Positions 1 to 59,296 of a DNA stretch of 59,296 bases are shown piece by piece. Under the pieces are notes generated by a model, which saw nothing but the letters and a program-made list of their open reading frames with translations, was not told the DNA's origin and searched no databases. Both the position numbers and the translations under genes were made by a program. How positions within the stretch are numbered: position 1 is the first letter of the stretch; each line of letters starts with the position of its first letter. The DNA is taken from positions 283,296-342,591 of IMG/VR virus record IMGVR_UViG_3300036781_000418; one strand, 5' to 3'. Source of the stretch: a virus.

Positions 1-1496
1 ATGTTCGCGCCAGCACGGTCAATTGACAGCGCGGTGTCAATGGCGACACCGTTGTCGGCGTACCGAGTGATGGTGAAGTTGGAGCCAGAGTTGGTGCCAG
101 ATTCGGTAAGGTTGTTCTTACCTACACCCCAACGCAGCGAACCGTTCGTCGACATCGACAGCATCGCGGGCTGTGCAACCGCGGCCGTGTTAAGGCTGAT
201 GGACGGAGTGGCCTTTGAGATCACCAGGTCACCCACCATGGTGTCGCCAATCTTCTTAACGTAGGCACTATCGGTGAAGGTGGTAATGTCACTTGATACC
301 ACAGGTGTCGTCCCTGAAACTCGACCGAACCCATCACGCGCAAACTTAAGGAACGTTCCACCTCCACCGTCCAACAGCGACGCTAGGCTGAAAACGTTGG
401 AAATCAGGGTAAGGCCGGTGCCGGCTTGATAGGCGTTCTGCGCTGAGAACTGGACGAAGACCATAGGGTCCGTGCCGATCGTCGTGACCGTCGCCGTTTG
501 GGTCCAGCCAGTATCGCCGTTCACGGTACCTTGCTGCACAAACACGGCGGCCGAGTTCACCTCATCGATTGGTGAGATGGAATCCATGTCGGTCGAACGA
601 GTCCACGCGCCTGAAGCCACGACGTAGATGCCGTTGTCAGGCTGGTTCGTTTGGTTCTTGACCAGCACTCGATCGCCGACGTTCGCCACAACGGAGTCAA
701 TGGACTGCGAAGCCGACAGGGTGACGTTGCCGGTCGTCGCCAACTTTACTGGGTTCTTCCATGAGAAACCGGCGACGATGTTGTCGGCGTAGTCCTTCGT
801 CACCAGGTGCAGGCCAGACGTCGGAGTCGCTCCAGTCACGGGGTTGTTGAACGTCCAGTTGCCGGTGATCGTCTCGTTGCCGGCGTTACGTGACAGCAGG
901 GTGCCGTCCGTAACCTGTGACTCAAGGATCGTCAGCGCAGCCTGGTGCTGGGTAACTGAGCTCTGCGCGATACGACCATCGGCCAAGGTACCGGAAGTCA
1001 CCTGGTTGCCGTCGATAGCGATTGCGGTGGTCGTCACCGACGTTGTCCGACCCTTCGCGTCGATCGTCATGACTGGAACGGCTGAGGCTGTACCGTAGGT
1101 TCCAGCCGTCGCGACCGTTACCAGGTTCAAGGTAGACGATGAGGAGCTCAACGTACCGGCCACGTCACCCGTCACATTGAAGGTTGACGACGTCGAGGTC
1201 CAAGCCGTGCCGGTGTAGAAGTACAAGACATCGGTCGAGGTATTGTAAAATAGGTCGCCACGCAACGCCGCCGTTGGAAAGCTGGCTCCAGATGGGGCGG
1301 TGATTGCGTCCGACGACGCGACTCGTTCCCATGCGGCCGAGATGTAGCAGTACAGTCCGCGCAGTGTGACGTCCGAGTCGGTACGGAAGAACATCTCACC
1401 TTCGTTTGGACTGGCTGGGAAGGATCCCGTTGCCGAGGCAACCACCAAGTTAACGATGGTGCCGCCCTCACGCAGGGTGATGGTGTGGTAAAGCAT
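1..1496 (-). CDS. Tail fibre protein, 3' end outside window
   Basis: Reading from an ATG at 1496, the - strand frame stays open to base 1, about 498 codons, so the C-terminus lies beyond the window. The sequence is low in charge and rich in Ser, Thr, Gly and Val. It contains the NGIYVV...GAWTR block and the YVKKIGDTMVGDL segment that recur in tail-fibre and tail-collar proteins, where they form beta-rich shaft modules. An AAGGAG ribosome site lies just before the ATG, and a CTAAATAG late-promoter motif lies 22 bases upstream. The gene is divergent from the internal-protein gene at 1584. The fibre role rests on composition and these repeats; receptor specificity cannot be read. Confidence 0.8.
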   Translation of the reverse strand, partial: MLYHTITLREGGTIVNLVVASATGSFPASPNEGEMFFRTDSDVTLRGLYCYISAAWERVASSDAITAPSGASFPTAALRGDLFYNTSTDVLYFYTGTAWTSTSSTFNVTGDVAGTLSSSSSTLNLVTVATAGTYGTASAVPVMTIDAKGRTTSVTTTAIAIDGNQVTSGTLADGRIAQSSVTQHQAALTILESQVTDGTLLSRNAGNETITGNWTFNNPVTGATPTSGLHLVTKDYADNIVAGFSWKNPVKLATTGNVTLSASQSIDSVVANVGDRVLVKNQTNQPDNGIYVVASGAWTRSTDMDSISPIDEVNSAAVFVQQGTVNGDTGWTQTATVTTIGTDPMVFVQFSAQNAYQAGTGLTLISNVFSLASLLDGGGGTFLKFARDGFGRVSGTTPVVSSDITTFTDSAYVKKIGDTMVGDLVISKATPSISLNTAAVAQPAMLSMSTNGSLRWGVGKNNLTESGTNSGSNFTITRYADNGVAIDTALSIDRAGAN

Positions 1497-1517
1497 TAAG
1501 CGCTCCTTGTAGATCCC

Positions 1518-1525
1518 CTATTTAG
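1518..1525 (-). promoter_or_regulatory. Late promoter motif (CTAAATAG)
   Basis: A TAAATA core on the - strand ends 22 bases before the tail-fibre ATG. It resembles the T4 late -10 element TATAAATA. It forms a back-to-back pair with the motif at 1553. Confidence 0.55.
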
Positions 1526-1552
1526 GAAAAGCACACCGTTCGGCCGTCTCGT

Positions 1553-1560
1553 GTAAATAT
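1553..1560 (+). promoter_or_regulatory. Late promoter motif (GTAAATAT)
   Basis: A TAAATA core (1554-1559) lies 24 bases before the ATG at 1584. The spacing matches the other late motifs in the window. Confidence 0.55.
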
Positions 1561-1583
1561 CAAATCACATCTTTTGGCTAACC

Positions 1584-2582
1584 ATGCATAAGTTCACCAC
1601 AATTAACCAGCTCCTGAACGAGGCCGCCGGCGGTCGCAAGAAGGACGTTGACTATGAAGATGTCATGGTCAACAAGAAGCAGCCTAAGGGCACTCCAAAG
1701 CCGCCGAAGGGCACGCCCGTCGAGAAGGTGCTGGACCGCGTGGTGGCCAACCTTAAGTCCCACCAGGCCGGCGCGTTCAGCCGCCTGACCGCACGCTACG
1801 AGCGCTTGGACAAGGTCATGAAGAACATGATCAAGGCCCGTGACGACGTCAACGACAAGGTGCGTGGTGAACTTGAGGAGCTGTTCGACGCCGAAGACGA
1901 AGTGCTGACGCGCGTCGTGCAGACCGCCTCTTGGACGATCACGCTGTCTAAGTTCGTGGCTGGCGCCGACAAGCCACCGAAGATTACCAAGGAGTACGAG
2001 GACATCATCAAGGGGCTCATGGAGCTGATCGATGAGGAACTCGTGCCGAAGGCTGAAGAGATCATCAAGGCGTTCACGAAGGCGCTACCAGCCGATGACA
2101 CCCCAACCAAGCTGACCGTCAAGCCGGTTGGCGATAAGGCCGAGGACCTGTCCGAAGGGCTGCTGAAGCAGGCGAAGATCTGGCTGTCCAACTTCGTCTC
2201 CAAGATGAAGTCATGGTGCAAGTCCTACGACCGCAAGCTGGCGGACCTGAAAGCTGACTTCGCGGCGATCGAAGAAAAGCCGATCGCCGAAGCGGCTGAT
2301 TCCGCTCAAGCCAAGGTGGATGAGTACAACACCAAGAAGCTGGCTGATCAAGACAACTGGAAGGTCACCGACCGCGTCGGTGAAGAAGGTACTTGGAAGC
2401 TTGACGATCAGATGCTTACTGGAACTATCCTCGCAGTGAGCGAAGATTATCCATATCTCTTCCTTGTTGAAGTTGAGCAGGCAATGAACAAGGTCGGCCG
2501 CCGGTGGGTAGATGAGCCAGTCAAGGGAGATGAAAAGTACTTTGAGCTGGACGAATCACAGTGGGAACATTCCTATCATTAA
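1584..2582 (+). CDS. Putative packaged internal head protein
   Basis: This 332-aa protein is highly charged, Lys/Glu rich and predicted mostly helical. Its N-terminus, MHKFTTINQLLNEAAGG, resembles the capsid-targeting peptides of T4 internal proteins: a short amphipathic segment ending in a prohead-protease-like site (L-N-E before A14). A Lys/Pro stretch (residues about 33-46, repeats of KGTPKPPKGTP) follows, then long charged helices. The gene follows a late-promoter motif and is divergent from a tail fibre, which fits late expression. No enzymatic motif is visible. The packaging role is inferred from the N-terminus and promoter. A scaffold-like role is an alternative. Confidence 0.55.
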   Translation: MHKFTTINQLLNEAAGGRKKDVDYEDVMVNKKQPKGTPKPPKGTPVEKVLDRVVANLKSHQAGAFSRLTARYERLDKVMKNMIKARDDVNDKVRGELEELFDAEDEVLTRVVQTASWTITLSKFVAGADKPPKITKEYEDIIKGLMELIDEELVPKAEEIIKAFTKALPADDTPTKLTVKPVGDKAEDLSEGLLKQAKIWLSNFVSKMKSWCKSYDRKLADLKADFAAIEEKPIAEAADSAQAKVDEYNTKKLADQDNWKVTDRVGEEGTWKLDDQMLTGTILAVSEDYPYLFLVEVEQAMNKVGRRWVDEPVKGDEKYFELDESQWEHSYH

Positions 2583-2630
2583 CCTGAGAGCAAAAGCACT
2601 CATAGGTTTCTAACAACTTACAATCAACAT

Positions 2631-2701
2631 CTCACCGCCAATGGATTGGTCCGATCCCTCCGAAGGATTGGTGTCGGGTTCGAATCCCGACGGTGGGTCC
2701 A
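2631..2701 (+). tRNA. tRNA-Arg (anticodon CCG)
   Basis: A 71-nt cloverleaf can be folded by eye. The acceptor stem CTCACCG/CGGTGGG has 7 bp with one T-G pair. The anticodon stem GATCC/GGATT encloses loop CTCCGAA, with anticodon CCG at 2660-2662. The T arm TCGGG-TTCGAAT-CCCGA is canonical and CCA is encoded at 2699-2701. The D arm is unusually short (CCAA-TGGA-TTGG). It would read the Arg codon CGG. It lies directly upstream of, and probably in the same transcript as, the gene at 2716. Confidence 0.85.
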
Positions 2702-2715
2702 ACTGGAGATAGAAA

Positions 2716-2994
2716 ATGGCATTCATTCTTGAACAACTGCAGGCCCTGGCCGAAAAGAAGCGCGGTAAGAAGTGGAGCGCGGACGTTGAGACGAAGTGGG
2801 AACCTGAAGAGGGTTTCTTCGACGGCTCGGCTGGTAAGATCGCCAAGGGTCTCAAGGCCGCGAGCAAGGACCTGAAGCAGGCCATGTCGCGCCTGAACTT
2901 CTACGTCAACCGTGCTGGCAAGAAGCTGGACGACAAAGCCAAGGCCCGTCTGGACATGGCTAAGGAAAAGCTGAGCGCCTTGTATGAAGATTGA
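2716..2994 (+). CDS. DUF3175-like small basic protein
   Basis: This 92-aa basic protein matches my memory of the DUF3175 family: a W-S-x-x-V start (KKWSADVETKW), a glycine/aspartate turn (EEGFFDG), a KIAKGLK helix, then the hallmark SRLNFYVNRAGKKL and a closing K/R-rich helix ending LSALYED. The function of the family is unknown. A GGAG ribosome site sits between the tRNA 3' end and the ATG. The 3' end overlaps the next gene by 11 bases, so the two are probably translated together. Confidence 0.6.
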   Translation: MAFILEQLQALAEKKRGKKWSADVETKWEPEEGFFDGSAGKIAKGLKAASKDLKQAMSRLNFYVNRAGKKLDDKAKARLDMAKEKLSALYED

Positions 2995-3295
2995 TCAACT
3001 GCTTGAGGCCGAAGACAAGCCAAAATGGAAAACTAGATCAGTTGAGGCCGCGCTGAAAAACGGCTACAACGAAATCTCGGACTTCATGTCTGGAAAGCTT
3101 AACATCAAAGGCTTTGCCGACTTCATCTCCAACATGGCCATGAGCCAGACTGAAAATTCGCGTGAAGCACGCGTGAAGTCAAATCTAGAAACTGCCGCAA
3201 GGCACATCTACAAGCACCTCAAGAAGGAAGGCAAGTACTCGGAAGAGGAGCTTGACGACTTGATGGACGCCATTGAAGAATTGGAAGAATCATGA
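2984..3295 (+). CDS. Hypothetical with capsid-targeting-like N-terminus
   Basis: This 103-aa protein begins MKIDQLLEAEDK, nearly the same leader as the six paralogues at 51760-54570, with a predicted prohead-protease site after Glu8 (L-L-E before A). The rest is charged and helical (FMSGKLNIKGFADFISNMAMS, then KHLKKEGKYSEEELDDLMDAIEELE). No known domain is recognised. Its stop codon overlaps the start of the release-factor gene as ATGA, implying translational coupling. A packaged-protein role is inferred only from the leader. Confidence 0.55.
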   Translation: MKIDQLLEAEDKPKWKTRSVEAALKNGYNEISDFMSGKLNIKGFADFISNMAMSQTENSREARVKSNLETAARHIYKHLKKEGKYSEEELDDLMDAIEELEES

Positions 3296-3966
3296 AACGC
3301 ATCATTGAACTACGCGCCGCTGAAGGCGGCGAAGACAGCAAGCTGTTCGTCAAGGACCTTGCTTCAGCCTACATCAAGCTCGCGCAACGCGAAGGCTGAA
3401 CTACCCGCCTGGTGGACGATCGCCTGGGAGAGCTTCACCTTGAAGTCTCCGGCGACGATCTATCAGAGCTCAACAACGAGCCAGGCGGACACCGTATCCA
3501 GCGCATCCCACCGACCGAGCGTCGTGGCCGTGTGCACTCCTCCACCGTCACGGTGGCGGTCATTGATCCCAAGGAACGACGTACCATCGAGTACAACGAC
3601 CGAGACTTCAAACTCGAGTGGTACTCTGGAACGGGGGCGGGCGGTCAACACCGCAACAAGCACCAGAACTCCTGTCGCCTTACGCACCTCCAAACCAAGG
3701 AGGTCGCCACTGCCCAGTGCCGTTCACGTGAGAACTCCTTCGCCCAAGCGCAGTCCGAGCTGTTGGCAAGGCTGAACGGCTCGGCCCTCAGCTCCGACCT
3801 AAAGGAAGTTGCCCAGTTCCGTAAGGAGCAGGTCGGTTCAGGCGAACGTGGTGACAAGATCCGCACGTACCGCTTCCAAGACGACCAGGTGAAGGACCAC
3901 CGTACGGGGCAGACCGCCGTGTTGTCCAAGGTCATGCAAGGTAACTTCAGGTTGCTTTGGTCCTAA
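3292..3966 (+). CDS. RF1-like peptide chain release factor with in-frame UGA
   Basis: The start at 3292 overlaps the previous stop (ATGA). Codons 1-35 encode ELRAAEGGEDSKLFVKDL, matching the start of the RF1 core (EIRAGTGGDEAALFAGDL). A TGA at 3397-3399 interrupts the frame, which then resumes with no frame change and encodes the rest of the protein. That part has GGHRIQRIPPTE, with PPT at the place of the RF1 PxT stop-codon-reading motif, the catalytic GGQ (GTGAGGQHRNK) and RTYRFQDDQVKDHR. The N-terminal RF domain is absent. The TGA falls where RF1 proteins carry Trp (E. coli RRW). A GTG at 3412 could restart a 184-aa GGQ fragment. It could be recoding, readthrough control, reinitiation or a nonsense mutation. 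Confidence 0.75.
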
Positions 3967-3996
3967 GCTGGGGACGCTGACGATGTGGCGACGACC

Positions 3997-4002
3997 TATG
4001 AT
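3997..4002 (+). promoter_or_regulatory. -10-like element TATGAT
   Basis: TATGAT lies 6 bases before the ATG at 4009, so transcription from it would begin near that ATG and give a leaderless message. No convincing -35 is seen. Confidence 0.3.
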
Positions 4003-4008
4003 CATAGT

Positions 4009-4875
4009 ATGAACGCCCTCATCATCGGCTCCACCGCCATGTACCACTGGTTCCCAGACGCTCGGAAGCCGAAGGACCTTGACCTCCTAACGCCCGCCAA
4101 GATCGTCGGGAACCATGGTGACGTGTGCGTAGTCGATGCCCAGTGGCACGAGGCCGCTGAGGCAATCATGATGGCGTCGACCGACAAAGTCTTCGCCACG
4201 CCTAACGTCCTGCTGACCCTGAAGGTAGCCCACGCCCACTGGAACGTTGAGCACCAGAAGACGCTGTTCGACATCAAGTTCCTGCAGGACAAGGGTGCTG
4301 AGGTCATCGAGCACCTGTACCTTGCCCTGATTCCAGTGTTCACTGCGCGGTACGGCAAGAACAAGGTTACCGTGAACAAGCCCATGAGGGAGTTCTTTAC
4401 GGACGCGGTGCCACGTGCGTACGACCATGAGTGGCTGCACGAGAAGTTGGCCTTTCACGGTCGCCCAATCCACGAACGACTGCGTCCAGACATGGGCAAC
4501 GTCTGGTGCTCACGTGAACTGTTCGAGCGACTGTCCTACGATGACCAGTGCGCGTGCGCCCTTGAAGAGATCTTGGTGACCGCCGTTGAACGGCGAAACC
4601 TAACCACACACAGCAAACGAAGTGAACTGCTCTCCGCTGTGTACCTCGCTCACCACAAGCTCTGCACCACCATGGCGTCAGGCTGGTTCGCGCGGTTCAA
4701 CATCGAGCACCACCACGAACTTTTGATTAACCGGAGAATCCAATGGATGACACATCTAACCCAAGCCTTGTCGAGCTTGCCACCACCGACGCCCGGGGCT
4801 TTCTATCAGCCTTCCTTGAACGACAAAGTGAAGGTCGATGCAACACCCATGACGTCTACCAGTTCCAGCACCTGA
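4009..4875 (+). CDS. Nucleotidyltransferase-fold phage protein
   Basis: This protein of about 288 aa begins MNALIIGSTAMYHWFPDARKPKDLDLL. The G-S...K-D-x-D pattern is that of nucleotidyltransferase-fold proteins, where GS and DxD bind NTP and metal. A later D-I-K (KTLFDIKFL) could supply the third acidic residue. A GTG at 3985 would add 8 residues. I chose 4009 because a -10-like element sits just before it. The last 130 bases overlap the next gene in another frame, and this tail (Pro/Ser/Thr rich) looks less natural, so a shifted or mis-sequenced end is possible. The substrate is unknown. Confidence 0.5.
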   Translation: MNALIIGSTAMYHWFPDARKPKDLDLLTPAKIVGNHGDVCVVDAQWHEAAEAIMMASTDKVFATPNVLLTLKVAHAHWNVEHQKTLFDIKFLQDKGAEVIEHLYLALIPVFTARYGKNKVTVNKPMREFFTDAVPRAYDHEWLHEKLAFHGRPIHERLRPDMGNVWCSRELFERLSYDDQCACALEEILVTAVERRNLTTHSKRSELLSAVYLAHHKLCTTMASGWFARFNIEHHHELLINRRIQWMTHLTQALSSLPPPTPGAFYQPSLNDKVKVDATPMTSTSSST

Positions 4876-5108
4876 AGCATTGGGACGGGGTCGACGGCGT
4901 CTCCATCGAGCTTGTTCACTCCGAAGGTGGCGGTGAAGGCGAAGGTGAACACGTCGAACGCATCTTTGAGGTTGCCGCCAACGGCGCGGTAGTGTCGCAC
5001 ATCCGCGTGACTGGCTTCTACGCCTCGTACAACGGCACTGACTACAACGACGACTGGCACTTCGTCAAGCCACAAGAGGTGGTCGTAACGCAGTACGTCA
5101 AGTCGTAA
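4743..5108 (+). CDS. Hypothetical protein
   Basis: This 121-aa acidic protein has an unrecognised fold. It is preceded by CGGAGAATCC, a good ribosome site. It overlaps the 3' end of the gene at 4009 by 133 bases. Mid-protein it has a Gly/Glu run (SEGGGEGEGEHVERIFEV), then a beta-rich C-terminus (HIRVTGFYASYNGTDYNDDWHFVKPQEV). It is followed by a factor-independent terminator. Confidence 0.6.
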   Translation: MDDTSNPSLVELATTDARGFLSAFLERQSEGRCNTHDVYQFQHLKHWDGVDGVSIELVHSEGGGEGEGEHVERIFEVAANGAVVSHIRVTGFYASYNGTDYNDDWHFVKPQEVVVTQYVKS

Positions 5109-5127
5109 GCGGCTGAATCTGTAATAA

Positions 5128-5155
5128 ATAGGGGCGCTTTGCCCCTATTCCGTTT
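5128..5155 (+). terminator. Factor-independent terminator
   Basis: The stem ATAGGGGC/GCCCCTAT (8 bp) with a 5-nt loop is followed by TCCGTTTT. It separates the gene at 4743 from the late operon. Confidence 0.75.
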
Positions 5156-5162
5156 TCCAGGA

Positions 5163-5170
5163 CTAAATAG
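5163..5170 (+). promoter_or_regulatory. Late promoter motif (CTAAATAG)
   Basis: This is the same octamer as upstream of the fibre genes. It lies 60 bases before the ATG at 5230, directly after the terminator, where an operon promoter is expected. Confidence 0.5.
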
Positions 5171-5229
5171 AGGATTGATAGACCGCAAGAGATGCAGTAC
5201 GAGTCTAGCCGGCATATTGGGAGACATAG

Positions 5230-6117
5230 ATGAAGTTCATCATCGGGCTAGTGTTGGCCCTGGCGCCGCTGCTCATGGCCAACAGCCAGCAGGTCGTCAC
5301 AGTTTCGGGCATCGCAGTCCCGCCACACAGCAACGCGCCGCTGTTCACGCTCTACAGCGGCTCACCCAAAGGGGCCTACACCCGCCTCGCCGAAGACCTG
5401 CAACGGGTCTGTACGAACCTCAACATTCAAATCCAACCAACTGACGGTGCCGTTGCCAACATGAAGGCCCTCTCCGACGAGCAGGTCATTCGTACCGGGG
5501 TCCGCATCGCCTTCGCGCAGCAGGACGTCGTCGTGGCCTTGTCTGGTCAGGGTTACCCAGCGCCGAAGGTCGTCATGCCGCTCTACAACGAGGACGTAAA
5601 CGTGCTCGTCAACGTCGGCTCCCACATCGGTTCGTTGAGGGACCTCAACGGCAAGCGAGTCGCGGTCGGTAAGCCTGGTTCCGGCAACTGGCAGACCGCC
5701 AAGACGATCCGTGAAGAGCTGAAGATCAACTGGATTCCAGTTGAACAGTCCCCAGACGAGTCCATCCTTGGGCTCCTAACCGGTGAGGTGGACGCCATGA
5801 TCCTAACCTCCGGTCACCCAATCAAGCTCTTCTCCGAGCTGAGCGGCAACATGCGTAGCCTCATTACCATGCTGCCAACCACCGAACTCAAGAGCTACTC
5901 CACCGTCGAGAAGCTCCCAGCGAACACGTATCTTTGGCAACCTACCGAAGTTGAGATGAAGTCGACCAGATCGCTGCTGATCGCCGCTTCAGGCACAACT
6001 CAAGCCGAGATGAACGAGGTGCTGATGTGCGTCTCGTCCAACAAGGAGGTGCTGAAGAAGCTCGGCCATCCTGCATGGAACCAGGTGACCTTTCCAACCA
6101 CTAAGAGATCCAAGTAA
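5230..6117 (+). CDS. TAXI-type periplasmic solute-binding protein
   Basis: This 295-aa protein has an N-terminal hydrophobic segment (FIIGLVLALAPLLMA), a signal peptide or releasable anchor. It then follows the TAXI family of TRAP-transporter binding proteins: YSGSPKGAYTRLAEDL, TDGAVANMKAL, IAFAQQDVV, LNGKRVAVGKPGSGNW, ILGLLTGEVDAMI. In bacteria these bind small acids in the periplasm for uptake. The start is supported by GGGAG. The next gene begins directly after the stop. No transporter membrane subunit is nearby. With two holin-like genes downstream, a role in lysis timing or superinfection is possible but inferred. Confidence 0.7.
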   Translation: MKFIIGLVLALAPLLMANSQQVVTVSGIAVPPHSNAPLFTLYSGSPKGAYTRLAEDLQRVCTNLNIQIQPTDGAVANMKALSDEQVIRTGVRIAFAQQDVVVALSGQGYPAPKVVMPLYNEDVNVLVNVGSHIGSLRDLNGKRVAVGKPGSGNWQTAKTIREELKINWIPVEQSPDESILGLLTGEVDAMILTSGHPIKLFSELSGNMRSLITMLPTTELKSYSTVEKLPANTYLWQPTEVEMKSTRSLLIAASGTTQAEMNEVLMCVSSNKEVLKKLGHPAWNQVTFPTTKRSK

Positions 6118-6819
6118 ATGAGCGACAAGTCCCCACTCGACACCGTCAGCGAGGTGTTCCAGGTTCTTCAGGATATTTCAGACAAGCTGACCATCGTACG
6201 GATCATCACCGTGCTCGTGGTCGGGCTGATGGCGACTGGACTGTCCATGCTGTACGAGAACCGTGCTACCCTGTTTCAGACGGCCTTCGTGCGGGTGACT
6301 GGAGATCCTGAACCAAAGGCGGGCTGGGCCATCTCGGACGAGACTCAGAAGCAGCTCAACAACTTCGTGACGTCCGTCGACCTAGTGAACTTCGTCACGG
6401 TGGTTGAGGTCGACCTAAAGAAGAACGTCCGTTGGCCGCGCTACGTCTTCTTCGACGACACGGAAGGCCAGCAGACGAAGGACCAGATCCTTGGCGTCCT
6501 GCCGCAGTCCATGTTTGACTACGACCAGAAGAACACGACCCAGATGGTCTCAGTGCTCCAGAACGAGTTCACCTGCGTTCGACTGCAGGACACTAACTAC
6601 CAACGCACCGTGCCAAACCTGGCCAAGAAGGTGCCGATCATCTGCCGCATCGCCATTCCACCGTTCTACAACAAGTTTGCCGGCTACATCGACATTGGCC
6701 TAAACCAAGCCCCAACGAAGTACGAGCTGGATTCTCTACGGATTGAGGCAACTCGACTCGCCGTGGAAATCTACCTCCGTGACGTCGTGAAGAAACCGGT
6801 CGGTTACCCGCTTAACTGA
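6118..6819 (+). CDS. T4 T-holin-like membrane protein, copy 1
   Basis: This 233-aa protein starts at the base after the previous stop. It has a short charged N-terminus, one membrane segment (residues about 29-46, IITVLVVGLMATGLSML) and a large C-terminal domain, presumably periplasmic. This is the architecture of T4 holin T (218 aa). The end, with ICRIAIPPFYNKFAGYIDIGL and LRIEATRLAVEIYLRDVV, resembles the T4 T pattern SCPYF..IYAGTITMYW...LESICAQAARIL. The neighbour at 6878 is a clear paralogue. One may be the holin and the other an antagonist; which is which is not visible. Confidence 0.55.
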   Translation: MSDKSPLDTVSEVFQVLQDISDKLTIVRIITVLVVGLMATGLSMLYENRATLFQTAFVRVTGDPEPKAGWAISDETQKQLNNFVTSVDLVNFVTVVEVDLKKNVRWPRYVFFDDTEGQQTKDQILGVLPQSMFDYDQKNTTQMVSVLQNEFTCVRLQDTNYQRTVPNLAKKVPIICRIAIPPFYNKFAGYIDIGLNQAPTKYELDSLRIEATRLAVEIYLRDVVKKPVGYPLN

Positions 6820-6849
6820 GCAAATCCAGTCATCCCGGCCCATAGCTCC

Positions 6850-6857
6850 ATAAATAT
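6850..6857 (+). promoter_or_regulatory. Late promoter motif (ATAAATAT)
   Basis: CATAAATATCCTT is the closest match in the window to the T4 late promoter (TATAAATACTCCT). It ends 21 bases before the ATG at 6878, so the second holin-like gene can be expressed on its own. Confidence 0.6.
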
Positions 6858-6877
6858 CCTTGTAACTCGGAGCTAAC

Positions 6878-7549
6878 ATGGACTACAAGAAGGCACTGCC
6901 GCTAATCGACAAGTTTCTTGGATGGGTGTCCATCAAGCGCGTGGTCATGCTCGCGCTGATCATCGTGGTGTGCATCACCACCCAGACGATCTTTGAGAAC
7001 CGGGCGCAGCTCAGCGAGGGTATCGCGGACCGTGGCAAGGAGCACAACGTGTTCGACGCCCCGATCAAGCTATCGAAGAACTCGGAAGAGGCGATCAAGA
7101 ACCTCGTGAACAACCACTCAGAGATCCTGCTGGCGACCGTCATGTCTGTGAACATGCGCGCCCTGCAGCGGACCCCAGTCTTCTTCTACTCTGGCGACGC
7201 ACAGGTCACGAAGATGATTGACGGTCAGCTCTCCCAGCGCACTGGAACCCTCCCAATCTTTACGCACGATGAGAAGGCCGACGGCGAGATCGTCGGCCTT
7301 ATGAACGGGGACTTCTCCTGCGTTAAATACTCGGACACCGTGAACGCCTCCATCTTCCCATCGCTGGTCGGGAAGGTAAAGCTGCTCTGCCGTGTTGGTC
7401 TTCCACCGTACAAGGGTAACTTCTCTGGGTACATCTCCTTGCTGGTGATGGACTTGAGCGGTCCGTACAAGGAAGACGAGATCCGCCTTGAGCTTACCAA
7501 GGTCGCTACCGACATCTACCTGTCCGATGTCGTCGGCAAGCAACGTTAA
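6878..7549 (+). CDS. T4 T-holin-like membrane protein, copy 2
   Basis: This 223-aa paralogue of the protein at 6118 has a cytoplasmic N-terminus (DYKKALPLIDKFLGWVSIKR), one membrane helix (VVMLALIIVVCITTQTIF) and a C-terminal domain. Shared blocks are FENRAQL (YENRATL in copy 1), FSCVKYSDT, LLCRVGLPPYKGNFSGYISL and IRLELTKVATDIYLSDVV. A conserved Cys pair (F[ST]CV and CR) could form a disulfide in the periplasm. It has a CGGAG ribosome site and its own late-promoter motif. Its holin role is inferred from resemblance to T4 T and its late operon. Confidence 0.55.
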   Translation: MDYKKALPLIDKFLGWVSIKRVVMLALIIVVCITTQTIFENRAQLSEGIADRGKEHNVFDAPIKLSKNSEEAIKNLVNNHSEILLATVMSVNMRALQRTPVFFYSGDAQVTKMIDGQLSQRTGTLPIFTHDEKADGEIVGLMNGDFSCVKYSDTVNASIFPSLVGKVKLLCRVGLPPYKGNFSGYISLLVMDLSGPYKEDEIRLELTKVATDIYLSDVVGKQR

Positions 7550-7569
7550 GGACAGATAAGGTCCACACC

Positions 7570-7782
7570 ATGCACATGGGAATGATTCCACTTCTACTGC
7601 TGTTCATTACCGTCATTGGGGTGGTCGGCATCGTGCTGTATCGTACCATCTGGTGCCGCCTGTTTCGCCATCCGACTAACGACCGTCGTGAAGCGGAGCT
7701 TGACTTTGAAGGTCGAGACCGCCGTCGCGGCAACCGCACTGGAACGGCCGCAGACCGCAAGGACACAGTTCCCACGCCCTAA
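7570..7782 (+). CDS. Small single-pass membrane protein
   Basis: This 70-aa protein has one strong N-terminal hydrophobic helix (MIPLLLLFITVIGVVGIVLY) followed by a highly charged Arg-rich tail. It is the last gene of the late operon, behind the two holin-like genes, so a lysis accessory role such as an inner-membrane spanin or antiholin is possible. No specific family is recognised. ATG 7570 or 7576 could be the start. Confidence 0.55.
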   Translation: MHMGMIPLLLLFITVIGVVGIVLYRTIWCRLFRHPTNDRREAELDFEGRDRRRGNRTGTAADRKDTVPTP

Positions 7783-7807
7783 ATAGGACTCACGTTGAAT
7801 CTAAGGT

Positions 7808-7840
7808 TCGGGCCAATGTGCAAACATTCGGCCCGAGTTT
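7808..7840 (+). terminator. Factor-independent terminator of the holin operon
   Basis: The stem TCGGGCC-AATG/CATT-GGCCCGA, with one bulged base and loop TGCAAA, is followed by a T-containing stretch. It closes the late unit begun at 5163. Confidence 0.7.
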
Positions 7841-7879
7841 GATTTGCGCGACTGTATAACACATAGTAGGATAGAACAA

Positions 7880-8335
7880 ATGGAACAACTAGACGAACTC
7901 CAATATGAAAAGAAGCCACGAGCTGGCCTAATCCCGTACATCATGGGTCAGGATGGGCGGTACCGTTACCTGATGATGATCGCCTCTAACTCGAAGTTCG
8001 GTGGCCCAAGACCAATGATCTCCAAGGGCAAGATTGAGGAGGGTGAGACCCCCTACATCGCCGCGGTTCGCGAGGCCGAGGAGGAACTTGGGTTGATCGC
8101 GTACAACATGAAGGGAACCCCCGCCCTCCTCACCGAGGAACAGGTCACCCTTCGATCCGGAACTTACTTCTTTACGGTGTACGCCGTGGAGATCTACGAT
8201 CGCTCCCTCTTCAACATGTGGTGTAGCGAGACGGAGTATACGGAGTGGTACACGCTCGACGAATTCCAACAACATGGACGACGCGATCACATCAAGTTCA
8301 TCCAACAACTCGAACAACAGCTTAGACAAACCTAA
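7880..8335 (+). CDS. Nudix hydrolase
   Basis: This 151-aa protein has a complete Nudix box, G-x5-E-x7-REUXEEXGU, seen as GKIEEGE...REAEEELGL at residues about 53-75. Glu residues of the box bind Mg2+ for hydrolysis of a nucleoside-diphosphate-linked substrate. The ATG at 7880 was preferred over an in-frame codon at 7844, which lies before a TATAAC -10-like element (7855-7860). The substrate cannot be told; NAD-capped RNA, NDP-sugar or modified dNTP are options. It is a second Nudix protein besides that at 41650. Confidence 0.85.
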   Translation: MEQLDELQYEKKPRAGLIPYIMGQDGRYRYLMMIASNSKFGGPRPMISKGKIEEGETPYIAAVREAEEELGLIAYNMKGTPALLTEEQVTLRSGTYFFTVYAVEIYDRSLFNMWCSETEYTEWYTLDEFQQHGRRDHIKFIQQLEQQLRQT

Positions 8336-8348
8336 ATGAGATAGCATA

Positions 8349-9014
8349 ATGGCAAAGGTACTCTTCCTTGACAAATCAGGTCAACCACTTGACTGGGGCA
8401 CGTGGCGTGACGCCGTGGAGCACTACGCTAAGGACCACGTGCTGTGGGAACTTGGCGACAAGAACCGTGAGTCGATCACGTTCCGTGGCGGGTTCAACTG
8501 CAACGGCGATCAGTCAAAGATCTCGGTCGCACCGATCATCGCCTTGAACGGTGAGGCCACGGGTCGTAAGCGCTACAAGATCCCAACCCTGAACAACCGG
8601 TACCTGTTTGCCCGTGACCGTTGGACCTGCGCGTACTGCGGCTCGACCAACCCCAACGAGTCAAAGCTGTCGTGCGACCACGTCGTGCCGCGTTCCCGTG
8701 GTGGCAAGGACATCTGGGAAAACGTCGTCACCTCCTGCGGTCCATGCAACAACTTCAAGGACAACTGGCTGTTGAGTGAAATTGGGATGGAGCTCAGGTA
8801 CGTGCCGTACGTCCCGACACAGGCCGACATCCTGTTCATGGAGTCTCAGGGCATTCTCCCGAGTCAGGCCGAGTACCTGCTGCCGTTCTGCTCCGAGCGT
8901 GCTCGGCTCTCGTTCCAGGGCGTCGCGAACCAAGGTGGTCCCGCGTTGAACCACCTTGAAGAGGCGGCTCGGGCGGCTGGACCTCGTCGTTCGAAGGCAC
9001 CGACCCGTAAGTAA
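8349..9014 (+). CDS. HNH endonuclease
   Basis: This 221-aa protein has a zinc-ribbon HNH core: DRWTCAYCGS, then LSCDHVVPRSRGGKD with the catalytic DH, WENVVTSCGPCNNFKDN with the second CxxC and the N-x8-N pattern. The first 60 residues and the tail YVPTQADILFMESQ are typical of phage HNH proteins. It may be a free-standing homing-type nuclease or a host-DNA nicking enzyme. It is not next to a terminase, so a packaging role is not supported. It ends at a hairpin terminator. Confidence 0.85.
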   Translation: MAKVLFLDKSGQPLDWGTWRDAVEHYAKDHVLWELGDKNRESITFRGGFNCNGDQSKISVAPIIALNGEATGRKRYKIPTLNNRYLFARDRWTCAYCGSTNPNESKLSCDHVVPRSRGGKDIWENVVTSCGPCNNFKDNWLLSEIGMELRYVPYVPTQADILFMESQGILPSQAEYLLPFCSERARLSFQGVANQGGPALNHLEEAARAAGPRRSKAPTRK

Positions 9015-9018
9015 CCTG

Positions 9019-9044
9019 GATGGTTCCTCCGTAATGGGACCATC
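9019..9044 (+). terminator. Hairpin terminator
   Basis: The stem GATGGTTCC/GGGACCATC (9 bp with one T-G pair) lies 5 bases after the HNH stop. The T-run is weak. Confidence 0.55.
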
Positions 9045-9071
9045 TAGACAACTACGGGTCGTCCAACAACG

Positions 9072-9077
9072 TACAAT
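9072..9077 (+). promoter_or_regulatory. -10-like element TACAAT
   Basis: TACAAT lies 22 bases before the ATG at 9099 and just after the hairpin at 9019. No clear -35 is seen. Confidence 0.3.
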
Positions 9078-9098
9078 GGTCGTAACAACTGGTGCAGC

Positions 9099-9539
9099 AT
9101 GATCGATTCAAACAAGGTTCTCGGTGCGGCGATGCTTATCTCGCTCGCCCTTCTCACGCTCGTTGACATTACGGGAACGGGTGGTGTGGTGCGGTTGGCG
9201 GTCAGCTTAGTGGTGTTCCCACTGCTCTCGCTGTTCATCACCTGGCTGTTTGGAATTGTGATGGAGGCGGTCGGGCTTGGACACAAGCTAATGCAGCCTC
9301 CGGTCATGCACGACCTTGAGCCTGAGGTCATCATCGGCGAGTTGGTCGGTCAGTCGACGACGGTGGCTGGTTCGCTCAACGGCGATCCGTTTCCGGAGTG
9401 GGTCGACATTCTCCAAGCGAAGACGGGTGATACCCTTCGGTACTACTACCACTCCGTGGAGATTCCAAACTACATGTACCCAGTTGGGTACATCGTCATG
9501 ACCTTCGGCAAGGCGCACCTCGTCTACGCTGGCACCTGA
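9099..9539 (+). CDS. Small membrane protein, two predicted helices
   Basis: This 146-aa protein has two hydrophobic segments, residues about 7-25 (VLGAAMLISLALLTLV) and 30-55 (VRLAVSLVVFPLLSLFITWLFG). A soluble C-terminal domain of about 85 residues follows (LEPEVIIGELVGQ..., ending FGKAHLVYAGT). No family is recognised. It is a single-gene unit bounded by -10-like elements on both sides. Confidence 0.6.
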   Translation: MIDSNKVLGAAMLISLALLTLVDITGTGGVVRLAVSLVVFPLLSLFITWLFGIVMEAVGLGHKLMQPPVMHDLEPEVIIGELVGQSTTVAGSLNGDPFPEWVDILQAKTGDTLRYYYHSVEIPNYMYPVGYIVMTFGKAHLVYAGT

Positions 9540-9574
9540 TCCTGGGTATCGTGTGCATGGCTACGCCGCCTGCA

Positions 9575-9580
9575 TACAAT
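9575..9580 (+). promoter_or_regulatory. -10-like element TACAAT
   Basis: CATACAAT sits in the gap before the YqeY-like gene at 9661. A small palindromic hairpin, ACCGGT-TAAGC-ACCGGT, follows and could sit in the leader. Confidence 0.3.
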
Positions 9581-9660
9581 AGGCAGACCGGTTAAGCACC
9601 GGTTGACTACCCAAACCGCGCCCTCACGGGTCCCTTCTTCGTTTGATTCCAAAGTAGTTT

Positions 9661-10101
9661 ATGTCCACACTCATCACGACCATCAAAGTTGACCAACTGG
9701 CCGCCCGCAAGGCCCGCGAGCAAGGTAAGACCGCGCTCCTCACCACGTTGATCGGCGAAGCTGACACGAAGGCGAAGAATGAAGGGACCACCCTGCTGTC
9801 TGATGAGAAGACGCTCAAGCTCGTGACGACGTTCATCTCCAACCTACGTGACAACCTGAAGCTCATCGAGCCAAACTCGATCGCTGGCATTCAGGCGACG
9901 CAGGAGATCGAGATCCTTGAAAAGTACGTGCCCACGCAGCTCACTGAAGATGAGCTTGTGGCGAAGGTCAAGGCCATCCTTGTGGATTCGCCCGAGGTCC
10001 CTAAGATCGGCGTCCTGATGGGCGCCCTCAAACAACAACTTACCCCAGGCACCTACGACGGAAAGCTCTTGGCCGACGTCGTAAAGCGCCTGATCAGTTA
10101 A
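9661..10101 (+). CDS. YqeY/GatB-tail-like protein
   Basis: This 146-aa protein resembles the YqeY family, whose helical domain is shared with the tail of the tRNA amidotransferase GatB. Visible matches are EIEILEKYVPTQLTEDELVAKV (YqeY: LEEYLPEQLSEEEL), a GVLMGALKQQL segment and the closing DGKLLADVVKRLIS. In GatB this domain binds tRNA, and YqeY itself is of uncertain function. It directly precedes the structured leader of the TROVE gene, so both may act on small or transfer RNA. Confidence 0.7.
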   Translation: MSTLITTIKVDQLAARKAREQGKTALLTTLIGEADTKAKNEGTTLLSDEKTLKLVTTFISNLRDNLKLIEPNSIAGIQATQEIEILEKYVPTQLTEDELVAKVKAILVDSPEVPKIGVLMGALKQQLTPGTYDGKLLADVVKRLIS

Positions 10102-10394
10102 CCCTTTTTGGTTCGTGGTTGAACCGTTGATATTGCTTATCATCTAAAGCACTGTGAACCCCTGTTCGTCGGATCCAGCCTCAAAGCCGACTATCTGCAA
10201 GTAAGAAGACTTGAACGTGTCTCAGGTAGCTGGGATGTGATTTAGCTGCATATCACTAAAAAGTAGCAGGCCTAACGGGATGCCTATTACTCCGTTGTTC
10301 GGTCGTACCATCGTGTGACCGTCCCTTGCGATGTCGTTTTTCGCTCAACCACGTTTCCTTTTCTCTCGTTGAAACCCTTTGTTTTGGAGAACCA
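10102..10394 (+). ncRNA. Structured leader or small RNA candidate upstream of TROVE gene
   Basis: This 293-base gap holds no convincing gene and is less GC-rich than its surroundings. Six short inverted repeats can be seen in order: GGTTC/GAACC, TGATA/TATCA, GTCGG/CCGAC, GTGAT/ATCAC, GTAG-C-AGGC/GCCT-A-TTAC and CGGTC/GACCG. Bacterial Ro (Rsr) genes are often next to a Y RNA gene, so a Y-like RNA is a reasonable guess. I do not see a clean Y-RNA consensus or an obvious tRNA mimic. It may also be a regulatory 5' leader. Confidence 0.4.
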
Positions 10395-10395
10395 G

Positions 10396-12027
10396 ATGTC
10401 TGCATCAACTTACACCGACTTTGCCCAGTCACAGAACCCAGCCAACGCCGTGACCCACCAGACGCAGCCGATCCCAGGCCGCGAAGGTGAGATGGCCAAG
10501 AACAACGCGGGTGGCTTCACCTTCGCGCTTGACCAGTGGGGCGTGTTCGACCGCTTCCTGTTGATCGGTTCGGAAACCCCAGGCTACTACGTCGGTACCA
10601 AGGAGCAGACCGCTGAAAGCTTCAAGAGCACCATCGCGTGCGTCAAGGCCGACGGCCTCCGTGCGATCAACCGCCTGAAGGAAATCTCGCTCGCTGGTCG
10701 CGCACCGAAGAACGACCCAGCCGTCGTGGCGCTCGCCTTGGCGGCCATCTACGGTGACGCCACGGTCAAGGCCGCCGCGTACGAAGCCCTGCCACAGGTC
10801 GCACGTACCGGCACCTGGCTGTTCCAGTTCGTCTCCATCGTCGACTCGCTCGGCAAGTGGAACGCGGCGACCAAGCGTGGTGTGGCCAACTGGTACACCA
10901 GCAAGAACCTCGACAAGCTGGCCATCCAGCTCCTGAAGTACCAGTCCCGCAACAACTGGTCGCACCGCGACGTGCTGCGTCTGGCCCACATCAAGCCGAC
11001 GGAACAGAACACCACGTTGTTCAAGTACGTGGTCAAGGGTGCCGACGGTATGGTGCAAGGCGACTTGCTGCCGAACCTCGTCATCGACTTCGAACGCCTG
11101 AAGCGCGCCACCACCAAGGCTGAGGTCTTGGCCGTCGTCAACGGCAACAAGGACGTCACGTGGGAAATGGTGCCGACGGTGTGGCACAAGGACAAGGACG
11201 TCATGCTGGCGTTGCTGCCGAACATGGGCCTGACCGCGATCATCCGCAAGCTTGGTATCCTCACCATGCACGGCGTCATCACGCAAGGCGACGGTCTGAA
11301 GCACGTCACCGACGTGCTGACCAATCCTGAGCAACTGACGCGCTCGCGCATTCACCCGCTCTCGGTGCTCCAGGCCTTCAAGCAGTACAGCCAAGGTCGC
11401 GGTGAAAAGGGCTCCAATACCTGGTCACCGGTCAACGACGTGAAGAACGCCCTTGACATGGCCTTCTACAGCGCGTTCCAGAACGTGCCAGGTACTGGTG
11501 GCTCCGTGTTCCTCGGTGTCGACTGCTCGGGCTCGATGTTCGGTGCTCCTGTCAACGGCTCGCCAAACTTGGTGGCCGCTGAAGTCGCCGCGGTGACCGC
11601 CCTGGCGATCGCCAAGCAGCAGAAGAACTACTTCATCGGTGGCTTCAACACCACGATGGCGCCGATCGGCATCGACCCGGATATGCGCCTTGACAAGGCG
11701 TTGGAGGTGATTCGTCGCTTCCCATGGGGCGGCACGAACTGCGCCCTGCCGATGATCTACGCCGCGCAGAAGAAGATGGAGGTCGACACGTTCGTGACCA
11801 TCACGGACAATGAGACCTACGCTGGTTCGATCCAACCGTCTCAGGCCCTGCGCGACTACCGCAAGCAGTTCAAGAAGCCGAAGGCCTCGAACATCGTCAT
11901 CGGTACGTCCGTCAGCAAGTTCACGATCGCGGATCCGAAGGACCCGTACCAACTGGACATCGCCGGTTTCGACTCGGCCGCTCCGGTTCTGATCGCTGAG
12001 TTCATGAAGGCTTCAGCCGCGACCTGA
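10396..12027 (+). CDS. Ro60/TROVE-domain RNA-binding protein
   Basis: This protein of about 543 aa is the Ro60/Rsr type. The N-terminal two thirds is the TROVE ring of helical repeats (GGFTFALDQWGVFDRFLLIGSE, YYVGTKEQTAESF, NNWSHRDVLRLAHIKP). The C-terminal third is a von Willebrand A domain with the metal site DCSGSMFG at about residue 376 and GGTNCALPM. Ro proteins bind Y RNAs and misfolded RNA ends and can steer exonucleases. The ATG at 10396 follows TTGGAGAACC. A strong terminator follows at 12066. Length and domains are complete, so it is probably functional. Confidence 0.88.
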   Translation: MSASTYTDFAQSQNPANAVTHQTQPIPGREGEMAKNNAGGFTFALDQWGVFDRFLLIGSETPGYYVGTKEQTAESFKSTIACVKADGLRAINRLKEISLAGRAPKNDPAVVALALAAIYGDATVKAAAYEALPQVARTGTWLFQFVSIVDSLGKWNAATKRGVANWYTSKNLDKLAIQLLKYQSRNNWSHRDVLRLAHIKPTEQNTTLFKYVVKGADGMVQGDLLPNLVIDFERLKRATTKAEVLAVVNGNKDVTWEMVPTVWHKDKDVMLALLPNMGLTAIIRKLGILTMHGVITQGDGLKHVTDVLTNPEQLTRSRIHPLSVLQAFKQYSQGRGEKGSNTWSPVNDVKNALDMAFYSAFQNVPGTGGSVFLGVDCSGSMFGAPVNGSPNLVAAEVAAVTALAIAKQQKNYFIGGFNTTMAPIGIDPDMRLDKALEVIRRFPWGGTNCALPMIYAAQKKMEVDTFVTITDNETYAGSIQPSQALRDYRKQFKKPKASNIVIGTSVSKFTIADPKDPYQLDIAGFDSAAPVLIAEFMKASAAT

Positions 12028-12065
12028 TCGTCGTACATCCCCAACGCGCACGAGCGCGTATAATG

Positions 12066-12092
12066 AAAGGACGCTAACCAAGCGTCCTTTTT
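12066..12092 (+). terminator. Factor-independent terminator of TROVE gene
   Basis: A perfect 10-bp stem AAAGGACGCT/AGCGTCCTTT with 5-nt loop is followed directly by T residues. Confidence 0.85.
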
Positions 12093-12100
12093 CGCATCCT

Positions 12101-12232
12101 ATGACCATCACCCGACTTCCTCTTGACTCGGCGAACCGCATGATTCGCGTCGGCTTCGGCCTCAACGACGGCCGCTGGTTTGCACGTGTCGACCTGTGGT
12201 GGGTCGGGTTCCGACTGACCGGCAACCGGTGA
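12101..12232 (+). CDS. Very small conserved-looking protein (43 aa)
   Basis: The frame from ATG 12101 encodes MTITRLPLDSANRMIRVGFG and ends GFRLTGNR. The core LNDGRWFARVDLWWVGFRLT is rich in aromatic residues. I recall similar short GRWFARVDLW proteins in proteobacteria and phages, with no known role. It sits after the TROVE terminator, and its last bases overlap a dispersed repeat at 12225. Confidence 0.5.
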   Translation: MTITRLPLDSANRMIRVGFGLNDGRWFARVDLWWVGFRLTGNR

Positions 12233-12247
12233 GGCCGAGGGCACACG
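12225..12247 (+). repeat. 23-bp dispersed repeat, copy A
   Basis: ACCGGTGAGGCCGAGGGCAC followed by ACG is repeated at 41530-41552 in the same orientation with one mismatch. Both copies straddle or follow a stop codon. Confidence 0.7.
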
Positions 12248-12248
12248 A

Positions 12249-12479
12249 ATGACGACGACCTTAGAGCTCCACAAGATCAAACGATCGATGCACCACGACG
12301 TCGTTCGGTCCTTCCAGGCAATGCTCAGCGAGTGCGACGTCAAGGCCGTTGACAAGCTTGACCCCGTACTGATGAAGTCCGTCGAAGGTTGGTACAAGCA
12401 GTGGAACCGTATGACGGGCGACGACGCGCAACCTTCATGGATCCGACCATGTTCTCGAACCTCATCAACGACTCTATGA
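12249..12479 (+). CDS. Hypothetical protein
   Basis: This 76-aa protein has an N-terminal helical region (LELHKIKRSMHHDVVRSFQAML, DKLDPVLMKSVEGWYKQWNRM) and a less natural Arg/Ser tail. The tail lies where the gene overlaps the HD protein start by 43 bases. GAGGG precedes the ATG. It is probably co-transcribed with, and possibly coupled to, the gene at 12437. Confidence 0.45.
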   Translation: MTTTLELHKIKRSMHHDVVRSFQAMLSECDVKAVDKLDPVLMKSVEGWYKQWNRMTGDDAQPSWIRPCSRTSSTTL

Positions 12480-13195
12480 TCAAAGACCACCTCACCCACA
12501 CTGAGAAGCTGAAGCTCTCGGCCAGGTACTGGCTGCTCGGGGCCGCTACGTTCGACAAGCGGTACTACAAGTGCCTTGACGCGTTGGAGATCGCCATCGG
12601 CCACCATGACGGCGTCCGCAACGACGGCACCGACGAGATCGCCCACATGATCGGCGTCTTCCAACTGCTGCGGACGATGCACAACCACCTGCTTGATCCG
12701 GTGAGCGCGTACATCGAGGCGCTCCTCCATGACTGCATCGAGGATCCGAACCAGCTGACGAAGAAGTTCATCGCCCCGTCCGAGATTCAAGCGCAGTTTG
12801 GCAGCCAGATCCACGACGAGCTGCTGATCATGTCGAAGGAGATCCTCGGCCAGAAGAACCCTCAGTTTCTGCTGAGCAACGTCTTCCTCAACGTGAACAC
12901 GAGCGTGGTGAAACCAGGTGACCGTGACAACAACGTCGCGTCGATGTACGGCACGTTCAAGCCCGCTCGCCTGGCACGGTACATCAAGGAGACCAAGGAG
13001 GAGTACTTCGCCGGTCTCAAGGTTGCGCGTCGCAAGTTCCCTGAGCAGGAGCCCATCTATGAAAACATCAAGCTCTCCCTCACCCACAAGCTCCAGCTTA
13101 TCGAGCACCTCGCCAAGAAAGACGAAGAGTCAAGTGCAGCTGGACGGGGAGAGGTTCCTGAAGCTAGCGGCACTAATTCACGCGGGCCTGGGTGA
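12437..13195 (+). CDS. SpoT/MESH1-like HD-domain hydrolase
   Basis: This 252-aa protein carries the ppGpp-hydrolase pattern of HD enzymes: RNDGTDEIAHMIGV (RxxG...H), ALLHDCIED (the HD plus ED of SpoT HDVLEDT) and KPGDRDNNVASM (SpoT K.ADRxHN). It lacks the synthetase and TGS/ACT regions of SpoT, so it is a stand-alone small alarmone hydrolase type. A plausible role is clearing (p)ppGpp during infection. ATG 12437 is the first Met; a TTG at 12389 would add 16 residues. The C-terminal 20 residues overlap the next frame. Confidence 0.7.
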   Translation: MDPTMFSNLINDSMIKDHLTHTEKLKLSARYWLLGAATFDKRYYKCLDALEIAIGHHDGVRNDGTDEIAHMIGVFQLLRTMHNHLLDPVSAYIEALLHDCIEDPNQLTKKFIAPSEIQAQFGSQIHDELLIMSKEILGQKNPQFLLSNVFLNVNTSVVKPGDRDNNVASMYGTFKPARLARYIKETKEEYFAGLKVARRKFPEQEPIYENIKLSLTHKLQLIEHLAKKDEESSAAGRGEVPEASGTNSRGPG

Positions 13196-13310
13196 ACTGG
13201 CGGTCGTAAAGTACTCGATTTCCAAACGTGGTATCGAGCGTAAGAAGATCCTGTCGATCCGTGAACTACGTCGCGTGATCGACGATGAAGCAAGAAAGGC
13301 TGAACTATGA
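13134..13310 (+). CDS. Small basic hypothetical protein
   Basis: From GTG 13134 the frame encodes about 58 aa (QLDGERFLKLAALIHAGLGEL...KRGIERKKILSIRELRRVI), a helical basic protein. The frame overlaps the HD gene tail by 62 bases and the DHFR start by 4 (ATGA). The start is uncertain, with GAAGAG upstream. The sequence looks more natural than the overlapping HD tail. Confidence 0.45.
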   Translation: MQLDGERFLKLAALIHAGLGELAVVKYSISKRGIERKKILSIRELRRVIDDEARKAEL

Positions 13311-13852
13311 AGGCGTTGGTTAAGCTCATCGCGGGCGTACGCGACGACGGTGTCATCGGCAACGCGGACCATTCGCTGCCGTTCAAGAGCTCACGTGACA
13401 TGAAGCGCTTCAAGGAGCTGACTTCAGGGCACCATGTCATCATGGGTCGCGTGACGTTCGACACGCTCAAGCGGCCAGGTGGACTGCCTAACCGCTACAA
13501 CTACGTGGTGTCACGCACGAACTCGTGGTCGGCGATGGCCAGGCTGTGCGGTTCGTTGGATCAAGCGATTCAAGACTGCCACGACAGCAATGAGGTCATC
13601 GGCTATCCCAAGGACATCTGGATCATCGGTGGTGCGTCGATCTACAAGGAGGCGATTGAGCGCACCTTGGTGGATGAGTACTACCTGACCATCGTCCACC
13701 AACCAGGCGAAGTGCATCCAGCACAGGTGCACTTTCCGGTGTCGTTGGACGTCTTCATGCTGAGTGAAGGCGCTGAGATCGTGCATGAGCCAGCCACGGA
13801 GACTGACCCTGCACTGACCTTCCTGACCGTCAAGCAACCACGGTCTGCTTGA
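13307..13852 (+). CDS. Dihydrofolate reductase
   Basis: This 181-aa enzyme reduces dihydrofolate with NADPH, regenerating cofactor for thymidylate and hydroxymethyl-dCMP synthesis. Landmarks are VKLIAGVRDDGVIGNADHSLPF, SRDMKRFKELT, HVIMGRVTFDTL with the NADPH-binding GR-T, LPNRYNYVVSR and IWIIGGASIYKEAI. It starts within the stop of the preceding gene. Its last 23 bases overlap the 3' end of the convergent tail gene at 13830, where AGCAACC/GGTTGCT could form a shared hairpin. ThyA lies far away at 55797. Confidence 0.93.
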   Translation: MKALVKLIAGVRDDGVIGNADHSLPFKSSRDMKRFKELTSGHHVIMGRVTFDTLKRPGGLPNRYNYVVSRTNSWSAMARLCGSLDQAIQDCHDSNEVIGYPKDIWIIGGASIYKEAIERTLVDEYYLTIVHQPGEVHPAQVHFPVSLDVFMLSEGAEIVHEPATETDPALTFLTVKQPRSA

Positions 13853-14273
13853 CGACGGTTGCTGGTGGAACGCCCGTTGGGAACGGGCTGTCAGACACGA
13901 CCATCGTCACGGTCGGCGTGATCATGGAGATGGTCGGCGTGCCAAGCGTGACGGCGTCCGTCGTCCACGTGAAGCTGGACGTAGCGTCCAGCACGCTGAT
14001 CGGCGAGAGCAGGACAGTTGACATCGTCACCGTCGAGCTGGCCATCGCGCCCTTAGTCGACACTTCAACCTGCTGCAACAGCCCGCCAGACGCGTTGGCG
14101 TTCGGTCCAAGCGACTCCAAACTGAGCGTGTACAGTTCAGAGGTCTTGTTGGCGCGTGTGTCCTTCACCGTGATGTTGTAGGTCGCCGTCGCCGTCGTCA
14201 ACGCGATGCGCGTCATAAACTTGGCCGCACCCACGGTGTCGGTTGAGAAAACGTAGTTTACGTCGTTAGCCAT
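13830..14273 (-). CDS. Tail-associated late protein
   Basis: This 147-aa protein is Thr/Ser/Val rich and beta-like (LTTATATYNITVKDTRANKTSELYTLSLESL). It starts 2 bases after the Hint-bearing tail protein and so is in the same transcript. Composition and position suggest a fibre, baseplate or capsid decoration component. No family is recognised. Confidence 0.55.
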   Translation of the reverse strand: MANDVNYVFSTDTVGAAKFMTRIALTTATATYNITVKDTRANKTSELYTLSLESLGPNANASGGLLQQVEVSTKGAMASSTVTMSTVLLSPISVLDATSSFTWTTDAVTLGTPTISMITPTVTMVVSDSPFPTGVPPATVVKQTVVA

Positions 14274-14275
14274 GA

Positions 14276-16057
14276 TCAGTCCTTGGATTGGTCATCGTTG
14301 TGGGTCCAGATGTACTTACCTGGAGCGTCGCCTGCGGCGTAGCATTGGTTTTCACAGAAGATCGTCGCAACGTAACCCATGCCAGCGTACGTGACACTGA
14401 CGATTTCCTCCCAACGGAAGCCGTTGTCGTCTTGGACTGGCAGCTTCTTGTTGAGCACGTTGCTGGCGAAGGTCGATGAACCGTCTTCAAGCGTGACCGG
14501 AGTTGAGTCTGAGCAGGTCAACGTGATGCCTGAGCGCGAGATCAGCTTAACCAACGGCTGCAGTGAGGTACGGTTCGAGATGACGGTACCTGGCACCGTC
14601 GTCGTGCGGTCAGTTGAGAGCAGGGAAAGCTCATCACCAACATCAACCTCACCAGCCACCTTACCAGACGGTAGGTAGGCTTGAACTGAGACTGAACCAC
14701 CGCCTCCTCCACCACCACTGCTCACAAAGGCCGCGGTGTTGATGCCGAAGTAGGAGTTACCAGCCGTCGTAGTTTCAAGACCGGTGACGTTCACCTGTCC
14801 ACCAGCTGCGCCGAAGGCGCCGTTCACGAGGGAGTGCTTGACCCATGAGAGCGTTGGTGTCGTGTTCGCGCTAGCGAGCTTCGCGCCCACCACGTAGTAG
14901 GAGGCCGTCGTAAGGTCCGCGCTACCGACGACGTAGCTGCAGTAGATGTACAGGTTGTTCGCGTTGTCGGTGGAGATGTGTGGGACTCGGAAGCCATCGC
15001 CAGAGGTGCCTGAACCGACCACCCCAAGTGATGGAACTGCAAGTGACCGTGACCAGGTAATGCCACCCGTCGTGATCTTGGCGATGTAGAGCTGGTCGTT
15101 GGCGTGTGGCGTGGTACCAGTAGTTGCACCAGACGAATAAGCCGTGACGTAGTAGTAGTTGCCCGCTGAGTCCACCGCGTGTTGAACACCGCGGAAGTGG
15201 TTGCCACTGTAGCTGAACGTTTGGTTAGCGACGTTCTGCGAGGTGTTGACGTCGATCGAGGCGGTGTTGACCAGCGCGCCGTTGGCGGGGTTCAGCTTCT
15301 GGAAGCTGCCAGTTTGGCTGACAATTGAACCGCCATGTGAGGACCCGTACAACGTGAACGAGTAGAGGTTGTCACTAGCGTCGACGGACAGGTGACCTGA
15401 AGCCAACAGAATTGCTGACACTCCAGAGATCGTCGAGACGTAGCGCTTGTTCCAAGTGATGTTGCCAAACGAGTCCAGCTTCATGATGCAGAACGAACCT
15501 TCAACTACACGACCCGCGTAGTAGGACACGTAGATGTTGTTGGCCGAGTCAGTGACGATACTCGTCACGACTGGAAACTGAAATTCATTGTTCGGGCTGC
15601 TTGGGTAGACCCAGTGCGTGATGCCGTTGCGCCAAGCCAACGTGCTGCCGTCGGCCGAGTACTTCCAGACGCCAAGGCCAGACTTTGACGTTGATCCGGC
15701 ACCAGCCGTGTAGGTCACGTCGGTCTGGTAGAAAGTAGCAACGATGATGTTACCCGCCGAGTCGGTCGTCGTAAAGCTGGAGGCATCCAAGTAGTTCGGG
15801 TTGGCTTGCGTGCCGACCGTGTAGGTGGCCGGGTTGTTCATGCTCGACGAGAGCCAACGAGTCGTGGCCTGAGGCGCGCCGTAGAAGTTGAACAGTGAGA
15901 GCGGACCGCTGGTCGGAATCGCACCGCTTACGCCCGTCGTACCTGACGGGACGAACGTGCCACCGGCGTAGTAGTCCTCAAGCGAGGGCGAGGTGTTCCC
16001 GCCGAACTGCGTCTTCAGGTCGTTGATTGAGATGGGACCGGAGGTCTGGAGGGTCAT
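14276..16057 (-). CDS. Tail fibre-like protein with Hint-like C-terminal domain
   Basis: This 593-aa protein begins MTLQTSGPISINDLKTQFGG, a start typical of phage tail and baseplate-wedge proteins. The middle has repeated DSAGN/DASDN-type beta-propeller motifs (TDSAGNIIVATF, TDSANNIYVSYY, VDASDNLYSF, DSAGNYYYVTA, TDNANNLYIY). After a run of eight glycines comes a Hint-like module: PSGKVAGEVDVGDEL, SGITLTCSDSTPVTLEDGS, and an end YIWTHND like intein block G. The usual first Cys or Ser is not where expected. It may form or have lost an autoprocessing site. A late motif lies at 16086. Confidence 0.65.
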   Translation of the reverse strand: MTLQTSGPISINDLKTQFGGNTSPSLEDYYAGGTFVPSGTTGVSGAIPTSGPLSLFNFYGAPQATTRWLSSSMNNPATYTVGTQANPNYLDASSFTTTDSAGNIIVATFYQTDVTYTAGAGSTSKSGLGVWKYSADGSTLAWRNGITHWVYPSSPNNEFQFPVVTSIVTDSANNIYVSYYAGRVVEGSFCIMKLDSFGNITWNKRYVSTISGVSAILLASGHLSVDASDNLYSFTLYGSSHGGSIVSQTGSFQKLNPANGALVNTASIDVNTSQNVANQTFSYSGNHFRGVQHAVDSAGNYYYVTAYSSGATTGTTPHANDQLYIAKITTGGITWSRSLAVPSLGVVGSGTSGDGFRVPHISTDNANNLYIYCSYVVGSADLTTASYYVVGAKLASANTTPTLSWVKHSLVNGAFGAAGGQVNVTGLETTTAGNSYFGINTAAFVSSGGGGGGGSVSVQAYLPSGKVAGEVDVGDELSLLSTDRTTTVPGTVISNRTSLQPLVKLISRSGITLTCSDSTPVTLEDGSSTFASNVLNKKLPVQDDNGFRWEEIVSVTYAGMGYVATIFCENQCYAAGDAPGKYIWTHNDDQSKD

Positions 16058-16085
16058 GGCTGTAGGGTTAACAAGCTTACGTCCC

Positions 16086-16093
16086 CTATTTAG
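16086..16093 (-). promoter_or_regulatory. Late promoter motif (CTAAATAG)
   Basis: The - strand octamer lies 28 bases before the ATG at 16057 and drives the two tail genes at 16057-13830. Confidence 0.55.
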
Positions 16094-16218
16094 CCTCGAG
16101 CCAGATCAAAGCTGAACCTGTTTCATGGTTAAGTGGATCCTAGATCTACAACGAACGATGGGTTCATGGCAACTTCGGCAAGTTAAGATGGGCCTACCAC
16201 CACAAGTAGCGACGCACC

Positions 16219-16599
16219 ATGCGATCCATCTTCAAAAACCGCGGCTTCGACACGATCATCAGCGACGGCAACGACTACACCTGTCTCGCCTTCGTCACGA
16301 ACGGTACCGTCCTGCTCTACGGTATGGTCTCAACGTCCAGCGTCTCGGCGTACAACGACGCGAAGACGCAGGTGCTGAAGATCTTCGGTCGGCTCTACGC
16401 CACCGAAGAGCTGGTTCACCCCCACTTGGTAGTCTCCGGTATCGTGGTCGCCGGCAAAATCTCCGTAGGTCGTCTCGTAGTACGTAAGACGGCCTCACTC
16501 CAAGCAACGTCCATCGAATATGATGAACTTGTCATTGAGCCTGGTGCTTACCTCGACGTAGGAAAGCTCAGCAAGAAGGTCCCTCAACCCGTGGCTTAA
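16219..16599 (+). CDS. Bactofilin-like polymer-forming protein
   Basis: This 126-aa protein shows the short hydrophobic repeat of bactofilins (DUF583), small beta-helix proteins that form filaments without nucleotide: LLYGMVS, KIFGRLYATEELV, LVVSGIVVAGKISVGRLVV, KTASLQATSIEYDELVIEPGAYLDV. Each turn places V/I at regular spacing. In bacteria bactofilins organise cell shape or polarity. It ends 25 bases before prkA, so it may belong to the same unit. It could instead be a beta-helical structural piece of the virion, but it has no late motif. Confidence 0.6.
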   Translation: MRSIFKNRGFDTIISDGNDYTCLAFVTNGTVLLYGMVSTSSVSAYNDAKTQVLKIFGRLYATEELVHPHLVVSGIVVAGKISVGRLVVRKTASLQATSIEYDELVIEPGAYLDVGKLSKKVPQPVA

Positions 16600-16623
16600 C
16601 CGCCTTTTCCACCACTAGGAGCT

Positions 16624-18594
16624 ATGATGTCTCTGAAAAAACTGGCTGAACAACGCAAGAACCAACTTGGGCAATCCGAGCCGATGACGCTCGAAGCCTA
16701 CCTCGAACTGTGCAAGAGCGACCGCATGGCGTTCGCCACGGCGGCCGAGCGGTTCATGGACGCCGTTGGCGAGCCACGCATCGTTGATACTTCCGAAGAC
16801 CAGCGCCTCTCGCGCATTCACTCCAACCAGAAGATCCGCGTCTACGACGCCTTCTCCGACTTCTACGGCATGGAAGCCGCGGTCGAACGCGTCGTCGCTT
16901 ACTTCCGCCACGCGGCTCAAGGCCTCGAGGAATCGAAGCAGATCCTGTACTTGCTGGGTCCCGTCGGCGGCGGCAAGTCGAGCCTCTCCGAGCGCATCAA
17001 GGCGCTGATGGAGAAGCACGCTATGTACGTGCTGTACGACGAGAACGAGACCAACCCCGAGCTGAAGCTCTCGCCGGTCTTCGAATCGCCGCTGGCCCTC
17101 TTCAACCCCAACAACCCCGACGACGCCGCCGTCCTGAACGAGTACGGCATTCCGCTGTCCTACGCAGGCCGCTCGCCGCTCTCCGGCTGGGCCCAACAGA
17201 AGCTCGACGAGTTCAAGGCCAACGACCTCGACTTCAGCGCCTTCAAGGTGGTCAAGCTGTACCCCAACAAGGACCGTCAGATCGGCATCATGAAGGTCGA
17301 GCCGGGCGACGAGAACAACCAAGACGTCTCGGTGCTGATCGGCAAGACTGACCTGCGCAAGCTCGAGAAGTTCCCGCAGAACCACCCGTACGCCTACTCC
17401 TACAGCGGCGGCCTGAACCGCACGACGCAAGGCCTGATGGAGTTCGCCGAAATGTTCAAGGCGAACATCAAGACCCTCAACCCCTTGCTGATGGCCACGC
17501 AGGACCGCTCCTACAAGGGCACTGAAGCGATTCCCGCCCTCCCGTATGGTGGCGTGATCATGGCCCACTCCAACGAGTCCGAGTGGGAAACCTTCCGCAA
17601 CAACAAGTCGAACGAGGCTTTCCTCGATCGCGTGTTCATCGTCAACGTGCCGTACTGCCTGCGCTACGACGAAGAGGAACGCATCTACCAGAAGATGCTG
17701 AACTCCTCGGTGCTGCGTGATGTGCGCGTCGCGCCTGGCACGCTGAAGATGCTGTCGCAGTGGTCGGTGCTGACGCGCCTGAAGAGCCCTGAAAACTCGA
17801 CCATCGCGGCCAAGCTGGCGGTCTACAACGGCGAGAACGTCAAGGACAAGATGCCCAACGTCAAGTCCCACGAGGAGTACGTCGAGGCCGCTGGTCCGCG
17901 CGAAGGCATGGCCGGCATGTCCACCCGCTTCGCCTTCAAGGTGTTGAGCTCGGTGATCAACTTCCGCCCTGAAGAACTCCAGGCCAACCCCGTTGACCTG
18001 ATGTTCGTGCTGACGGAAGCCTTGAAGAAGGAAGGTCTGCCGCCTGAAACCCAACAGGCCTACGAGAACTTCATCAAGGAGATCCTGCAACCGAAGTACT
18101 TCGAGACCCTCGAGAAGGAACTCCGTGCGGCCTACCTCGACTCGTTCAGCGCCTTCGGCCAGAACCTCTTCGAGCGCTACATCCGCTTCGCCGAAGCGTG
18201 GATCGCCGACGAGCAGTGCAAGGACCCCGAGACCCACCAACTGCTGGACCGTCGGAAGCTCAACGACGAACTGGAAGCGATCGAGAAGGCCAGCGGCATC
18301 ACGAACGCGAAGGACTTCCGCCAGGACATCGTGAACTACGTCCTGCGCTACAAGTCGCGCAGCGAAGGCAAGTCGCCGGCGTGGACCGAGTACGAGAAGA
18401 TCCGCCAAGTCCTCGAGAAGCGCATGTTCAGCGCCACTGAGAACATCATGCCCGTGATCTCGTTCGGCCCCAAGCACGACCGCGACCTCGAGGACAAGCA
18501 CAACGCGTTCATCCAGCGCATGCTGGACAAGGGCTACTCCGAGCTGCAGATCAAGCAGCTGGTGGCCTGGTGGTCGAACAACAAGCGCACCTAA
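16624..18594 (+). CDS. prkA: PrkA-type serine protein kinase (YeaG)
   Basis: This 656-aa protein is close to the usual PrkA length (about 640). An AAA module comes first, with Walker A GPVGGGKS at about residues 112-119, then ILYLLGP, LYDENETNPELKLSPV, PYAYSYSGGLNRTTQGLMEFAEMFKA, IPALPYGGVIMAHSNESEW and FLDRVFIVNVPYCLRY. A kinase-like C-terminus follows. In E. coli YeaG with YeaH acts in starvation survival; in Bacillus PrkA affects sporulation. TAGGAG precedes ATGATG (16624 or 16627). Pro and Leu codons favour CCG/CCC/CTG more than in neighbouring phage genes, suggesting later arrival. A large hairpin follows. Confidence 0.93.
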   Translation: MMSLKKLAEQRKNQLGQSEPMTLEAYLELCKSDRMAFATAAERFMDAVGEPRIVDTSEDQRLSRIHSNQKIRVYDAFSDFYGMEAAVERVVAYFRHAAQGLEESKQILYLLGPVGGGKSSLSERIKALMEKHAMYVLYDENETNPELKLSPVFESPLALFNPNNPDDAAVLNEYGIPLSYAGRSPLSGWAQQKLDEFKANDLDFSAFKVVKLYPNKDRQIGIMKVEPGDENNQDVSVLIGKTDLRKLEKFPQNHPYAYSYSGGLNRTTQGLMEFAEMFKANIKTLNPLLMATQDRSYKGTEAIPALPYGGVIMAHSNESEWETFRNNKSNEAFLDRVFIVNVPYCLRYDEEERIYQKMLNSSVLRDVRVAPGTLKMLSQWSVLTRLKSPENSTIAAKLAVYNGENVKDKMPNVKSHEEYVEAAGPREGMAGMSTRFAFKVLSSVINFRPEELQANPVDLMFVLTEALKKEGLPPETQQAYENFIKEILQPKYFETLEKELRAAYLDSFSAFGQNLFERYIRFAEAWIADEQCKDPETHQLLDRRKLNDELEAIEKASGITNAKDFRQDIVNYVLRYKSRSEGKSPAWTEYEKIRQVLEKRMFSATENIMPVISFGPKHDRDLEDKHNAFIQRMLDKGYSELQIKQLVAWWSNNKRT

Positions 18595-18615
18595 CCGTGC
18601 GTCGGTTGTAAGTAA

Positions 18616-18654
18616 GGTAAGGAGGGTGGCCGTGGTGGGCTACCCTCCATTACC
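18616..18654 (+). promoter_or_regulatory. Large hairpin between prkA and yeaH
   Basis: GGTAA plus GGAGGGTGGCC pair with GGCTACCCTCC and TTACC: 16 bp with one T-G pair and one bulged A, loop GTGGTG. There is no T-run directly after it. It may lower or stabilise the downstream message. Confidence 0.6.
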
Positions 18655-18678
18655 CCTCCCCTTGAAAGGCGACCCATC

Positions 18679-20040
18679 ATGACAACGGACATTATGCACA
18701 AGTCAGACATGATCATCGTCGACCGCCGCCGCACGGCGCGCGGAAAGTCGCTCCCCAACCGAGAGCGACTGCTCGACCGGATCCGCGATGCAATTCGCTC
18801 GGCGGATCCAGAAAACATCGGCACCGGCGGTGTCAAGGCTTCCGGTGCGCCGACTGGCGGCGCTGGTGGTGCCAACAACCCCGTCACCGTGGCCCGTGAG
18901 GCCTTGGCCGAACCAACCTTCCACTACGCCCGCCAATCAGGCAAGCACACCATCGTGCTGATTGGCAACAAGGAGTGGAACCGTGGTGACGACTTCCCGC
19001 TTGAAGGTGAAAGCGACGAAGAAGGTGGTGGCGGTGAAGGCGGCTTCGGTGAAGACGAAGAAGACGACTTCATCGTGAACATCTCGGCCGAGGAGTTCTA
19101 CAAGGTCTTCTTCGACGACTGTGAGCTCCCCAACATCCAAGAGTCCACGATGCGCGTGGTGCCGGATGAAGCACCCTCGCACGCTGGCTTCCAGCGCAGC
19201 GGCAACCCCGCCCAGCTGTCGGTCATCCGCTCCTACAAGAACTCCATGGGTCGCCGCAACGCGCTGACCAAGCCCGCTCGTGAGGAGCTGGCGGAACTGG
19301 AAGCCGAGTTCGAACTTCGTTCGCAGGGCAAGCACCCACAAGGTGAGTACCTCGACGAGGCGGAGAACATCTCGATCATGGCGACCTTGGCCGAACGGAT
19401 CGAGGAACTGCGCCGCAAGATCGGCGCCACGCCGTTCTTCGAGGAGCTGGACCTTCGCTTCGTTCACCGTGAACGCCAGCAAGTCAAGAAGGCCGAGGCC
19501 GCGTTCTTCATGCTGATGGACGTGTCCGGTTCGATGGACGAGGAGCGCAAGCGGATCGCCCGCAAGATGTTCACGTTGCAGTACGTGTTCATCAAGCGCA
19601 CGTACCCCGACACGGACATCGTGTTCATCTCCCACACGAACACGCCGCTTGAGGTGACCGAGACGGACTTCTTCACGTCCACCCGCTCCGGTGGTACGTC
19701 CATCTCGCCAGCCTACACGATGGCGCATGACCTCATCAACAAGCGGTACGATCCGAACCTCACCAACATCTACCTGTCGCACGCCAGCGACAGCGACAAC
19801 TGGGACACGGACAACCTGCTGGTGGAGAAGGAGTTGGTGGGTAGTGGCCTGCTGCCGAAGCTGCGCCACATGGTCTACTTTCACTGCGGCTTTGGCTCCA
19901 ACCAGTACGGTGCACGGGCCTTCATGGTGCTGCTCAAGGGCATCGCCAACAAGTCCAACAACAAGCTCACCGTGGCTTCGATCGAAGATGAAGGTGCCGT
20001 GTTCACGGTGTTCAAGGCGGTCTACCGCAAGAAGGGTTAA
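18679..20040 (+). CDS. yeaH: YeaH/YhbH (DUF444) VWA protein
   Basis: This 453-aa protein is of the family usual between prkA and spoVR. The N-terminus has DRRRTARGKSLPNRERLLDRI. An acidic linker (EGESDEEGGGGEGGFGEDEEDDF) follows. The C-terminal half is a von Willebrand A fold with the MIDAS DVSGSMDEE at about residue 281, then HTNTPLEVTETDFF and SGGTSISPAY. It is thought to pair with PrkA as an adaptor. It is 84 bases from prkA across a hairpin and 2 bases from spoVR. Motifs are intact, so function is likely retained. Confidence 0.92.
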   Translation: MTTDIMHKSDMIIVDRRRTARGKSLPNRERLLDRIRDAIRSADPENIGTGGVKASGAPTGGAGGANNPVTVAREALAEPTFHYARQSGKHTIVLIGNKEWNRGDDFPLEGESDEEGGGGEGGFGEDEEDDFIVNISAEEFYKVFFDDCELPNIQESTMRVVPDEAPSHAGFQRSGNPAQLSVIRSYKNSMGRRNALTKPAREELAELEAEFELRSQGKHPQGEYLDEAENISIMATLAERIEELRRKIGATPFFEELDLRFVHRERQQVKKAEAAFFMLMDVSGSMDEERKRIARKMFTLQYVFIKRTYPDTDIVFISHTNTPLEVTETDFFTSTRSGGTSISPAYTMAHDLINKRYDPNLTNIYLSHASDSDNWDTDNLLVEKELVGSGLLPKLRHMVYFHCGFGSNQYGARAFMVLLKGIANKSNNKLTVASIEDEGAVFTVFKAVYRKKG

Positions 20041-20042
20041 CC

Positions 20043-21518
20043 ATGAAACCAATCGACTCCAAAGAGGACTTCTCCGCTCCTCGCATCGTCGAGATCTGGA
20101 ATGAAGTGGCGATCATCGCGAAGGATGAGCTGGGCATGGAGGTTGGCAAGAACCTCTACATCAACCAGTTTGAGATCGTGACGGCCGAACAGCTGCTGGA
20201 CGCGTACGCTTCGATTGGACTGCCCGTCAACTACCACCACTGGTCGTTCGGCAAGAAGTTCATCGAAAACGAGCGCTCGTACGCTCAAGGCAAGATGGGG
20301 CTGGCGCTGGAGATGGTGATCAACTCCAACCCCTGCATCAACTACCTGTCCGAGCAGAACACCATGGTCGAGCAGGCCATGGTGATCGCCCACGCCGCGA
20401 TCGGTCACAACTTCTGCTTCACCAACAACGTCTACTTCAAGGAGTGGACGTCGGCCTCGAACATCGTGGACTACATGGTCTTTGCTCGTGACTTCATCGG
20501 TCGCTGTGAGGACCAGTACGGGCGCGACGAGGTGGAGAAGGTGATCGACGCGTGCCACTCCATCGGCACCCACTCGATCGACAAGTACCACCGTCGCAAC
20601 ACGACCAAGGAGAACGAGGAAGCGCGCCTCGAGAAGATCCTCAAGGAAGACGACCGTCGCCAGCGTGAGCTGGACATCGTGATGCGCAAGACGTCGCTGA
20701 ACTACATGAAGGACGATCCGGTCGCTGACACCGCCGAGGTGGACCAAGAGGAGAACATCCTCTACTTCATCATGAAGAAGGCGCCCAACACGCCGCAGTG
20801 GAAGCGCGAGATCATGCGCATCTGCTACAAGGTGGAGTCCTACTTCCAGCATCAAGGCCTGACCAAGGTATTGAACGAGGGCATCGCCACCTTCGTCCAC
20901 TACTACATCATGGAGCGGCTCGAGGCCAAGGGCTGCATCACGTCGGACGCGTACATCAAGTTCCTTGATCTGCACGCCTCGGTGATTCGTCAGCCACACT
21001 ACAAGCAACGTGGCGGCACACGTTTCAACCCCTACAAGCTCGGCTTCGAGATCCTCATGGACCTCAAGCGCATCTGCACCGAGCCGACGGAGGAAGACAA
21101 GCGCTGGTTCCCCAACATCATCGGCCGCCCATGGTGCGAGGTGGTCAAGGAGGCCGTGACGGAGTACCGTGACGACTCCTTCATCCAGCAGTTCATGTCA
21201 CCGAAGCTGATGCGCGACTTCGGGCTGTTCTCCATCGAGATCGACTACGAAGAGTCGGACGACTACGCCAAGGTGCTGGAGATCCAAGACGATCAAGGGT
21301 ACTCCAACCTTCGCACGCAGCTCGCCCAAAGCTACGAGCGCATCAACTACGTGCCGGAAATTGCGGTGGTCAAGGCCGACCTCGGCGGCGACCGCACCCT
21401 GCACCTGCGCTACAAGCAGTTCAACGAGCGCACAGTGGACGTGGACGACGCACGTGACGTGATTCGCCACCTGAAGTTCCTCTGGGGCTACCCAGTCTCG
21501 TTTGAAATCCCTGATTGA
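20043..21518 (+). CDS. spoVR: SpoVR family protein (YcgB)
   Basis: This 491-aa protein spans the whole SpoVR family length. Landmarks are IVEIWNEVAIIAKDELGMEV near the start, INQFEIVTAEQLLDAYASIGLPVNYHHWSFGK, then IAHAAIGHNFCFTNN, LNEGIATFVHYYIMERL, KLGFEILMDLKRICTEPTEED and a C-terminal DRTLHLRYKQFNERTVD. Biochemical function is unknown; in Bacillus it affects spore cortex and in enterobacteria it accompanies yeaGH under stress. It starts 2 bases after yeaH, so it is translationally coupled. This completes the triad. Confidence 0.93.
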   Translation: MKPIDSKEDFSAPRIVEIWNEVAIIAKDELGMEVGKNLYINQFEIVTAEQLLDAYASIGLPVNYHHWSFGKKFIENERSYAQGKMGLALEMVINSNPCINYLSEQNTMVEQAMVIAHAAIGHNFCFTNNVYFKEWTSASNIVDYMVFARDFIGRCEDQYGRDEVEKVIDACHSIGTHSIDKYHRRNTTKENEEARLEKILKEDDRRQRELDIVMRKTSLNYMKDDPVADTAEVDQEENILYFIMKKAPNTPQWKREIMRICYKVESYFQHQGLTKVLNEGIATFVHYYIMERLEAKGCITSDAYIKFLDLHASVIRQPHYKQRGGTRFNPYKLGFEILMDLKRICTEPTEEDKRWFPNIIGRPWCEVVKEAVTEYRDDSFIQQFMSPKLMRDFGLFSIEIDYEESDDYAKVLEIQDDQGYSNLRTQLAQSYERINYVPEIAVVKADLGGDRTLHLRYKQFNERTVDVDDARDVIRHLKFLWGYPVSFEIPD

Positions 21519-21528
21519 AAGGACCACC

Positions 21529-21711
21529 ATGATCACCGCTGAACAAGAAACCAAGTTGCGCGCCTTGCTGAAGCGCAACCTCCTCGACGAGGAGCAGCTG
21601 GCCGATGAGGAACCATGGGGGCAGGACGGCTCGATGAACTGCTTCGACAACGGGAAACCGTTTGGCGCCCACGACCTGGCTGAAGAGATCTTCGAGATCA
21701 TCGGCCAGTAG
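21529..21711 (+). CDS. Small acidic hypothetical protein
   Basis: This 60-aa protein (ITAEQETKLRALLKRNLLDEEQ..., ending HDLAEEIFEIIGQ) is acidic and helical. GAAAGGA precedes ATG 21529. It is the last gene of the prkA-yeaH-spoVR unit and just ahead of a terminator. No family is recognised. Confidence 0.6.
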   Translation: MITAEQETKLRALLKRNLLDEEQLADEEPWGQDGSMNCFDNGKPFGAHDLAEEIFEIIGQ

Positions 21712-21729
21712 TTTTCAGCATTGTCGCAC

Positions 21730-21750
21730 AAGGGACCTTTGGGTCCCTTT
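21730..21750 (+). terminator. Factor-independent terminator of the prkA unit
   Basis: The stem AAGGGACC/GGTCCCTT (8 bp, loop TTTG) is followed by TTCC. Confidence 0.7.
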
Positions 21751-21763
21751 CCGGTCTCCGGCT

Positions 21764-21771
21764 GTAAATAC
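21764..21771 (+). promoter_or_regulatory. Late promoter motif (GTAAATAC)
   Basis: The TAAATA core lies 25 bases before ATG 21796, directly after the terminator at 21730. Confidence 0.55.
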
Positions 21772-21795
21772 CAACACAGCTAGCTACAACCTGAC

Positions 21796-22683
21796 ATGCG
21801 GTCATTCAAACAGTTTCTCCTCCAAGAAGGCGGTAAGGCCATGGAGGAACACGGCGTAGACCGTGCTACCAAGGCGGACATCGAGTCCGTACTTGATCAA
21901 CTCGCCTCCGCGCTCTCCATGTCGAAGGACGACCTAGCCAAGCAGCTGCTTGGCTCGACGACCTTGACGCTGAAGGGCAAGAAGGAAGACTCAGGTGACG
22001 TCGACGTCGGCCTGTTGAAGGACACCCGTGACGAGGCGGTCGCTGCCGTCGAGCAGCACGTTGGAGTTCAAGGCAAGAAGATCGGCGCCAACATCGTCTC
22101 GTTCCCATTTACGGTCGGTGACAAGAAAGTCCAAGTCGACCTGGTGTTCGTGCCTGACCTACGCTGGGCACGCTTCTCGCACTTCGCCTCGGCCAACTCA
22201 CAACACAAGTCCGGTGTTCGCAACGAACTGATCCACTCCGCCCTCAAGTTCTCCCACGTACCTGGTGAGGACGTCGTGCACGTGGACAAGGACGGCAACC
22301 TGGTGGTGCGTGCGTCACGTTCCTACAACCTTGAGGACGGTGTCAAGCGAATCTTCAAGGTCGCCCCGAAGCGCAAGGACGGCCAAGGTCGGGTGAAGTC
22401 CACGGTCCACACCACGCCCGAAGAAGTTCGTCGCACCCTTGACGACATCGGCGTCTCCACGAAGTTCTCCGACAAGGAGGACCTGATCCTTGACCCTAAC
22501 CAGCTCGGTGAGCTTCTGTTCGGTCAAGGCGTCGGTGGGAACGACATGCTCTCCACTGAGCAGCTCATCAAGCTGATCAAGGACAAGAAGGGCGACCGTG
22601 CCGAGGCTATCCTCAAGGACGCGGTGCAGGGGATCAAGGCCCGTAAGTTCGACGTCCCCGACGAGCTCAAGCAGTACGAGTAG
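21796..22683 (+). CDS. Putative packaged nucleotidyltransferase-like protein
   Basis: This 295-aa protein begins MRSFKQFLLQEGGK, a capsid-targeting-like leader with a prohead-protease site after L-Q-E11. It then has a nucleotidyltransferase pattern: LLGSTTLTL at about residue 50, SGDVDVGLL (D-x-D), and VQVDLVFVPD (third Asp). The rest (RVKSTVHTTPEEVRRTLDDIGVS...) is helical. Enzymes with such leaders in T4 (for example Alt) are injected with the DNA, so this may modify host RNA, protein or nucleotides at the start of infection. It has a late-promoter motif and a strong terminator. The substrate is not predictable. Confidence 0.6.
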   Translation: MRSFKQFLLQEGGKAMEEHGVDRATKADIESVLDQLASALSMSKDDLAKQLLGSTTLTLKGKKEDSGDVDVGLLKDTRDEAVAAVEQHVGVQGKKIGANIVSFPFTVGDKKVQVDLVFVPDLRWARFSHFASANSQHKSGVRNELIHSALKFSHVPGEDVVHVDKDGNLVVRASRSYNLEDGVKRIFKVAPKRKDGQGRVKSTVHTTPEEVRRTLDDIGVSTKFSDKEDLILDPNQLGELLFGQGVGGNDMLSTEQLIKLIKDKKGDRAEAILKDAVQGIKARKFDVPDELKQYE

Positions 22684-22713
22684 AGGCATTAGCTGACAGA
22701 TAGTGCGGGTTCA
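22683..22713 (+). repeat. 31-bp long-distance inverted repeat, copy A
   Basis: GAGGCATTAGCTGACAGATA plus GTGCGGGTTCA recurs inverted at 40383-40413 with one mismatch. Both copies lie between genes and both are followed, about 7 bases on, by GCGACACGA. Confidence 0.8.
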
Positions 22714-22736
22714 CCGTACGGCGACACGAAATGAAC

Positions 22737-22758
22737 AGAGGGACCCTAGGGTCCCTCT
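22737..22758 (+). terminator. Bidirectional terminator
   Basis: The stem AGAGGGACCC/GGGTCCCTCT has a 2-nt centre and A- or T-containing flanks on each side. It lies between convergent genes (22683 + and 22818 -). Confidence 0.8.
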
Positions 22759-22794
22759 TCTGTTGTGCTCTATGTCGAAGTTAGCCGGGATGAA

Positions 22795-22816
22795 CCGGCG
22801 TCGCCTCGTGTCGCCG
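22795..22816 (-). repeat. 22-bp dispersed repeat, copy A
   Basis: CGGCGACACGAGGCGACGCC plus GG on the - strand, directly after the tail-fibre stop. An identical copy on the + strand lies at 51586-51607, inside a gene. Confidence 0.8.
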
Positions 22817-22817
22817 A

Positions 22818-25019
22818 TCAACGATCCTTCAGCGCCTCAACGTCAGCCTTCAGCTGTTCGATCATGGCCTGCTGTTCGTTCATTCCGGCAACCAACAGTG
22901 AAACCAGCTTCTCGTAACGGACCGTCAGGTAGTCGTTGTTGAACGGCGCTGGCGCCACGGCGTCCGGCATAACTTGCATAACGTCCTGCGCGATGAGACC
23001 GTGTTCGTGCTCGTTCGCTGGCATGTAGCCAAGCTCGTTGCAGAGGTCCATCTTCCAGTCGTAGGTCACACCACGAATTGCCTTCACCTTGTCCACGGCG
23101 TTCGTGATCACCTGCACGTTGTCCTTCAAACGGATGTCGGAGGCGGAGGCGGTGATGTTGCCCGTGGCGGTGATGTTGCCCGTGAAGGCGTGCGTCGTGC
23201 CGCCATTCAAGGCCACGTAGTTCATGGCCGTCGTGCCGGAACCGAGACCGATGTAACCCAGCTGCGTACCGCCTGAAGTCAGGAACTGCACCACACCCGT
23301 GTTGGAGCCGTTGTTCGTGATGAAAACGGAGCCAATGCCAGCGTAACCAACCATCACCGAGCCGTCGACGTTGATCTGCGATTGGTTGTGCAGGATACCC
23401 GTCATCGTGTCGCCAGCCTTGGCGACATAGGTGCCGCTGATCGAGGCGTTCGTCACGTACCCAGCGTCGTTCGACAGCTGTGAGACGCTGGTAAGGTTCT
23501 GGTTGTTCCAGATGGTGGACCAAGCGGACCAGCTAGTTTGATCACTGGTATCGTCGTTCACTCGGAAGTAAAGGCCTGACGGCGCGCCTTCCTCCGCGTT
23601 CCAGTTGGCCGTGAGCTGCATGGAACGCACGCCACCTGGACCAATGGCTTGAATACCAACGTGGTACGGTGTTGGAAAGTCAGTAGCCGCCAACGCATCG
23701 AAGCCGGCAATTGACAGTGATGGGAAAGTCAGTGGGCCTGGGGAAACGCCTGAGCCGAAGCTGTAGTACAGGACTGGAGCACCCGTCACGTTGGCGTAGG
23801 CGACCGACGAGGCCGTCGCGGCGTTGCCAGTAATGTTGATACCCCACGTGCCTGAAGCGCCACCACCCGTCAACGATGGCGAGTAAGACGTGTAGTTGCC
23901 GTCGGTGAGGAGGGTGCGCCAGCCGTTCCATGCATGTGCGTCGCCGTCACGTGTACGAATCTTGATGTCGTTACCACCAAGACCATAGGCTGCCACGAGC
24001 TGAGCCGTGTACTCGAAGGTCGTGCCGCTGAGACCGCCGAAGGTGATGAACGGTCCAGTTGGTTCACCAGTGCCACCGTACGTAAAGCCAGTTTCCAGCT
24101 TCGTGATGGACGTGTTCATGGACGTGCCGTCAGCTGAACTGATACGAGCACGACGTTGCAAGATGGCCTTGTCTTCCGTGACACCACCCAACTGCGCCGA
24201 GTTCGTGGCGTTTGTGGCCGAGTTCGCGGTGTTGGCGTTCGTGGCGAAGCCGACCGACAGTGCGGACTGCAGTGCCCAGTACGGTGCCGCGTTGTTGCCA
24301 GACAGGAAGACCATGTCCGCGCTAGACGCGGCGGCTGCGAAGCCAAACGAGGAACCGGTGTCGGCGTACAAGACCCCACCTGAGACCACCGTCGAACGAC
24401 CAGTGCCGCCGTGTGAGACTGGCAGGACGCCGGCCGTGATGTTGCCGGCGTTTAGGTAGTACGTGCTGTCCTGGCCGTCGAGCAAGTCAGCGTCAAGACC
24501 AGAGCCAGCGCCGTCGTTGTTCGCGTGCCAGACTTGTACGCCGTTGTACTTCAGACCGGCGTTTCCAAGCGTGCCGTCGATAGTCAAGGCGACGGCGTTG
24601 AGGGTGCCGCCGTTGCCGCCCCACGAATCACCAAAGCCGATTTGAACTGCACCACCACCCGCCTGAATGATGGACGGACGGTTGGTGCCGGTCGAATCCT
24701 GGTTACCGATGACGATGCGCTGCGGTCCAGACGTTTGGGTGATGCGCAGGTAGCCTGGCAACTCCAGCTGACCGGTCATCACGTCGCCGATCTTCTTCAC
24801 GAACTGGCTAGGGTCGCCACCGACTTGCAGCCAGCCTTGGGTCAGCTGCGGTGAACCCGCACCGAAACCACCCGTGTAGCCGTAAAGGTAGACACCGGTG
24901 GTACCCAGCCCGTCGGCGTTGTTGGTCTTGTAGAAGGCCAGGCCGTCCGGGATATCGTTTGTGGATGGCAGCGTCGGACCGTATGGGAGCTGCGCGCCGC
25001 CGTTAAGCGTCTTTGACAT
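22818..25019 (-). CDS. Tail fibre with S74 self-cleaving chaperone domain
   Basis: From ATG 25019 (MSKTLNGGAQLPYGPT) this 733-aa protein has fibre modules (FVKKIGDVMTGQLELPGYL, VWHANNDGAGSGLDADLLDGQDS, TYVAKAGDTMTGILHN). It ends in a peptidase S74 intramolecular chaperone. The chaperone starts SASDIRLKDN, where self-cleavage occurs before the catalytic Ser as in endosialidases, then VDKVKAIRGVTYDW, GLIAQDVMQVMPDAV, YEKLVSLLVAGM and a coiled coil EQLKADVEALK. The chaperone trimerises the fibre and is cut off. An upstream frame to 25163 is open but lies across the promoter and was not used. Confidence 0.92.
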   Translation of the reverse strand: MSKTLNGGAQLPYGPTLPSTNDIPDGLAFYKTNNADGLGTTGVYLYGYTGGFGAGSPQLTQGWLQVGGDPSQFVKKIGDVMTGQLELPGYLRITQTSGPQRIVIGNQDSTGTNRPSIIQAGGGAVQIGFGDSWGGNGGTLNAVALTIDGTLGNAGLKYNGVQVWHANNDGAGSGLDADLLDGQDSTYYLNAGNITAGVLPVSHGGTGRSTVVSGGVLYADTGSSFGFAAAASSADMVFLSGNNAAPYWALQSALSVGFATNANTANSATNATNSAQLGGVTEDKAILQRRARISSADGTSMNTSITKLETGFTYGGTGEPTGPFITFGGLSGTTFEYTAQLVAAYGLGGNDIKIRTRDGDAHAWNGWRTLLTDGNYTSYSPSLTGGGASGTWGINITGNAATASSVAYANVTGAPVLYYSFGSGVSPGPLTFPSLSIAGFDALAATDFPTPYHVGIQAIGPGGVRSMQLTANWNAEEGAPSGLYFRVNDDTSDQTSWSAWSTIWNNQNLTSVSQLSNDAGYVTNASISGTYVAKAGDTMTGILHNQSQINVDGSVMVGYAGIGSVFITNNGSNTGVVQFLTSGGTQLGYIGLGSGTTAMNYVALNGGTTHAFTGNITATGNITASASDIRLKDNVQVITNAVDKVKAIRGVTYDWKMDLCNELGYMPANEHEHGLIAQDVMQVMPDAVAPAPFNNDYLTVRYEKLVSLLVAGMNEQQAMIEQLKADVEALKDR

Positions 25020-25050
25020 GCGTTTTCCTACTTGTAGGTAGATAGATCGG

Positions 25051-25058
25051 CTATTTAG
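25051..25058 (-). promoter_or_regulatory. Late promoter motif (CTAAATAG)
   Basis: The - strand motif ends 32 bases before the fibre ATG at 25019. Confidence 0.55.
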
Positions 25059-25156
25059 CTTCCGGCGTCCCAAGTTCATGATCTTGCAGTCCAATCGATG
25101 GGTTGAGGTCGTCGCCCAAAAATCTACAATCATCTGTACACGTTTATGGAGACCTA

Positions 25157-26158
25157 ATGTCAACCGGCTACCTCAATCAAGACTTCAAGCAGTGTCTCAT
25201 CGACCTCAACACGCATGGCATCGTCAGCGCCCCACGTGGATCCGAGACGAAGGAGCTGCTGAACTACAACATCACCCTGCGCGATCCACGCAACCGCCTG
25301 ATCACGATGCGCGATCGCAACACCAAGCTGCCCTACCTGCTGGGCGAGTTCATCTGGTACCTCGGTGGCTCGAATGAACCGACCGACATCCTGGCGTACT
25401 CGAAGTTCTGGGGACAGCTCACCAACGTCGGTGGACCTGAAGGTTACGCGGACGGCACGATCAACTCCAACTATGGCTACCGCTTCTTCGGCCACGACAA
25501 GAACGCGGCGGTCGACCGCGGCTACGACGAGAAGACGTCGCAGTGGTACACGGTGGTCGACATCCTGTCCAAGGACAAGGACTCCCGTCAGGCCATCATG
25601 AACGTGCACTTGCCCGCTGACCGCTGGGCTGGCAACAAGGACGTGCCGTGCACCCTGTCCCTGCAGTTCTTCATTCGTGACAACGCCCTGCACATGATCG
25701 TGAACATGCGGTCGAACGACGTCATCTTGGGCTTCACCAACGACGTCTTCCAGTTCACCATGCTGCAGGAAGCGATGCTGCTCCAGCTCCAGCGCTTCTA
25801 CCCGGACATTGAACTCGGCTTCTACTACCACAACGCCGGCTCGATGCACATCTACGACCGTCACTACGCCATGATGGACAAGATCATGGCCGACGAGACC
25901 GTGATCGACGTGTCCATGGTTCCGATGGACAAGTTCAACGACCAGATCATTCTGGGTCTGTACACGGTTGAGCAGGTCTGGCGTCAAGCTGGCATGAATC
26001 CCGACTTCGATCCGGCTACCGTCGGTGCTTGGGCCCTCCTGACGCCGTACTGGCAGAACCTCTTCCGCATGTGTTTCCTTGAAGACGCCGAGGCCTTCAG
26101 CTACATCTTCGGTGACACCCATGACGATCACGTTCACGGTGAGCACTGTGAGCACTGA
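25157..26158 (+). CDS. dCMP hydroxymethylase-like thymidylate-synthase homologue
   Basis: This 333-aa protein matches T4 gp42 in its key blocks: GTINSNYGYRFF (T4 GEINSNYGWAIW), DSRQAIMNVHLP, VPCTLSLQFFIRD with the catalytic Cys, and VNMRSNDVILGFTNDVFQF (T4 VNMRSNDVVFGFRND), then AGSMHIYDRHY. The Asp in GFTND replaces the Asn that selects dUMP in thymidylate synthase; in dCMP hydroxymethylase this Asp selects dCMP. It should therefore make 5-hydroxymethyl-dCMP using methylene-tetrahydrofolate. True ThyA is separate at 55797. ATG 25157 was chosen over an upstream in-frame codon. Confidence 0.85.
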   Translation: MSTGYLNQDFKQCLIDLNTHGIVSAPRGSETKELLNYNITLRDPRNRLITMRDRNTKLPYLLGEFIWYLGGSNEPTDILAYSKFWGQLTNVGGPEGYADGTINSNYGYRFFGHDKNAAVDRGYDEKTSQWYTVVDILSKDKDSRQAIMNVHLPADRWAGNKDVPCTLSLQFFIRDNALHMIVNMRSNDVILGFTNDVFQFTMLQEAMLLQLQRFYPDIELGFYYHNAGSMHIYDRHYAMMDKIMADETVIDVSMVPMDKFNDQIILGLYTVEQVWRQAGMNPDFDPATVGAWALLTPYWQNLFRMCFLEDAEAFSYIFGDTHDDHVHGEHCEH

Positions 26159-26354
26159 ACGCTACCCAGTCGGCACGCTGCTGCGATTTTTAGAGAACAG
26201 CAGCGTGCCTGAAGATCCAATCTACGGGTACGTCGTGGAGAACTACAAGTTGCCAGGCGACGTCTGCGTCTGTTGGGAGACCAACATGATGTCGTCCTAC
26301 GACGAAGAGTGGCTCGACGGACACACGGTCATCAACACAACTGGTAAACGCTAA
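26121..26354 (+). CDS. Small hypothetical protein
   Basis: This protein of about 77 aa overlaps the hydroxymethylase end. The core RYPVGTLLRFLENSSVPEDPIYGYVVENYKLP...CVCWETNM is a small beta-barrel-like sequence of unknown family. The start is uncertain: ATG 26121, or GTG 26148 beside the previous stop. It begins a run of tightly packed small genes. Confidence 0.5.
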   Translation: MTITFTVSTVSTERYPVGTLLRFLENSSVPEDPIYGYVVENYKLPGDVCVCWETNMMSSYDEEWLDGHTVINTTGKR

Positions 26355-26356
26355 CC

Positions 26357-26599
26357 ATGTTCGCATACGCAATCCTCGCAATCCTCGTGCTGATGGGCAC
26401 GACCTTCGGTACTCGGTACCTCAACTTCTCGTCTGACCACACCATCGGCGCGATGGTGCTGTCAGCCGGTTTGGCGGTTGGCCTGCTCATCATGGGTGGT
26501 GTCGCCCATGTAGATGAAATTGCCCATGACAGGGTCATCGCCGCCGCACAGTGCGCGACTGGTCCGGTTCCGACACCCGCACCACCAGCGTCCAAGTGA
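26357..26599 (+). CDS. Small membrane protein
   Basis: This 80-aa protein has two hydrophobic helices (FAYAILAILVLMGTTFG and IGAMVLSAGLAVGLLIMGGV) and a short Pro-rich tail. It starts 2 bases after the previous stop. No family is recognised. Confidence 0.6.
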   Translation: MFAYAILAILVLMGTTFGTRYLNFSSDHTIGAMVLSAGLAVGLLIMGGVAHVDEIAHDRVIAAAQCATGPVPTPAPPASK

Positions 26600-26790
26600 A
26601 GCACAACCTCGGCGCGCAACCAAGGTCAGTGACCGTCAAGGCGCTGCTGACCTCGTTGATTGAACGACGTGAACCCCAAGAGGTGATCGTCGTTCACCAC
26701 TACATCGATAAGATGGACGTTCTTCAGCTGGAGGTCGAGCGTCGATCAACGACGTTGGGCGTTCACTTTGAAAGGGTTTTCATCAGATGA
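26596..26790 (+). CDS. Small hypothetical protein (GTG start)
   Basis: A GTG at 26596 overlaps the previous stop (GTGA). It gives 64 aa (KHNLGAQPRSVTVKALLTSL, IVVHHYIDKMDVLQLEVERR). It overlaps the next gene by 4 bases. Confidence 0.5.
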   Translation: MKHNLGAQPRSVTVKALLTSLIERREPQEVIVVHHYIDKMDVLQLEVERRSTTLGVHFERVFIR

Positions 26791-27368
26791 AATATGGAAT
26801 CCAAATTCGGTTTCACGATGGACAAATCGAATACCTGTACAGCAGCCGCTATTTGGGGTTGACGAAGGACATCACCGAGACCGCGCTCTACAACCAAGAG
26901 CAGAGCGCGATCGACGCGGTCAAGCTACTGCGCAAGGACGGGCATGAGCCAGATGATGGGGAGTTTGAAGTCATCGGCGTAGAGTACGCCGTGCAGAAGA
27001 CCGTCACGGTTAAGCAGCCTCCACGGAAGACGGGCTACGCAATCATCACCTCATCGGTTGAAAAGCCCGACATTGACGTCTTCTTCAACGGTACCAAGCG
27101 ACCTGGCATTCACGACAACCGACTCCACCAGTTCTTCGGAACCATTCATCGCGCCACCACGTTCGAGACTGAGGCCTTGGCTGAGGCGCGTGTTCAGGTG
27201 ATCATCGCCGCCGCCGACTTCGCGTTGAACGAGGCTGGTAAACCAGCTTACGACTACGGCGGTTTCCGAAACACCGCGGAAGAACGTGAGCGCTCACGAC
27301 AAGCGTGCATCGCCTACGCCCAACGACTTCGAGACGACTTGAACGCAATCCACGTAGAAAAGCTCTAA
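26787..27368 (+). CDS. Hypothetical protein
   Basis: This 193-aa protein is of no recognised family. It starts KYGIQIRFHDGQIEYLYSSRY and has a charged helical C-terminus (NTAEERERSRQACIAYAQRLR). It starts in an ATGA overlap and its stop overlaps the helicase ATG (TAATG), so it is coupled to the helicase. Confidence 0.6.
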   Translation: MKYGIQIRFHDGQIEYLYSSRYLGLTKDITETALYNQEQSAIDAVKLLRKDGHEPDDGEFEVIGVEYAVQKTVTVKQPPRKTGYAIITSSVEKPDIDVFFNGTKRPGIHDNRLHQFFGTIHRATTFETEALAEARVQVIIAAADFALNEAGKPAYDYGGFRNTAEERERSRQACIAYAQRLRDDLNAIHVEKL

Positions 27369-29122
27369 TGAAATACGAATCGCAGATCCTCGAGGCCTAT
27401 ACGTACCTCGGCTTCGCACCACGGCCAGGTCAGGTTGAGAACATCAACCTGATCCTCACGACCTTCCTTGACGACGGTATCAAGACGATCACACTGTCCG
27501 CGCCAACCGGCACGGGCAAGTCACTGATCGGGGCGGTGACCGCCGAGGTACTTCACCGCATCAAGCACCCAGACGTTGAAGCGGGCGCGAGCTTTCTGCT
27601 GTCGCCGACGAACCTGCTGTCCGAGCAGTACCACACCACCTTCCAACAGGGGCGTGATCCAATGGACACTCGGTTCAGGATGTTAAAGGGCGCGAACAAC
27701 TACGAGTGTTCAGCCCTGTCCACGGATGAGGAACAGCAGAACGCCGAGGTCTGCGCCAACATCATGTTCAAGAAGCAGGGCATGGAGCCGATCATCCAAG
27801 AGCACTGCAACAAGTGCCTCTTCATGTTCCACAAGAGCATGCGTGACCGCGCCCGCCACCTGATCACGAACTACTCCATGTTCTTCGTTGATCGGATGTA
27901 CACGAAGCGGATGGCCCCGCGCACCTTGACCGTCTTTGACGAGGCCCACCTCATCAACGACCTGTTCACCGAGCACAACGCCATCTACTTCTCAGACTCA
28001 CGCCTCGTGAAGATGCAGAAGGAAGTGTCGGAAGGCCTGACTCTTGGCCACACCTCGATCTTCAAGGACCTGAAGCAGATTCGACTGGACATGCTGGATG
28101 GCAAGATCAACGAAGGCACGTACATCCAGTACCTGACTCAGCTTGCGGAAATCTACGCCGACGTGTCGGAGCAGGCGGCCGCCGAGATGGAGCGTACCAT
28201 CCGCTCACCGAAGCGCTACATGCAGCTGTCCGACCTGCAGCGGAAGTACTTCGGCCTGGGCTGTAAGATCGGCGACCTGCTGCTCTACCAGTACCCACAC
28301 GCTTTCGAGCACAAGGTCCGTGATCCGAAGTTCAAGGGCAGTGAGGACGAGGTCTCCGTGAAGCCGATCTTCGTCGGCGACATGTTCAAGATCCTTGACT
28401 ACTCGGAGCACAACCTCTTGATGTCGGCGACGTTCTCCAAGACGTACGCCACCCGCACCCTGACGTTGGGCGACTCGCACCGCCACATTCGCCTTGAACC
28501 CACGTTCCCACGTGAGAACAAGAAGGTCCTGTTCTTCAAGACGCAGACCTTGAACTACAACACGATGCAGCAGCCTGAGACCTTGAAGAAGCTCCAAGCT
28601 TCGGCCTACGAGATCGTCAAGCACCACACCGACCTTGGTGAACGCGGCATCCTGCTGGCACCGTCGTTCATCGTGGCCAACGGGGTGGCTGAAGCGCTCC
28701 GTGGCATGAAGGTCGGCACCCGCATCTTCGAGCAGGTGCGTGGTGAGAAGCTGGGCACCGTCGTGGCGCGCTTCAAGGAGTTCAACGAAGGTCCCGCCCT
28801 GTTGGTGACGCCGTCTGGCTTCGAAGGTCTTGATCTGGCCGGTGACCTTAGCCGCTACCAGATCATCTTGAAGACCCCGTACGCCTCGCTTGGTGAAGCA
28901 CGCATCCGCCACATCGCCAACGGCTACCCCGACATCTACCGCCTCATGGCGACGATGAAGGTGGTCCAAGGTGCGGGTCGGTCAGTGCGTGGTCCAGACG
29001 ACTACGCCATCACGTACATCATGGACGCGGCGGCCCAAGCCCTTTGGACTAGCTCGGACATGGAGTGGGCCAACGAGTTCTCAACGCGCTTCAGCAGCCT
29101 GCTGGTTGATCCCAATGAATGA
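27368..29122 (+). CDS. XPD/DinG-like DNA helicase with Cys cluster
   Basis: This 584-aa superfamily 2 helicase has Walker A SAPTGTGKSL, DEAH box TVFDEAHLIND, ATFSKTYATRTLTL, and a motif VI-like QGAGRSVRGPDDYA near the end. Between motifs I and II, four cysteines (NYECS, EVCAN, HCNKC) occur where XPD and DinG hold an iron-sulfur cluster. Such enzymes unwind DNA 5' to 3', for example at R-loops. The ATG overlaps the preceding stop. It is the first of several replication or repair genes here. Confidence 0.85.
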   Translation: MKYESQILEAYTYLGFAPRPGQVENINLILTTFLDDGIKTITLSAPTGTGKSLIGAVTAEVLHRIKHPDVEAGASFLLSPTNLLSEQYHTTFQQGRDPMDTRFRMLKGANNYECSALSTDEEQQNAEVCANIMFKKQGMEPIIQEHCNKCLFMFHKSMRDRARHLITNYSMFFVDRMYTKRMAPRTLTVFDEAHLINDLFTEHNAIYFSDSRLVKMQKEVSEGLTLGHTSIFKDLKQIRLDMLDGKINEGTYIQYLTQLAEIYADVSEQAAAEMERTIRSPKRYMQLSDLQRKYFGLGCKIGDLLLYQYPHAFEHKVRDPKFKGSEDEVSVKPIFVGDMFKILDYSEHNLLMSATFSKTYATRTLTLGDSHRHIRLEPTFPRENKKVLFFKTQTLNYNTMQQPETLKKLQASAYEIVKHHTDLGERGILLAPSFIVANGVAEALRGMKVGTRIFEQVRGEKLGTVVARFKEFNEGPALLVTPSGFEGLDLAGDLSRYQIILKTPYASLGEARIRHIANGYPDIYRLMATMKVVQGAGRSVRGPDDYAITYIMDAAAQALWTSSDMEWANEFSTRFSSLLVDPNE

Positions 29123-29219
29123 GCTTGAAGAGGATGAAGAAGAGCCCCGTGTCGGTAGAATATCAAAGATGTCAAGACACTTTTCAACACGCGACCTTAC
29201 TATCTTGGGTGGAGCCACA

Positions 29220-30239
29220 ATGAGAGACGGAACGTACATCACCGACGACTACGAAGAGTCGAGGAAGATGGCCTTCATCACGAGTCTTGTCGATCAAGGC
29301 CACACGGTGCTGAACGATCGGCGCAAGTGCCAGAAGCCTGACATGCCGCTGATGGCCTTCGTCAAGCTCGTGCAGGCCTTGGCCGCCAAGGTGAACAGCT
29401 CGACGGCCCAGGTCATCATGTACGGGCCTGGCTACTCGGACAACGCGAACACCGGTACGGCCACGGTGTTCAGCAAGGACATCTACATCAACGTGCAGTT
29501 CGAGCCGGACATTGCCACGATCGACGTCTTCTGCTGGGGCAACTACATTCCCATCATCGGCAAGGCGATCGAGGAGATCACCATGCCACTCGGTCCACGC
29601 ATTCACTGGGCGTACGGCAAGCACGGTGAGACCATGACTCAGCAGCTGAACATGGTTCCCCTCGTCATCGGTGCGTACCCATGGATGAAGCAGACGTACG
29701 AGGACTACGTCGACGCGTTCATGAAGTCGAGCGCGAACATCCTCATCCTGCTTGGCCCAGCCGGAACCGGCAAGACGTCGTTCATCCGCAACATGATCGC
29801 CCGCACGAAGTCCCAAGCGCTGCTCACCTACGACCAAGAGCTGATTCGCGACGAGCGCTTCTTCGTGAACTTCATGGAGGGTCAGTCCACCTTCATGGTG
29901 GCCGAGGACTGTGACACCATGCTGAAGTCCCGTGAGGACGGCAACACGATGATGCACCGGTTCCTGAACATCGCCGACGGTCTGGTCTCGAGCTCGAAGA
30001 AGAAGCTGATCTTCAGCACGAACCTGCCAACGGTACGTGACATCGACACGGCGCTGATCCGTCCTGGTCGCTGCTTCGACGTGATGGAGTTCCGTCCACT
30101 GACCCGTGTTGAGGCGACCGCCGTGACGACGCGCTACAACCTTGACCTGGCAGACGGCAACTCGTTCACGTTGGCCGAGCTCTTCAACGGCGAACAACCA
30201 AGCGCGACCACCGTGAACAGGTCGATGGGTTTCACCTGA
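29220..30239 (+). CDS. AAA ATPase
   Basis: This 339-aa ATPase has Walker A LLGPAGTGKTSFI in the middle, Walker B FMVAEDCD, a sensor-like KLIFSTNLP and arginine-finger-type ALIRPGRCFD. This resembles AAA proteins of the BCS1/FtsH class. The N-terminal 150 residues are unrecognised. ATG 29220 follows GGTGGAG; ATGs at 29115 and 29169 would lengthen it. It is probably a remodelling ATPase with unknown target. Confidence 0.75.
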   Translation: MRDGTYITDDYEESRKMAFITSLVDQGHTVLNDRRKCQKPDMPLMAFVKLVQALAAKVNSSTAQVIMYGPGYSDNANTGTATVFSKDIYINVQFEPDIATIDVFCWGNYIPIIGKAIEEITMPLGPRIHWAYGKHGETMTQQLNMVPLVIGAYPWMKQTYEDYVDAFMKSSANILILLGPAGTGKTSFIRNMIARTKSQALLTYDQELIRDERFFVNFMEGQSTFMVAEDCDTMLKSREDGNTMMHRFLNIADGLVSSSKKKLIFSTNLPTVRDIDTALIRPGRCFDVMEFRPLTRVEATAVTTRYNLDLADGNSFTLAELFNGEQPSATTVNRSMGFT

Positions 30240-30297
30240 TCACGAGCAAAGTCTAACCAGAACCTGTATCGTGTTCAAGCGTAGCGTCTCGTTTGCG

Positions 30298-30303
30298 TAG
30301 AAT
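30298..30303 (+). promoter_or_regulatory. -10-like element TAGAAT
   Basis: TAGAAT in the gap before the gene at 30337, with a weak TTCAAG 18 bases upstream. Confidence 0.3.
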
Positions 30304-30336
30304 GAGACCTACTGTTCCACAACTCATAGGTCTGAC

Positions 30337-30762
30337 ATGATCCTCACGACTGAAAAGGCCGTCGAGCCGCCGCGGATTCTCGCCAAGATTCAGCTCGACG
30401 CAGCCGAGCTGCTGTTGCTGAACCGCATCATCACGCTGGTTGAGAGTCGCGCCTTGCCAGACGACACTGGTGTCACTCAGTCCAGCGAAGCGTACTACTT
30501 TGGCCGTGACGCCATCGAAACGCTTGGCCGCAAGCTGCGCAACGAGTACCGTGCGTTGGACCAAACCAACCCGTTCACCGCCGCCCGTGACTACAGCGCA
30601 TTGAACTACAACGCGGTGACGACGATGTCCATCGTCGACGGCAGGGTCATATACGTGAAGGGGCACGACACCCGCGTGCAGCTCGCCTTCAGCGACGGCG
30701 ACGTGCTGTGGATCAAGGACGCCGACGCCAAGATCAACACCTCGGTGGAGCAAGCCGAATGA
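30337..30762 (+). CDS. Hypothetical protein
   Basis: This 141-aa protein is of unrecognised family. The layout PPRILAKIQLDAAELLLLNRIITLVESR is echoed by the next gene (FTPLELLMLRRMLYATG), so the two may be distant paralogues. It overlaps the next gene by ATGA. Confidence 0.6.
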   Translation: MILTTEKAVEPPRILAKIQLDAAELLLLNRIITLVESRALPDDTGVTQSSEAYYFGRDAIETLGRKLRNEYRALDQTNPFTAARDYSALNYNAVTTMSIVDGRVIYVKGHDTRVQLAFSDGDVLWIKDADAKINTSVEQAE

Positions 30763-31163
30763 CGACCATCTCCACTGAAGACGGCAAGCGGGACTTCAAG
30801 CCGGGCACGATCACGTTCACGCCGCTGGAACTGCTCATGCTGCGCCGTATGCTGTACGCCACCGGCGCGGCTCACAACACGACGCATGGCGAGCCACTGA
30901 CGTCGGCACAGTTCGATACCGGCTATACGACCCTTGAAGGCATGAAGCACAAGGTGCGCAGCCACTTCAACGCCGTCGATGAATATGCTCGTGAGTTCGT
31001 TGATCCGTCGAACGTCGCCAACGAATGCGCCAGCATGTACATTGAAGAGCGTGTCGGTCGCGCCCTGATCTCGTACGGTGACCATTTCGTCATGCGCATG
31101 AGCCTCTCCGAGCGTGACATCAAGTGGTCCATCACCCTTCCACAACCTCGCCCGACAACCTAA
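30759..31163 (+). CDS. Hypothetical protein, possible paralogue of previous
   Basis: This 134-aa protein has GTITFTPLELLMLRRMLY then an acidic helical middle and a beta-like end (YGDHFVMRMSLSERDIKWSI). The order of elements matches the gene at 30337 (start motif LxxLELLxLxR, end VxLxFSDxDV). It ends directly at the ATG of the kinase. Confidence 0.55.
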   Translation: MTTISTEDGKRDFKPGTITFTPLELLMLRRMLYATGAAHNTTHGEPLTSAQFDTGYTTLEGMKHKVRSHFNAVDEYAREFVDPSNVANECASMYIEERVGRALISYGDHFVMRMSLSERDIKWSITLPQPRPTT

Positions 31164-31781
31164 ATGACCGACTACCCTCAACCCTCCGTCTTCCTGATTG
31201 AAGGTCTCGACCGCCTTGGTAAGTCCACGCTCGTCGAGAACATCATCGACAAGCTGGGCTACTACCAGCGCCTCCACTTCTCCAAACCGAAGATGGTCGA
31301 GCGCTACGCCAATGCGGAAGCGGACGTTGAGTTGGCGGTCAAGTACGGCGTGTCCAGTGAGAACGCCGCGCTGTTCCACTACCAGCAGGCGTGCTTCCGC
31401 AACTTGTTCATCATGGCCCACAGCTACGGTCGCTTCATCTGCGACCGCGCCCACCTCGGCGAGGCGGTCTACTCGAACCTCTACCGCGGCTACGACGGCA
31501 ACTACGTCTTCGACCTTGAAGAGAACCTCGCGGCCAACGAGCTCGCCCGAGTGCGGCTCATTCTGTTGGTCGAGAACTTCACGTGCTCCAAGCACTTCGT
31601 CGACGACGGCCACAGCCTTGGCCCAGAGTCGGCGCGCGCCAAGGAGCAGGACCTGTTCATGCACGCGTTCAACCGCTCCATCATCCGCGACAAGCGCGTG
31701 GTGAGCGTGACGGACATCTACACGGGCCAGTTCCGTGATCCACAGGACATCCTCGAAGAGGTTCTGGCTCATGCTTTCTGA
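31164..31781 (+). CDS. Thymidylate-kinase-like dNMP kinase
   Basis: This 205-aa P-loop kinase has FLIEGLDRLGKSTLVENI (Walker A of the TMPK/dNK group), FICDRAHLGEAVYSNLYRGYD (the DR motif) and VRLILLVENF. A lid region SLGPESARAKEQDLF follows. It phosphorylates deoxynucleotides. In an hmC-containing phage it may raise hydroxymethyl-dCMP to diphosphate, as T4 gp1 does by a different fold. The start follows the previous stop directly. Confidence 0.8.
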   Translation: MTDYPQPSVFLIEGLDRLGKSTLVENIIDKLGYYQRLHFSKPKMVERYANAEADVELAVKYGVSSENAALFHYQQACFRNLFIMAHSYGRFICDRAHLGEAVYSNLYRGYDGNYVFDLEENLAANELARVRLILLVENFTCSKHFVDDGHSLGPESARAKEQDLFMHAFNRSIIRDKRVVSVTDIYTGQFRDPQDILEEVLAHAF

Positions 31782-32061
31782 GGTTCCACCCAATGCGCCT
31801 GGTTTATCGCTTGAAGATCTTCAGTCAAATGAGGGCCTTACGTTCTTGGCTATCTGCTACGACGCGTGCTTTCCGAACGAGGATGGCCCAGTTGACGACG
31901 CCACCGCCACGGCACGTCAGGCAACCTATCCGGCCGCCAGTACCACCAGCCCCTCCAAGGCGGTCTCCTTCCCCAACAAAACCCGCTTCCTCCAGTTCGT
32001 CAAGAGTCTCCTCAGACACCACGAACGTGCTCTTGCTCGCGCGAGAGAGACAGAGACTTGA
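31771..32061 (+). CDS. Small hypothetical protein
   Basis: This 96-aa protein (LSEVPPNAPGLSLEDLQSN, with C-terminal FLQFVKSLLRHHERALARARE) overlaps the kinase stop by 11 bases. The middle is Pro/Ala/Thr rich. The family is unknown. Confidence 0.5.
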   Translation: MLSEVPPNAPGLSLEDLQSNEGLTFLAICYDACFPNEDGPVDDATATARQATYPAASTTSPSKAVSFPNKTRFLQFVKSLLRHHERALARARETET

Positions 32062-32074
32062 AAACGAGAAACGT

Positions 32075-32338
32075 ATGCACGCCGAACAAATCTTCCGAAC
32101 TACGCTCAAGGAGCTGGCAGCCGATGGAAACGAGAAGGCGAGGCTCGCCTTGACCCTCTGCGCCGACGTTCCGCCCGCCGACCCGAACGTGATCAGTGAC
32201 GCAAAGGGCATGCTGCAGAACGCGATCATCGAATTGCAAGGTGCGCTTAAGGCAAACGGTTTGGAGTGGACGTCGACCACTGACAAATACATCGCAACGG
32301 CGACACGCATGATCGTCGCGACCATCGCGAAGCTCTAA
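32075..32338 (+). CDS. Small helical hypothetical protein
   Basis: This 87-aa protein (HAEQIFRTTLKELAADGNEK, AIIELQGALKANGLEW) is all helical. The stop lies within a long hairpin at 32332. The family is unknown. Confidence 0.5.
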   Translation: MHAEQIFRTTLKELAADGNEKARLALTLCADVPPADPNVISDAKGMLQNAIIELQGALKANGLEWTSTTDKYIATATRMIVATIAKL

Positions 32339-32358
32339 CCCAAGTTAAGGGTTAGAGC
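32332..32358 (+). terminator. Long hairpin at gene end
   Basis: A perfect 10-bp stem GCTCTAACCC/GGGTTAGAGC with a 7-nt loop spans the stop codon. The downstream T content is weak. Confidence 0.6.
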
Positions 32359-32374
32359 GGCTCATGTTTCGGGC

Positions 32375-32380
32375 TACAAT
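32375..32380 (+). promoter_or_regulatory. -10-like element TACAAT
   Basis: GGCTACAATG lies 28 bases before the glycosyltransferase ATG. TTAGAG is 17 bases upstream as a possible weak -35. Confidence 0.35.
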
Positions 32381-32407
32381 GAGCGCAGTTCAACTACTTC
32401 TAATCCT

Positions 32408-33568
32408 ATGAACATCGGTGTTATCAAGCTTGGCGCCCGCATCACCTGGGAAACCGACGCCGCCGTCGGACCAGGCGAGGCCATTTCCATCTGCAAGGCC
32501 CTCCAACGCGGTGGCGCCAACGTCAGCGTCCTCACGAAGATTCTGCCCAAGGACACGCTTCACCCGTCGCTGACGTGGAAGAACATCCTCGAGGCGACGA
32601 CCGCTGACTCGCTCGAGCACCTTGATCACCTGATCGTCGTCAACGGCAACGTGAACTTCTTCGGCGGGGCCGAGGACGAAGCCCAGATCGCGAACTACAC
32701 GGTGATCAACAACTTCCCAGGCAAGGTCACCTACGTGATGTGCGACCCTGAGCTGCCACTTATGCAGATTTGGGGCAACGTGTCCGGCAAGGAGTGGGGC
32801 TCGAAGTACGCCGAGGCCGACATTAACATCACCCGCCCTGACATCAGCGTCCTGTCGCAGCCGTTTGCCACCGACAAGGTGCGTGAACGCTGGAGCAAGA
32901 AGAAGGGTGCGGCACCGATCGGCAACTTCTTCCACTTCCCAATGGAGCGTTTTCCACTGCTGAACGAGTGGCTGCCACCCAACCCAACTCCACAGGTTGA
33001 TCTCATGTACGGCGGCACGACTCGGGGCGGTCGCAGAATTCCTAACCTGTTGAAGTGGTACGTTGACTTGCCTGAGGACATCAGCGTTAACGTCTTTGGC
33101 AAGATCGATCGCGATGACTTTACCAAGCATCCAAAGTACGTACCACAGGTGATGCAGTTGGATCAGCCAGCTGATCATCGCTGGCCAGTGTTTACTGGCA
33201 TGGTGAAGTACTGTAGCGTCCTGCCAAAGATGAACACGGCCTTGGCCCACCTGGTTACTGGCGACCCGTCCTACGAGGTGTTGGACATCATTCCACAGCG
33301 CGCCATGGAGTGCATTGCCGCCGGCAACGTTGTCTTCGTGGACGCGAACATGGACTCCTCACGTCGCATCTACCCAACAGGACTTGCACGCGAGTTCCTG
33401 TACGTGACCAACCAAGCTGAGCTGGTTGAGAGGTTGCGGCAGGTAAAGTCCAACGACGGACTGCGCCAACAACTCATTGCTTCGCAGGTCGCTGAAACTC
33501 GCTTTGACGCTGACGAATTTTGTCAGAGTCTGGTTACAACCTTGAAGGCACAACGATGGACACGATAA
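32408..33568 (+). CDS. GT-B-type glycosyltransferase
   Basis: This 386-aa protein has two Rossmann-like halves. The N-terminal half has IGVIKLGARITWETDAAVGPGEAISICKALQRGGANVSVLTKI, of which GPGEA is a sugar-acceptor-type glycine loop. The C-terminal half has DLMYGGTTRGGRRIPNLLKW, then IPQRAMECIAAGNVVFVDANM, resembling the E-x7-E donor site of GT-B enzymes. Given the dCMP hydroxymethylase, the likely acceptor is hydroxymethylcytosine in DNA; the donor is inferred, not read. It leads its own promoter-bounded unit. Confidence 0.7.
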   Translation: MNIGVIKLGARITWETDAAVGPGEAISICKALQRGGANVSVLTKILPKDTLHPSLTWKNILEATTADSLEHLDHLIVVNGNVNFFGGAEDEAQIANYTVINNFPGKVTYVMCDPELPLMQIWGNVSGKEWGSKYAEADINITRPDISVLSQPFATDKVRERWSKKKGAAPIGNFFHFPMERFPLLNEWLPPNPTPQVDLMYGGTTRGGRRIPNLLKWYVDLPEDISVNVFGKIDRDDFTKHPKYVPQVMQLDQPADHRWPVFTGMVKYCSVLPKMNTALAHLVTGDPSYEVLDIIPQRAMECIAAGNVVFVDANMDSSRRIYPTGLAREFLYVTNQAELVERLRQVKSNDGLRQQLIASQVAETRFDADEFCQSLVTTLKAQRWTR

Positions 33569-33906
33569 GCAGGCTGGTTGACAGACTGACGACCCTTACG
33601 CGGCACCTGGTGGACAATGAAAACTCCACCTTGATCGTTGAGTCTACGCGTGAGAAAAACGCTGAAAACATCGGCCGCGAGTTGCTTGACTGCCGGCGCG
33701 AGCTGTTCGCCGAGCTGAAGAAGTTGCGGGAGAAGGCCAAGCGCTGGGACGCGCTGAAGAAGCATGGGCAGTTGGAGCAGGCGCATCTTGACTACAGCAC
33801 CGTTCGCTACTCCATCGAGTTCGACATCAGCAAGGTTGATTTGTCCATGCGTAAAGCGGTCGACCGTCTGATCAAGGAACACGAGACCAAGGAGAGCACT
33901 GAATAA
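33556..33906 (+). CDS. Coiled-coil hypothetical protein
   Basis: This 116-aa protein has a central charged heptad-rich helix (RRELFAELKKLREKAKRWDALKKH). It overlaps the glycosyltransferase end by 13 bases and the next start by one base (TAATG). The family is unknown. Confidence 0.55.
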   Translation: MDTISRLVDRLTTLTRHLVDNENSTLIVESTREKNAENIGRELLDCRRELFAELKKLREKAKRWDALKKHGQLEQAHLDYSTVRYSIEFDISKVDLSMRKAVDRLIKEHETKESTE

Positions 33907-34409
33907 TGCCGTCCCTTAACGCCTTTAGAAACTTGGACAAGATCGTCCGTCTGGCGATCATCAACCGATGCGTCGCCCGTAAGTACGCCTTTTTGAAGAC
34001 CAACTCCCTCGTGCGATCAGACTCCACCCAGTTCCTCGAGTTCGTGAAAGGTAAGGTGCTTCTCATCGGCGACCGGCCGGCGCCCTCAGCCCCCGACGAC
34101 CCTGAGTTCCACTACACCCCGTTCGCGGCCCTGTGGAACTCCAGCCTGTGGCTGAACTTGAAGCTCCACGAAGCGGGCGTCGATGAGGCCAACCTACGGT
34201 GGATCAACTCGGCCGAGAAGAACGGCACGCCCACGAACTATGGCATCATGCTGGGTGAGTTTTCCAAGGTCATCTGCCTTGGTGGCAACGCCGAGAAGTG
34301 GCTGTTGAAGACTGGCTGGGGCAAGGCCTACAGCCGGGTGGACCACCCCGCCTACTGGAAGCGCTTTCATCCGAAGGATGACTACCCGCTGATTGAGCTC
34401 CTTAAATGA
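33906..34409 (+). CDS. Uracil-DNA-glycosylase-superfamily-like protein
   Basis: This 167-aa protein has the order of UDG-fold landmarks: VLLIGDRPAPSA (family-4 type GEAPG), a helix WLNLKLHEAGVDEANLRWINS, VICLGGNAEKWLL and late HPAYWKRF (HPS-like). The normal catalytic acidic residue after the GxxP loop is not clear. It may act on a modified base or be a non-catalytic binder. It lies in the unit of the glycosyltransferase. Confidence 0.5.
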   Translation: MPSLNAFRNLDKIVRLAIINRCVARKYAFLKTNSLVRSDSTQFLEFVKGKVLLIGDRPAPSAPDDPEFHYTPFAALWNSSLWLNLKLHEAGVDEANLRWINSAEKNGTPTNYGIMLGEFSKVICLGGNAEKWLLKTGWGKAYSRVDHPAYWKRFHPKDDYPLIELLK

Positions 34410-34732
34410 CGCCCAAGCTCCTCGCTCGTCACATCAAGATCGACAAGTGGGGCACTAAGGCGTACGTGACTGGGGACGGTCGGGTGTTCAAGCGGGTATT
34501 GGGCAGCGCACATGATGTCGTTCAAGTTGGTAAACCGTGCTGGTTGATCCACCACCTTGGCCTACACCACGGTGAAGTCTGGCGCTACGAGCTCTATGAG
34601 GTGATCATTGATTGCTGGGACGCCGAGTTGCCGGAGTTACCACGCACATGGTACCGCAAAGGCCGGTTCTTGGTGTACGAAGACCCAAACTTCAGGTTAC
34701 CAGTACTCGCCAACGTCATACAATCAAGGTGA
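34406..34732 (+). CDS. Hypothetical protein
   Basis: This 108-aa basic protein (LLARHIKIDKWGTKAYVTGDGRVFKRVLG, then CWLIHHLGLHHGEVWRYELYEVI) is beta-rich. It is coupled by ATGA to the UDG-like gene. The family is unknown. Confidence 0.55.
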   Translation: MTPKLLARHIKIDKWGTKAYVTGDGRVFKRVLGSAHDVVQVGKPCWLIHHLGLHHGEVWRYELYEVIIDCWDAELPELPRTWYRKGRFLVYEDPNFRLPVLANVIQSR

Positions 34733-34749
34733 ATCATACAGGAGACACC

Positions 34750-35397
34750 GTGAAGTTCACGCGCCCCACCATCGTCCTCATCACCGCCCCGACCTGTTCG
34801 GGCAAGACCCACCTGCTTGAACACCTCATAAAGGAGGGCCTGTTTGCACGAGTGGTTGGTACCACGACGCGACCACGGCGCCAAGGTGAGGTGGACGGCG
34901 AGACCTACCAGTTCGTCTCCAAAGACGAGTTTAGTTACATGGCTGACCATGGCAAGTTCACGCAGACGGTCACGTTCAGCGGCAACTCCTACGGTGTGAC
35001 CACGGCGGCGTTGGACAAGGCTGCTGAAACTGGACTGGCGCCCGCCATTATCGTCGAACCAACTGGCATCGGCCAGTACCGCCAATTTGCGTACAGCAGT
35101 GGAATGTGGGACGTTTTCCAGATCTACGTTTCCACTGAGCAGAAAGTCTGCCTGCAGCGGTTGAACCAGCGGACGCTGGCCGACCTTGACAAGGCGCTCA
35201 ACGCTGTGGAACGCACCAAGCTCATGGAAGTCCACACCACCCGCACCAAGTCGATTCTGCAGGATGAAGCTGGTTGGCAGGCCAAGTCAACGTGGAACGT
35301 CATCGCACCTGGAGACGACATTGAAGGCGCCGTGCTGATGATCAAGGCGGGCATTTACCAGCAGAACCGCAGGGTCTTGGACGGAACGCTCGTATGA
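34750..35397 (+). CDS. Guanylate-kinase-like protein (GTG start)
   Basis: This 215-aa protein has GMP-kinase features: P-loop VLITAPTCSGKTHLL, TTTRPRRQGEVDGETYQFVS (guanylate-binding R and Y-x-F-V-S), and NSYGVTTAAL. A GTG at 34750 follows CAGGAG. Family members make GDP from GMP; the phage version may accept dGMP or a modified monophosphate. It overlaps the next gene by ATGA. Confidence 0.8.
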   Translation: MKFTRPTIVLITAPTCSGKTHLLEHLIKEGLFARVVGTTTRPRRQGEVDGETYQFVSKDEFSYMADHGKFTQTVTFSGNSYGVTTAALDKAAETGLAPAIIVEPTGIGQYRQFAYSSGMWDVFQIYVSTEQKVCLQRLNQRTLADLDKALNAVERTKLMEVHTTRTKSILQDEAGWQAKSTWNVIAPGDDIEGAVLMIKAGIYQQNRRVLDGTLV

Positions 35398-35885
35398 TCT
35401 ACATGCTGAAGCCGCCCACGGCGATCAACCTCATGCGGATCAACCGTCGCACGGTGTTTCTGGCGGGCTCAATCGAGATGGGTAAGGCCGTCGATTGGCA
35501 GACCGTCGTTACCCGTGCACTCCTGGACTCTGGCATTGATGAGGACGTGCTGGTGCTAAACCCGCGTCGTGATGACTGGGACTCGACGTGGACGCAGGCT
35601 GAGTCCAACCCGCAGTTCAATGAGCAGGTCACGTGGGAGCTCAACGGCCTCGACGCAAGTCAGGCCGTGTTCTTCTACTTTCAGCCAGGCACGGTCTCGC
35701 CGATCAGCCTGCTTGAGCTCGGACTAATGCTCAACTCAGAACACGATCCGGCCATGTTCATCGTCTGTCCTGAAGGCTACGCTCGAAAGGGCAACGTGGA
35801 CATCACCGCGCACCGAACCGGACACGCGGTCTACGGCTCGCTCGAGGGCGGTATCGCCGCGCTCGTCTCCTGGCTCAAGGACTAA
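35394..35885 (+). CDS. Nucleoside 2-deoxyribosyltransferase-like protein
   Basis: This 163-aa protein has RTVFLAGSIEMG, LNPRRDDWDSTW, EQVTWELNGLDASQAVFFYF and TVSPISLLELGLM, the pattern of the Nuc_deoxyri_tr2 family. It contains the catalytic Glu in the LLELG block. Such proteins cleave or swap bases on deoxynucleosides or deoxynucleotides. It may recycle host nucleotides or clear non-modified ones. The substrate is uncertain. Confidence 0.75.
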   Translation: MIYMLKPPTAINLMRINRRTVFLAGSIEMGKAVDWQTVVTRALLDSGIDEDVLVLNPRRDDWDSTWTQAESNPQFNEQVTWELNGLDASQAVFFYFQPGTVSPISLLELGLMLNSEHDPAMFIVCPEGYARKGNVDITAHRTGHAVYGSLEGGIAALVSWLKD

Positions 35886-35932
35886 CCCGAGCAGGTGCCG
35901 GGTTCAGCCTACACGCGTAGGCACGGACGTGT

Positions 35933-35938
35933 TATGAT
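35933..35938 (+). promoter_or_regulatory. -10-like element TATGAT
   Basis: TATGAT lies 33 bases before ATG 35972. A GCCTAC/GTAGGC hairpin lies at 35907-35922 upstream. Confidence 0.3.
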
Positions 35939-35971
35939 GGTGCTACGTGTATACTGGTAGGGAGAACCCGT

Positions 35972-36295
35972 ATGAGAGCATGGAAGGGCTGGTTAGCCCA
36001 CATCAGCTGGCACCACAAGACTAGCATGACCGTCCGGCAACTGCGCAAGGACAAACAGGAGTTGCTCAAGCTCGCCGATCGGTGCAGCAAAGTCCTGAGA
36101 CCGCTCTCCGTGAGCGTGCACGCTGGCGTGCTTCGACTCAACATCACTGGTCATGACAGCTTCAACGACATCATGGCCAAGTACAAGGAGGAGCTCGCCC
36201 TCGCCAGGTCACTGGCGGACGCCATGATCACGAACGACCGTGAGCTTGTCCGAAACGAACAACTTCTCCGCATTCCATATCGGATCTTCTCATGA
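35972..36295 (+). CDS. Hypothetical protein
   Basis: This 107-aa basic, mostly helical protein (MTVRQLRKDKQELLKLADRC, MAKYKEELALARSLADAM) has no known domain. First of four genes joined by ATGA overlaps up to the terminator at 37424. Confidence 0.6.
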   Translation: MRAWKGWLAHISWHHKTSMTVRQLRKDKQELLKLADRCSKVLRPLSVSVHAGVLRLNITGHDSFNDIMAKYKEELALARSLADAMITNDRELVRNEQLLRIPYRIFS

Positions 36296-36642
36296 CGATT
36301 GCCAACTCACTCAAGGCCGCCAAGCAGTACTTGGCTGACTCCCACGACTCAGCTAAGACGCGACTCATCTGTCACGCCCTTCAAAAAGCCGTGAACATGG
36401 GCGTCATCACCTACAACGACTGTAGTGAGGCTTCCAAGTTCATCATCCGCACGCTTCGAGCCGACGGCTTTCGTGACAAGGCTGGTTTCCAAGTGCACAC
36501 GGTCGAAGGCTGGTTGCGCGCTCAGAAGCTGATCAGTGACGAGTGGGTGAACAAATCGTACAACTACTCGAATGAGCTGCTCACGGAGATTCAGCTCTAC
36601 CGCCACCGCTGGGTTGACCAGCTTATCATGGAGCTCTCATGA
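36292..36642 (+). CDS. Hypothetical protein
   Basis: This 116-aa helical protein (NSLKAAKQYLADSHDSAKTRLICHALQKAVNMG) resembles several small phage proteins with AKxYLxxxxxAKTxxIC starts. No role is known. It overlaps both neighbours by 4 bases. Confidence 0.6.
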   Translation: MTIANSLKAAKQYLADSHDSAKTRLICHALQKAVNMGVITYNDCSEASKFIIRTLRADGFRDKAGFQVHTVEGWLRAQKLISDEWVNKSYNYSNELLTEIQLYRHRWVDQLIMELS

Positions 36643-37073
36643 GCAAGCACAAGTTCGAAGATGCGGAGCTGTCCGAACTGCAGGTGATGTTCCGTGAGGA
36701 CCTCAAGGTCAAGCGCAACCGGATCGACAAGGCCAAGAAGGAGTACAAGCGACTCCGTGCCACGTGTCAACACGTCATCTCGCCCAAGATGACGGAGGAG
36801 CTCAAGGCCCTGCTGAACTCCGACAACAAGAAGGACTGGACCGAACAGTGGAAGTACGACGCCGCTGTCTGCGACATCTGTGAGGTGCACTTTGGGTTCC
36901 GCTGCACCAAATCTCCGGATACTGTGTGTCACTACGAGTTGAAGGACCACACGGTGACCCTTGTCAACGGCCAGCCCTTCGAGCTCAGTGATGCGCAGAA
37001 GGAGAACTTTGAACCTGACTACCATAATGAAGACAGCTGTGTCTTCTGCTGGAGTCCACGGGAGCGCAAATGA
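36639..37073 (+). CDS. Cys-rich hypothetical protein, possible zinc binder
   Basis: This 144-aa protein has an N-terminal coiled region (LKVKRNRIDKAKKEYKRLR). A Cys/His set follows: TCQH, CDIC, FRCTK, VCHY and CVFC, which could bind one or two zinc ions. The family is not recognised. It is coupled to its neighbours. Confidence 0.55.
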   Translation: MSKHKFEDAELSELQVMFREDLKVKRNRIDKAKKEYKRLRATCQHVISPKMTEELKALLNSDNKKDWTEQWKYDAAVCDICEVHFGFRCTKSPDTVCHYELKDHTVTLVNGQPFELSDAQKENFEPDYHNEDSCVFCWSPRERK

Positions 37074-37420
37074 AAACGCCAAACTTTCCAAAGTTGCTCA
37101 AGGATGTCCGACGCGTCGTCTTGCAGGAAGCCGCCAAGGGTAGCCGAGGCATATGGCTCAGCCACATCGTGATGAAGGTGACACCGTTTAACGACCGCCG
37201 ACACCACTACTTCAGTGACTCGCAGACGACGTCTCGAGCGCCGAAGAAACTCCGAGGCCTCGTGCAGCGGGCATTATCCTTGCTCGCGGTCCAAGGGATG
37301 ATGTTCACGCGACAGCGCCCTGAGGCAAACGTCCAGTCATATGAGCATTGGGAAACGGACAAGGGGTTTAGCATTCGGATCTCACAGGAAGAAGCGATAA
37401 GACAGTTGTCCAAGATGTAA
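37070..37420 (+). CDS. Hypothetical protein
   Basis: This 116-aa basic protein (LKDVRRVVLQEAAKGSRGIWLSHI, RGLVQRALSLLAVQGMMFTRQRP) looks like a winged-helix-type arrangement, but no family is recognised. It is last of its unit. Confidence 0.55.
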   Translation: MKTPNFPKLLKDVRRVVLQEAAKGSRGIWLSHIVMKVTPFNDRRHHYFSDSQTTSRAPKKLRGLVQRALSLLAVQGMMFTRQRPEANVQSYEHWETDKGFSIRISQEEAIRQLSKM

Positions 37421-37423
37421 GTT

Positions 37424-37448
37424 GTAACGGGTCCTTAGGACCCGTTAC
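37424..37448 (+). terminator. Factor-independent terminator
   Basis: The stem GTAACGGGTCC/GGACCCGTTAC (11 bp) with a 3-nt loop is followed by AGTTTTCTT. Confidence 0.85.
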
Positions 37449-37480
37449 AGTTTTCTTGTGTACTTTTCCCGGCCAGGATC

Positions 37481-37486
37481 TAGAAT
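37481..37486 (+). promoter_or_regulatory. -10-like element TAGAAT
   Basis: TAGAAT ends 6 bases before ATG 37493, so the helicase message would be leaderless. TTGTGT lies 19 bases upstream. Confidence 0.35.
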
Positions 37487-37492
37487 AGCACC

Positions 37493-39052
37493 ATGAACAC
37501 CGAAACAACTCCTATCGCAGCTGCAGTCGCTAAGGCCTTCCTGCCTAGCCCGCAGCAACAGGACTTCTTCAACTGGATCGTGAACGGCACTGGTTCATGT
37601 ATCCTCGAAGCGGTTGCCGGAGCCGGCAAGACGACCACCCTGATCGAAGGCGTCAAGCTGATGACTGGTCGGATCTTCGTCGGAGCGTTCTCCTCCGACA
37701 TCAACAAGGAGATCGGCGCTCGACTCGAGAAGAAACCCGGCCTCTTCAACGGCACGATGCACTCCTTCGGCTTCTCATGCCTGCGGAAAGCGTACAAGAA
37801 CATCATCGTGGAGGGCGGCAAGCTCAACTCGATCTGGAACGAGACGGTCACGCGTTACCCAGAGTACGTGGCACTTGGTGGCAGCGTCCTCAAGCTGGTC
37901 TCGCTCGCCAAACAGGCCGCGCTCGGTGTAGACACCCGACTGCGTGACCCAAAGCCTTGGCTCGAGCTGATCGACCACTACGACATCGAGACGTTTAGCC
38001 TGTCCGACGACGGTGACGTCGAGAACGACAAGACTGAGCTCCTCATCAAGTTGAGCATGAAGCTCCTTGAGGTTTCGAATTCCCAGATCCACGAACGTGT
38101 CGACTACGACGACATGGTCTACGGCCCGCTCATCCACAACCTTGACATCTACAAGCACAACTGGGTGCTGGTGGACGAGGCCCAAGACACGAACAAGGCC
38201 CGCCGCTTGCTCGCTCTACGGATGCTCTACCGCAACGGTCGTCTGGTCGCCGTGGGCGACCCCAAGCAGGCGATCTTCGGTTTCACTGGAGCCGACGCGG
38301 ACTCTCTCAACCGGATCGCGGAGGATACCAACGCGATCCGCCTGCCACTCAGCATCACGTACCGCTGCCCGAAGGCCGTGGTCGCCTACGCACAACAATG
38401 GGTCAGCCACATCCAAGCCGGTGACACCGCTCCTGACGGTATCGTTCGTGACGATGTCATCGAGAACCTCCTGACGGTCGCCCGCCCTGGTGACGTGGTC
38501 CTCTGCCGACTGTCCAAGCACCTGGTCGCGAACGTCTACAACTTCATCAGAGCCGGTATCCCAGCCAAGATTGAAGGTCGCGCAATCGGTGAAGGTCTCG
38601 CGAAGCTGGCCAAGCGTTGGAAGGTCAAGTCCTTCACAGCGCTGCGTGACAAACTGCTCGCCTACAAGGAACGTGAAGTCGCCAAGTACATCGCCAAGGA
38701 AGAAGAATCCAAGGCGGTCATGGTCGAGGACATGGTCTCCTGCCTGATGATCATCGTTGACCGTGTGGAGCAACTCAAGCCCAACACGAAGACTCCAGTC
38801 CAAGACGTGGTGGCCGAGATCGAGCGTCTCTTTGAGAACACCACGGACGAGAACTCCAAGACGAAGTCCGAGAACATCGTCATCTTGTCCACCATCCACA
38901 AGGCCAAGGGTCGTGAATGGCAACGAGTCATCTGGTTGTTCACGGGTCCCTCACCCTGGGCGAAGAAGGAGTGGGAGATGGAGCAGGAAGTCCACCTCAA
39001 CTACGTCGCCGCCACACGCTCTAAGTTCGAGCTGGTCATCATCTACGTCTAA
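37493..39052 (+). CDS. UvrD/Rep-like superfamily 1 helicase
   Basis: This 519-aa helicase has Q-motif SPQQQDFFNWI, Walker A AVAGAGKTTTLIEG, Walker B VLVDEAQDTN, motif III GDPKQAIFGFTGAD, motif IV-like LPLSITYRCP, motif V STIHKAKGREW and motif VI NYVAATRSK. It is shorter than UvrD (about 720), with small 1B and 2B insertions, like phage Dda-type enzymes. It probably acts in replication start or recombination. No ribosome site is visible, in line with leaderless expression. Confidence 0.9.
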   Translation: MNTETTPIAAAVAKAFLPSPQQQDFFNWIVNGTGSCILEAVAGAGKTTTLIEGVKLMTGRIFVGAFSSDINKEIGARLEKKPGLFNGTMHSFGFSCLRKAYKNIIVEGGKLNSIWNETVTRYPEYVALGGSVLKLVSLAKQAALGVDTRLRDPKPWLELIDHYDIETFSLSDDGDVENDKTELLIKLSMKLLEVSNSQIHERVDYDDMVYGPLIHNLDIYKHNWVLVDEAQDTNKARRLLALRMLYRNGRLVAVGDPKQAIFGFTGADADSLNRIAEDTNAIRLPLSITYRCPKAVVAYAQQWVSHIQAGDTAPDGIVRDDVIENLLTVARPGDVVLCRLSKHLVANVYNFIRAGIPAKIEGRAIGEGLAKLAKRWKVKSFTALRDKLLAYKEREVAKYIAKEEESKAVMVEDMVSCLMIIVDRVEQLKPNTKTPVQDVVAEIERLFENTTDENSKTKSENIVILSTIHKAKGREWQRVIWLFTGPSPWAKKEWEMEQEVHLNYVAATRSKFELVIIYV

Positions 39053-39062
39053 CGAGAACACC

Positions 39063-39230
39063 ATGAGAATCCAAATCGACCCCGACTGCACGCTGGATGC
39101 GCTGTGGCACGCCGCAAGCAAGGCCGGTTTCCTGCGCGCTGATCCACGCAAGACTTGGACCGAGCATGAAAAGAAAGAAGCGGCCCGCTGGTTTATTGAA
39201 CGACTCGTTGAACAACAGGTGAACAAATGA
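39063..39230 (+). CDS. Small hypothetical protein (55 aa)
   Basis: MRIQIDPDCTLDALWHAASK then TWTEHEKKEAARWFIERLV is compact and helical. It starts 10 bases after the helicase and overlaps the next gene by ATGA. Confidence 0.55.
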   Translation: MRIQIDPDCTLDALWHAASKAGFLRADPRKTWTEHEKKEAARWFIERLVEQQVNK

Positions 39231-39658
39231 AAACCAAATTTTCCGAAAAACTCACCTTCATCGGCATGATCGACTGGTTCGATTTCCCGCTGGCCTCGCA
39301 CTCGCAGGACCATGGAACCGGTCAGAACTACGTGATGGTCTGGTGCGATGAATATTCCAAGGTGATCGAGGAAATGTCGCTGCCCTTTGTGCAGTGGATG
39401 TCCATCCCCGTCACGCCCGACCAGCTGACGAAGCTGCTGAACGCGGACTACACGCAGGCCATGACGCTCCTTGAGCTCCTTGAAACTGGCGTGACGTTCT
39501 ACCTCTGTGAGGGTCAGACGTACATCTACGACTCCATCACCGTGGGCGAGCCGATGACGTTGGCCACCATGCCCAAAGACCTCGTGCCGATGCCTGGTTC
39601 CTACATGGACCTGCGCGCCTCGATCGCGGCGGACAAAGCCAAGGGAGCAATCCAATGA
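39227..39658 (+). CDS. Hypothetical protein
   Basis: This 143-aa acidic protein starts with a short basic segment (KTKFSEKLTFIGMIDWFDFPL). A middle beta region (QNYVMVWCDEYSKVIEE) and a helix LLELLETGVTFYLCEGQTYIYD follow. No family is recognised. It is coupled to both neighbours. Confidence 0.6.
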   Translation: MKTKFSEKLTFIGMIDWFDFPLASHSQDHGTGQNYVMVWCDEYSKVIEEMSLPFVQWMSIPVTPDQLTKLLNADYTQAMTLLELLETGVTFYLCEGQTYIYDSITVGEPMTLATMPKDLVPMPGSYMDLRASIAADKAKGAIQ

Positions 39659-39852
39659 GCACCATGCCAGCACGTGAGCTGAAGAAGTGGGCGCAGCAGG
39701 AAGTCGCTGAGGCCCTCGTCGAATGGCTCAAGGAACGGATCAAGGACCCGTCCTTCGACTTCGACGATCGTCAAGCCTTGAAGATCCAAGCAATCCGAGT
39801 CGCCGCGTACATGGGCCAGCCGGCGACCGTTGAAAAGTTGGCCAGAGTTTAG
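39655..39852 (+). CDS. Small helical hypothetical protein
   Basis: This 65-aa protein (ARELKKWAQQEVAEALVEWLK, DRQALKIQAIRVAAYMG) is all helical. It is coupled by ATGA to the preceding gene. Confidence 0.55.
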   Translation: MSTMPARELKKWAQQEVAEALVEWLKERIKDPSFDFDDRQALKIQAIRVAAYMGQPATVEKLARV

Positions 39853-39905
39853 TTTTCCATTAACCCTTAACGACGCGAAAGCACATGTCATAGGAGCACA
39901 CCATC

Positions 39906-40277
39906 ATGTCAACCCACAAAACCTACCACCTCCCCGTCAAGTTCTCGTGCGAGACCGACGGCAGCGGATTCTGGACACGCAAGACCCGCGTGGTACCCAT
40001 CGCCGAACTGGAGCTGATCGCACACAGCACGGACGACCATGCGCGGTACGGTGAGGTACGGGTTCACTTTGATGAGGGTGCCTGGAACACGAACACGGAC
40101 GGTCTGATCTTCACGGACCGCAACTTCATCAACGAGCTCAAGCTCGAGCTGAAGAAGCTCGGAATGCCGGCCGCCGAGTACCTCTCCTACGGGGACAAGT
40201 CCGAGCAAGGACTTACGTACGTGCAGCTCGACTGCGACACGGCGTTCATCGCCGAGTTCAAGAAGCTGCTCAAGTGA
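39906..40277 (+). CDS. Hypothetical protein
   Basis: This 123-aa protein (HLPVKFSCETDGSGFWTRKTRVVPIAELELIAH, then FINELKLELKKLG) has a beta-rich first half and helical end. The family is unknown. It is last in the helicase unit and is followed by dispersed repeat elements. Confidence 0.6.
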   Translation: MSTHKTYHLPVKFSCETDGSGFWTRKTRVVPIAELELIAHSTDDHARYGEVRVHFDEGAWNTNTDGLIFTDRNFINELKLELKKLGMPAAEYLSYGDKSEQGLTYVQLDCDTAFIAEFKKLLK

Positions 40278-40334
40278 TACGGCGACACGGTTGAGGCCGA
40301 GAGCATTCTCCGTGCCGAAGCTGATGAGCCATAC

Positions 40335-40376
40335 AGCGACACGAGCCGGGACGCACCAGCGCCCTCTCGTGTCGCT
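40335..40376 (+). terminator. Hairpin built from the GCGACAC repeat
   Basis: A perfect 11-bp stem AGCGACACGAG/CTCGTGTCGCT with 20-nt loop is followed by CCGTTTTG. A related GGCGACACGG element lies upstream at 40281. It can end the 37493-40277 unit. The stem is made of two inverted copies of the dispersed repeat. Confidence 0.7.
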
Positions 40377-40382
40377 CCGTTT

Positions 40383-40413
40383 TGAACCCGCACTATCTGC
40401 CAGCTAATGCCTC
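40383..40413 (-). repeat. 31-bp long-distance inverted repeat, copy B
   Basis: Reverse complement of 22683-22713 with one mismatch (GCTGGC for GCTGAC). It abuts the hairpin at 40335. Confidence 0.8.
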
Positions 40414-40466
40414 CGGCCGAGTGCGAACTGTGGTACATTAACCTGTCTTTAACCTGAGGAGACCTT

Positions 40467-41027
40467 ATGTCCGACCGTAGCCTTCCTTCGTCCAACATGA
40501 ACTACCGACTCTACTCGTTCGCGATGGGTCACTACATCAAGGAGATTCAGTGGGGGATTCAGACTGCCCATGGTGCCACTCAGATGATTGGTCGCGCGTT
40601 GGCGGCCCACATTGAAAACCCGGTTGACACCGAAGTTTTGGCCAAGTGTCTGCAGCTCGCGGATTGGTCAGTGCCAGGTCGTTCGAATGGCGCGACCGTG
40701 ATCGTGTGCGACGTGATCAACTACCAAGGTCTCCATGACGTCATCGACAACATGAAGCCGTTGGCTGATTTGCTCATGATGCCGTTTGAAATCTTCAAGG
40801 AGGACTTCGCCTCGCTCGGTGGCCTCATCACGAACGTGGCGGTCCTCGTGCCTGACGCACTCTACGACGTGATCGATGTCATCGATACGCTCAACCCTGG
40901 CTGCGACGCCTACGCGCTCAACCCTGAAGTCGCCAAGCGACTGGGTGAACCGGGCGTCACCTACTCGGTTGGCACGCCCGAGCACGCCATGATCAAGATG
41001 TTGAAGTCCTACAAACTCGTCAAGTAA
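40467..41027 (+). CDS. Hypothetical protein
   Basis: This 186-aa protein starts RSLPSSNMNYRLYSFAMGHYIKEIQWGIQTAHG. The middle VTVIVC-like strand and alternating helices (IDNMKPLADLLMMPFEIFKEDF, DVIDVIDTLNPGC) suggest an alpha/beta fold. No family is recognised. TACATT at 40434 may be its -10. A CTGAGGAGACC ribosome site is clear. Confidence 0.6.
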   Translation: MSDRSLPSSNMNYRLYSFAMGHYIKEIQWGIQTAHGATQMIGRALAAHIENPVDTEVLAKCLQLADWSVPGRSNGATVIVCDVINYQGLHDVIDNMKPLADLLMMPFEIFKEDFASLGGLITNVAVLVPDALYDVIDVIDTLNPGCDAYALNPEVAKRLGEPGVTYSVGTPEHAMIKMLKSYKLVK

Positions 41028-41037
41028 GGAGACGATC

Positions 41038-41523
41038 ATGACACGGCCAAGCAATGAAAAGGTCCTCACGCGGATCTTCGCCGCCCTCAAGCAACAACAG
41101 GAGGCCAACGGCTTTGGGGTGATGTTGGTCTTGGGCGATACTGAGCAGGAGTCGTTCGCCTACACGGTCGGTCTTTACGACGCGTTGGGGTATGAGTTCA
41201 TCATGACGGGGGCCGCGACGATGGCCGCCAAGACGGTGTTCAGCTTGATCTGGACAACGGTCAGCAAATCAGATCGTCGTCCAGTCGTCGGCGGTGCTCG
41301 TGACGACATCATGAACCACCCCCTGAACGTGAACCTTCGCTTCTTCGCCGTGCCTGAGGAGTTGGCCTACGAGAACTACACCTTCCAAGTCGAGAACTGG
41401 CACGATAAACGGGTTCCAATCGTGCAGATCATGGTGCCGGACGACAATGACCGGTTCTTCGACGACGCAGGCTGCAACATTCCGCCTGAGCTTCACGTTC
41501 GACTGTTCCCTACGTTGAACTGA
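41038..41523 (+). CDS. DUF4262-like protein
   Basis: This 161-aa protein has the DUF4262 hallmark SFAYTVGLYDALGYEFIMTG and a middle HPLNVNLRFFAVPEELAYENY. Function of the family is unknown; members occur in many bacteria and phages. It is 11 bases from the previous gene. A 23-bp dispersed repeat follows the stop. Confidence 0.75.
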   Translation: MTRPSNEKVLTRIFAALKQQQEANGFGVMLVLGDTEQESFAYTVGLYDALGYEFIMTGAATMAAKTVFSLIWTTVSKSDRRPVVGGARDDIMNHPLNVNLRFFAVPEELAYENYTFQVENWHDKRVPIVQIMVPDDNDRFFDDAGCNIPPELHVRLFPTLN

Positions 41524-41529
41524 GGCGAC

Positions 41530-41552
41530 ACCGGTGCGGCCGAGGGCACACG
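41530..41552 (+). repeat. 23-bp dispersed repeat, copy B
   Basis: One mismatch from 12225-12247. It is preceded by GGCGACACCGGTGC, also seen at 51654. Confidence 0.7.
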
Positions 41553-41615
41553 TTCGTCCTTCGGCATATAGCACCTGATCACGTAGTTCAGGACGCCTCT
41601 GGCCCTTAGTGTTGG

Positions 41616-41621
41616 TATGAT
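41616..41621 (+). promoter_or_regulatory. -10-like element TATGAT
   Basis: GGTATGATTTG lies 29 bases before ATG 41650. Confidence 0.35.
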
Positions 41622-41649
41622 TTGAGTACCATTCACTAAGGGCCTTTTC

Positions 41650-42114
41650 ATGTCCGGATACAACAACCCGATCCCCGTCGTCGTGGCGCTCATCCCCACG
41701 ATGACACAACTCATTCCCCTCAACGGCCAACCCAACTTGAAGTTCGGCTACGTGGCCCAAGTCCGCGCGATCGAGCCGGGCCTCGGTGGCGTCTGTCTGC
41801 CCTCGGGCTACATCAACGAGGGTGAGACCGCCGAGATCGCCTGCTCCCGTGAAGTCAAGGAAGAGATGGGGCTTGACATTCCGTCGGAAGAGTGGTCGAC
41901 CATCTGCACGCGCATCACCCCGCAGAACCGCCTGCTGATCTTCTTGACGTACGTCGGCGAGACGTACATGCAGATGGACTTCAAGGACCTGCCGCCGCAC
42001 GTGCCCAACGACGAGGTCTCGGCCCGCGTGATGGTCGACGAGACCGACGAGCTGGTCTTCCCGCTGCACCAAGAGGTCGTGCGTCTGATCTTGAACGCCC
42101 TCCACGGCAATTAA
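41650..42114 (+). CDS. Nudix hydrolase
   Basis: This 154-aa protein has a full Nudix box GYINEGE...REVKEEMGLD at about residues 57-79. SGYNNPIPVVVALIPT at the start and DFKDLPPHVPNDEV later are like NUDIX pyrophosphatases acting on nucleotide sugars or mRNA caps. It ends just before a strong terminator and upstream of the sugar-isomerase gene. The substrate is unknown; an NDP-sugar would fit its neighbours, but that is inference. Confidence 0.87.
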   Translation: MSGYNNPIPVVVALIPTMTQLIPLNGQPNLKFGYVAQVRAIEPGLGGVCLPSGYINEGETAEIACSREVKEEMGLDIPSEEWSTICTRITPQNRLLIFLTYVGETYMQMDFKDLPPHVPNDEVSARVMVDETDELVFPLHQEVVRLILNALHGN

Positions 42115-42125
42115 GGTGACCCACG

Positions 42126-42151
42126 CTGCGGTTCCGGTGAACCGCAGTTTT
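42126..42151 (+). terminator. Factor-independent terminator
   Basis: A perfect stem CTGCGGTTC/GAACCGCAG, loop CGGT, is followed by TTTT. Confidence 0.9.
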
Positions 42152-42176
42152 GTGTGCGCAGGGTTACTGGTCGGTT

Positions 42177-42182
42177 ACAATG
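42177..42182 (+). promoter_or_regulatory. -10-like element TACAAT
   Basis: GGTTACAATGG lies 28 bases before ATG 42210, after the terminator. It begins the sugar-metabolism unit. Confidence 0.4.
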
Positions 42183-42209
42183 GTGGCATCACCGTTTGAT
42201 GGAGACCCC

Positions 42210-43025
42210 ATGTCCGAGAAAAGCCAACTAGTCGCCCGCCAGTACTCCATAATGCTGGCCAACGACAACATCACCAAGCAGATCGCCGCCCTGCAGAACC
42301 TCTACAAGGTGTTGGTGGATCCGGTCTACACGGAGATCGTTGACCTCCTTACCAAGGTCGCGCAGACCCAGTACCTGCGCCGCATCATCTTGACGGGCGT
42401 CGGCAAGAACGCCAACATCGCCACCAAGATCGCGGAGACGATGGCCAGCCTCGGCATCCCCGCCTTCTACTTGAACACCGCCCACACGGGGCACGGTGAC
42501 TACGGCTTCATCGGCCACAACGACGTGATCGTTCACATCTCCCGTTCGGGCACAACCCGTGAGATGCTCGAGACGGCGGCCCACACCAAGCTAATCCGCC
42601 CAAACGTCAAACAGGTCCTCATCCACTGCAAGCCCACGAAGCCGGTCTGCGAGCACATGGATCTTGAGCTGTGCCTTGGCAAGGTCGAGGAGGGTGACGA
42701 GCACGGCCTCGCACCGACGACCTCAACCACCGCCTTGCTCTGCGCGTTGGACTGCATCTCAATTCAAGTGTCCCACAACGTCGGCTTCGAGCGGATGGAC
42801 TTCTTGAAGCTGCACCCGGACGGCGCGCTTGGCGACATGCTAAAGGCCGAGACGATGCAGACGCCGAGTAAGTTCAACTCGGACTTGTCGCTTGGCGAGC
42901 TGCCAATGAAGAACCAGGTGGAGTACCTTCAAGCCGTCGACGACAACGTGGAGGCCGACGCGCTCATCATGGCCGTCGGTCGAGCCGCCCTGGACCTCCC
43001 ACAACCTGGTATGGAGCACGTGTAA
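42210..43025 (+). CDS. KpsF/GutQ-like sugar-phosphate isomerase (SIS domain)
   Basis: This 271-aa protein has SIS-domain landmarks of arabinose-5-phosphate isomerases: RRIILTGVGKNANIATKIAETMASLGIPAFYLNT, HGDYGFIGHNDVIVHISRSGTT, the signature APTTSTTALLCALD and FLKLHPDGALGDML. The CBS domains of long KpsF are absent, as in short forms. It would interconvert ribulose-5-phosphate and arabinose-5-phosphate. T4-like RB69 carries such a gene for arabinosylated DNA. The next gene starts 3 bases on. KpsF activity is inferred from motifs. Confidence 0.85.
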   Translation: MSEKSQLVARQYSIMLANDNITKQIAALQNLYKVLVDPVYTEIVDLLTKVAQTQYLRRIILTGVGKNANIATKIAETMASLGIPAFYLNTAHTGHGDYGFIGHNDVIVHISRSGTTREMLETAAHTKLIRPNVKQVLIHCKPTKPVCEHMDLELCLGKVEEGDEHGLAPTTSTTALLCALDCISIQVSHNVGFERMDFLKLHPDGALGDMLKAETMQTPSKFNSDLSLGELPMKNQVEYLQAVDDNVEADALIMAVGRAALDLPQPGMEHV

Positions 43026-43028
43026 ACC

Positions 43029-44642
43029 ATGCACCTCGTAATTCTCGCGTCTGGGCTTGGTTCACGCCTCGCGCCGCTGACCAACCACATTCCAAAGTTC
43101 CTCGTCAACATTGGCAAGGAGACGGGACTCACTGAGCAGATCCGGTACTGGAAGCAGTACTACCCCGAGTCCATCACGCTGGTCGTGCACTCGGCCTACG
43201 AGGAACTCGTGAGGTCCTACTATCAGCTGTACTTCAGCAAGGACGAGCAGCTCGAGGTGCTGGCTGAAAACGGCGAAGACTTCGTGCCGACTCCACTGCA
43301 CATCAAGACGGTCGACGAGGCGCTGGGTTCCGCCCACGCCATCATGAACTCGTGTGAGCACCTTGACGGCGTGGACAACGTGATGATCAGCTGGTGCGAC
43401 ATCCTGCCAGGTGAGCAGATCAACTACGACAACCTGCAGACGTTCACGGGCGATCCAACGGTCTTCACCAACTACGACTACCCCAACCGCTATGGCTTGG
43501 TTCCAAGTGGGCACGCGTTCGCGCCTCAGCCTGTGACGCACGGTGGCGGTGTGGTTGGGTTGTACTTCGTGCCGCACTTCAAGCTGGTGCCCTTCACCGA
43601 CGGCCAAGACTTCGTCGACGTGATCACCAAGTACTCCACCACTGGCACCGTTGGAGAACAGCGGTTGAGCAGCGTCGTGGACTGGGGCGACAAGCCAAAG
43701 CTGGAGCACACCCGCTCCACGGCTGACAAGGCCCGCTCGTTCAACGCCGTTGAGTTCCACGGCGACCTCGTGAAGAAGTACGCGTTGAACGAGCAAGGCC
43801 GTCCACTGATCAAGCGTGAGATCGCCTGGTACGACGCGCTGACTCAGCTCAACTCGAAGGTCAACCGCCCCAAGACATGGCTGGCCGACGACAGCTTCGT
43901 CATGTCGAAGGTCAAGCACGGCGTGATGATCTGGGAACACTGGCCGATGCTGGACGAGATCGGTCGGGCCGAGGTGCTGACGCAGGTCCTTGACCAACTT
44001 GACCTGCTCCACGCCTGCACCGTGCAGGCGACCAAGGAGGTCGTGCAGCGTGACGTGAAGGTCGAGGCGTTCGACAAGCTGCGCGCCCGGTACGACGAGA
44101 TCAAAGAGGTGGTAGACTCCTTTGGTAAGGTCGACCGTGTGAACGGCTACCACATCGGTGACGTCGATCCGATTGAGCTGATCACATGGACCGCCACCGA
44201 GTTGATGAAGCACTACGAGGACGTCGACACGTACTCCATCATCCACGGTGACCTGCAGTTCTCGAACAGCATGATCAGCCCAGCCAGTCATGAGGTGACG
44301 TTCATCGACCCACGCGGCTACTTCGGCAAGACGGAGCTCTACGGCCTGCCTGACTACGACAAGGCCAAGCTGCTCTACGCGCTGTCGGGCTACGACCAGT
44401 TCAACTACAGCCATGACTTCCACCTGAAGCGACTGGGCAATGGTGAGATTTGGTTTGACCTGCCACGACCTGATCTGCGCGGCTGTGAGCAGATCATCAA
44501 GGAGCGGTTCGACAACGTGCAAACGCTCTGGCTGGCGATCATCTGGCAGGGGTTGGCGCAGTACATCAAGAACGACCCCGTGAAGTCCGTGGCCGCTCAC
44601 TATCATGGACTTTCTCTGATGCACAAACTCCGTGTCGGTTGA
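43029..44642 (+). CDS. Nucleotidyltransferase-sugar kinase fusion
   Basis: This 537-aa two-domain protein has a first half of sugar-1-phosphate nucleotidyltransferase: LVILASGLGSRLAPLTNHIPKFLVNI (GxGxRxxPxTxxxPK), then VDEALGSAHAIMNS and ISWCDILPG. The second half is APH/choline-kinase-like, with YSIIHGDLQFSNSMI (HGDxxxxN) and EVTFIDPRGYFG (metal DPR). It could phosphorylate a sugar and then make an NDP-sugar. With the isomerase 3 bases upstream it likely supplies the donor for the glycosyltransferase at 32408. The sugar identity is inferred. Confidence 0.8.
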   Translation: MHLVILASGLGSRLAPLTNHIPKFLVNIGKETGLTEQIRYWKQYYPESITLVVHSAYEELVRSYYQLYFSKDEQLEVLAENGEDFVPTPLHIKTVDEALGSAHAIMNSCEHLDGVDNVMISWCDILPGEQINYDNLQTFTGDPTVFTNYDYPNRYGLVPSGHAFAPQPVTHGGGVVGLYFVPHFKLVPFTDGQDFVDVITKYSTTGTVGEQRLSSVVDWGDKPKLEHTRSTADKARSFNAVEFHGDLVKKYALNEQGRPLIKREIAWYDALTQLNSKVNRPKTWLADDSFVMSKVKHGVMIWEHWPMLDEIGRAEVLTQVLDQLDLLHACTVQATKEVVQRDVKVEAFDKLRARYDEIKEVVDSFGKVDRVNGYHIGDVDPIELITWTATELMKHYEDVDTYSIIHGDLQFSNSMISPASHEVTFIDPRGYFGKTELYGLPDYDKAKLLYALSGYDQFNYSHDFHLKRLGNGEIWFDLPRPDLRGCEQIIKERFDNVQTLWLAIIWQGLAQYIKNDPVKSVAAHYHGLSLMHKLRVG

Positions 44643-44671
44643 CCCTACGTCCTCTGCTAGACCTGAATCGT

Positions 44672-44677
44672 TACAAT
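44672..44677 (+). promoter_or_regulatory. -10-like element TACAAT
   Basis: CGTTACAATTG lies in the 98-base gap before ATG 44741. TATAGT at about 44708 is a second candidate. Confidence 0.3.
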
Positions 44678-44740
44678 TGAGTTCAACCTGTTTTCTCGGG
44701 TGGTGTTATAGTTAGCCTATGCACTAATCCGAGGAAACTC

Positions 44741-45034
44741 ATGAAGCTGAATCTAATCAAGAAAGAAGCGAAGCTGATTCCCATAGGCAAGCAAGGTAAG
44801 ACCAAGACTGAAGACGTCTACACGTACGAGTCTGAGGACAAGGCTGTGAAGCTAACCTTCCATGCCAGCCCAACGAATGCGTGGAACTGGACCATGGTGC
44901 GGGACGATGGTGCTTCTAACTCGCTGGGTATGCGCCGCCGCCATGCGATTATTTGTGCATTCATAGAAGCCATATCCGGCACCAACAAGCCGTGGGACGA
45001 CGTGATCAAGGTATTGGTGATCGGGTATTGGTGA
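44741..45034 (+). CDS. Small hypothetical protein
   Basis: This 97-aa protein starts KLNLIKKEAKLIPIGKQGKTK, then VKLTFHASPTNAWNWTMVRDD. It is beta-rich and basic. A GAGGAAACTC ribosome site is clear. No family is recognised. It lacks a protease-type site and so does not belong with the packaged set. Confidence 0.55.
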   Translation: MKLNLIKKEAKLIPIGKQGKTKTEDVYTYESEDKAVKLTFHASPTNAWNWTMVRDDGASNSLGMRRRHAIICAFIEAISGTNKPWDDVIKVLVIGYW

Positions 45035-45038
45035 TCGA

Positions 45039-45518
45039 ATGAGCAAAATTCTCTATGTCGAGACAGCCGTCCAGCAGGCCGCACTCGTCGACATTCTCAT
45101 TCCGGCCATCATCAGCGGTTTCTGGTCAACCCATCGACCAGCGGGACATGGTGATGTTTTTAAGGACGTGGCCGTACTCTTGACCACGGATGGTCAGCTC
45201 GGTCCAGTTGGGTTTGAAGGTCGTCGAAACTACGACTTCAAGAACCTTGACTTTAGGTATGAGCATGAGAAAGTACTCCTTGCACTTCTTGAGTCACATG
45301 GTTTGGCGCCCAAGATGAGTGTCCTCAACAAGCTCCTTGTGGAGCTTGGGATAATCGTTAACAGTCGGAAGAAGAGTGTCACCGATACCCCAATCAAAAT
45401 TTACCGAGGCAACCATTGTCTTGGTACCATCACCACTGAGCCACGACGCGTCGCCTTGCGTCGACACGATGCTCGGCATGTCGTTCTCATACCGATTAAG
45501 CCAAATGGGAATGAATAG
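45039..45518 (+). CDS. Hypothetical protein
   Basis: This 159-aa protein (ILYVETAVQQAALVDILIPAIISGFW, then HEKVLLALLESHGLAPKMSV) is of no recognised family. Codon use seems less biased than in the neighbours in its second half. It overlaps the next gene. Confidence 0.5.
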   Translation: MSKILYVETAVQQAALVDILIPAIISGFWSTHRPAGHGDVFKDVAVLLTTDGQLGPVGFEGRRNYDFKNLDFRYEHEKVLLALLESHGLAPKMSVLNKLLVELGIIVNSRKKSVTDTPIKIYRGNHCLGTITTEPRRVALRRHDARHVVLIPIKPNGNE

Positions 45519-45882
45519 TCCTACACGGCCCAACGCTGACCTCATCACACGAGGGTTGCAAAAGCGTGCGGCACAGGCATCTGACCAAGTTTCGCACTAC
45601 ATCGATCTCCTAAAGATCTCGCCGTACGCGGCCGCTCATGGAATGGACGCGCTCCTTCAGGCGGCCGCCACCGTGGAGGTGTGCAACACCGTGCTCATGG
45701 CCATGCACGCGAACCACCACCTCGCGGAGACTCTGGACTTCTCACACCTGATCGACTTGGCCGCTCGCAAGCTGCAGGGCGAAGCGGTCAGCGACCCCTG
45801 TCAACTTTCCCTCCACGTCCACGTGGTCCGGCTGTTCATGGACCTCCGCGACGAACTTGACTCCCACCTGAAAGGAACTTGA
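45505..45882 (+). CDS. Hypothetical protein
   Basis: This 125-aa helical protein (ADLITRGLQKRAAQASDQVSHYIDLLKIS, MAMHANHHLAETLDFSHLID) starts at ATG 45505 or 45511, overlapping the stop of its neighbour. No family is recognised. Confidence 0.5.
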   Translation: MGMNSPTRPNADLITRGLQKRAAQASDQVSHYIDLLKISPYAAAHGMDALLQAAATVEVCNTVLMAMHANHHLAETLDFSHLIDLAARKLQGEAVSDPCQLSLHVHVVRLFMDLRDELDSHLKGT

Positions 45883-45883
45883 G

Positions 45884-46057
45884 ATGTTTGGATCACACGC
45901 TCTTGGTGAAGTTGTTGGCATGGAGCGGGCCATTAAGCTCGCGAAGGCCCTGATGGCGGACTGTGACTCGGAGCATGAGAAGCTCACGATGCAGATTCTG
46001 ATCACGCGCCTGGAGGCTGAGCTCGCGAAGATCAAGGCGGACAACGTCATCATCTGA
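45884..46057 (+). CDS. Small helical protein (57 aa)
   Basis: ATG 45884 follows AAAGGAACTTGAG. It encodes GSHALGEVVGMERAIKLAKA and ends LEAELAKIKADNVII, a short helical protein. It lies one base after the previous stop and before a hairpin. Confidence 0.55.
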   Translation: MFGSHALGEVVGMERAIKLAKALMADCDSEHEKLTMQILITRLEAELAKIKADNVII

Positions 46058-46073
46058 ACCCGACCTAATCCAA

Positions 46074-46099
46074 CACCTGGGACCACAAGGTCCCAGGTG
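46074..46099 (+). terminator. Strong hairpin
   Basis: The stem CACCTGGGACC/GGTCCCAGGTG (11 bp) with loop ACAA has no T-run after it. Confidence 0.65.
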
Positions 46100-46137
46100 G
46101 GGGTGCGTGGATAAGTGCCTACTCACTAAAATGATGC

Positions 46138-46143
46138 TACAAT
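46138..46143 (+). promoter_or_regulatory. -10-like element TACAAT
   Basis: GCTACAATGTT ends 3 bases before ATG 46147, which would make that message leaderless or place the true start further on. Confidence 0.35.
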
Positions 46144-46146
46144 GTT

Positions 46147-46443
46147 ATGAAGGTAGCTATGCACAAAGTGAGACCGGTCCAAATCCTCTATGTGTTGGAG
46201 TGCACGGAGTATGAGCGTGGTTGGGATTCAAAGAACGACGGGTACGTGCTGTTCATCGATCAGGCGGAAGCCACACGTTGGGCGACCACACAGCTTGGTG
46301 ATCGCAGTGGCGCGGTGCCGGACTACTACGTGAACTACACTGAGCGCGGATTTGAGGAAGCAGGTCCCCGCACGATGGCCCGCATTGAGGCAAGCCCCGA
46401 GGGCCGGATCTACATAGATCGTCTCTCTGAGATGTCCCAATAA
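46147..46443 (+). CDS. Small hypothetical protein
   Basis: This 98-aa protein (RPVQILYVLECTEYERGWDSKNDGYVLFIDQAEATRWAT) looks like a small alpha/beta protein. No family is recognised. ATG 46159 is an alternative start if the message begins after the -10 element. Confidence 0.55.
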   Translation: MKVAMHKVRPVQILYVLECTEYERGWDSKNDGYVLFIDQAEATRWATTQLGDRSGAVPDYYVNYTERGFEEAGPRTMARIEASPEGRIYIDRLSEMSQ

Positions 46444-46458
46444 CTTTCAAGTTTTCAA

Positions 46459-48396
46459 ATGTCAAAATCAGTAGCACAAACCTACCAGAAGCTCGACGAC
46501 ATCGAGCACGTCCGCCTACGAACAGGCATGTACGCCGGTTCCGTCGAACCAACCGCCAAGGAGCAATGGTTCTACAACCTTGAAACTGGCAAGATGGAGA
46601 AGGCCCTCCTTACCACCATCCCCGCGTTCGTGAAGATCTTTTCGGAGATTCTCGACAACGCCATCGACGAAGGTCGGCGCGCCCCCAGCGTACTCGATAC
46701 CATCAAGGTGACCTTTGACCAGGGGACTGGCGAGATCACGGTGTGGGACAATGGCCGCGGCATTCCAGTGGTGATCCACCCCGAAGAAAAGGTGTACGTC
46801 GCCGAGATGATCTTCTCCAACTTGCGGTCTGGCTCGAACTTCAACGACGACGAAGACCAGCAGTTGATCGGCACCAACGGCGTCGGCTCCACCCTCACCA
46901 ACATCCTCTCGACCGAGTTCAACGTCGAGTCGTGTGACGGCAAGAAGATGCTGCGTCAGACCTTCAGCGAGGGCATGCGCGAGCGCACCACGCCGAAGAT
47001 CACCACGAACAGCCGCAACCACACCGAGATTCGCTTCACGCCCGACTACGCGTTCTTCAAGCTTGAAGGCCTGGACGACGACCACGTGCGCCGAATGACC
47101 AAGAAGGTCGTGGACGCCACCGCGTGCAACCCTGGGATCAAGTTCTTCGTCAATGGTGAGCGCATCAACGTGAAGAACTTTGGTGACTACGTGGCCCTCT
47201 ATGACGCCGAGCACGTGTACGACGACACCACCGACTGGAAGGTCGGCATCTCGTACTCCGACAGCGAGTTCGAGCAGATCAGCTTCGTCAACTCAGTTGA
47301 GACGTTCGAGGGTGGCACGCACGTCTGGTACGTGATGGATCAGATCACCGCCGAACTCCGTGAGTACATCAAGAAGAAGTACAAGGAGGACGTCAAGCCT
47401 GGTGACATTCGCGCCCACATGCGTGTGTACATCTCAGGCAACGTCAACCGTCCGAAGTTCTCCTCACAGACGAAGGAGAACATGATCTCGCTGCCTGGGT
47501 CGTACCAGACCACGTGGGCCGTCCCCGAGGCGTTCATTCGCAAGCTCATCAAGTCGCCCATCATCAACTCGGTGATGGACCTTGTGAAGGCCAAGAACAT
47601 GGCCGCCGAGCTGAAAGAGCTCCGTGAGAACTCCAAGAACTTGGCGAAGAAGTCGCCAAAGGCGGTGGACAAGTTCACTGACGCCGTCGCCAAGTCGGAC
47701 CGCCACCTCTGCGAGTGCTACTTCACGGAAGGTGACTCAGCACGTGCGTCCATCCAGTCGGCCCGCGGCAAGAACCAACACATCGGCTCCTACTCACTAC
47801 GTGGTAAGCCGAAGAACGTCTTCGAAGAGGAACCAAAGAACATCATCGCCCCACGTAAGAACAAGAAGACCGGTGAGGCGACGGGCGAGCTCCCAGAGCT
47901 GGCCAACGTGATGCTCATCCTTGGTCTGGAGTTCGGTGTGAAGGTAACATCCGTCCACCAACTCCGCTTCGGTAAGATCGTGATTCTGTCCGACCAAGAC
48001 TTGGATGGCTTCCACATCACTGGCCTGCTGCTCGCCTTCTTCGCCAAGTTCTGGCCGGAGTTGTTCGAACTCGGCATCATCTACCGGATGAACACCCCGT
48101 TGTTCATCGCGACCGTTGGCAAGAGCGACACGTACGAGTTCTTCACTGAGGAAGAGTACGCCGCTTGGGCGAAGACCGCACCCAAGCACAAGGCTGACTA
48201 CTACAAGGGACTGGGTGGCTTCGACACCGACGTCTTCGAAGGCTTCATCAACAACCGTCAGAACTACCTGACGCAGTTCGCGCCCCTCACGGCGTCCGAC
48301 CTGGAGTTGATCGAGATGGCCTTCGGTAAGACCGAGCAAGAAGCACGCAAGGAGTGGCTGGAAGACGTCCGCTACTTCGACTCCATCGACGCCTGA
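46459..48396 (+). CDS. Type II DNA topoisomerase, large (ATPase/TOPRIM) subunit
   Basis: This 645-aa protein is like the T4 gp39/gp60 combination and GyrB/ParE. The GHKL ATPase has IFSEILDNAIDEG and VWDNGRGIPV; the transducer carries the conserved QTKENM loop. The TOPRIM domain has CYFTEGDSARAS with the catalytic Glu and SDQDLDGFHI with metal-binding Asp. Unlike T4 the large subunit is one unbroken gene. It pairs with the subunit at 48448 to relieve supercoils in replication. Confidence 0.95.
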   Translation: MSKSVAQTYQKLDDIEHVRLRTGMYAGSVEPTAKEQWFYNLETGKMEKALLTTIPAFVKIFSEILDNAIDEGRRAPSVLDTIKVTFDQGTGEITVWDNGRGIPVVIHPEEKVYVAEMIFSNLRSGSNFNDDEDQQLIGTNGVGSTLTNILSTEFNVESCDGKKMLRQTFSEGMRERTTPKITTNSRNHTEIRFTPDYAFFKLEGLDDDHVRRMTKKVVDATACNPGIKFFVNGERINVKNFGDYVALYDAEHVYDDTTDWKVGISYSDSEFEQISFVNSVETFEGGTHVWYVMDQITAELREYIKKKYKEDVKPGDIRAHMRVYISGNVNRPKFSSQTKENMISLPGSYQTTWAVPEAFIRKLIKSPIINSVMDLVKAKNMAAELKELRENSKNLAKKSPKAVDKFTDAVAKSDRHLCECYFTEGDSARASIQSARGKNQHIGSYSLRGKPKNVFEEEPKNIIAPRKNKKTGEATGELPELANVMLILGLEFGVKVTSVHQLRFGKIVILSDQDLDGFHITGLLLAFFAKFWPELFELGIIYRMNTPLFIATVGKSDTYEFFTEEEYAAWAKTAPKHKADYYKGLGGFDTDVFEGFINNRQNYLTQFAPLTASDLELIEMAFGKTEQEARKEWLEDVRYFDSIDA

Positions 48397-48447
48397 CCCG
48401 CGTACCTGGATGTCACCCAACAACACTGAATGATAGAGTAGCAACCA

Positions 48448-49785
48448 ATGGCAAAACCTTCACAGATGTCCGTCACGGACTTCATCAACACCAAGCTCAA
48501 GCTGTACTCAGCTCAGTCCAACGTGCGCGGCATTCCGTTCACCGGTGACGGGTTCAAGGAAGCCCACCGCAAGGCGGTCTGGGGTATCCTCAGCCGAGGC
48601 GAGCACGCCGACTTCGAGTCGGTTGAACGTATCTCGGCCGCAGCCGCCGTGTCGACCGACTACCACCATGGCATCGGCTCCCTGCAAGGCACGATGTCCG
48701 TGCTGGCGCAGGACTTTCCCAACACCAACAACCTACCGCTGTTCCTTGGCAAGGGCCAGTTCGGCAGCCGCATCAACGCCAAGCCGTCCGCGGCTCGGTA
48801 CGTGAAGATCAAGCTGGCACCGATGTTCCGACAGATCTTCAACAAGGCCGACGACCTCATCCTCGAGTACAACCTCTCGAACGGCATGAAGGTCGAACCG
48901 AAGTACTTCATCCCCATCATCCCCATCACGCTCGTCAACGGCGCGCAGGGCATGGGCACTGGCCACTCCACCGACATCTGCCTTTACAACCCAGTTGAAG
49001 TGCGCAAGATGATCCTTGACATGCTGAACGGCAAGCAAGTCGAGCAGCACACCCTCACCCCACACTGGAAGGGCTACAGCGGTGAAGTTGGTCGTGACGA
49101 GGAGACTGGTCAGGTGACAACCACCGGCTCGTACGAGGTCAAGCGTGGTCGCACGCTGACGATCAAGATCACCGAGCTGCCGGTGTGGACCACGGGCGAG
49201 GCCTACAACTCCTTCCTCAAGGAGCTTATCGAGAAGGACAAGATCATCGGCTACGATGATCAGACCGACAAGAACGGCTTCGACTACACGGTGCAGGTCC
49301 CTAAGGACTTCGACGTCAGCGACGACAACATCAAGAAGTTCTTCCGCCTGATCGGCCGCACGACGGAGAACCTTACGGTATGGGACGGTGAAGGCAAGCT
49401 CGTTCGGTACGACTCGATCGAGGACATGCTCGTTGAGTGGGTGAACTGGCGGTTGGACCGCTACGAAGACCGTCGCCTGGCCCTCATCAAGAAGACCGCC
49501 GACGACATCGTCTGGGCGAACATGAAGGTGCGGTTCATCCGCTACTACCTCGCCAACACGAAGTACTTCCGTGACACCCCCAACAAGGAGCTGGCCGTCA
49601 CTCTCGTCAGTGAAGGCTTCGTCCGTCACGACGAGCTGCTTGGCATGCCGATGCGCAACCTCACGCACGACAAGATCAAAGAGCTTGAGCAGGACATTGA
49701 AGATCTGAAGGTGGAGAAGGCGGCCTACGAGGCCACTGACAACGCCACCATGTTTACCACTGAACTGAAAGCACTGAAGCTATGA
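48448..49785 (+). CDS. Type II DNA topoisomerase, medium (cleavage) subunit
   Basis: This 445-aa homologue of T4 gp52, GyrA and ParC has MSVTDFINTKLKLYSAQSNVRGIPF, the winged-helix part DGFKEAHRKAVWG, HGIGSLQGTM and QFGSRINAKPSAARYVKI. Tyr118 is the likely DNA-linking residue, with Arg before it. IIPITLVNGAQGMGTGHS is the typical tower core. The GyrA C-terminal pinwheel is absent, as in T4 gp52, so it should relax rather than supercoil. A TAGAGT element lies 8 bases before ATG. Confidence 0.95.
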   Translation: MAKPSQMSVTDFINTKLKLYSAQSNVRGIPFTGDGFKEAHRKAVWGILSRGEHADFESVERISAAAAVSTDYHHGIGSLQGTMSVLAQDFPNTNNLPLFLGKGQFGSRINAKPSAARYVKIKLAPMFRQIFNKADDLILEYNLSNGMKVEPKYFIPIIPITLVNGAQGMGTGHSTDICLYNPVEVRKMILDMLNGKQVEQHTLTPHWKGYSGEVGRDEETGQVTTTGSYEVKRGRTLTIKITELPVWTTGEAYNSFLKELIEKDKIIGYDDQTDKNGFDYTVQVPKDFDVSDDNIKKFFRLIGRTTENLTVWDGEGKLVRYDSIEDMLVEWVNWRLDRYEDRRLALIKKTADDIVWANMKVRFIRYYLANTKYFRDTPNKELAVTLVSEGFVRHDELLGMPMRNLTHDKIKELEQDIEDLKVEKAAYEATDNATMFTTELKALKL

Positions 49786-50369
49786 ACTCGTTCATCGTCG
49801 ACGACCGTATCCGCGCAGTTAAGGCGTTCTTGACCACAAGCCCCAACTACACCAAGCCGCACGCGAACCACCCCAAGTTCTCGACGGCCATCTTCAAGGC
49901 TGTGAAGAACGCCTATGAGCGGGCGGCGCGTGAAGGTTGGGGTACAATCTACTGGGCCGTCGACCTACATGACACGGTGATCATGCCGTCGTACCAGCCA
50001 GGTATCATTGGTCAATCCTACCCCTTTGCGCTGGACACGCTCTACTGGTTGTTGTCGTTCCCCGAGACTGGCATCATCCTCTGGTCGTCAATGTCAAAGG
50101 AAGAGTTGGCGCGGCACCGCAGCGTGCTCTTTGAAGGTGTGGCTGACCATGAAGTCCGGGTCTTCCTCAACGAGAACCCCGACATCGGCGCGACGCGGTA
50201 CGCGAACTTCGATCAGAAGATGTACTTCAACATGCTGCTGGACGACAAGGCCGGCTTCGACCACACTACAGACTGGCAGCTTATCCAGGAGGCGGTCAAC
50301 TACTACCGGCCGCGCAACATTGACCGGATGATCAGCGACGAGTTCATTGAAGTGACCGAGCACGCATGA
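49782..50369 (+). CDS. HAD-like phage protein
   Basis: This 195-aa protein has WAVDLHDTVI with the D-x-D-type HAD motif I altered to D-L-H-D-T, then FPETGIILWSSMSKEEL (motif II S). It resembles phage HAD-fold nucleotidases or phosphatases. The second Asp of the usual DxD lies at the fourth position, so catalysis is uncertain. It overlaps both neighbours by ATGA, linking topoisomerase and DnaJ genes. Confidence 0.6.
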   Translation: MNSFIVDDRIRAVKAFLTTSPNYTKPHANHPKFSTAIFKAVKNAYERAAREGWGTIYWAVDLHDTVIMPSYQPGIIGQSYPFALDTLYWLLSFPETGIILWSSMSKEELARHRSVLFEGVADHEVRVFLNENPDIGATRYANFDQKMYFNMLLDDKAGFDHTTDWQLIQEAVNYYRPRNIDRMISDEFIEVTEHA

Positions 50370-51223
50370 AGCCCGCACATGAAGTCCTCGGCATCGGCAA
50401 AGGCTCCTCCGCCGAGGAGGCCAAGACGGCCTACAAGCGCCTCGCCTCCAAGTACCACCCTGACAAGCACCCTGAAGCCGAGAAGCTCGAGTGGGAGCAG
50501 AAGTTCAAGGAGATTGGCGAGGCGCTGAAGTGGTTTGAAGAGCGTGAGACGGGCAAGACCAACGTGTGGCAGGACTTCAGTGGTGGCGGTAGGCCCTACA
50601 CCAACAGCGACATGGCTGACATCCTACGTGCGTTCGCCGAGTCGCACAACCGTGACTATCAAAACCGAGTCGTGCCGATCAATCTCACGGTTGACCTGCA
50701 GCTCGCCTTCACCGGCGGTACGGTCGGTGTCACCCACCGCGGCCGGTCCTACGGCTTCGTCCTCAAGGCTGGCTTGCCGCAAGGCTCCACCTTCACCGAC
50801 GAGCTGCCCACGCCCGAAGGTGCCATCAAAGTGTTGGTCACAACCAACTTCACCAGCAAGGAATATCGGTTCCTCGCCGACAACAACGGCACCTTCCTGT
50901 CCGGTGACCTTGAGAAGGTCGTGTCCATCCACGCCGCGACGATCATGGTCGGCGGCCACGTGCAGGTGAGTGACCTGTCGAACAAGACCTTCGAGGTGCG
51001 CGTGCCGAAGGGCTTCGACATCACCAACCGCCTGAAGCTAAAGGGCCGTGGCTACACCGCCTACAACACAGGTGGCAGCGCGACCGGTCGTGGCGACCTC
51101 TACATCGTCCTCAAGCCCACCTTCAAGATGGCGGCGATGGCGGAAGAGTCCCTCCACTGGTTGGCGGCCGCGATCGAAGAAGAGGTGAACCGTCGTGGCG
51201 AAGAAGCCAGCCCCAAAGAGTGA
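50366..51223 (+). CDS. DnaJ-like co-chaperone
   Basis: This 285-aa protein has an N-terminal J domain (AHEVLGIGKGSSAEEAKTAYKRLASKYHPDKHPEA, with the HPD that stimulates Hsp70). A short linker and C-terminal beta domains (VPINLTVDLQLAFTGGTVGVTHRGR, FEVRVPKGFD, GRGDLYIVLKPTF) follow. There is no zinc-finger region, as in CbpA. A J-protein with the same plan at 54647 is a paralogue. A host DnaK is the presumed partner. Confidence 0.9.
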   Translation: MKPAHEVLGIGKGSSAEEAKTAYKRLASKYHPDKHPEAEKLEWEQKFKEIGEALKWFEERETGKTNVWQDFSGGGRPYTNSDMADILRAFAESHNRDYQNRVVPINLTVDLQLAFTGGTVGVTHRGRSYGFVLKAGLPQGSTFTDELPTPEGAIKVLVTTNFTSKEYRFLADNNGTFLSGDLEKVVSIHAATIMVGGHVQVSDLSNKTFEVRVPKGFDITNRLKLKGRGYTAYNTGGSATGRGDLYIVLKPTFKMAAMAEESLHWLAAAIEEEVNRRGEEASPKE

Positions 51224-51785
51224 CCTCACCGGCTTTGACTTCGACGACGTACCGTACGAGGGGTTGAAGAAGGTTATCTCAGGCGGGCAGACCGGTGCCG
51301 ACATTGCCGGGCTCTACGCCGCTCGTGAACATGGCCTTGAGACCGGTGGTCAGGCGCCTGAGGGGTACTTGACCACGGTGGGCTGCATGCCCGAGCTGGC
51401 GGACTTCGGCCTCACGGCTGCCGGGTCGTACTCACAACGGACCCTGGTGAACGTGAAGTCTTCAGACGCGACACTTGTCCTGAGCAACAACCCGGGTTCG
51501 ACCGGGACCGCCCTCACGATCAAGTACTGCGTTCAGCAGCGGAAGCCGTATCTGCTCGTGCACACTACTGAGTTCATACAGCATACGGCGACACGAGGCG
51601 ACGCCGGCGTCGCGCCGTCTGAGGAGTTAATAGGCTCTGTGGTCGAGTTCATTCGGCGACACCGGTGCACCACCTTAAACGTCGCCGGAAACCGTGAACG
51701 CCACAGCGATCAACGGATCACCATGGCGTGCTTTGACGCCTGTTACAAAGTCTTTCAGGCTATTCGTCCGGCATCCCGTCCTTGA
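51195..51785 (+). CDS. Rossmann-fold protein, molybdenum-carrier-like
   Basis: This 196-aa protein has a GTG start. KKVISGGQTGADIAGLYAAREHGLETGGQAPEGYLT is the motif of the putative molybdenum-carrier family, related to LOG and DprA folds. NVKSSDATLVLSN and CTTLNVAGNRER complete the pattern. Between them, an insertion of about 15 residues (HTATRGDAGVAPSEE) is encoded by the 22-bp repeat at 51586. The end overlaps the convergent gene at 51760. It may bind nucleotides or ADP-ribose-like ligands; function is unclear. Confidence 0.65.
   Translation: MAKKPAPKSDLTGFDFDDVPYEGLKKVISGGQTGADIAGLYAAREHGLETGGQAPEGYLTTVGCMPELADFGLTAAGSYSQRTLVNVKSSDATLVLSNNPGSTGTALTIKYCVQQRKPYLLVHTTEFIQHTATRGDAGVAPSEELIGSVVEFIRRHRCTTLNVAGNRERHSDQRITMACFDACYKVFQAIRPASRP
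51586..51607 (+). repeat. 22-bp dispersed repeat, copy B (inside a gene)
   Basis: Identical to the - strand of 22795-22816. It extends into GGCGTCGCGCCG, so it can fold on itself. A further GGCGACACCGGTGC is at 51655, in the same gene. Confidence 0.8.
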
Positions 51786-52140
51786 TCCACTGCTTGTACA
51801 GTCCGATCATCCTCTTAAGGTCACCAACAAGCTCGCGGTCGTTGGCTGGAGCCCGCGCAGCCTTGAATGTTTGGACAATAACGTACAGGTGAGCTTTATC
51901 GTCGTAGTCGTAGACGATCACCGCCACATGGTCCCAACGGCCGCTAAAATAATTAAGCTCCACCGTTCCATGGAGCTTGCCTTCAATTTTATTTTTAGCC
52001 GCCAAGACTGGAGGGTCTCCGTCGAAGTGTTCAACGACAAACCCTTCACGCTCAAGGTATGGCTTGAGCACCTCAAGCGTTTCCATGGCACCATCTGGAT
52101 CATGATGCGCTTCGCCTTCAAGCAGGTGGTCAAGCTTCAT
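51760..52140 (-). CDS. Packaged-protein paralogue 6
   Basis: This 126-aa acidic protein starts MKLDHLLEGE, with a prohead-protease site after Glu8. The body has METLEVLKPYLEREGFVVEHF, then a beta region TVELNYFSGRWDHVAVIVYDYDD. It is last of six tandem - strand genes that share the leader and the same helix-then-sheet plan. Start 52140 was chosen because the leader begins there; 8 more in-frame codons lie upstream. Its function in the virion or host is unknown. Confidence 0.65.
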   Translation of the reverse strand: MKLDHLLEGEAHHDPDGAMETLEVLKPYLEREGFVVEHFDGDPPVLAAKNKIEGKLHGTVELNYFSGRWDHVAVIVYDYDDKAHLYVIVQTFKAARAPANDRELVGDLKRMIGLYKQWIKDGMPDE

Positions 52141-52516
52141 TCTGTTCTTCCACGTAGCGGTCAACCGCCGTCATAAGGCGCTTGAAGAGCTTAGCGGCGT
52201 CGCCGGAATCCGTCGGCGTTCCACCGTTAAACTTCTTGGCCTTTTCATTAGGGTCGTCAAGCTGTGAATAGTCATGAATGATGCCCTCTACGGCCAACCA
52301 GGTGCCCTCATAAAAGAGGGTGCCGAGCACGCAGATGTAGGGCAGGTTTTTAATCCTGACTTCCTTCATGCAGTGGATACCAGCACTGATGTTGTCCTTA
52401 CTGTTGCCAGTGACGTTGGTGTCGTACCCATGCTTGCGCGCGTAGACGGCAAAGACCTCAAACGTGTCATGCACGTCGGATAGATCTTCTTCTTCAAAGA
52501 GAACGTTCAACTTCAT
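52130..52516 (-). CDS. Packaged-protein paralogue 5
   Basis: This 128-aa protein starts MKLNVLFEEED, with a predicted cut after Glu8 (L-F-E). The helix DVHDTFEVFAVYARKHGYD and a beta region ICVLGTLFYEGTWLAVEGIIHDY follow the family plan. It overlaps the upstream gene by 4 bases and the downstream by 11. It has been packaged and injected if the leader works as in T4. Confidence 0.65.
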   Translation of the reverse strand: MKLNVLFEEEDLSDVHDTFEVFAVYARKHGYDTNVTGNSKDNISAGIHCMKEVRIKNLPYICVLGTLFYEGTWLAVEGIIHDYSQLDDPNEKAKKFNGGTPTDSGDAAKLFKRLMTAVDRYVEEQNEA

Positions 52517-52956
52517 TTGCCACCCTTAAATGCAGCTTCAAACTTATCCAGCTTCTTTGTGTAGGCCGCGACGTCAACCTTCAGCAGCTTCTTCAGCATT
52601 GGAATGACGGACGTGACGGCAATGCCCTGGTGTTTAACGATTGGAAAGTGCGCCTTGCTCAACAGCCCAGTGCTTGGCTCATACGTGTCAAGCTCCACGG
52701 TCCAAGCTGAGTCGTCGTCCTTCTTGAAGTCGTGGTAGATAACGAACGACATTACAAGGTGACCGGAGTTCATCTCCCACTTGCGAGTAGATACGTAAGT
52801 GTGGTAGAACAACTGGTCGTTGTTAGCAGACTTGCGCATTCGAACGTCGCTCTTGAAGCCGTACGACTTCAGGAACTTGCTGAACAGCATCATATTCAGC
52901 TCGACCTCATCGTGGTCCTCTTCAAATAGGTGATCAAGTAGGGTTTGAAGCTTCAT
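52513..52956 (-). CDS. Packaged-protein paralogue 4
   Basis: This 147-aa protein starts MKLQTLLDHLFEEDHD. The leader is 4 residues longer than in the others, and the site L-F-E falls at Glu12. The body has VELNMMLFSKFLKSYGFKSD, then LVMSFVIYHDFKKDDDSAWTVELDTY. Basic and acidic residues alternate. It overlaps both neighbours by ATGA-type junctions. Confidence 0.65.
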   Translation of the reverse strand: MKLQTLLDHLFEEDHDEVELNMMLFSKFLKSYGFKSDVRMRKSANNDQLFYHTYVSTRKWEMNSGHLVMSFVIYHDFKKDDDSAWTVELDTYEPSTGLLSKAHFPIVKHQGIAVTSVIPMLKKLLKVDVAAYTKKLDKFEAAFKGGK

Positions 52957-53411
52957 GCTCTGTTTGCTTTCTCAAATTCAGCTTGCTTGGCGTCCAGCTC
53001 CTTAACCATGGTTGGAACAAGCTTAAGCACCTTGTCAATTGCTTGTAGCACCTGCTTTACGTCGAGATCACGAGCTTTAAACGAGCTAAAGCCATGGCGC
53101 TCTTTATTGTCGAAGACCTCACCATTGTCCTCGTCAAGCACACTTGCGAAAATCGTCCAAGTGTTCTTATTAGGCTCACAATAGATGATGACGTTTAGCA
53201 CCACTTCGCCGCGCGCAATCTTCCAGATCTGCCAATCGTTGTAGTTGAAGTAGACGGCTGGATGGACGCCAGGACGTTTAACTGGATCGTAAATTACTGT
53301 CTTCTCAAAGTTGTGCTTCTGCATGTACTTGATGAACAACTTCAAGTCCGTTGACGCGTCCTCTGGATCGTAGTCGGCGTGATCGTTTTCTAGGAGCAGG
53401 TCGAGTTTCAT
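52953..53411 (-). CDS. Packaged-protein paralogue 3
   Basis: This 152-aa protein starts MKLDLLLENDHADYD, with site L-L-E8. It then has DASTDLKLFIKYMQKHNFEKT and a beta part VYFNYNDWQIWKIARGEVVLNVIIY. The C-terminal coiled region (KVLKLVPTMVKELDAKQAEFEKA) is like the C-terminus of paralogue 4. It is coupled by 4-base overlaps. Confidence 0.65.
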   Translation of the reverse strand: MKLDLLLENDHADYDPEDASTDLKLFIKYMQKHNFEKTVIYDPVKRPGVHPAVYFNYNDWQIWKIARGEVVLNVIIYCEPNKNTWTIFASVLDEDNGEVFDNKERHGFSSFKARDLDVKQVLQAIDKVLKLVPTMVKELDAKQAEFEKANRA

Positions 53412-54019
53412 GGAAACTTCTTCTTAAAAGTTTCGATATACTTCTTAGCTACCTCGAAGGCCTCTTCAGGCGTCTTAATGTTTTGGCGAGCACCGCCAAT
53501 GATGTACTTCTTGTCGTACTTTTCAACGTTGTGGAAGCGTACGCTTTGAGTGCCGTGAAGGTGTTGAATGAAACTGTTGGTACGAACAGCCCACACCCCG
53601 TGTTCAAACTCAGCAACTACTGTGAATTTTAGCTCGCCATCAACGTGCGTGACTTCATCCTCAACCCACTGGCTACTCGTGGTATCGTAGTATTTGACCC
53701 GTGTAACTGGCACCACCCACTTACCGATTGCGTGACCACTGACGGCGTGCTTTGCCGCTGAATGAGTTGCAATACGCGGCACCGTAAACCCATTCGTCTT
53801 AAACATTGCCGCGATCAGCTTAAGTGACGTTGTAACGTCTTCAACGTCAATTTGGTCGGTGAACTGGGCCAGCACCCTGTTGAGCTCACTGTTTCCAGCG
53901 CCAGCCACGATGAACTTGGTAAACTCTGCACGACACTTCAAGAACTGCTCGTCCGTCAGCTCGTCAATAATGTTCTTTTTCGTCTTGCCAATAGCTTCTA
54001 GCAACTGATCAAATTTCAT
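53408..54019 (-). CDS. Packaged-protein paralogue 2
   Basis: This 203-aa protein is the longest of the set. It starts MKFDQLLEAIGK (cut after Glu8), then a helical insertion of about 45 residues that paralogue 1 also has (DELTDEQFLKCRAEFTKFIVAGAGNSELNRVL). The shared core VTTSLKLIAAMFKTNGFTV and a beta part (YDTTSSQWVEDEVTHVDGELKFTVVAEF) follow. It overlaps the gene at 54016 by 4 bases. Confidence 0.65.
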   Translation of the reverse strand: MKFDQLLEAIGKTKKNIIDELTDEQFLKCRAEFTKFIVAGAGNSELNRVLAQFTDQIDVEDVTTSLKLIAAMFKTNGFTVPRIATHSAAKHAVSGHAIGKWVVPVTRVKYYDTTSSQWVEDEVTHVDGELKFTVVAEFEHGVWAVRTNSFIQHLHGTQSVRFHNVEKYDKKYIIGGARQNIKTPEEAFEVAKKYIETFKKKFP

Positions 54020-54570
54020 TTTGGGTACTTCTTGTTGAACTTTGCGATGATACTACGAATACCAACCAAGGCGGCCGAGGCGTCTTCTACCTTTGGTGTG
54101 GTTATAGGCTTGTCGATGTCGTTATGGCTACGAGTATCCGACGCGGCGGTTGGGTAAGCCGCCACCTCCCACTGTGCGTTGGAATATTCAACGCGCAAGA
54201 TGCCTTGGATGGTGTGCATGTTTGGATAGTTGGCACCGGTAGGCCGCTGTGGAAATTCTGCCACCAACACACCCATTGGATTCTTGTAACGGTCCAGCAC
54301 GATTTTGTTTCGAGTGACCTCAAGGTCTTCTTGTTCAATGGCCTTCTGGAACAAGTCAAGGTCCACTTGCACGTCGTCCACGTTAACCTCAATGTTCTTG
54401 ATCTGCACCAGCAGCGCGTCAATTTCACTGTTGGTCAAGCCGGAGCCAATGATGTTCAGCAGGTGCTCCTTGTTGTCCAGCAACTCCTTGTCGGTGATTG
54501 TTGCCAGCTTTTTGAGCTTGCTTGGATTGGCGTCCTTAAGAAACGCCTCCGACAGGTGTTCAAATTTCAT
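54016..54570 (-). CDS. Packaged-protein paralogue 1
   Basis: This 184-aa protein starts MKFEHLSEAFLKD, with site L-S-E8. The helical part TDKELLDNKEHLLNIIGSGLTNSEIDALL matches paralogue 2 in layout, followed by VDDVQVDLDLFQKAIEQEDLEV and a beta region. It is first in the operon, 22 bases after a late motif on the - strand. No enzyme motif is visible; a host-interacting or DNA-condensing role is possible. Confidence 0.65.
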   Translation of the reverse strand: MKFEHLSEAFLKDANPSKLKKLATITDKELLDNKEHLLNIIGSGLTNSEIDALLVQIKNIEVNVDDVQVDLDLFQKAIEQEDLEVTRNKIVLDRYKNPMGVLVAEFPQRPTGANYPNMHTIQGILRVEYSNAQWEVAAYPTAASDTRSHNDIDKPITTPKVEDASAALVGIRSIIAKFNKKYPK

Positions 54571-54591
54571 GACTGATCCAGGTTTAAACGT

Positions 54592-54599
54592 CTATTTAG
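54592..54599 (-). promoter_or_regulatory. Late promoter motif (CTAAATAG)
   Basis: Drives the six-gene - strand operon. The core is 22 bases from ATG 54570, back to back with the + motif at 54616. Confidence 0.6.
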
Positions 54600-54615
54600 A
54601 CAACAGCTGGGCGCC

Positions 54616-54623
54616 GTAAATAC
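54616..54623 (+). promoter_or_regulatory. Late promoter motif (GTAAATAC)
   Basis: The core is 24 bases before ATG 54647. It is embedded in a small palindrome, GCCGTAAATACGGC. Confidence 0.55.
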
Positions 54624-54646
54624 GGCAACAATCACCACCATCCTAT

Positions 54647-55474
54647 ATGAGCGCCTACAAGACCCTTGGTATTCCCGAAGGTTCCACCGTCGAGGTAGCC
54701 AAGGCCGCCTACCGCAAACTTGCCATGAAGAACCACCCCGACCATGGTGGCAACGCGGAGACGTTCAAGACGATCAAGTTGGCCTGGGAGGACATCGAGG
54801 CTGGTCGTGTCAAGGCTGCGCCACCGCCCTTCACCGGTTCGACCTCGTTCGGCGACATCCCAAAGCGGCGCCCAGCACCGAAGTCGGCGTACCAGCACAC
54901 GCCCGGCAACCGCCGTCCACGTGACGAGATGCCGCGGATCTACACTCGCACGATCGGCACCAAGCCGCAACACTTCTGCGACATCTACATCACGGAGGAG
55001 CAGGCTTTCGACGGCTGCTTCGTGCCAATCCTGAACGGCAAGGAGCAGATCGACTTCATCATTCGTCCAGGCTGTGGTCAAGGCTCGATCAGCGAGACTA
55101 TCCGCGGCTCCAACGTCATCGGCGCCATGGTCAGTTCGCTGACCGTCCAGTTCAACATCTACATCGTGCACGAGGCGGAAGCCGACGAGGTGCGCAAGGA
55201 CATGGAGCTGAACGTTTCCATCTCGGCGCTGGCCTTGCTGGTCGGTGCGACCTTCGGCGTCTCGGACGCGAAGGGGGTACGTGTTGAAGTCACGGTGCCG
55301 CCTGGCTACGACCCAGCCCAGAAGCTGCGTGTCGCTAACCGAGGCTACGGTCCTGACGGCGGGCGCGGTGACCTCCTGCTCTTTCTCAAGCCGGTCTGGA
55401 CCAACCCAACCAGCTTCACACCGGTCGAGCGTCAGCTCGCCGTCAACCTCTACACGATGATCAACCAAAAGTAA
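54647..55474 (+). CDS. DnaJ-like co-chaperone, late paralogue
   Basis: This 275-aa protein has a J domain KTLGIPEGSTVEVAKAAYRKLAMKNHPDHGGNAETFKTI with HPD, a Pro-rich linker, and C-terminal beta domains (GCFVPILNGKEQIDFIIRPGCGQ, VEVTVPPGYDPAQKLRVANRGYG, GRGDLLLFLKPVW). It lacks the zinc finger. It shares the plan of the protein at 50366 but has a late promoter, so it may help assemble virions. It is followed by a small gene and thyA. Confidence 0.88.
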   Translation: MSAYKTLGIPEGSTVEVAKAAYRKLAMKNHPDHGGNAETFKTIKLAWEDIEAGRVKAAPPPFTGSTSFGDIPKRRPAPKSAYQHTPGNRRPRDEMPRIYTRTIGTKPQHFCDIYITEEQAFDGCFVPILNGKEQIDFIIRPGCGQGSISETIRGSNVIGAMVSSLTVQFNIYIVHEAEADEVRKDMELNVSISALALLVGATFGVSDAKGVRVEVTVPPGYDPAQKLRVANRGYGPDGGRGDLLLFLKPVWTNPTSFTPVERQLAVNLYTMINQK

Positions 55475-55521
55475 GGTTGAACGAAGCCCCTCAACAATTA
55501 GAATCGAACTTAGGAAACACC

Positions 55522-55800
55522 ATGAAGATCATCTCAACCGACGCCATCGTCCTTCAGCCGCAGACCAACCACCATGACCTCTTTGAGCTGTTCAAGGTCG
55601 TCGCCGCCAGCGACACCTTGATCGAGTTCACCGTAGATTCGCAGGTTGATCCGGCCGAGTTTCGCGTCGTCGTTGCCGATCAGCTTGGTCAGGAGTTCAT
55701 GGCGTTGTCCATGCCTGCCGATGAACCCATCACGATCTCAGACCTCGTACAGCTCTTTGATCGGTTGGGCTACGACACCGACATCAACTACCTTACATGA
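55522..55800 (+). CDS. Small hypothetical protein
   Basis: This 92-aa acidic protein (IISTDAIVLQPQTNHHDLFELFKVVAASDTLIEFTV) has a TAGGAAA ribosome site. A TAGAAT at 55499 may be its -10. Its stop overlaps the thyA start by ATGA. No family is recognised. Confidence 0.55.
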   Translation: MKIISTDAIVLQPQTNHHDLFELFKVVAASDTLIEFTVDSQVDPAEFRVVVADQLGQEFMALSMPADEPITISDLVQLFDRLGYDTDINYLT

Positions 55801-56744
55801 GAAACAACGCATTTACCTGGGAAACCAAGCTTCACGCTCTGTTCAACGACATCATCCTGATGGGCGATGAACGAGCTGACCGCACTGGAACTGGCACGCT
55901 GGCCATGTTCGGCGGCAACCTAACTATCGACCTATCGCGCGGTTTCCCAATGGTGACTACCAAGGCGATGACCTTGCGCCCAATCGTGAGTGAGCTGCTT
56001 TGGTTCTGTGAAGGTTCGGGCGACGAACGTCGGCTGGCTGAAATTCACCACGGTACACGTGACCGATCCAAGCGAACCATTTGGTCGCCGAACGCCGACG
56101 CTACCACGGGTTCTAAGTACACGCCTAAGCAGTATGGTGACCTTGGTGAGGTCTATGGGGTTCAGTGGCGACACTGGCCAACCGTAGACGTCAAGGAGTA
56201 CGGCGACTTCATGGAACATCCAGCGGGTGGTACCACGTACTTCAACGCCAAGGTGACGACTGGAGAAGTCGATCAGCTTCAAGCTCTGATCGACGGCCTG
56301 AAGAACGATCCACATGGTCGCCGTCATATCTTGTCCGCCTGGAACGTTGGGCGGCTTGACAAGATGGCGCTACCACCATGCCACATGATGGCCCAGTTCT
56401 ACTTGAACAACGCTGGTTACTTGTCCTGTCAGATGTACCAACGTTCAGTGGACACGTTCCTTGGTCTTCCGTTCAACATCGCGTCCTACGCTGCGCTGAC
56501 GCATATGATCGCCCACCTAATTGGTGCGAAGCCTGGTGCGTTGAAGATCGTCATGGGTGACACCCACATCTACAAGGATCACCTTGACCAAGTCCAACTT
56601 CAGCTCAAGCAAGAGATCAAGGACGCACCGAAGCTAAGACCGTTTAGAGACGACATCAAGTCGATTGAGGACTTTTCCATTGATGACTTTGTCCTTGAAG
56701 GCTACACACCTGGAATCAAGATCACTGGAGCCATGTCGGCATGA
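55797..56744 (+). CDS. thyA: Thymidylate synthase
   Basis: This 315-aa enzyme converts dUMP to dTMP. Landmarks are DERADRTGTGTLAMFGGNLTIDL, FPMVTTKAMTLRPIVSELLWF, GQWRHW-like VQWRHW, ALPPCHMMAQFYL with the catalytic Cys, and YQRSVDTFLGLPFNIASYA with the dUMP-selecting Asn. KIVMGDTHIYKDHLDQVQLQL completes it. It differs from the hydroxymethylase at 25157, which has Asp at the Asn position. The length is normal. It is ATGA-coupled to kptA. Confidence 0.96.
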   Translation: MRNNAFTWETKLHALFNDIILMGDERADRTGTGTLAMFGGNLTIDLSRGFPMVTTKAMTLRPIVSELLWFCEGSGDERRLAEIHHGTRDRSKRTIWSPNADATTGSKYTPKQYGDLGEVYGVQWRHWPTVDVKEYGDFMEHPAGGTTYFNAKVTTGEVDQLQALIDGLKNDPHGRRHILSAWNVGRLDKMALPPCHMMAQFYLNNAGYLSCQMYQRSVDTFLGLPFNIASYAALTHMIAHLIGAKPGALKIVMGDTHIYKDHLDQVQLQLKQEIKDAPKLRPFRDDIKSIEDFSIDDFVLEGYTPGIKITGAMSA

Positions 56745-57250
56745 GCAAGTCACGCAGCGTCTACCTTTCTTTGCTGCTCAGGCACCAGCCTGAGAAGGCC
56801 AACCTCACCTTGGACAAGGAGGGCTGGGTCACCCTTGAGCAGCTCACCGCCAACACCGACTTCACCGTGCCTGAGCTCGAGGTCATCGTGGCTGAGGACC
56901 AGAAGACTCGGTACTCAATCAAGGACGGCAAGATTCGCGCCAACCAGGGCCACTCCACCGACGTCCAGCTGACCTTCAAGAAGGTCACCCCACCAACCGT
57001 CCTGTACCATGGCACGCCACGTAAGTCGGTCGAGGTCATCCGCAAGGAGGGCCTTAAGCCGATGTCGCGTCACCACGTCCACCTCAGCGCGTCCTACCCA
57101 ACGGCCGAGCAGGTCGGTGGTCGTCGAGGCAGCGCCGTGGTGCTCATCATCGACACCTTCAAGATGGTCTCGGACGGCGTCCAGTTCTACATCTCCGACA
57201 ACGGGGTTTACCTCGTTGACCACGTTCCTTCAAAGTACATTACCGTATGA
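56741..57250 (+). CDS. kptA: RNA 2'-phosphotransferase (KptA/Tpt1)
   Basis: This 169-aa protein matches KptA/Tpt1 throughout: SVYLSLLLRHQPEKANLTLDKEGWV, LYHGTPRKSVEVIRKEGL, KPMSRHHVHLSASYPTAEQVGGRRGSAVVLIID and FYISDNGVYLVDHVP. The Arg, His and two further Arg of the active site are present. The enzyme moves an internal RNA 2'-phosphate to NAD, giving ADP-ribose 1,2-cyclic phosphate. A macrodomain gene that could process the product lies 760 bases downstream. It is coupled to thyA and groES by overlaps. Confidence 0.93.
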   Translation: MSKSRSVYLSLLLRHQPEKANLTLDKEGWVTLEQLTANTDFTVPELEVIVAEDQKTRYSIKDGKIRANQGHSTDVQLTFKKVTPPTVLYHGTPRKSVEVIRKEGLKPMSRHHVHLSASYPTAEQVGGRRGSAVVLIIDTFKMVSDGVQFYISDNGVYLVDHVPSKYITV

Positions 57251-57540
57251 CCAACTTCAGCCCAGTCCTCGACCGCATCATCGTCCAGCGTGACGCCGCT
57301 CCAACTCAAACCGAGTCCGGCATCCTCTTCCTCGCCAACACGGCGTTGGAAAAGTCCAACCAAGGCACCGTGGTCGCCGTCGGTCCAGGCCGCCACAAGC
57401 CAGACGGCACGCTCATCCCAGTCGACGTCAAGGCCGGTGACCGCGTCCTGTTCACCCGCTTCAACGGCCAGACCATTGAGGTTGGTGGTGAGGAGTACCT
57501 CATCCTGGCACCGCACGACATCATGGCCGTCGTCGAATGA
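57247..57540 (+). CDS. groES: GroES-like co-chaperonin
   Basis: This 97-aa protein is of the Cpn10 family: FSPVLDRIIVQRDAAPTQTESGILFLANTALEKSNQGTVVAVGPG, with the mobile loop around TESGILFL. KAGDRVLFTRFNGQTIEVGGEEYLILAPHDIMAVV matches the closing part. T4 gp31 is an analogous phage co-chaperonin that adapts host GroEL to fold the capsid protein. No GroEL is in the window. It is coupled to kptA and the next gene. Confidence 0.93.
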   Translation: MTNFSPVLDRIIVQRDAAPTQTESGILFLANTALEKSNQGTVVAVGPGRHKPDGTLIPVDVKAGDRVLFTRFNGQTIEVGGEEYLILAPHDIMAVVE

Positions 57541-58040
57541 ACCGCAAGATCATCATCAACCGCTTCATCCGTCCACTGCGGATCGACGACCGCGGTGAGC
57601 TGGTGACGGACGAGTTCGGCGGAGTCGGCCTCCAATTTCACGGGGTGGAAGAAGGGGTTGAGACTCGTTGGTGGGCGGTGGGAACCTTCCTGGCACGCGA
57701 CACCAAGTTCGCCCGCTCGACGGCCGCCAACGTCTTGACGAAGCTGGCCCAGACTGAGAGCCTCAACGGGGTGAGTGAACGGCTGGTCTTCGGTTCAACT
57801 ACCGACAACCTCGTCCAAGAGTTTACCGACTGGGCGGACGCGTACGTCACCAGCGTGGAGAAGCACGGCTGCATCACCGCGTTGGAGCTCTACCGAAGCA
57901 GCCACCTGCAGAAGCTGCTTGAGCAGCTGGTAATCCTTACGTGTGAGAACGACATCATCACTGAGCTTCACGTGAACCTGATGAAGAGCTTGGAAGGAAC
58001 GGCGAAAGAATATGACGACGAAGCAAACCCAACTGGGTGA
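57537..58040 (+). CDS. Hypothetical protein
   Basis: This 167-aa protein (IIINRFIRPLRIDDRGELVTDEFGGVGLQFHG, then LARDTKFARSTAANVLTKLAQTESLNG) has no recognised family. It overlaps groES by 4 bases and the macrodomain gene by 29. Confidence 0.6.
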   Translation: MNRKIIINRFIRPLRIDDRGELVTDEFGGVGLQFHGVEEGVETRWWAVGTFLARDTKFARSTAANVLTKLAQTESLNGVSERLVFGSTTDNLVQEFTDWADAYVTSVEKHGCITALELYRSSHLQKLLEQLVILTCENDIITELHVNLMKSLEGTAKEYDDEANPTG

Positions 58041-58500
58041 CATTACATCAGTCTCGAAGGGGATCATCATCCACCAGGTGAACGCCCAAGGCCTGATGGG
58101 TAGTGGTGTGGCGCTGGCCCTTCGGCGCCGGTACCCGTCCATCTTCGACGACTACGCCGAGGAGATCAAGCCACGCCAGCCCAACCACGCCTCCGCGCTG
58201 TACATGGGTCGGTTGATCATGAGCACGGTGGGTGAGAACCTGAGGGTGGCTCAAATCGTCGGCCAGCAGTTCTGCGGTTCAGACGGGTTGAAGTACACCT
58301 CGTACGACGCCCTCGACGCCGGTCTGACGCACCTTGCCGACTGGATCGAAACTCGCGTGGACAACGGTGACATGCCCGCACCGCACATCCACTACCCACT
58401 GATCGGCGCCGGCCTTGGTGGTGGAAACTGGGAGGTGATCGAGCAGATCATCGCCCACCGTCTGGCTCGGTACGAACGGACCCTATGGCGCTTTATGTGA
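58012..58500 (+). CDS. Macrodomain (ADP-ribose-phosphate-type) protein
   Basis: This 162-aa protein has GDITSVSKGIIIHQVNAQGLMGSGVALALRRRYPSIFDDY, the ADP-ribose-binding loop, and YPLIGAGLGGGNWEVIEQII, a second binding loop. This is like Poa1/Appr-1-P phosphatase and some T4-like macro proteins. It could remove phosphate from ADP-ribose 1-phosphate formed after the KptA reaction, or undo host ADP-ribosylation. It overlaps the next gene by 16 bases. Confidence 0.85.
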   Translation: MTTKQTQLGDITSVSKGIIIHQVNAQGLMGSGVALALRRRYPSIFDDYAEEIKPRQPNHASALYMGRLIMSTVGENLRVAQIVGQQFCGSDGLKYTSYDALDAGLTHLADWIETRVDNGDMPAPHIHYPLIGAGLGGGNWEVIEQIIAHRLARYERTLWRFM

Positions 58501-59198
58501 CCAACACCCAGTTGGCTGGACGCCCATATCCAGCCGACAAGGAAGCTCTTCGCCGCCGTCTCGATGGACCACCCTCACTAGGCCGCCTAGTTGGCGATCC
58601 AACTGAGGCGTACAACGAGTTCGTGGCCAAGGAGCCTGAGTTCGCCAAGCACATCTTCAAGCTGACGGAGACGTTCGTCGGTCCAGGTGAGCTGCTGATG
58701 TGCTACCTCTTCGACAACGTCACGATCAACTTCAACCGATCGCCTGACCTGCTGGTCGACGGCAAGCCGACGTTCGAGTGTAAGTCCGCCAAGCTGCCGT
58801 CACGCGGTGAGTGGAAGGGCTACGCCGTGGATTTTTCACTAGGTGACATGGGCGCCTACCAGCTCTTCGACGACCTGCATGACTACCGCGTCAACCACAT
58901 CCAGTACAACGGTCAAGACGTACCCGAGCTGACCTCCGTCTACGACATGAAGGCCGCCAGCCTGCGGTACATCAAGAACACTGATATTCCACAACACCCG
59001 AAGTACGAGACGCTTGAACGCCGGTGGGCGAAGACTACCTACAAAAGCTACATAGAAGATAAGAACTTTCTGTTGTTCGACCGCAGTACGGCAAAGTTGG
59101 TCCACGCTGGACCTCTCTTTCCACACCAGCTGTCGGTTTATCGGGTCCATCGTCAGGTCTATGCCGGCGTGAAGATGCAACCGTCATTGGAGAAGTGA
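58485..59198 (+). CDS. Putative PD-(D/E)XK-type nuclease-like protein
   Basis: This 237-aa protein has RSPDLLVDGKPTFECKSAKLPSRG, with PD followed by E-C-K after eleven residues, a pattern of PD-(D/E)XK nucleases. The rest is not recognised. Alternatively it is a phage structural or recombination protein with a chance match. It follows the macrodomain gene, 9 bases before the next ribosome site. Confidence 0.5.
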   Translation: MALYVTNTQLAGRPYPADKEALRRRLDGPPSLGRLVGDPTEAYNEFVAKEPEFAKHIFKLTETFVGPGELLMCYLFDNVTINFNRSPDLLVDGKPTFECKSAKLPSRGEWKGYAVDFSLGDMGAYQLFDDLHDYRVNHIQYNGQDVPELTSVYDMKAASLRYIKNTDIPQHPKYETLERRWAKTTYKSYIEDKNFLLFDRSTAKLVHAGPLFPHQLSVYRVHRQVYAGVKMQPSLEK

Positions 59199-59207
59199 GA
59201 AGGAGTT

Positions 59208-59296
59208 ATGGGCACACACGTCAACACACGCGACAAGACGCGCAAGCACAAGCGTCTGAACGAGGACGCCGACGCGCGTCAACGTCGCATCAGCTT
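59208..59296 (+). CDS. Hypothetical basic protein, truncated by window edge
   Basis: AAGGAG precedes ATG 59208. The first 29 codons encode GTHVNTRDKTRKHKRLNEDA and more basic residues. It continues past the window. Confidence 0.55.
   Translation, partial: MGTHVNTRDKTRKHKRLNEDADARQRRIS

Follow-up and report, generated by a model that had tools for sequence, protein, structure and literature searches.

Six tandem genes with probable T4-type capsid-targeting leaders, part of a genome-wide leader set in an uncultivated jumbo phage

The stretch of DNA analysed here (hereafter the window, 59,296 nucleotides) covers positions 283,296 to 342,591 of the 342,591-bp record IMGVR_UViG_3300036781_000418, which derives from an uncultivated jumbo phage. 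On its minus strand, between window positions 51760 and 54570, lie six open reading frames that start MK[LF]xxL, designated g1 to g6. The most upstream, g1 (54016..54570, 184 aa), has the leader MKFEHLSE/A (54547-54570, the slash marking the predicted cleavage site) and a long N-terminal extension that it shares with g2 (53408..54019, 203 aa, leader MKFDQLLE/A at 53996-54019). These are followed by g3 (52953..53411, 152 aa, leader MKLDLLLE/N at 53388-53411), g4 (52513..52956, 147 aa, leader MKLQTLLDHLFE/E at 52921-52956), g5 (52130..52516, 128 aa, leader MKLNVLFE/E at 52493-52516), and g6 (51760..52140, 126 aa, leader MKLDHLLE/G at 52117-52140), for which we take the ATG at 52140 as the start, the program-listed frame beginning at a TTG further upstream. 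Neighboring genes overlap by 4 bases at g1/g2, g2/g3, g3/g4 and g4/g5, and by 11 bases at g5/g6, so that the 4-base coupling described in an earlier, sequence-only reading of this DNA holds at four of the five junctions and fails at the last.

All six leaders are of a length (8 residues, 12 in g4) within the roughly 6-20 expected for a T4-type capsid-targeting sequence, and each ends in [LI]-x-E: LSE, LLE, LLE, LFE, LFE and LLE from g1 to g6, confirming in every gene the start and the L-x-E by residue 8 (12 in one) on which that reading was built. The exception in position is g4, which has Asp as its eighth residue and reaches L-x-E later, at residue 12. When Asp occupies the cleavage position of T4 IPIII, processing stops and targeting is unaffected (PMC9026906), so the later site in g4 is in line with the same rule.

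The cassette is real, but the interval first drawn around it was too narrow: its six genes are one local portion of a set that extends across the genome. The pattern MK[LIMFV]xxLxE matches 25 times in the 342.6-kb record, while its reversed form has no match. Of the 25, 24 open real ORFs of 103-394 aa, many with unrelated bodies; the remaining match opens a 13-codon ORF immediately 5' of another leader gene. Besides the six, at least 18 further leader proteins are thus encoded elsewhere in the genome, and looser variants (MRVVHLFE, MKLDLFE, MRLTTLLE, MNLEQLLE and others) add members, such that the whole set probably amounts to about 40 genes, a figure based on partial coverage of the genome. 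Leader genes cluster at 11-14, 75-79, 84-98, 134-135, 209-215, 257-258, 269-275 and 335-338 kb of the record. Within the window, another leader ORF is found on the plus strand at 2984..3295 (103 aa, MKIDQLLE/AEDK), and two plus-strand genes have leader-like N-termini, MHKFTTINQLLNEA at 1584..2582 and MRSFKQFLLQEG at 21796..22683, with a late motif 31 nt (GTAAATAT) and 32 nt (GTAAATAC) upstream, respectively. Bodies attached to the leader in this phage include an amidoligase (Amidoligase_2, 2e-7), LRR-like proteins encoded immediately downstream of gp23, and numerous orphans. Some leader genes adjoin tail genes, for example that of the sheath.

A late-type promoter motif, CTAAATAG, is present on the minus strand at 54592..54599, 29 nt upstream of g1. 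Its general form in this phage, [CG]TAAATA[GC], is close to the T4 late promoter consensus TATAAATA. In a 133-kb sample of the genome.TAAATA. occurs 49 times, and in 32 of these cases an ATG that opens an ORF of at least 70 aa follows 24-41 nt downstream, compared with means of 9 occurrences and 1.1 so placed (maximum 5) for 14 letter-permuted controls; the late motif noticed in the earlier reading is real, a strongly enriched, promoter-like sequence. It is also found upstream of gp21, the tail sheath gene, and many leader genes or clusters.

The head-maturation genes of the record are of the T4 type. It encodes an S77 prohead protease homologous to gp21 (PF03420, 5e-26), whose gene, at record positions 129743-130354, lies beside a portal gene, gp23, which encodes the capsid protein (PF07068, 2e-86), and a scaffold-like ORF. 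T4 gp21 cleaves after L/I-X-E, and the first 10 residues of T4 IPIII suffice for targeting (PMC9026906). Capsid proteins of the clade keep L-x-E/TA at the T4 gp23 cleavage position, the site in this phage being ILKE/TAGG, which is matched to that of T4 by position only. The N-terminus of T4 Alt, MELITELFDE, is itself close to the clade form of the leader, MKLxELFE, and Alt loses its first six residues (ITE-6; PMC5694885).

By its capsid protein the phage belongs among uncultivated jumbo phages (49-78% identity in the contigs searched), with XacN1 and Stenotrophomonas CM1/RAS14 (45%), then CBB/GAP32/121Q (38%), as the nearest named phages. Fifteen contigs of this clade, two of them near-duplicates, contain 80 leader-pattern matches versus 5 for the control. 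The looser of these matches include chance ones; a tighter form, MK[LIF]xxL[FLYH]E, fits 45 of the 72 distinct sequences read, and 43 of the 45 open ORFs of at least 60 aa. In seven more distant jumbo records with the same head genes the enrichment is weak, about twofold (33 matches versus 16). Leader bodies in the relatives include ART-PolyVal (5e-9), CTP_transf_like (4e-7) and amidoligase domains, a GH19 domain fused to LRR repeats (1e-10), and LRR-like arrays; further ADP-ribosyltransferase assignments among the relatives (L157, L172, L174, L194) were made by eye, without Pfam support. The leader thus appears as a portable signal, carried by amidoligase, ART, nucleotidyltransferase, GH19, LRR-like and orphan bodies. 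In one near-duplicate pair of relatives gp21 itself bears the leader. Phage CBB has two leader-pattern matches, one inside a topoisomerase II gene and the other in a gene absent from the proteins detected in its virions, so neither lends support. An Acb1 homologue (L206), first considered as an instance of the leader on an anti-CBASS protein, was downgraded because its Vibrio homologues align from residue 1.

Agrobacterium phage Atu_ph07 offers a related arrangement. Homologues of two leader-protein families of the relatives, and of the amidoligase, are present in this phage, and its gp53-gp62 form a tandem array in which 10 of 10 proteins start M[KR]WxxLxE (also written M[KR]WxQLxE), gp53 having in addition a zeta-toxin-like kinase domain (1.5e-14). 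Some members of the array are homologous to leader proteins of the present clade. The fixed leader and tandem order recall g1-g6, while residue 3 is Trp, the bodies are unrelated to those of g1-g6, and the proteins are annotated as hypothetical. The array lies inside CDS 31-76, from which 29 proteins, two of them predicted to be structural, were found in virions by ESI-MS/MS (PMC6102473), a count for the cluster as a whole. Numbering is the same in the paper and the record, gp70 being the helicase-primase in both. The position of this array supports packaging at the level of the cluster rather than for any one protein.

The bodies of the six proteins are less uniform than their leaders. With leaders removed, g3 and g4 are related (4e-8), as are g1 and g2 over their N-terminal ~60 aa (7e-5); for g5 and g6 paralogy is marginal, so that the earlier description of six paralogues stands for two pairs. 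Common ancestry of all six bodies is nevertheless likely, the sequence evidence for it coming from g1/g2 and g3/g4 only. g4 also resembles a protein encoded at record positions 87290-87751 (3e-6, leaders removed), and a profile of the six together with this protein has weaker matches at 86.6, 88.1, 12.7 and 214 kb of the record, with scores (4e-5 to 0.03) that derive partly from the leader itself. The same profile had no match in the 15 relatives, and among the 16 records searched these bodies occur only in this phage. An AF2 model of g3 (mean pLDDT 82.7) has a helix, five strands and a long C-terminal helix; the order of elements is similar in a low-confidence model of g6 (pLDDT 56.5, usable for element order only), in partial agreement with the helix-plus-beta plan that had been ascribed to all six. 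No significant family emerged when the six bodies were scanned against Pfam and PHROG, the weak best matches (an unknown PHROG at 0.0036, a baseplate hub at 0.011, EC042_2821 at 0.011) being untrusted. A fold search with the g3 model against PDB and BFVD returned nothing at E<=0.001, comparing the cassette with phage records and viral contigs, at the nucleotide or the protein level, gave no useful match, and g1-g6 have no similarity to ADP-ribosyltransferases. The predicted mature bodies are acidic in four of the six (pI 4.9-5.7) and basic in two (pI 8.7-8.9).

We consider it likely that the leader is a T4-type capsid-targeting sequence on internal proteins. This rests on the enrichment of the pattern in the genome (25 versus 0) and in the clade (80 versus 5), the presence of gp21 and gp23, the L-x-E in gp23, the late motif, the occurrence of the leader on unrelated enzymes, and the Atu_ph07 array; together these independent tests give good support to the capsid-targeting leader proposed at the outset. 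For the cassette proteins we infer packaging, cleavage, injection and a host target as follows. The N-terminus MK-[LIF]-x-x-L-x-E would function like the leaders of T4 Alt and IPI-IPIII. Cassette proteins would be expressed late from the T4-type late promoter and docked on the prohead core by their leaders, and the S77 protease would then cleave after the leader Glu. The mature proteins, of 13-22 kDa, would remain inside the head until they pass into the host together with the DNA, probably to interfere early on with host functions or defences.

The closest precedents are the T4 internal proteins and Alt. IPI-III likewise begin with a short MK leader that contains hydrophobic positions and an [LI]-x-E site, and are small proteins of variable body outside the conserved head genes, in a genome with a gp21-type protease. 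They differ in leader (MKTYQEFIAE in T4, MKLxxLxE here), in bodies, which are unrelated (no PHROG or Pfam match) and mostly acidic here as opposed to the basic IPII/IPIII (pI 9.6), and in number, the present phage having a set of 24 or more, spread over several tandem clusters. Alt resembles the set in its leader, and the relatives' leader occurs on ADP-ribosyltransferase-like proteins, a similarity that the six cassette proteins do not share. SPN3US and phiKZ also package proteins in the head that are processed by the prohead protease and delivered to the host, with no homology claimed; SPN3US propeptides differ in being mostly >100 residues and cut at A-x-E (PMC5694885). In T4, Alt and many of the IPs are delivered into the host (PMC9026906), and IPs act as inhibitors of type IV restriction enzymes (PMC9026906, PMC12373910). 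By analogy, injection of the leader proteins is probable, and an anti-host or anti-defence role, although the six bodies have no recognisable function, is plausible; it is what we would guess first for packaged proteins that are small, orphan and duplicated in tandem, and for g1-g6 we would give it about an even chance.

The main rival, which we regard as unlikely but worth weighing, is that the leaders do target the capsid and the proteins are structural, filling the core or scaffold and helping to give the head its shape or to condense DNA, rather than injected effectors. The T4 core proteins gp67 and gp22 are processed by the same protease, leader-like starts are found at the gp67 position in Vibrio phage 2.275.O (MKLVELFEAN) and on the core/scaffold protein of CBB (MSKLDKFLNES), the present phage has no gp67/gp68 between portal and gp21, and T4 head assembly is slower on loss of IPIII (PMC9026906). 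Core proteins are normally conserved, whereas the cassette bodies are confined to this phage among the records searched, and the leader is also carried by enzymes without an obvious structural role, both of which count against a structural role.

The leader could alternatively address another compartment or partner, such as the tail, a phage-made subcellular structure or a degradation adaptor, its resemblance to T4 being convergent, and the position of some leader genes beside the sheath gene is in keeping with this; yet the motif follows the L-x-E rule of a protease type that this genome itself encodes, a rule also matched in its capsid protein, and the analogous Atu_ph07 array sits within a virion-protein cluster, so we judge such an address improbable. 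Least credible, and disfavoured to the point of near dismissal, is that the shared N-terminus merely reflects a preference for MK in translation initiation combined with recent gene duplication. The cassette is indeed tandem and partly paralogous, and MK starts are common, but many bodies across the set lack similarity to one another, and an [LI]xE ending occurs by residue 14 in 33 of 40 ORFs that start with MK and a hydrophobic residue, compared with 7% of internal windows (counted in the sampled 133 kb, which is enriched for leader loci). Codons at the invariant leader positions vary synonymously while L6 and E8 are kept, which indicates selection on the peptide and not on the DNA.

Returning to the leader as a capsid-targeting tag, we hold with evenly balanced confidence that in this jumbo-phage clade, and in Atu_ph07 with a variant leader, the tag has spread onto many unrelated genes, giving several tens of injected effectors per genome, mostly of unknown families. 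Host defences meet injected phage proteins first, and in jumbo phages most of the proteins delivered by the virion lack a name. With a leader recognisable in sequence data, candidate effectors of uncultivated phages can be listed for testing, and within such a list the cassette represents fast-diverging orphan proteins. The tag marks out a large group of proteins, most of them unstudied, that are probably injected and, if this reading is true, would provide a way of listing effectors from sequence alone.

Two open reading frames that by eye encode J-domain (DnaJ-like) proteins (window 50366-51223 and 54647-55474) flank the cassette, both on the opposite strand. The late-type motif GTAAATAC at window 54616 belongs to the second of these, and is arranged back to back with the late-type motif of g1, the first cassette gene. 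Also adjoining the cassette is an open reading frame (window 51195-51785) whose N-terminal SGGQTGAD motif, on inspection, resembles that of putative molybdenum-carrier/SLOG proteins. Elsewhere in the window, two further open reading frames look by eye like a KptA-type RNA 2'-phosphotransferase (56741-57250) and a macrodomain protein (58012-58500); ADP-ribose chemistry is the common tie of these two candidates.

In Agrobacterium phage Atu_ph07, ten tandem proteins (gp53-gp62, L231:1485-11508) share one fixed N-terminal pattern, M[KR]WxxLxE, and YRGM motifs in several of them are suggestive of ADP-ribosyltransferases; a zeta-toxin-like kinase domain is also present on gp53. A 13-codon open reading frame in our phage (G000 214726-214787, L211) contains little beyond the leader MKLENLNEELFDV, stops where the next leader gene begins, and looks like a leader-gene remnant. 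The fifth and final of five tandem leader genes in a relative (L179:5617-7113) encodes a single protein in which LRR-like repeats and a GH19 glycoside hydrolase domain come after the leader.

The prohead protease gene, gp21, directly follows the portal gene in this phage (L215, G000 127975-130354), whereas in T4 the gp67/gp68 core genes occupy this position; here they are missing or have moved.

CTS-like starts also occur on homologues of Acb1, the anti-CBASS protein of the T4 57B family (L242, L243, L245, L206): MKLSKFLES in Vibrio phage ValKK3, MKFQQFLEN in Vibrio phage D479 and MLKSFSEFTEA in Aeromonas phage Aeh1, each immediately followed by a conserved GTYV. The T4 57B gene adjoins ipI, but its product lacks L-x-E. 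Some Acb1 proteins may be packaged.
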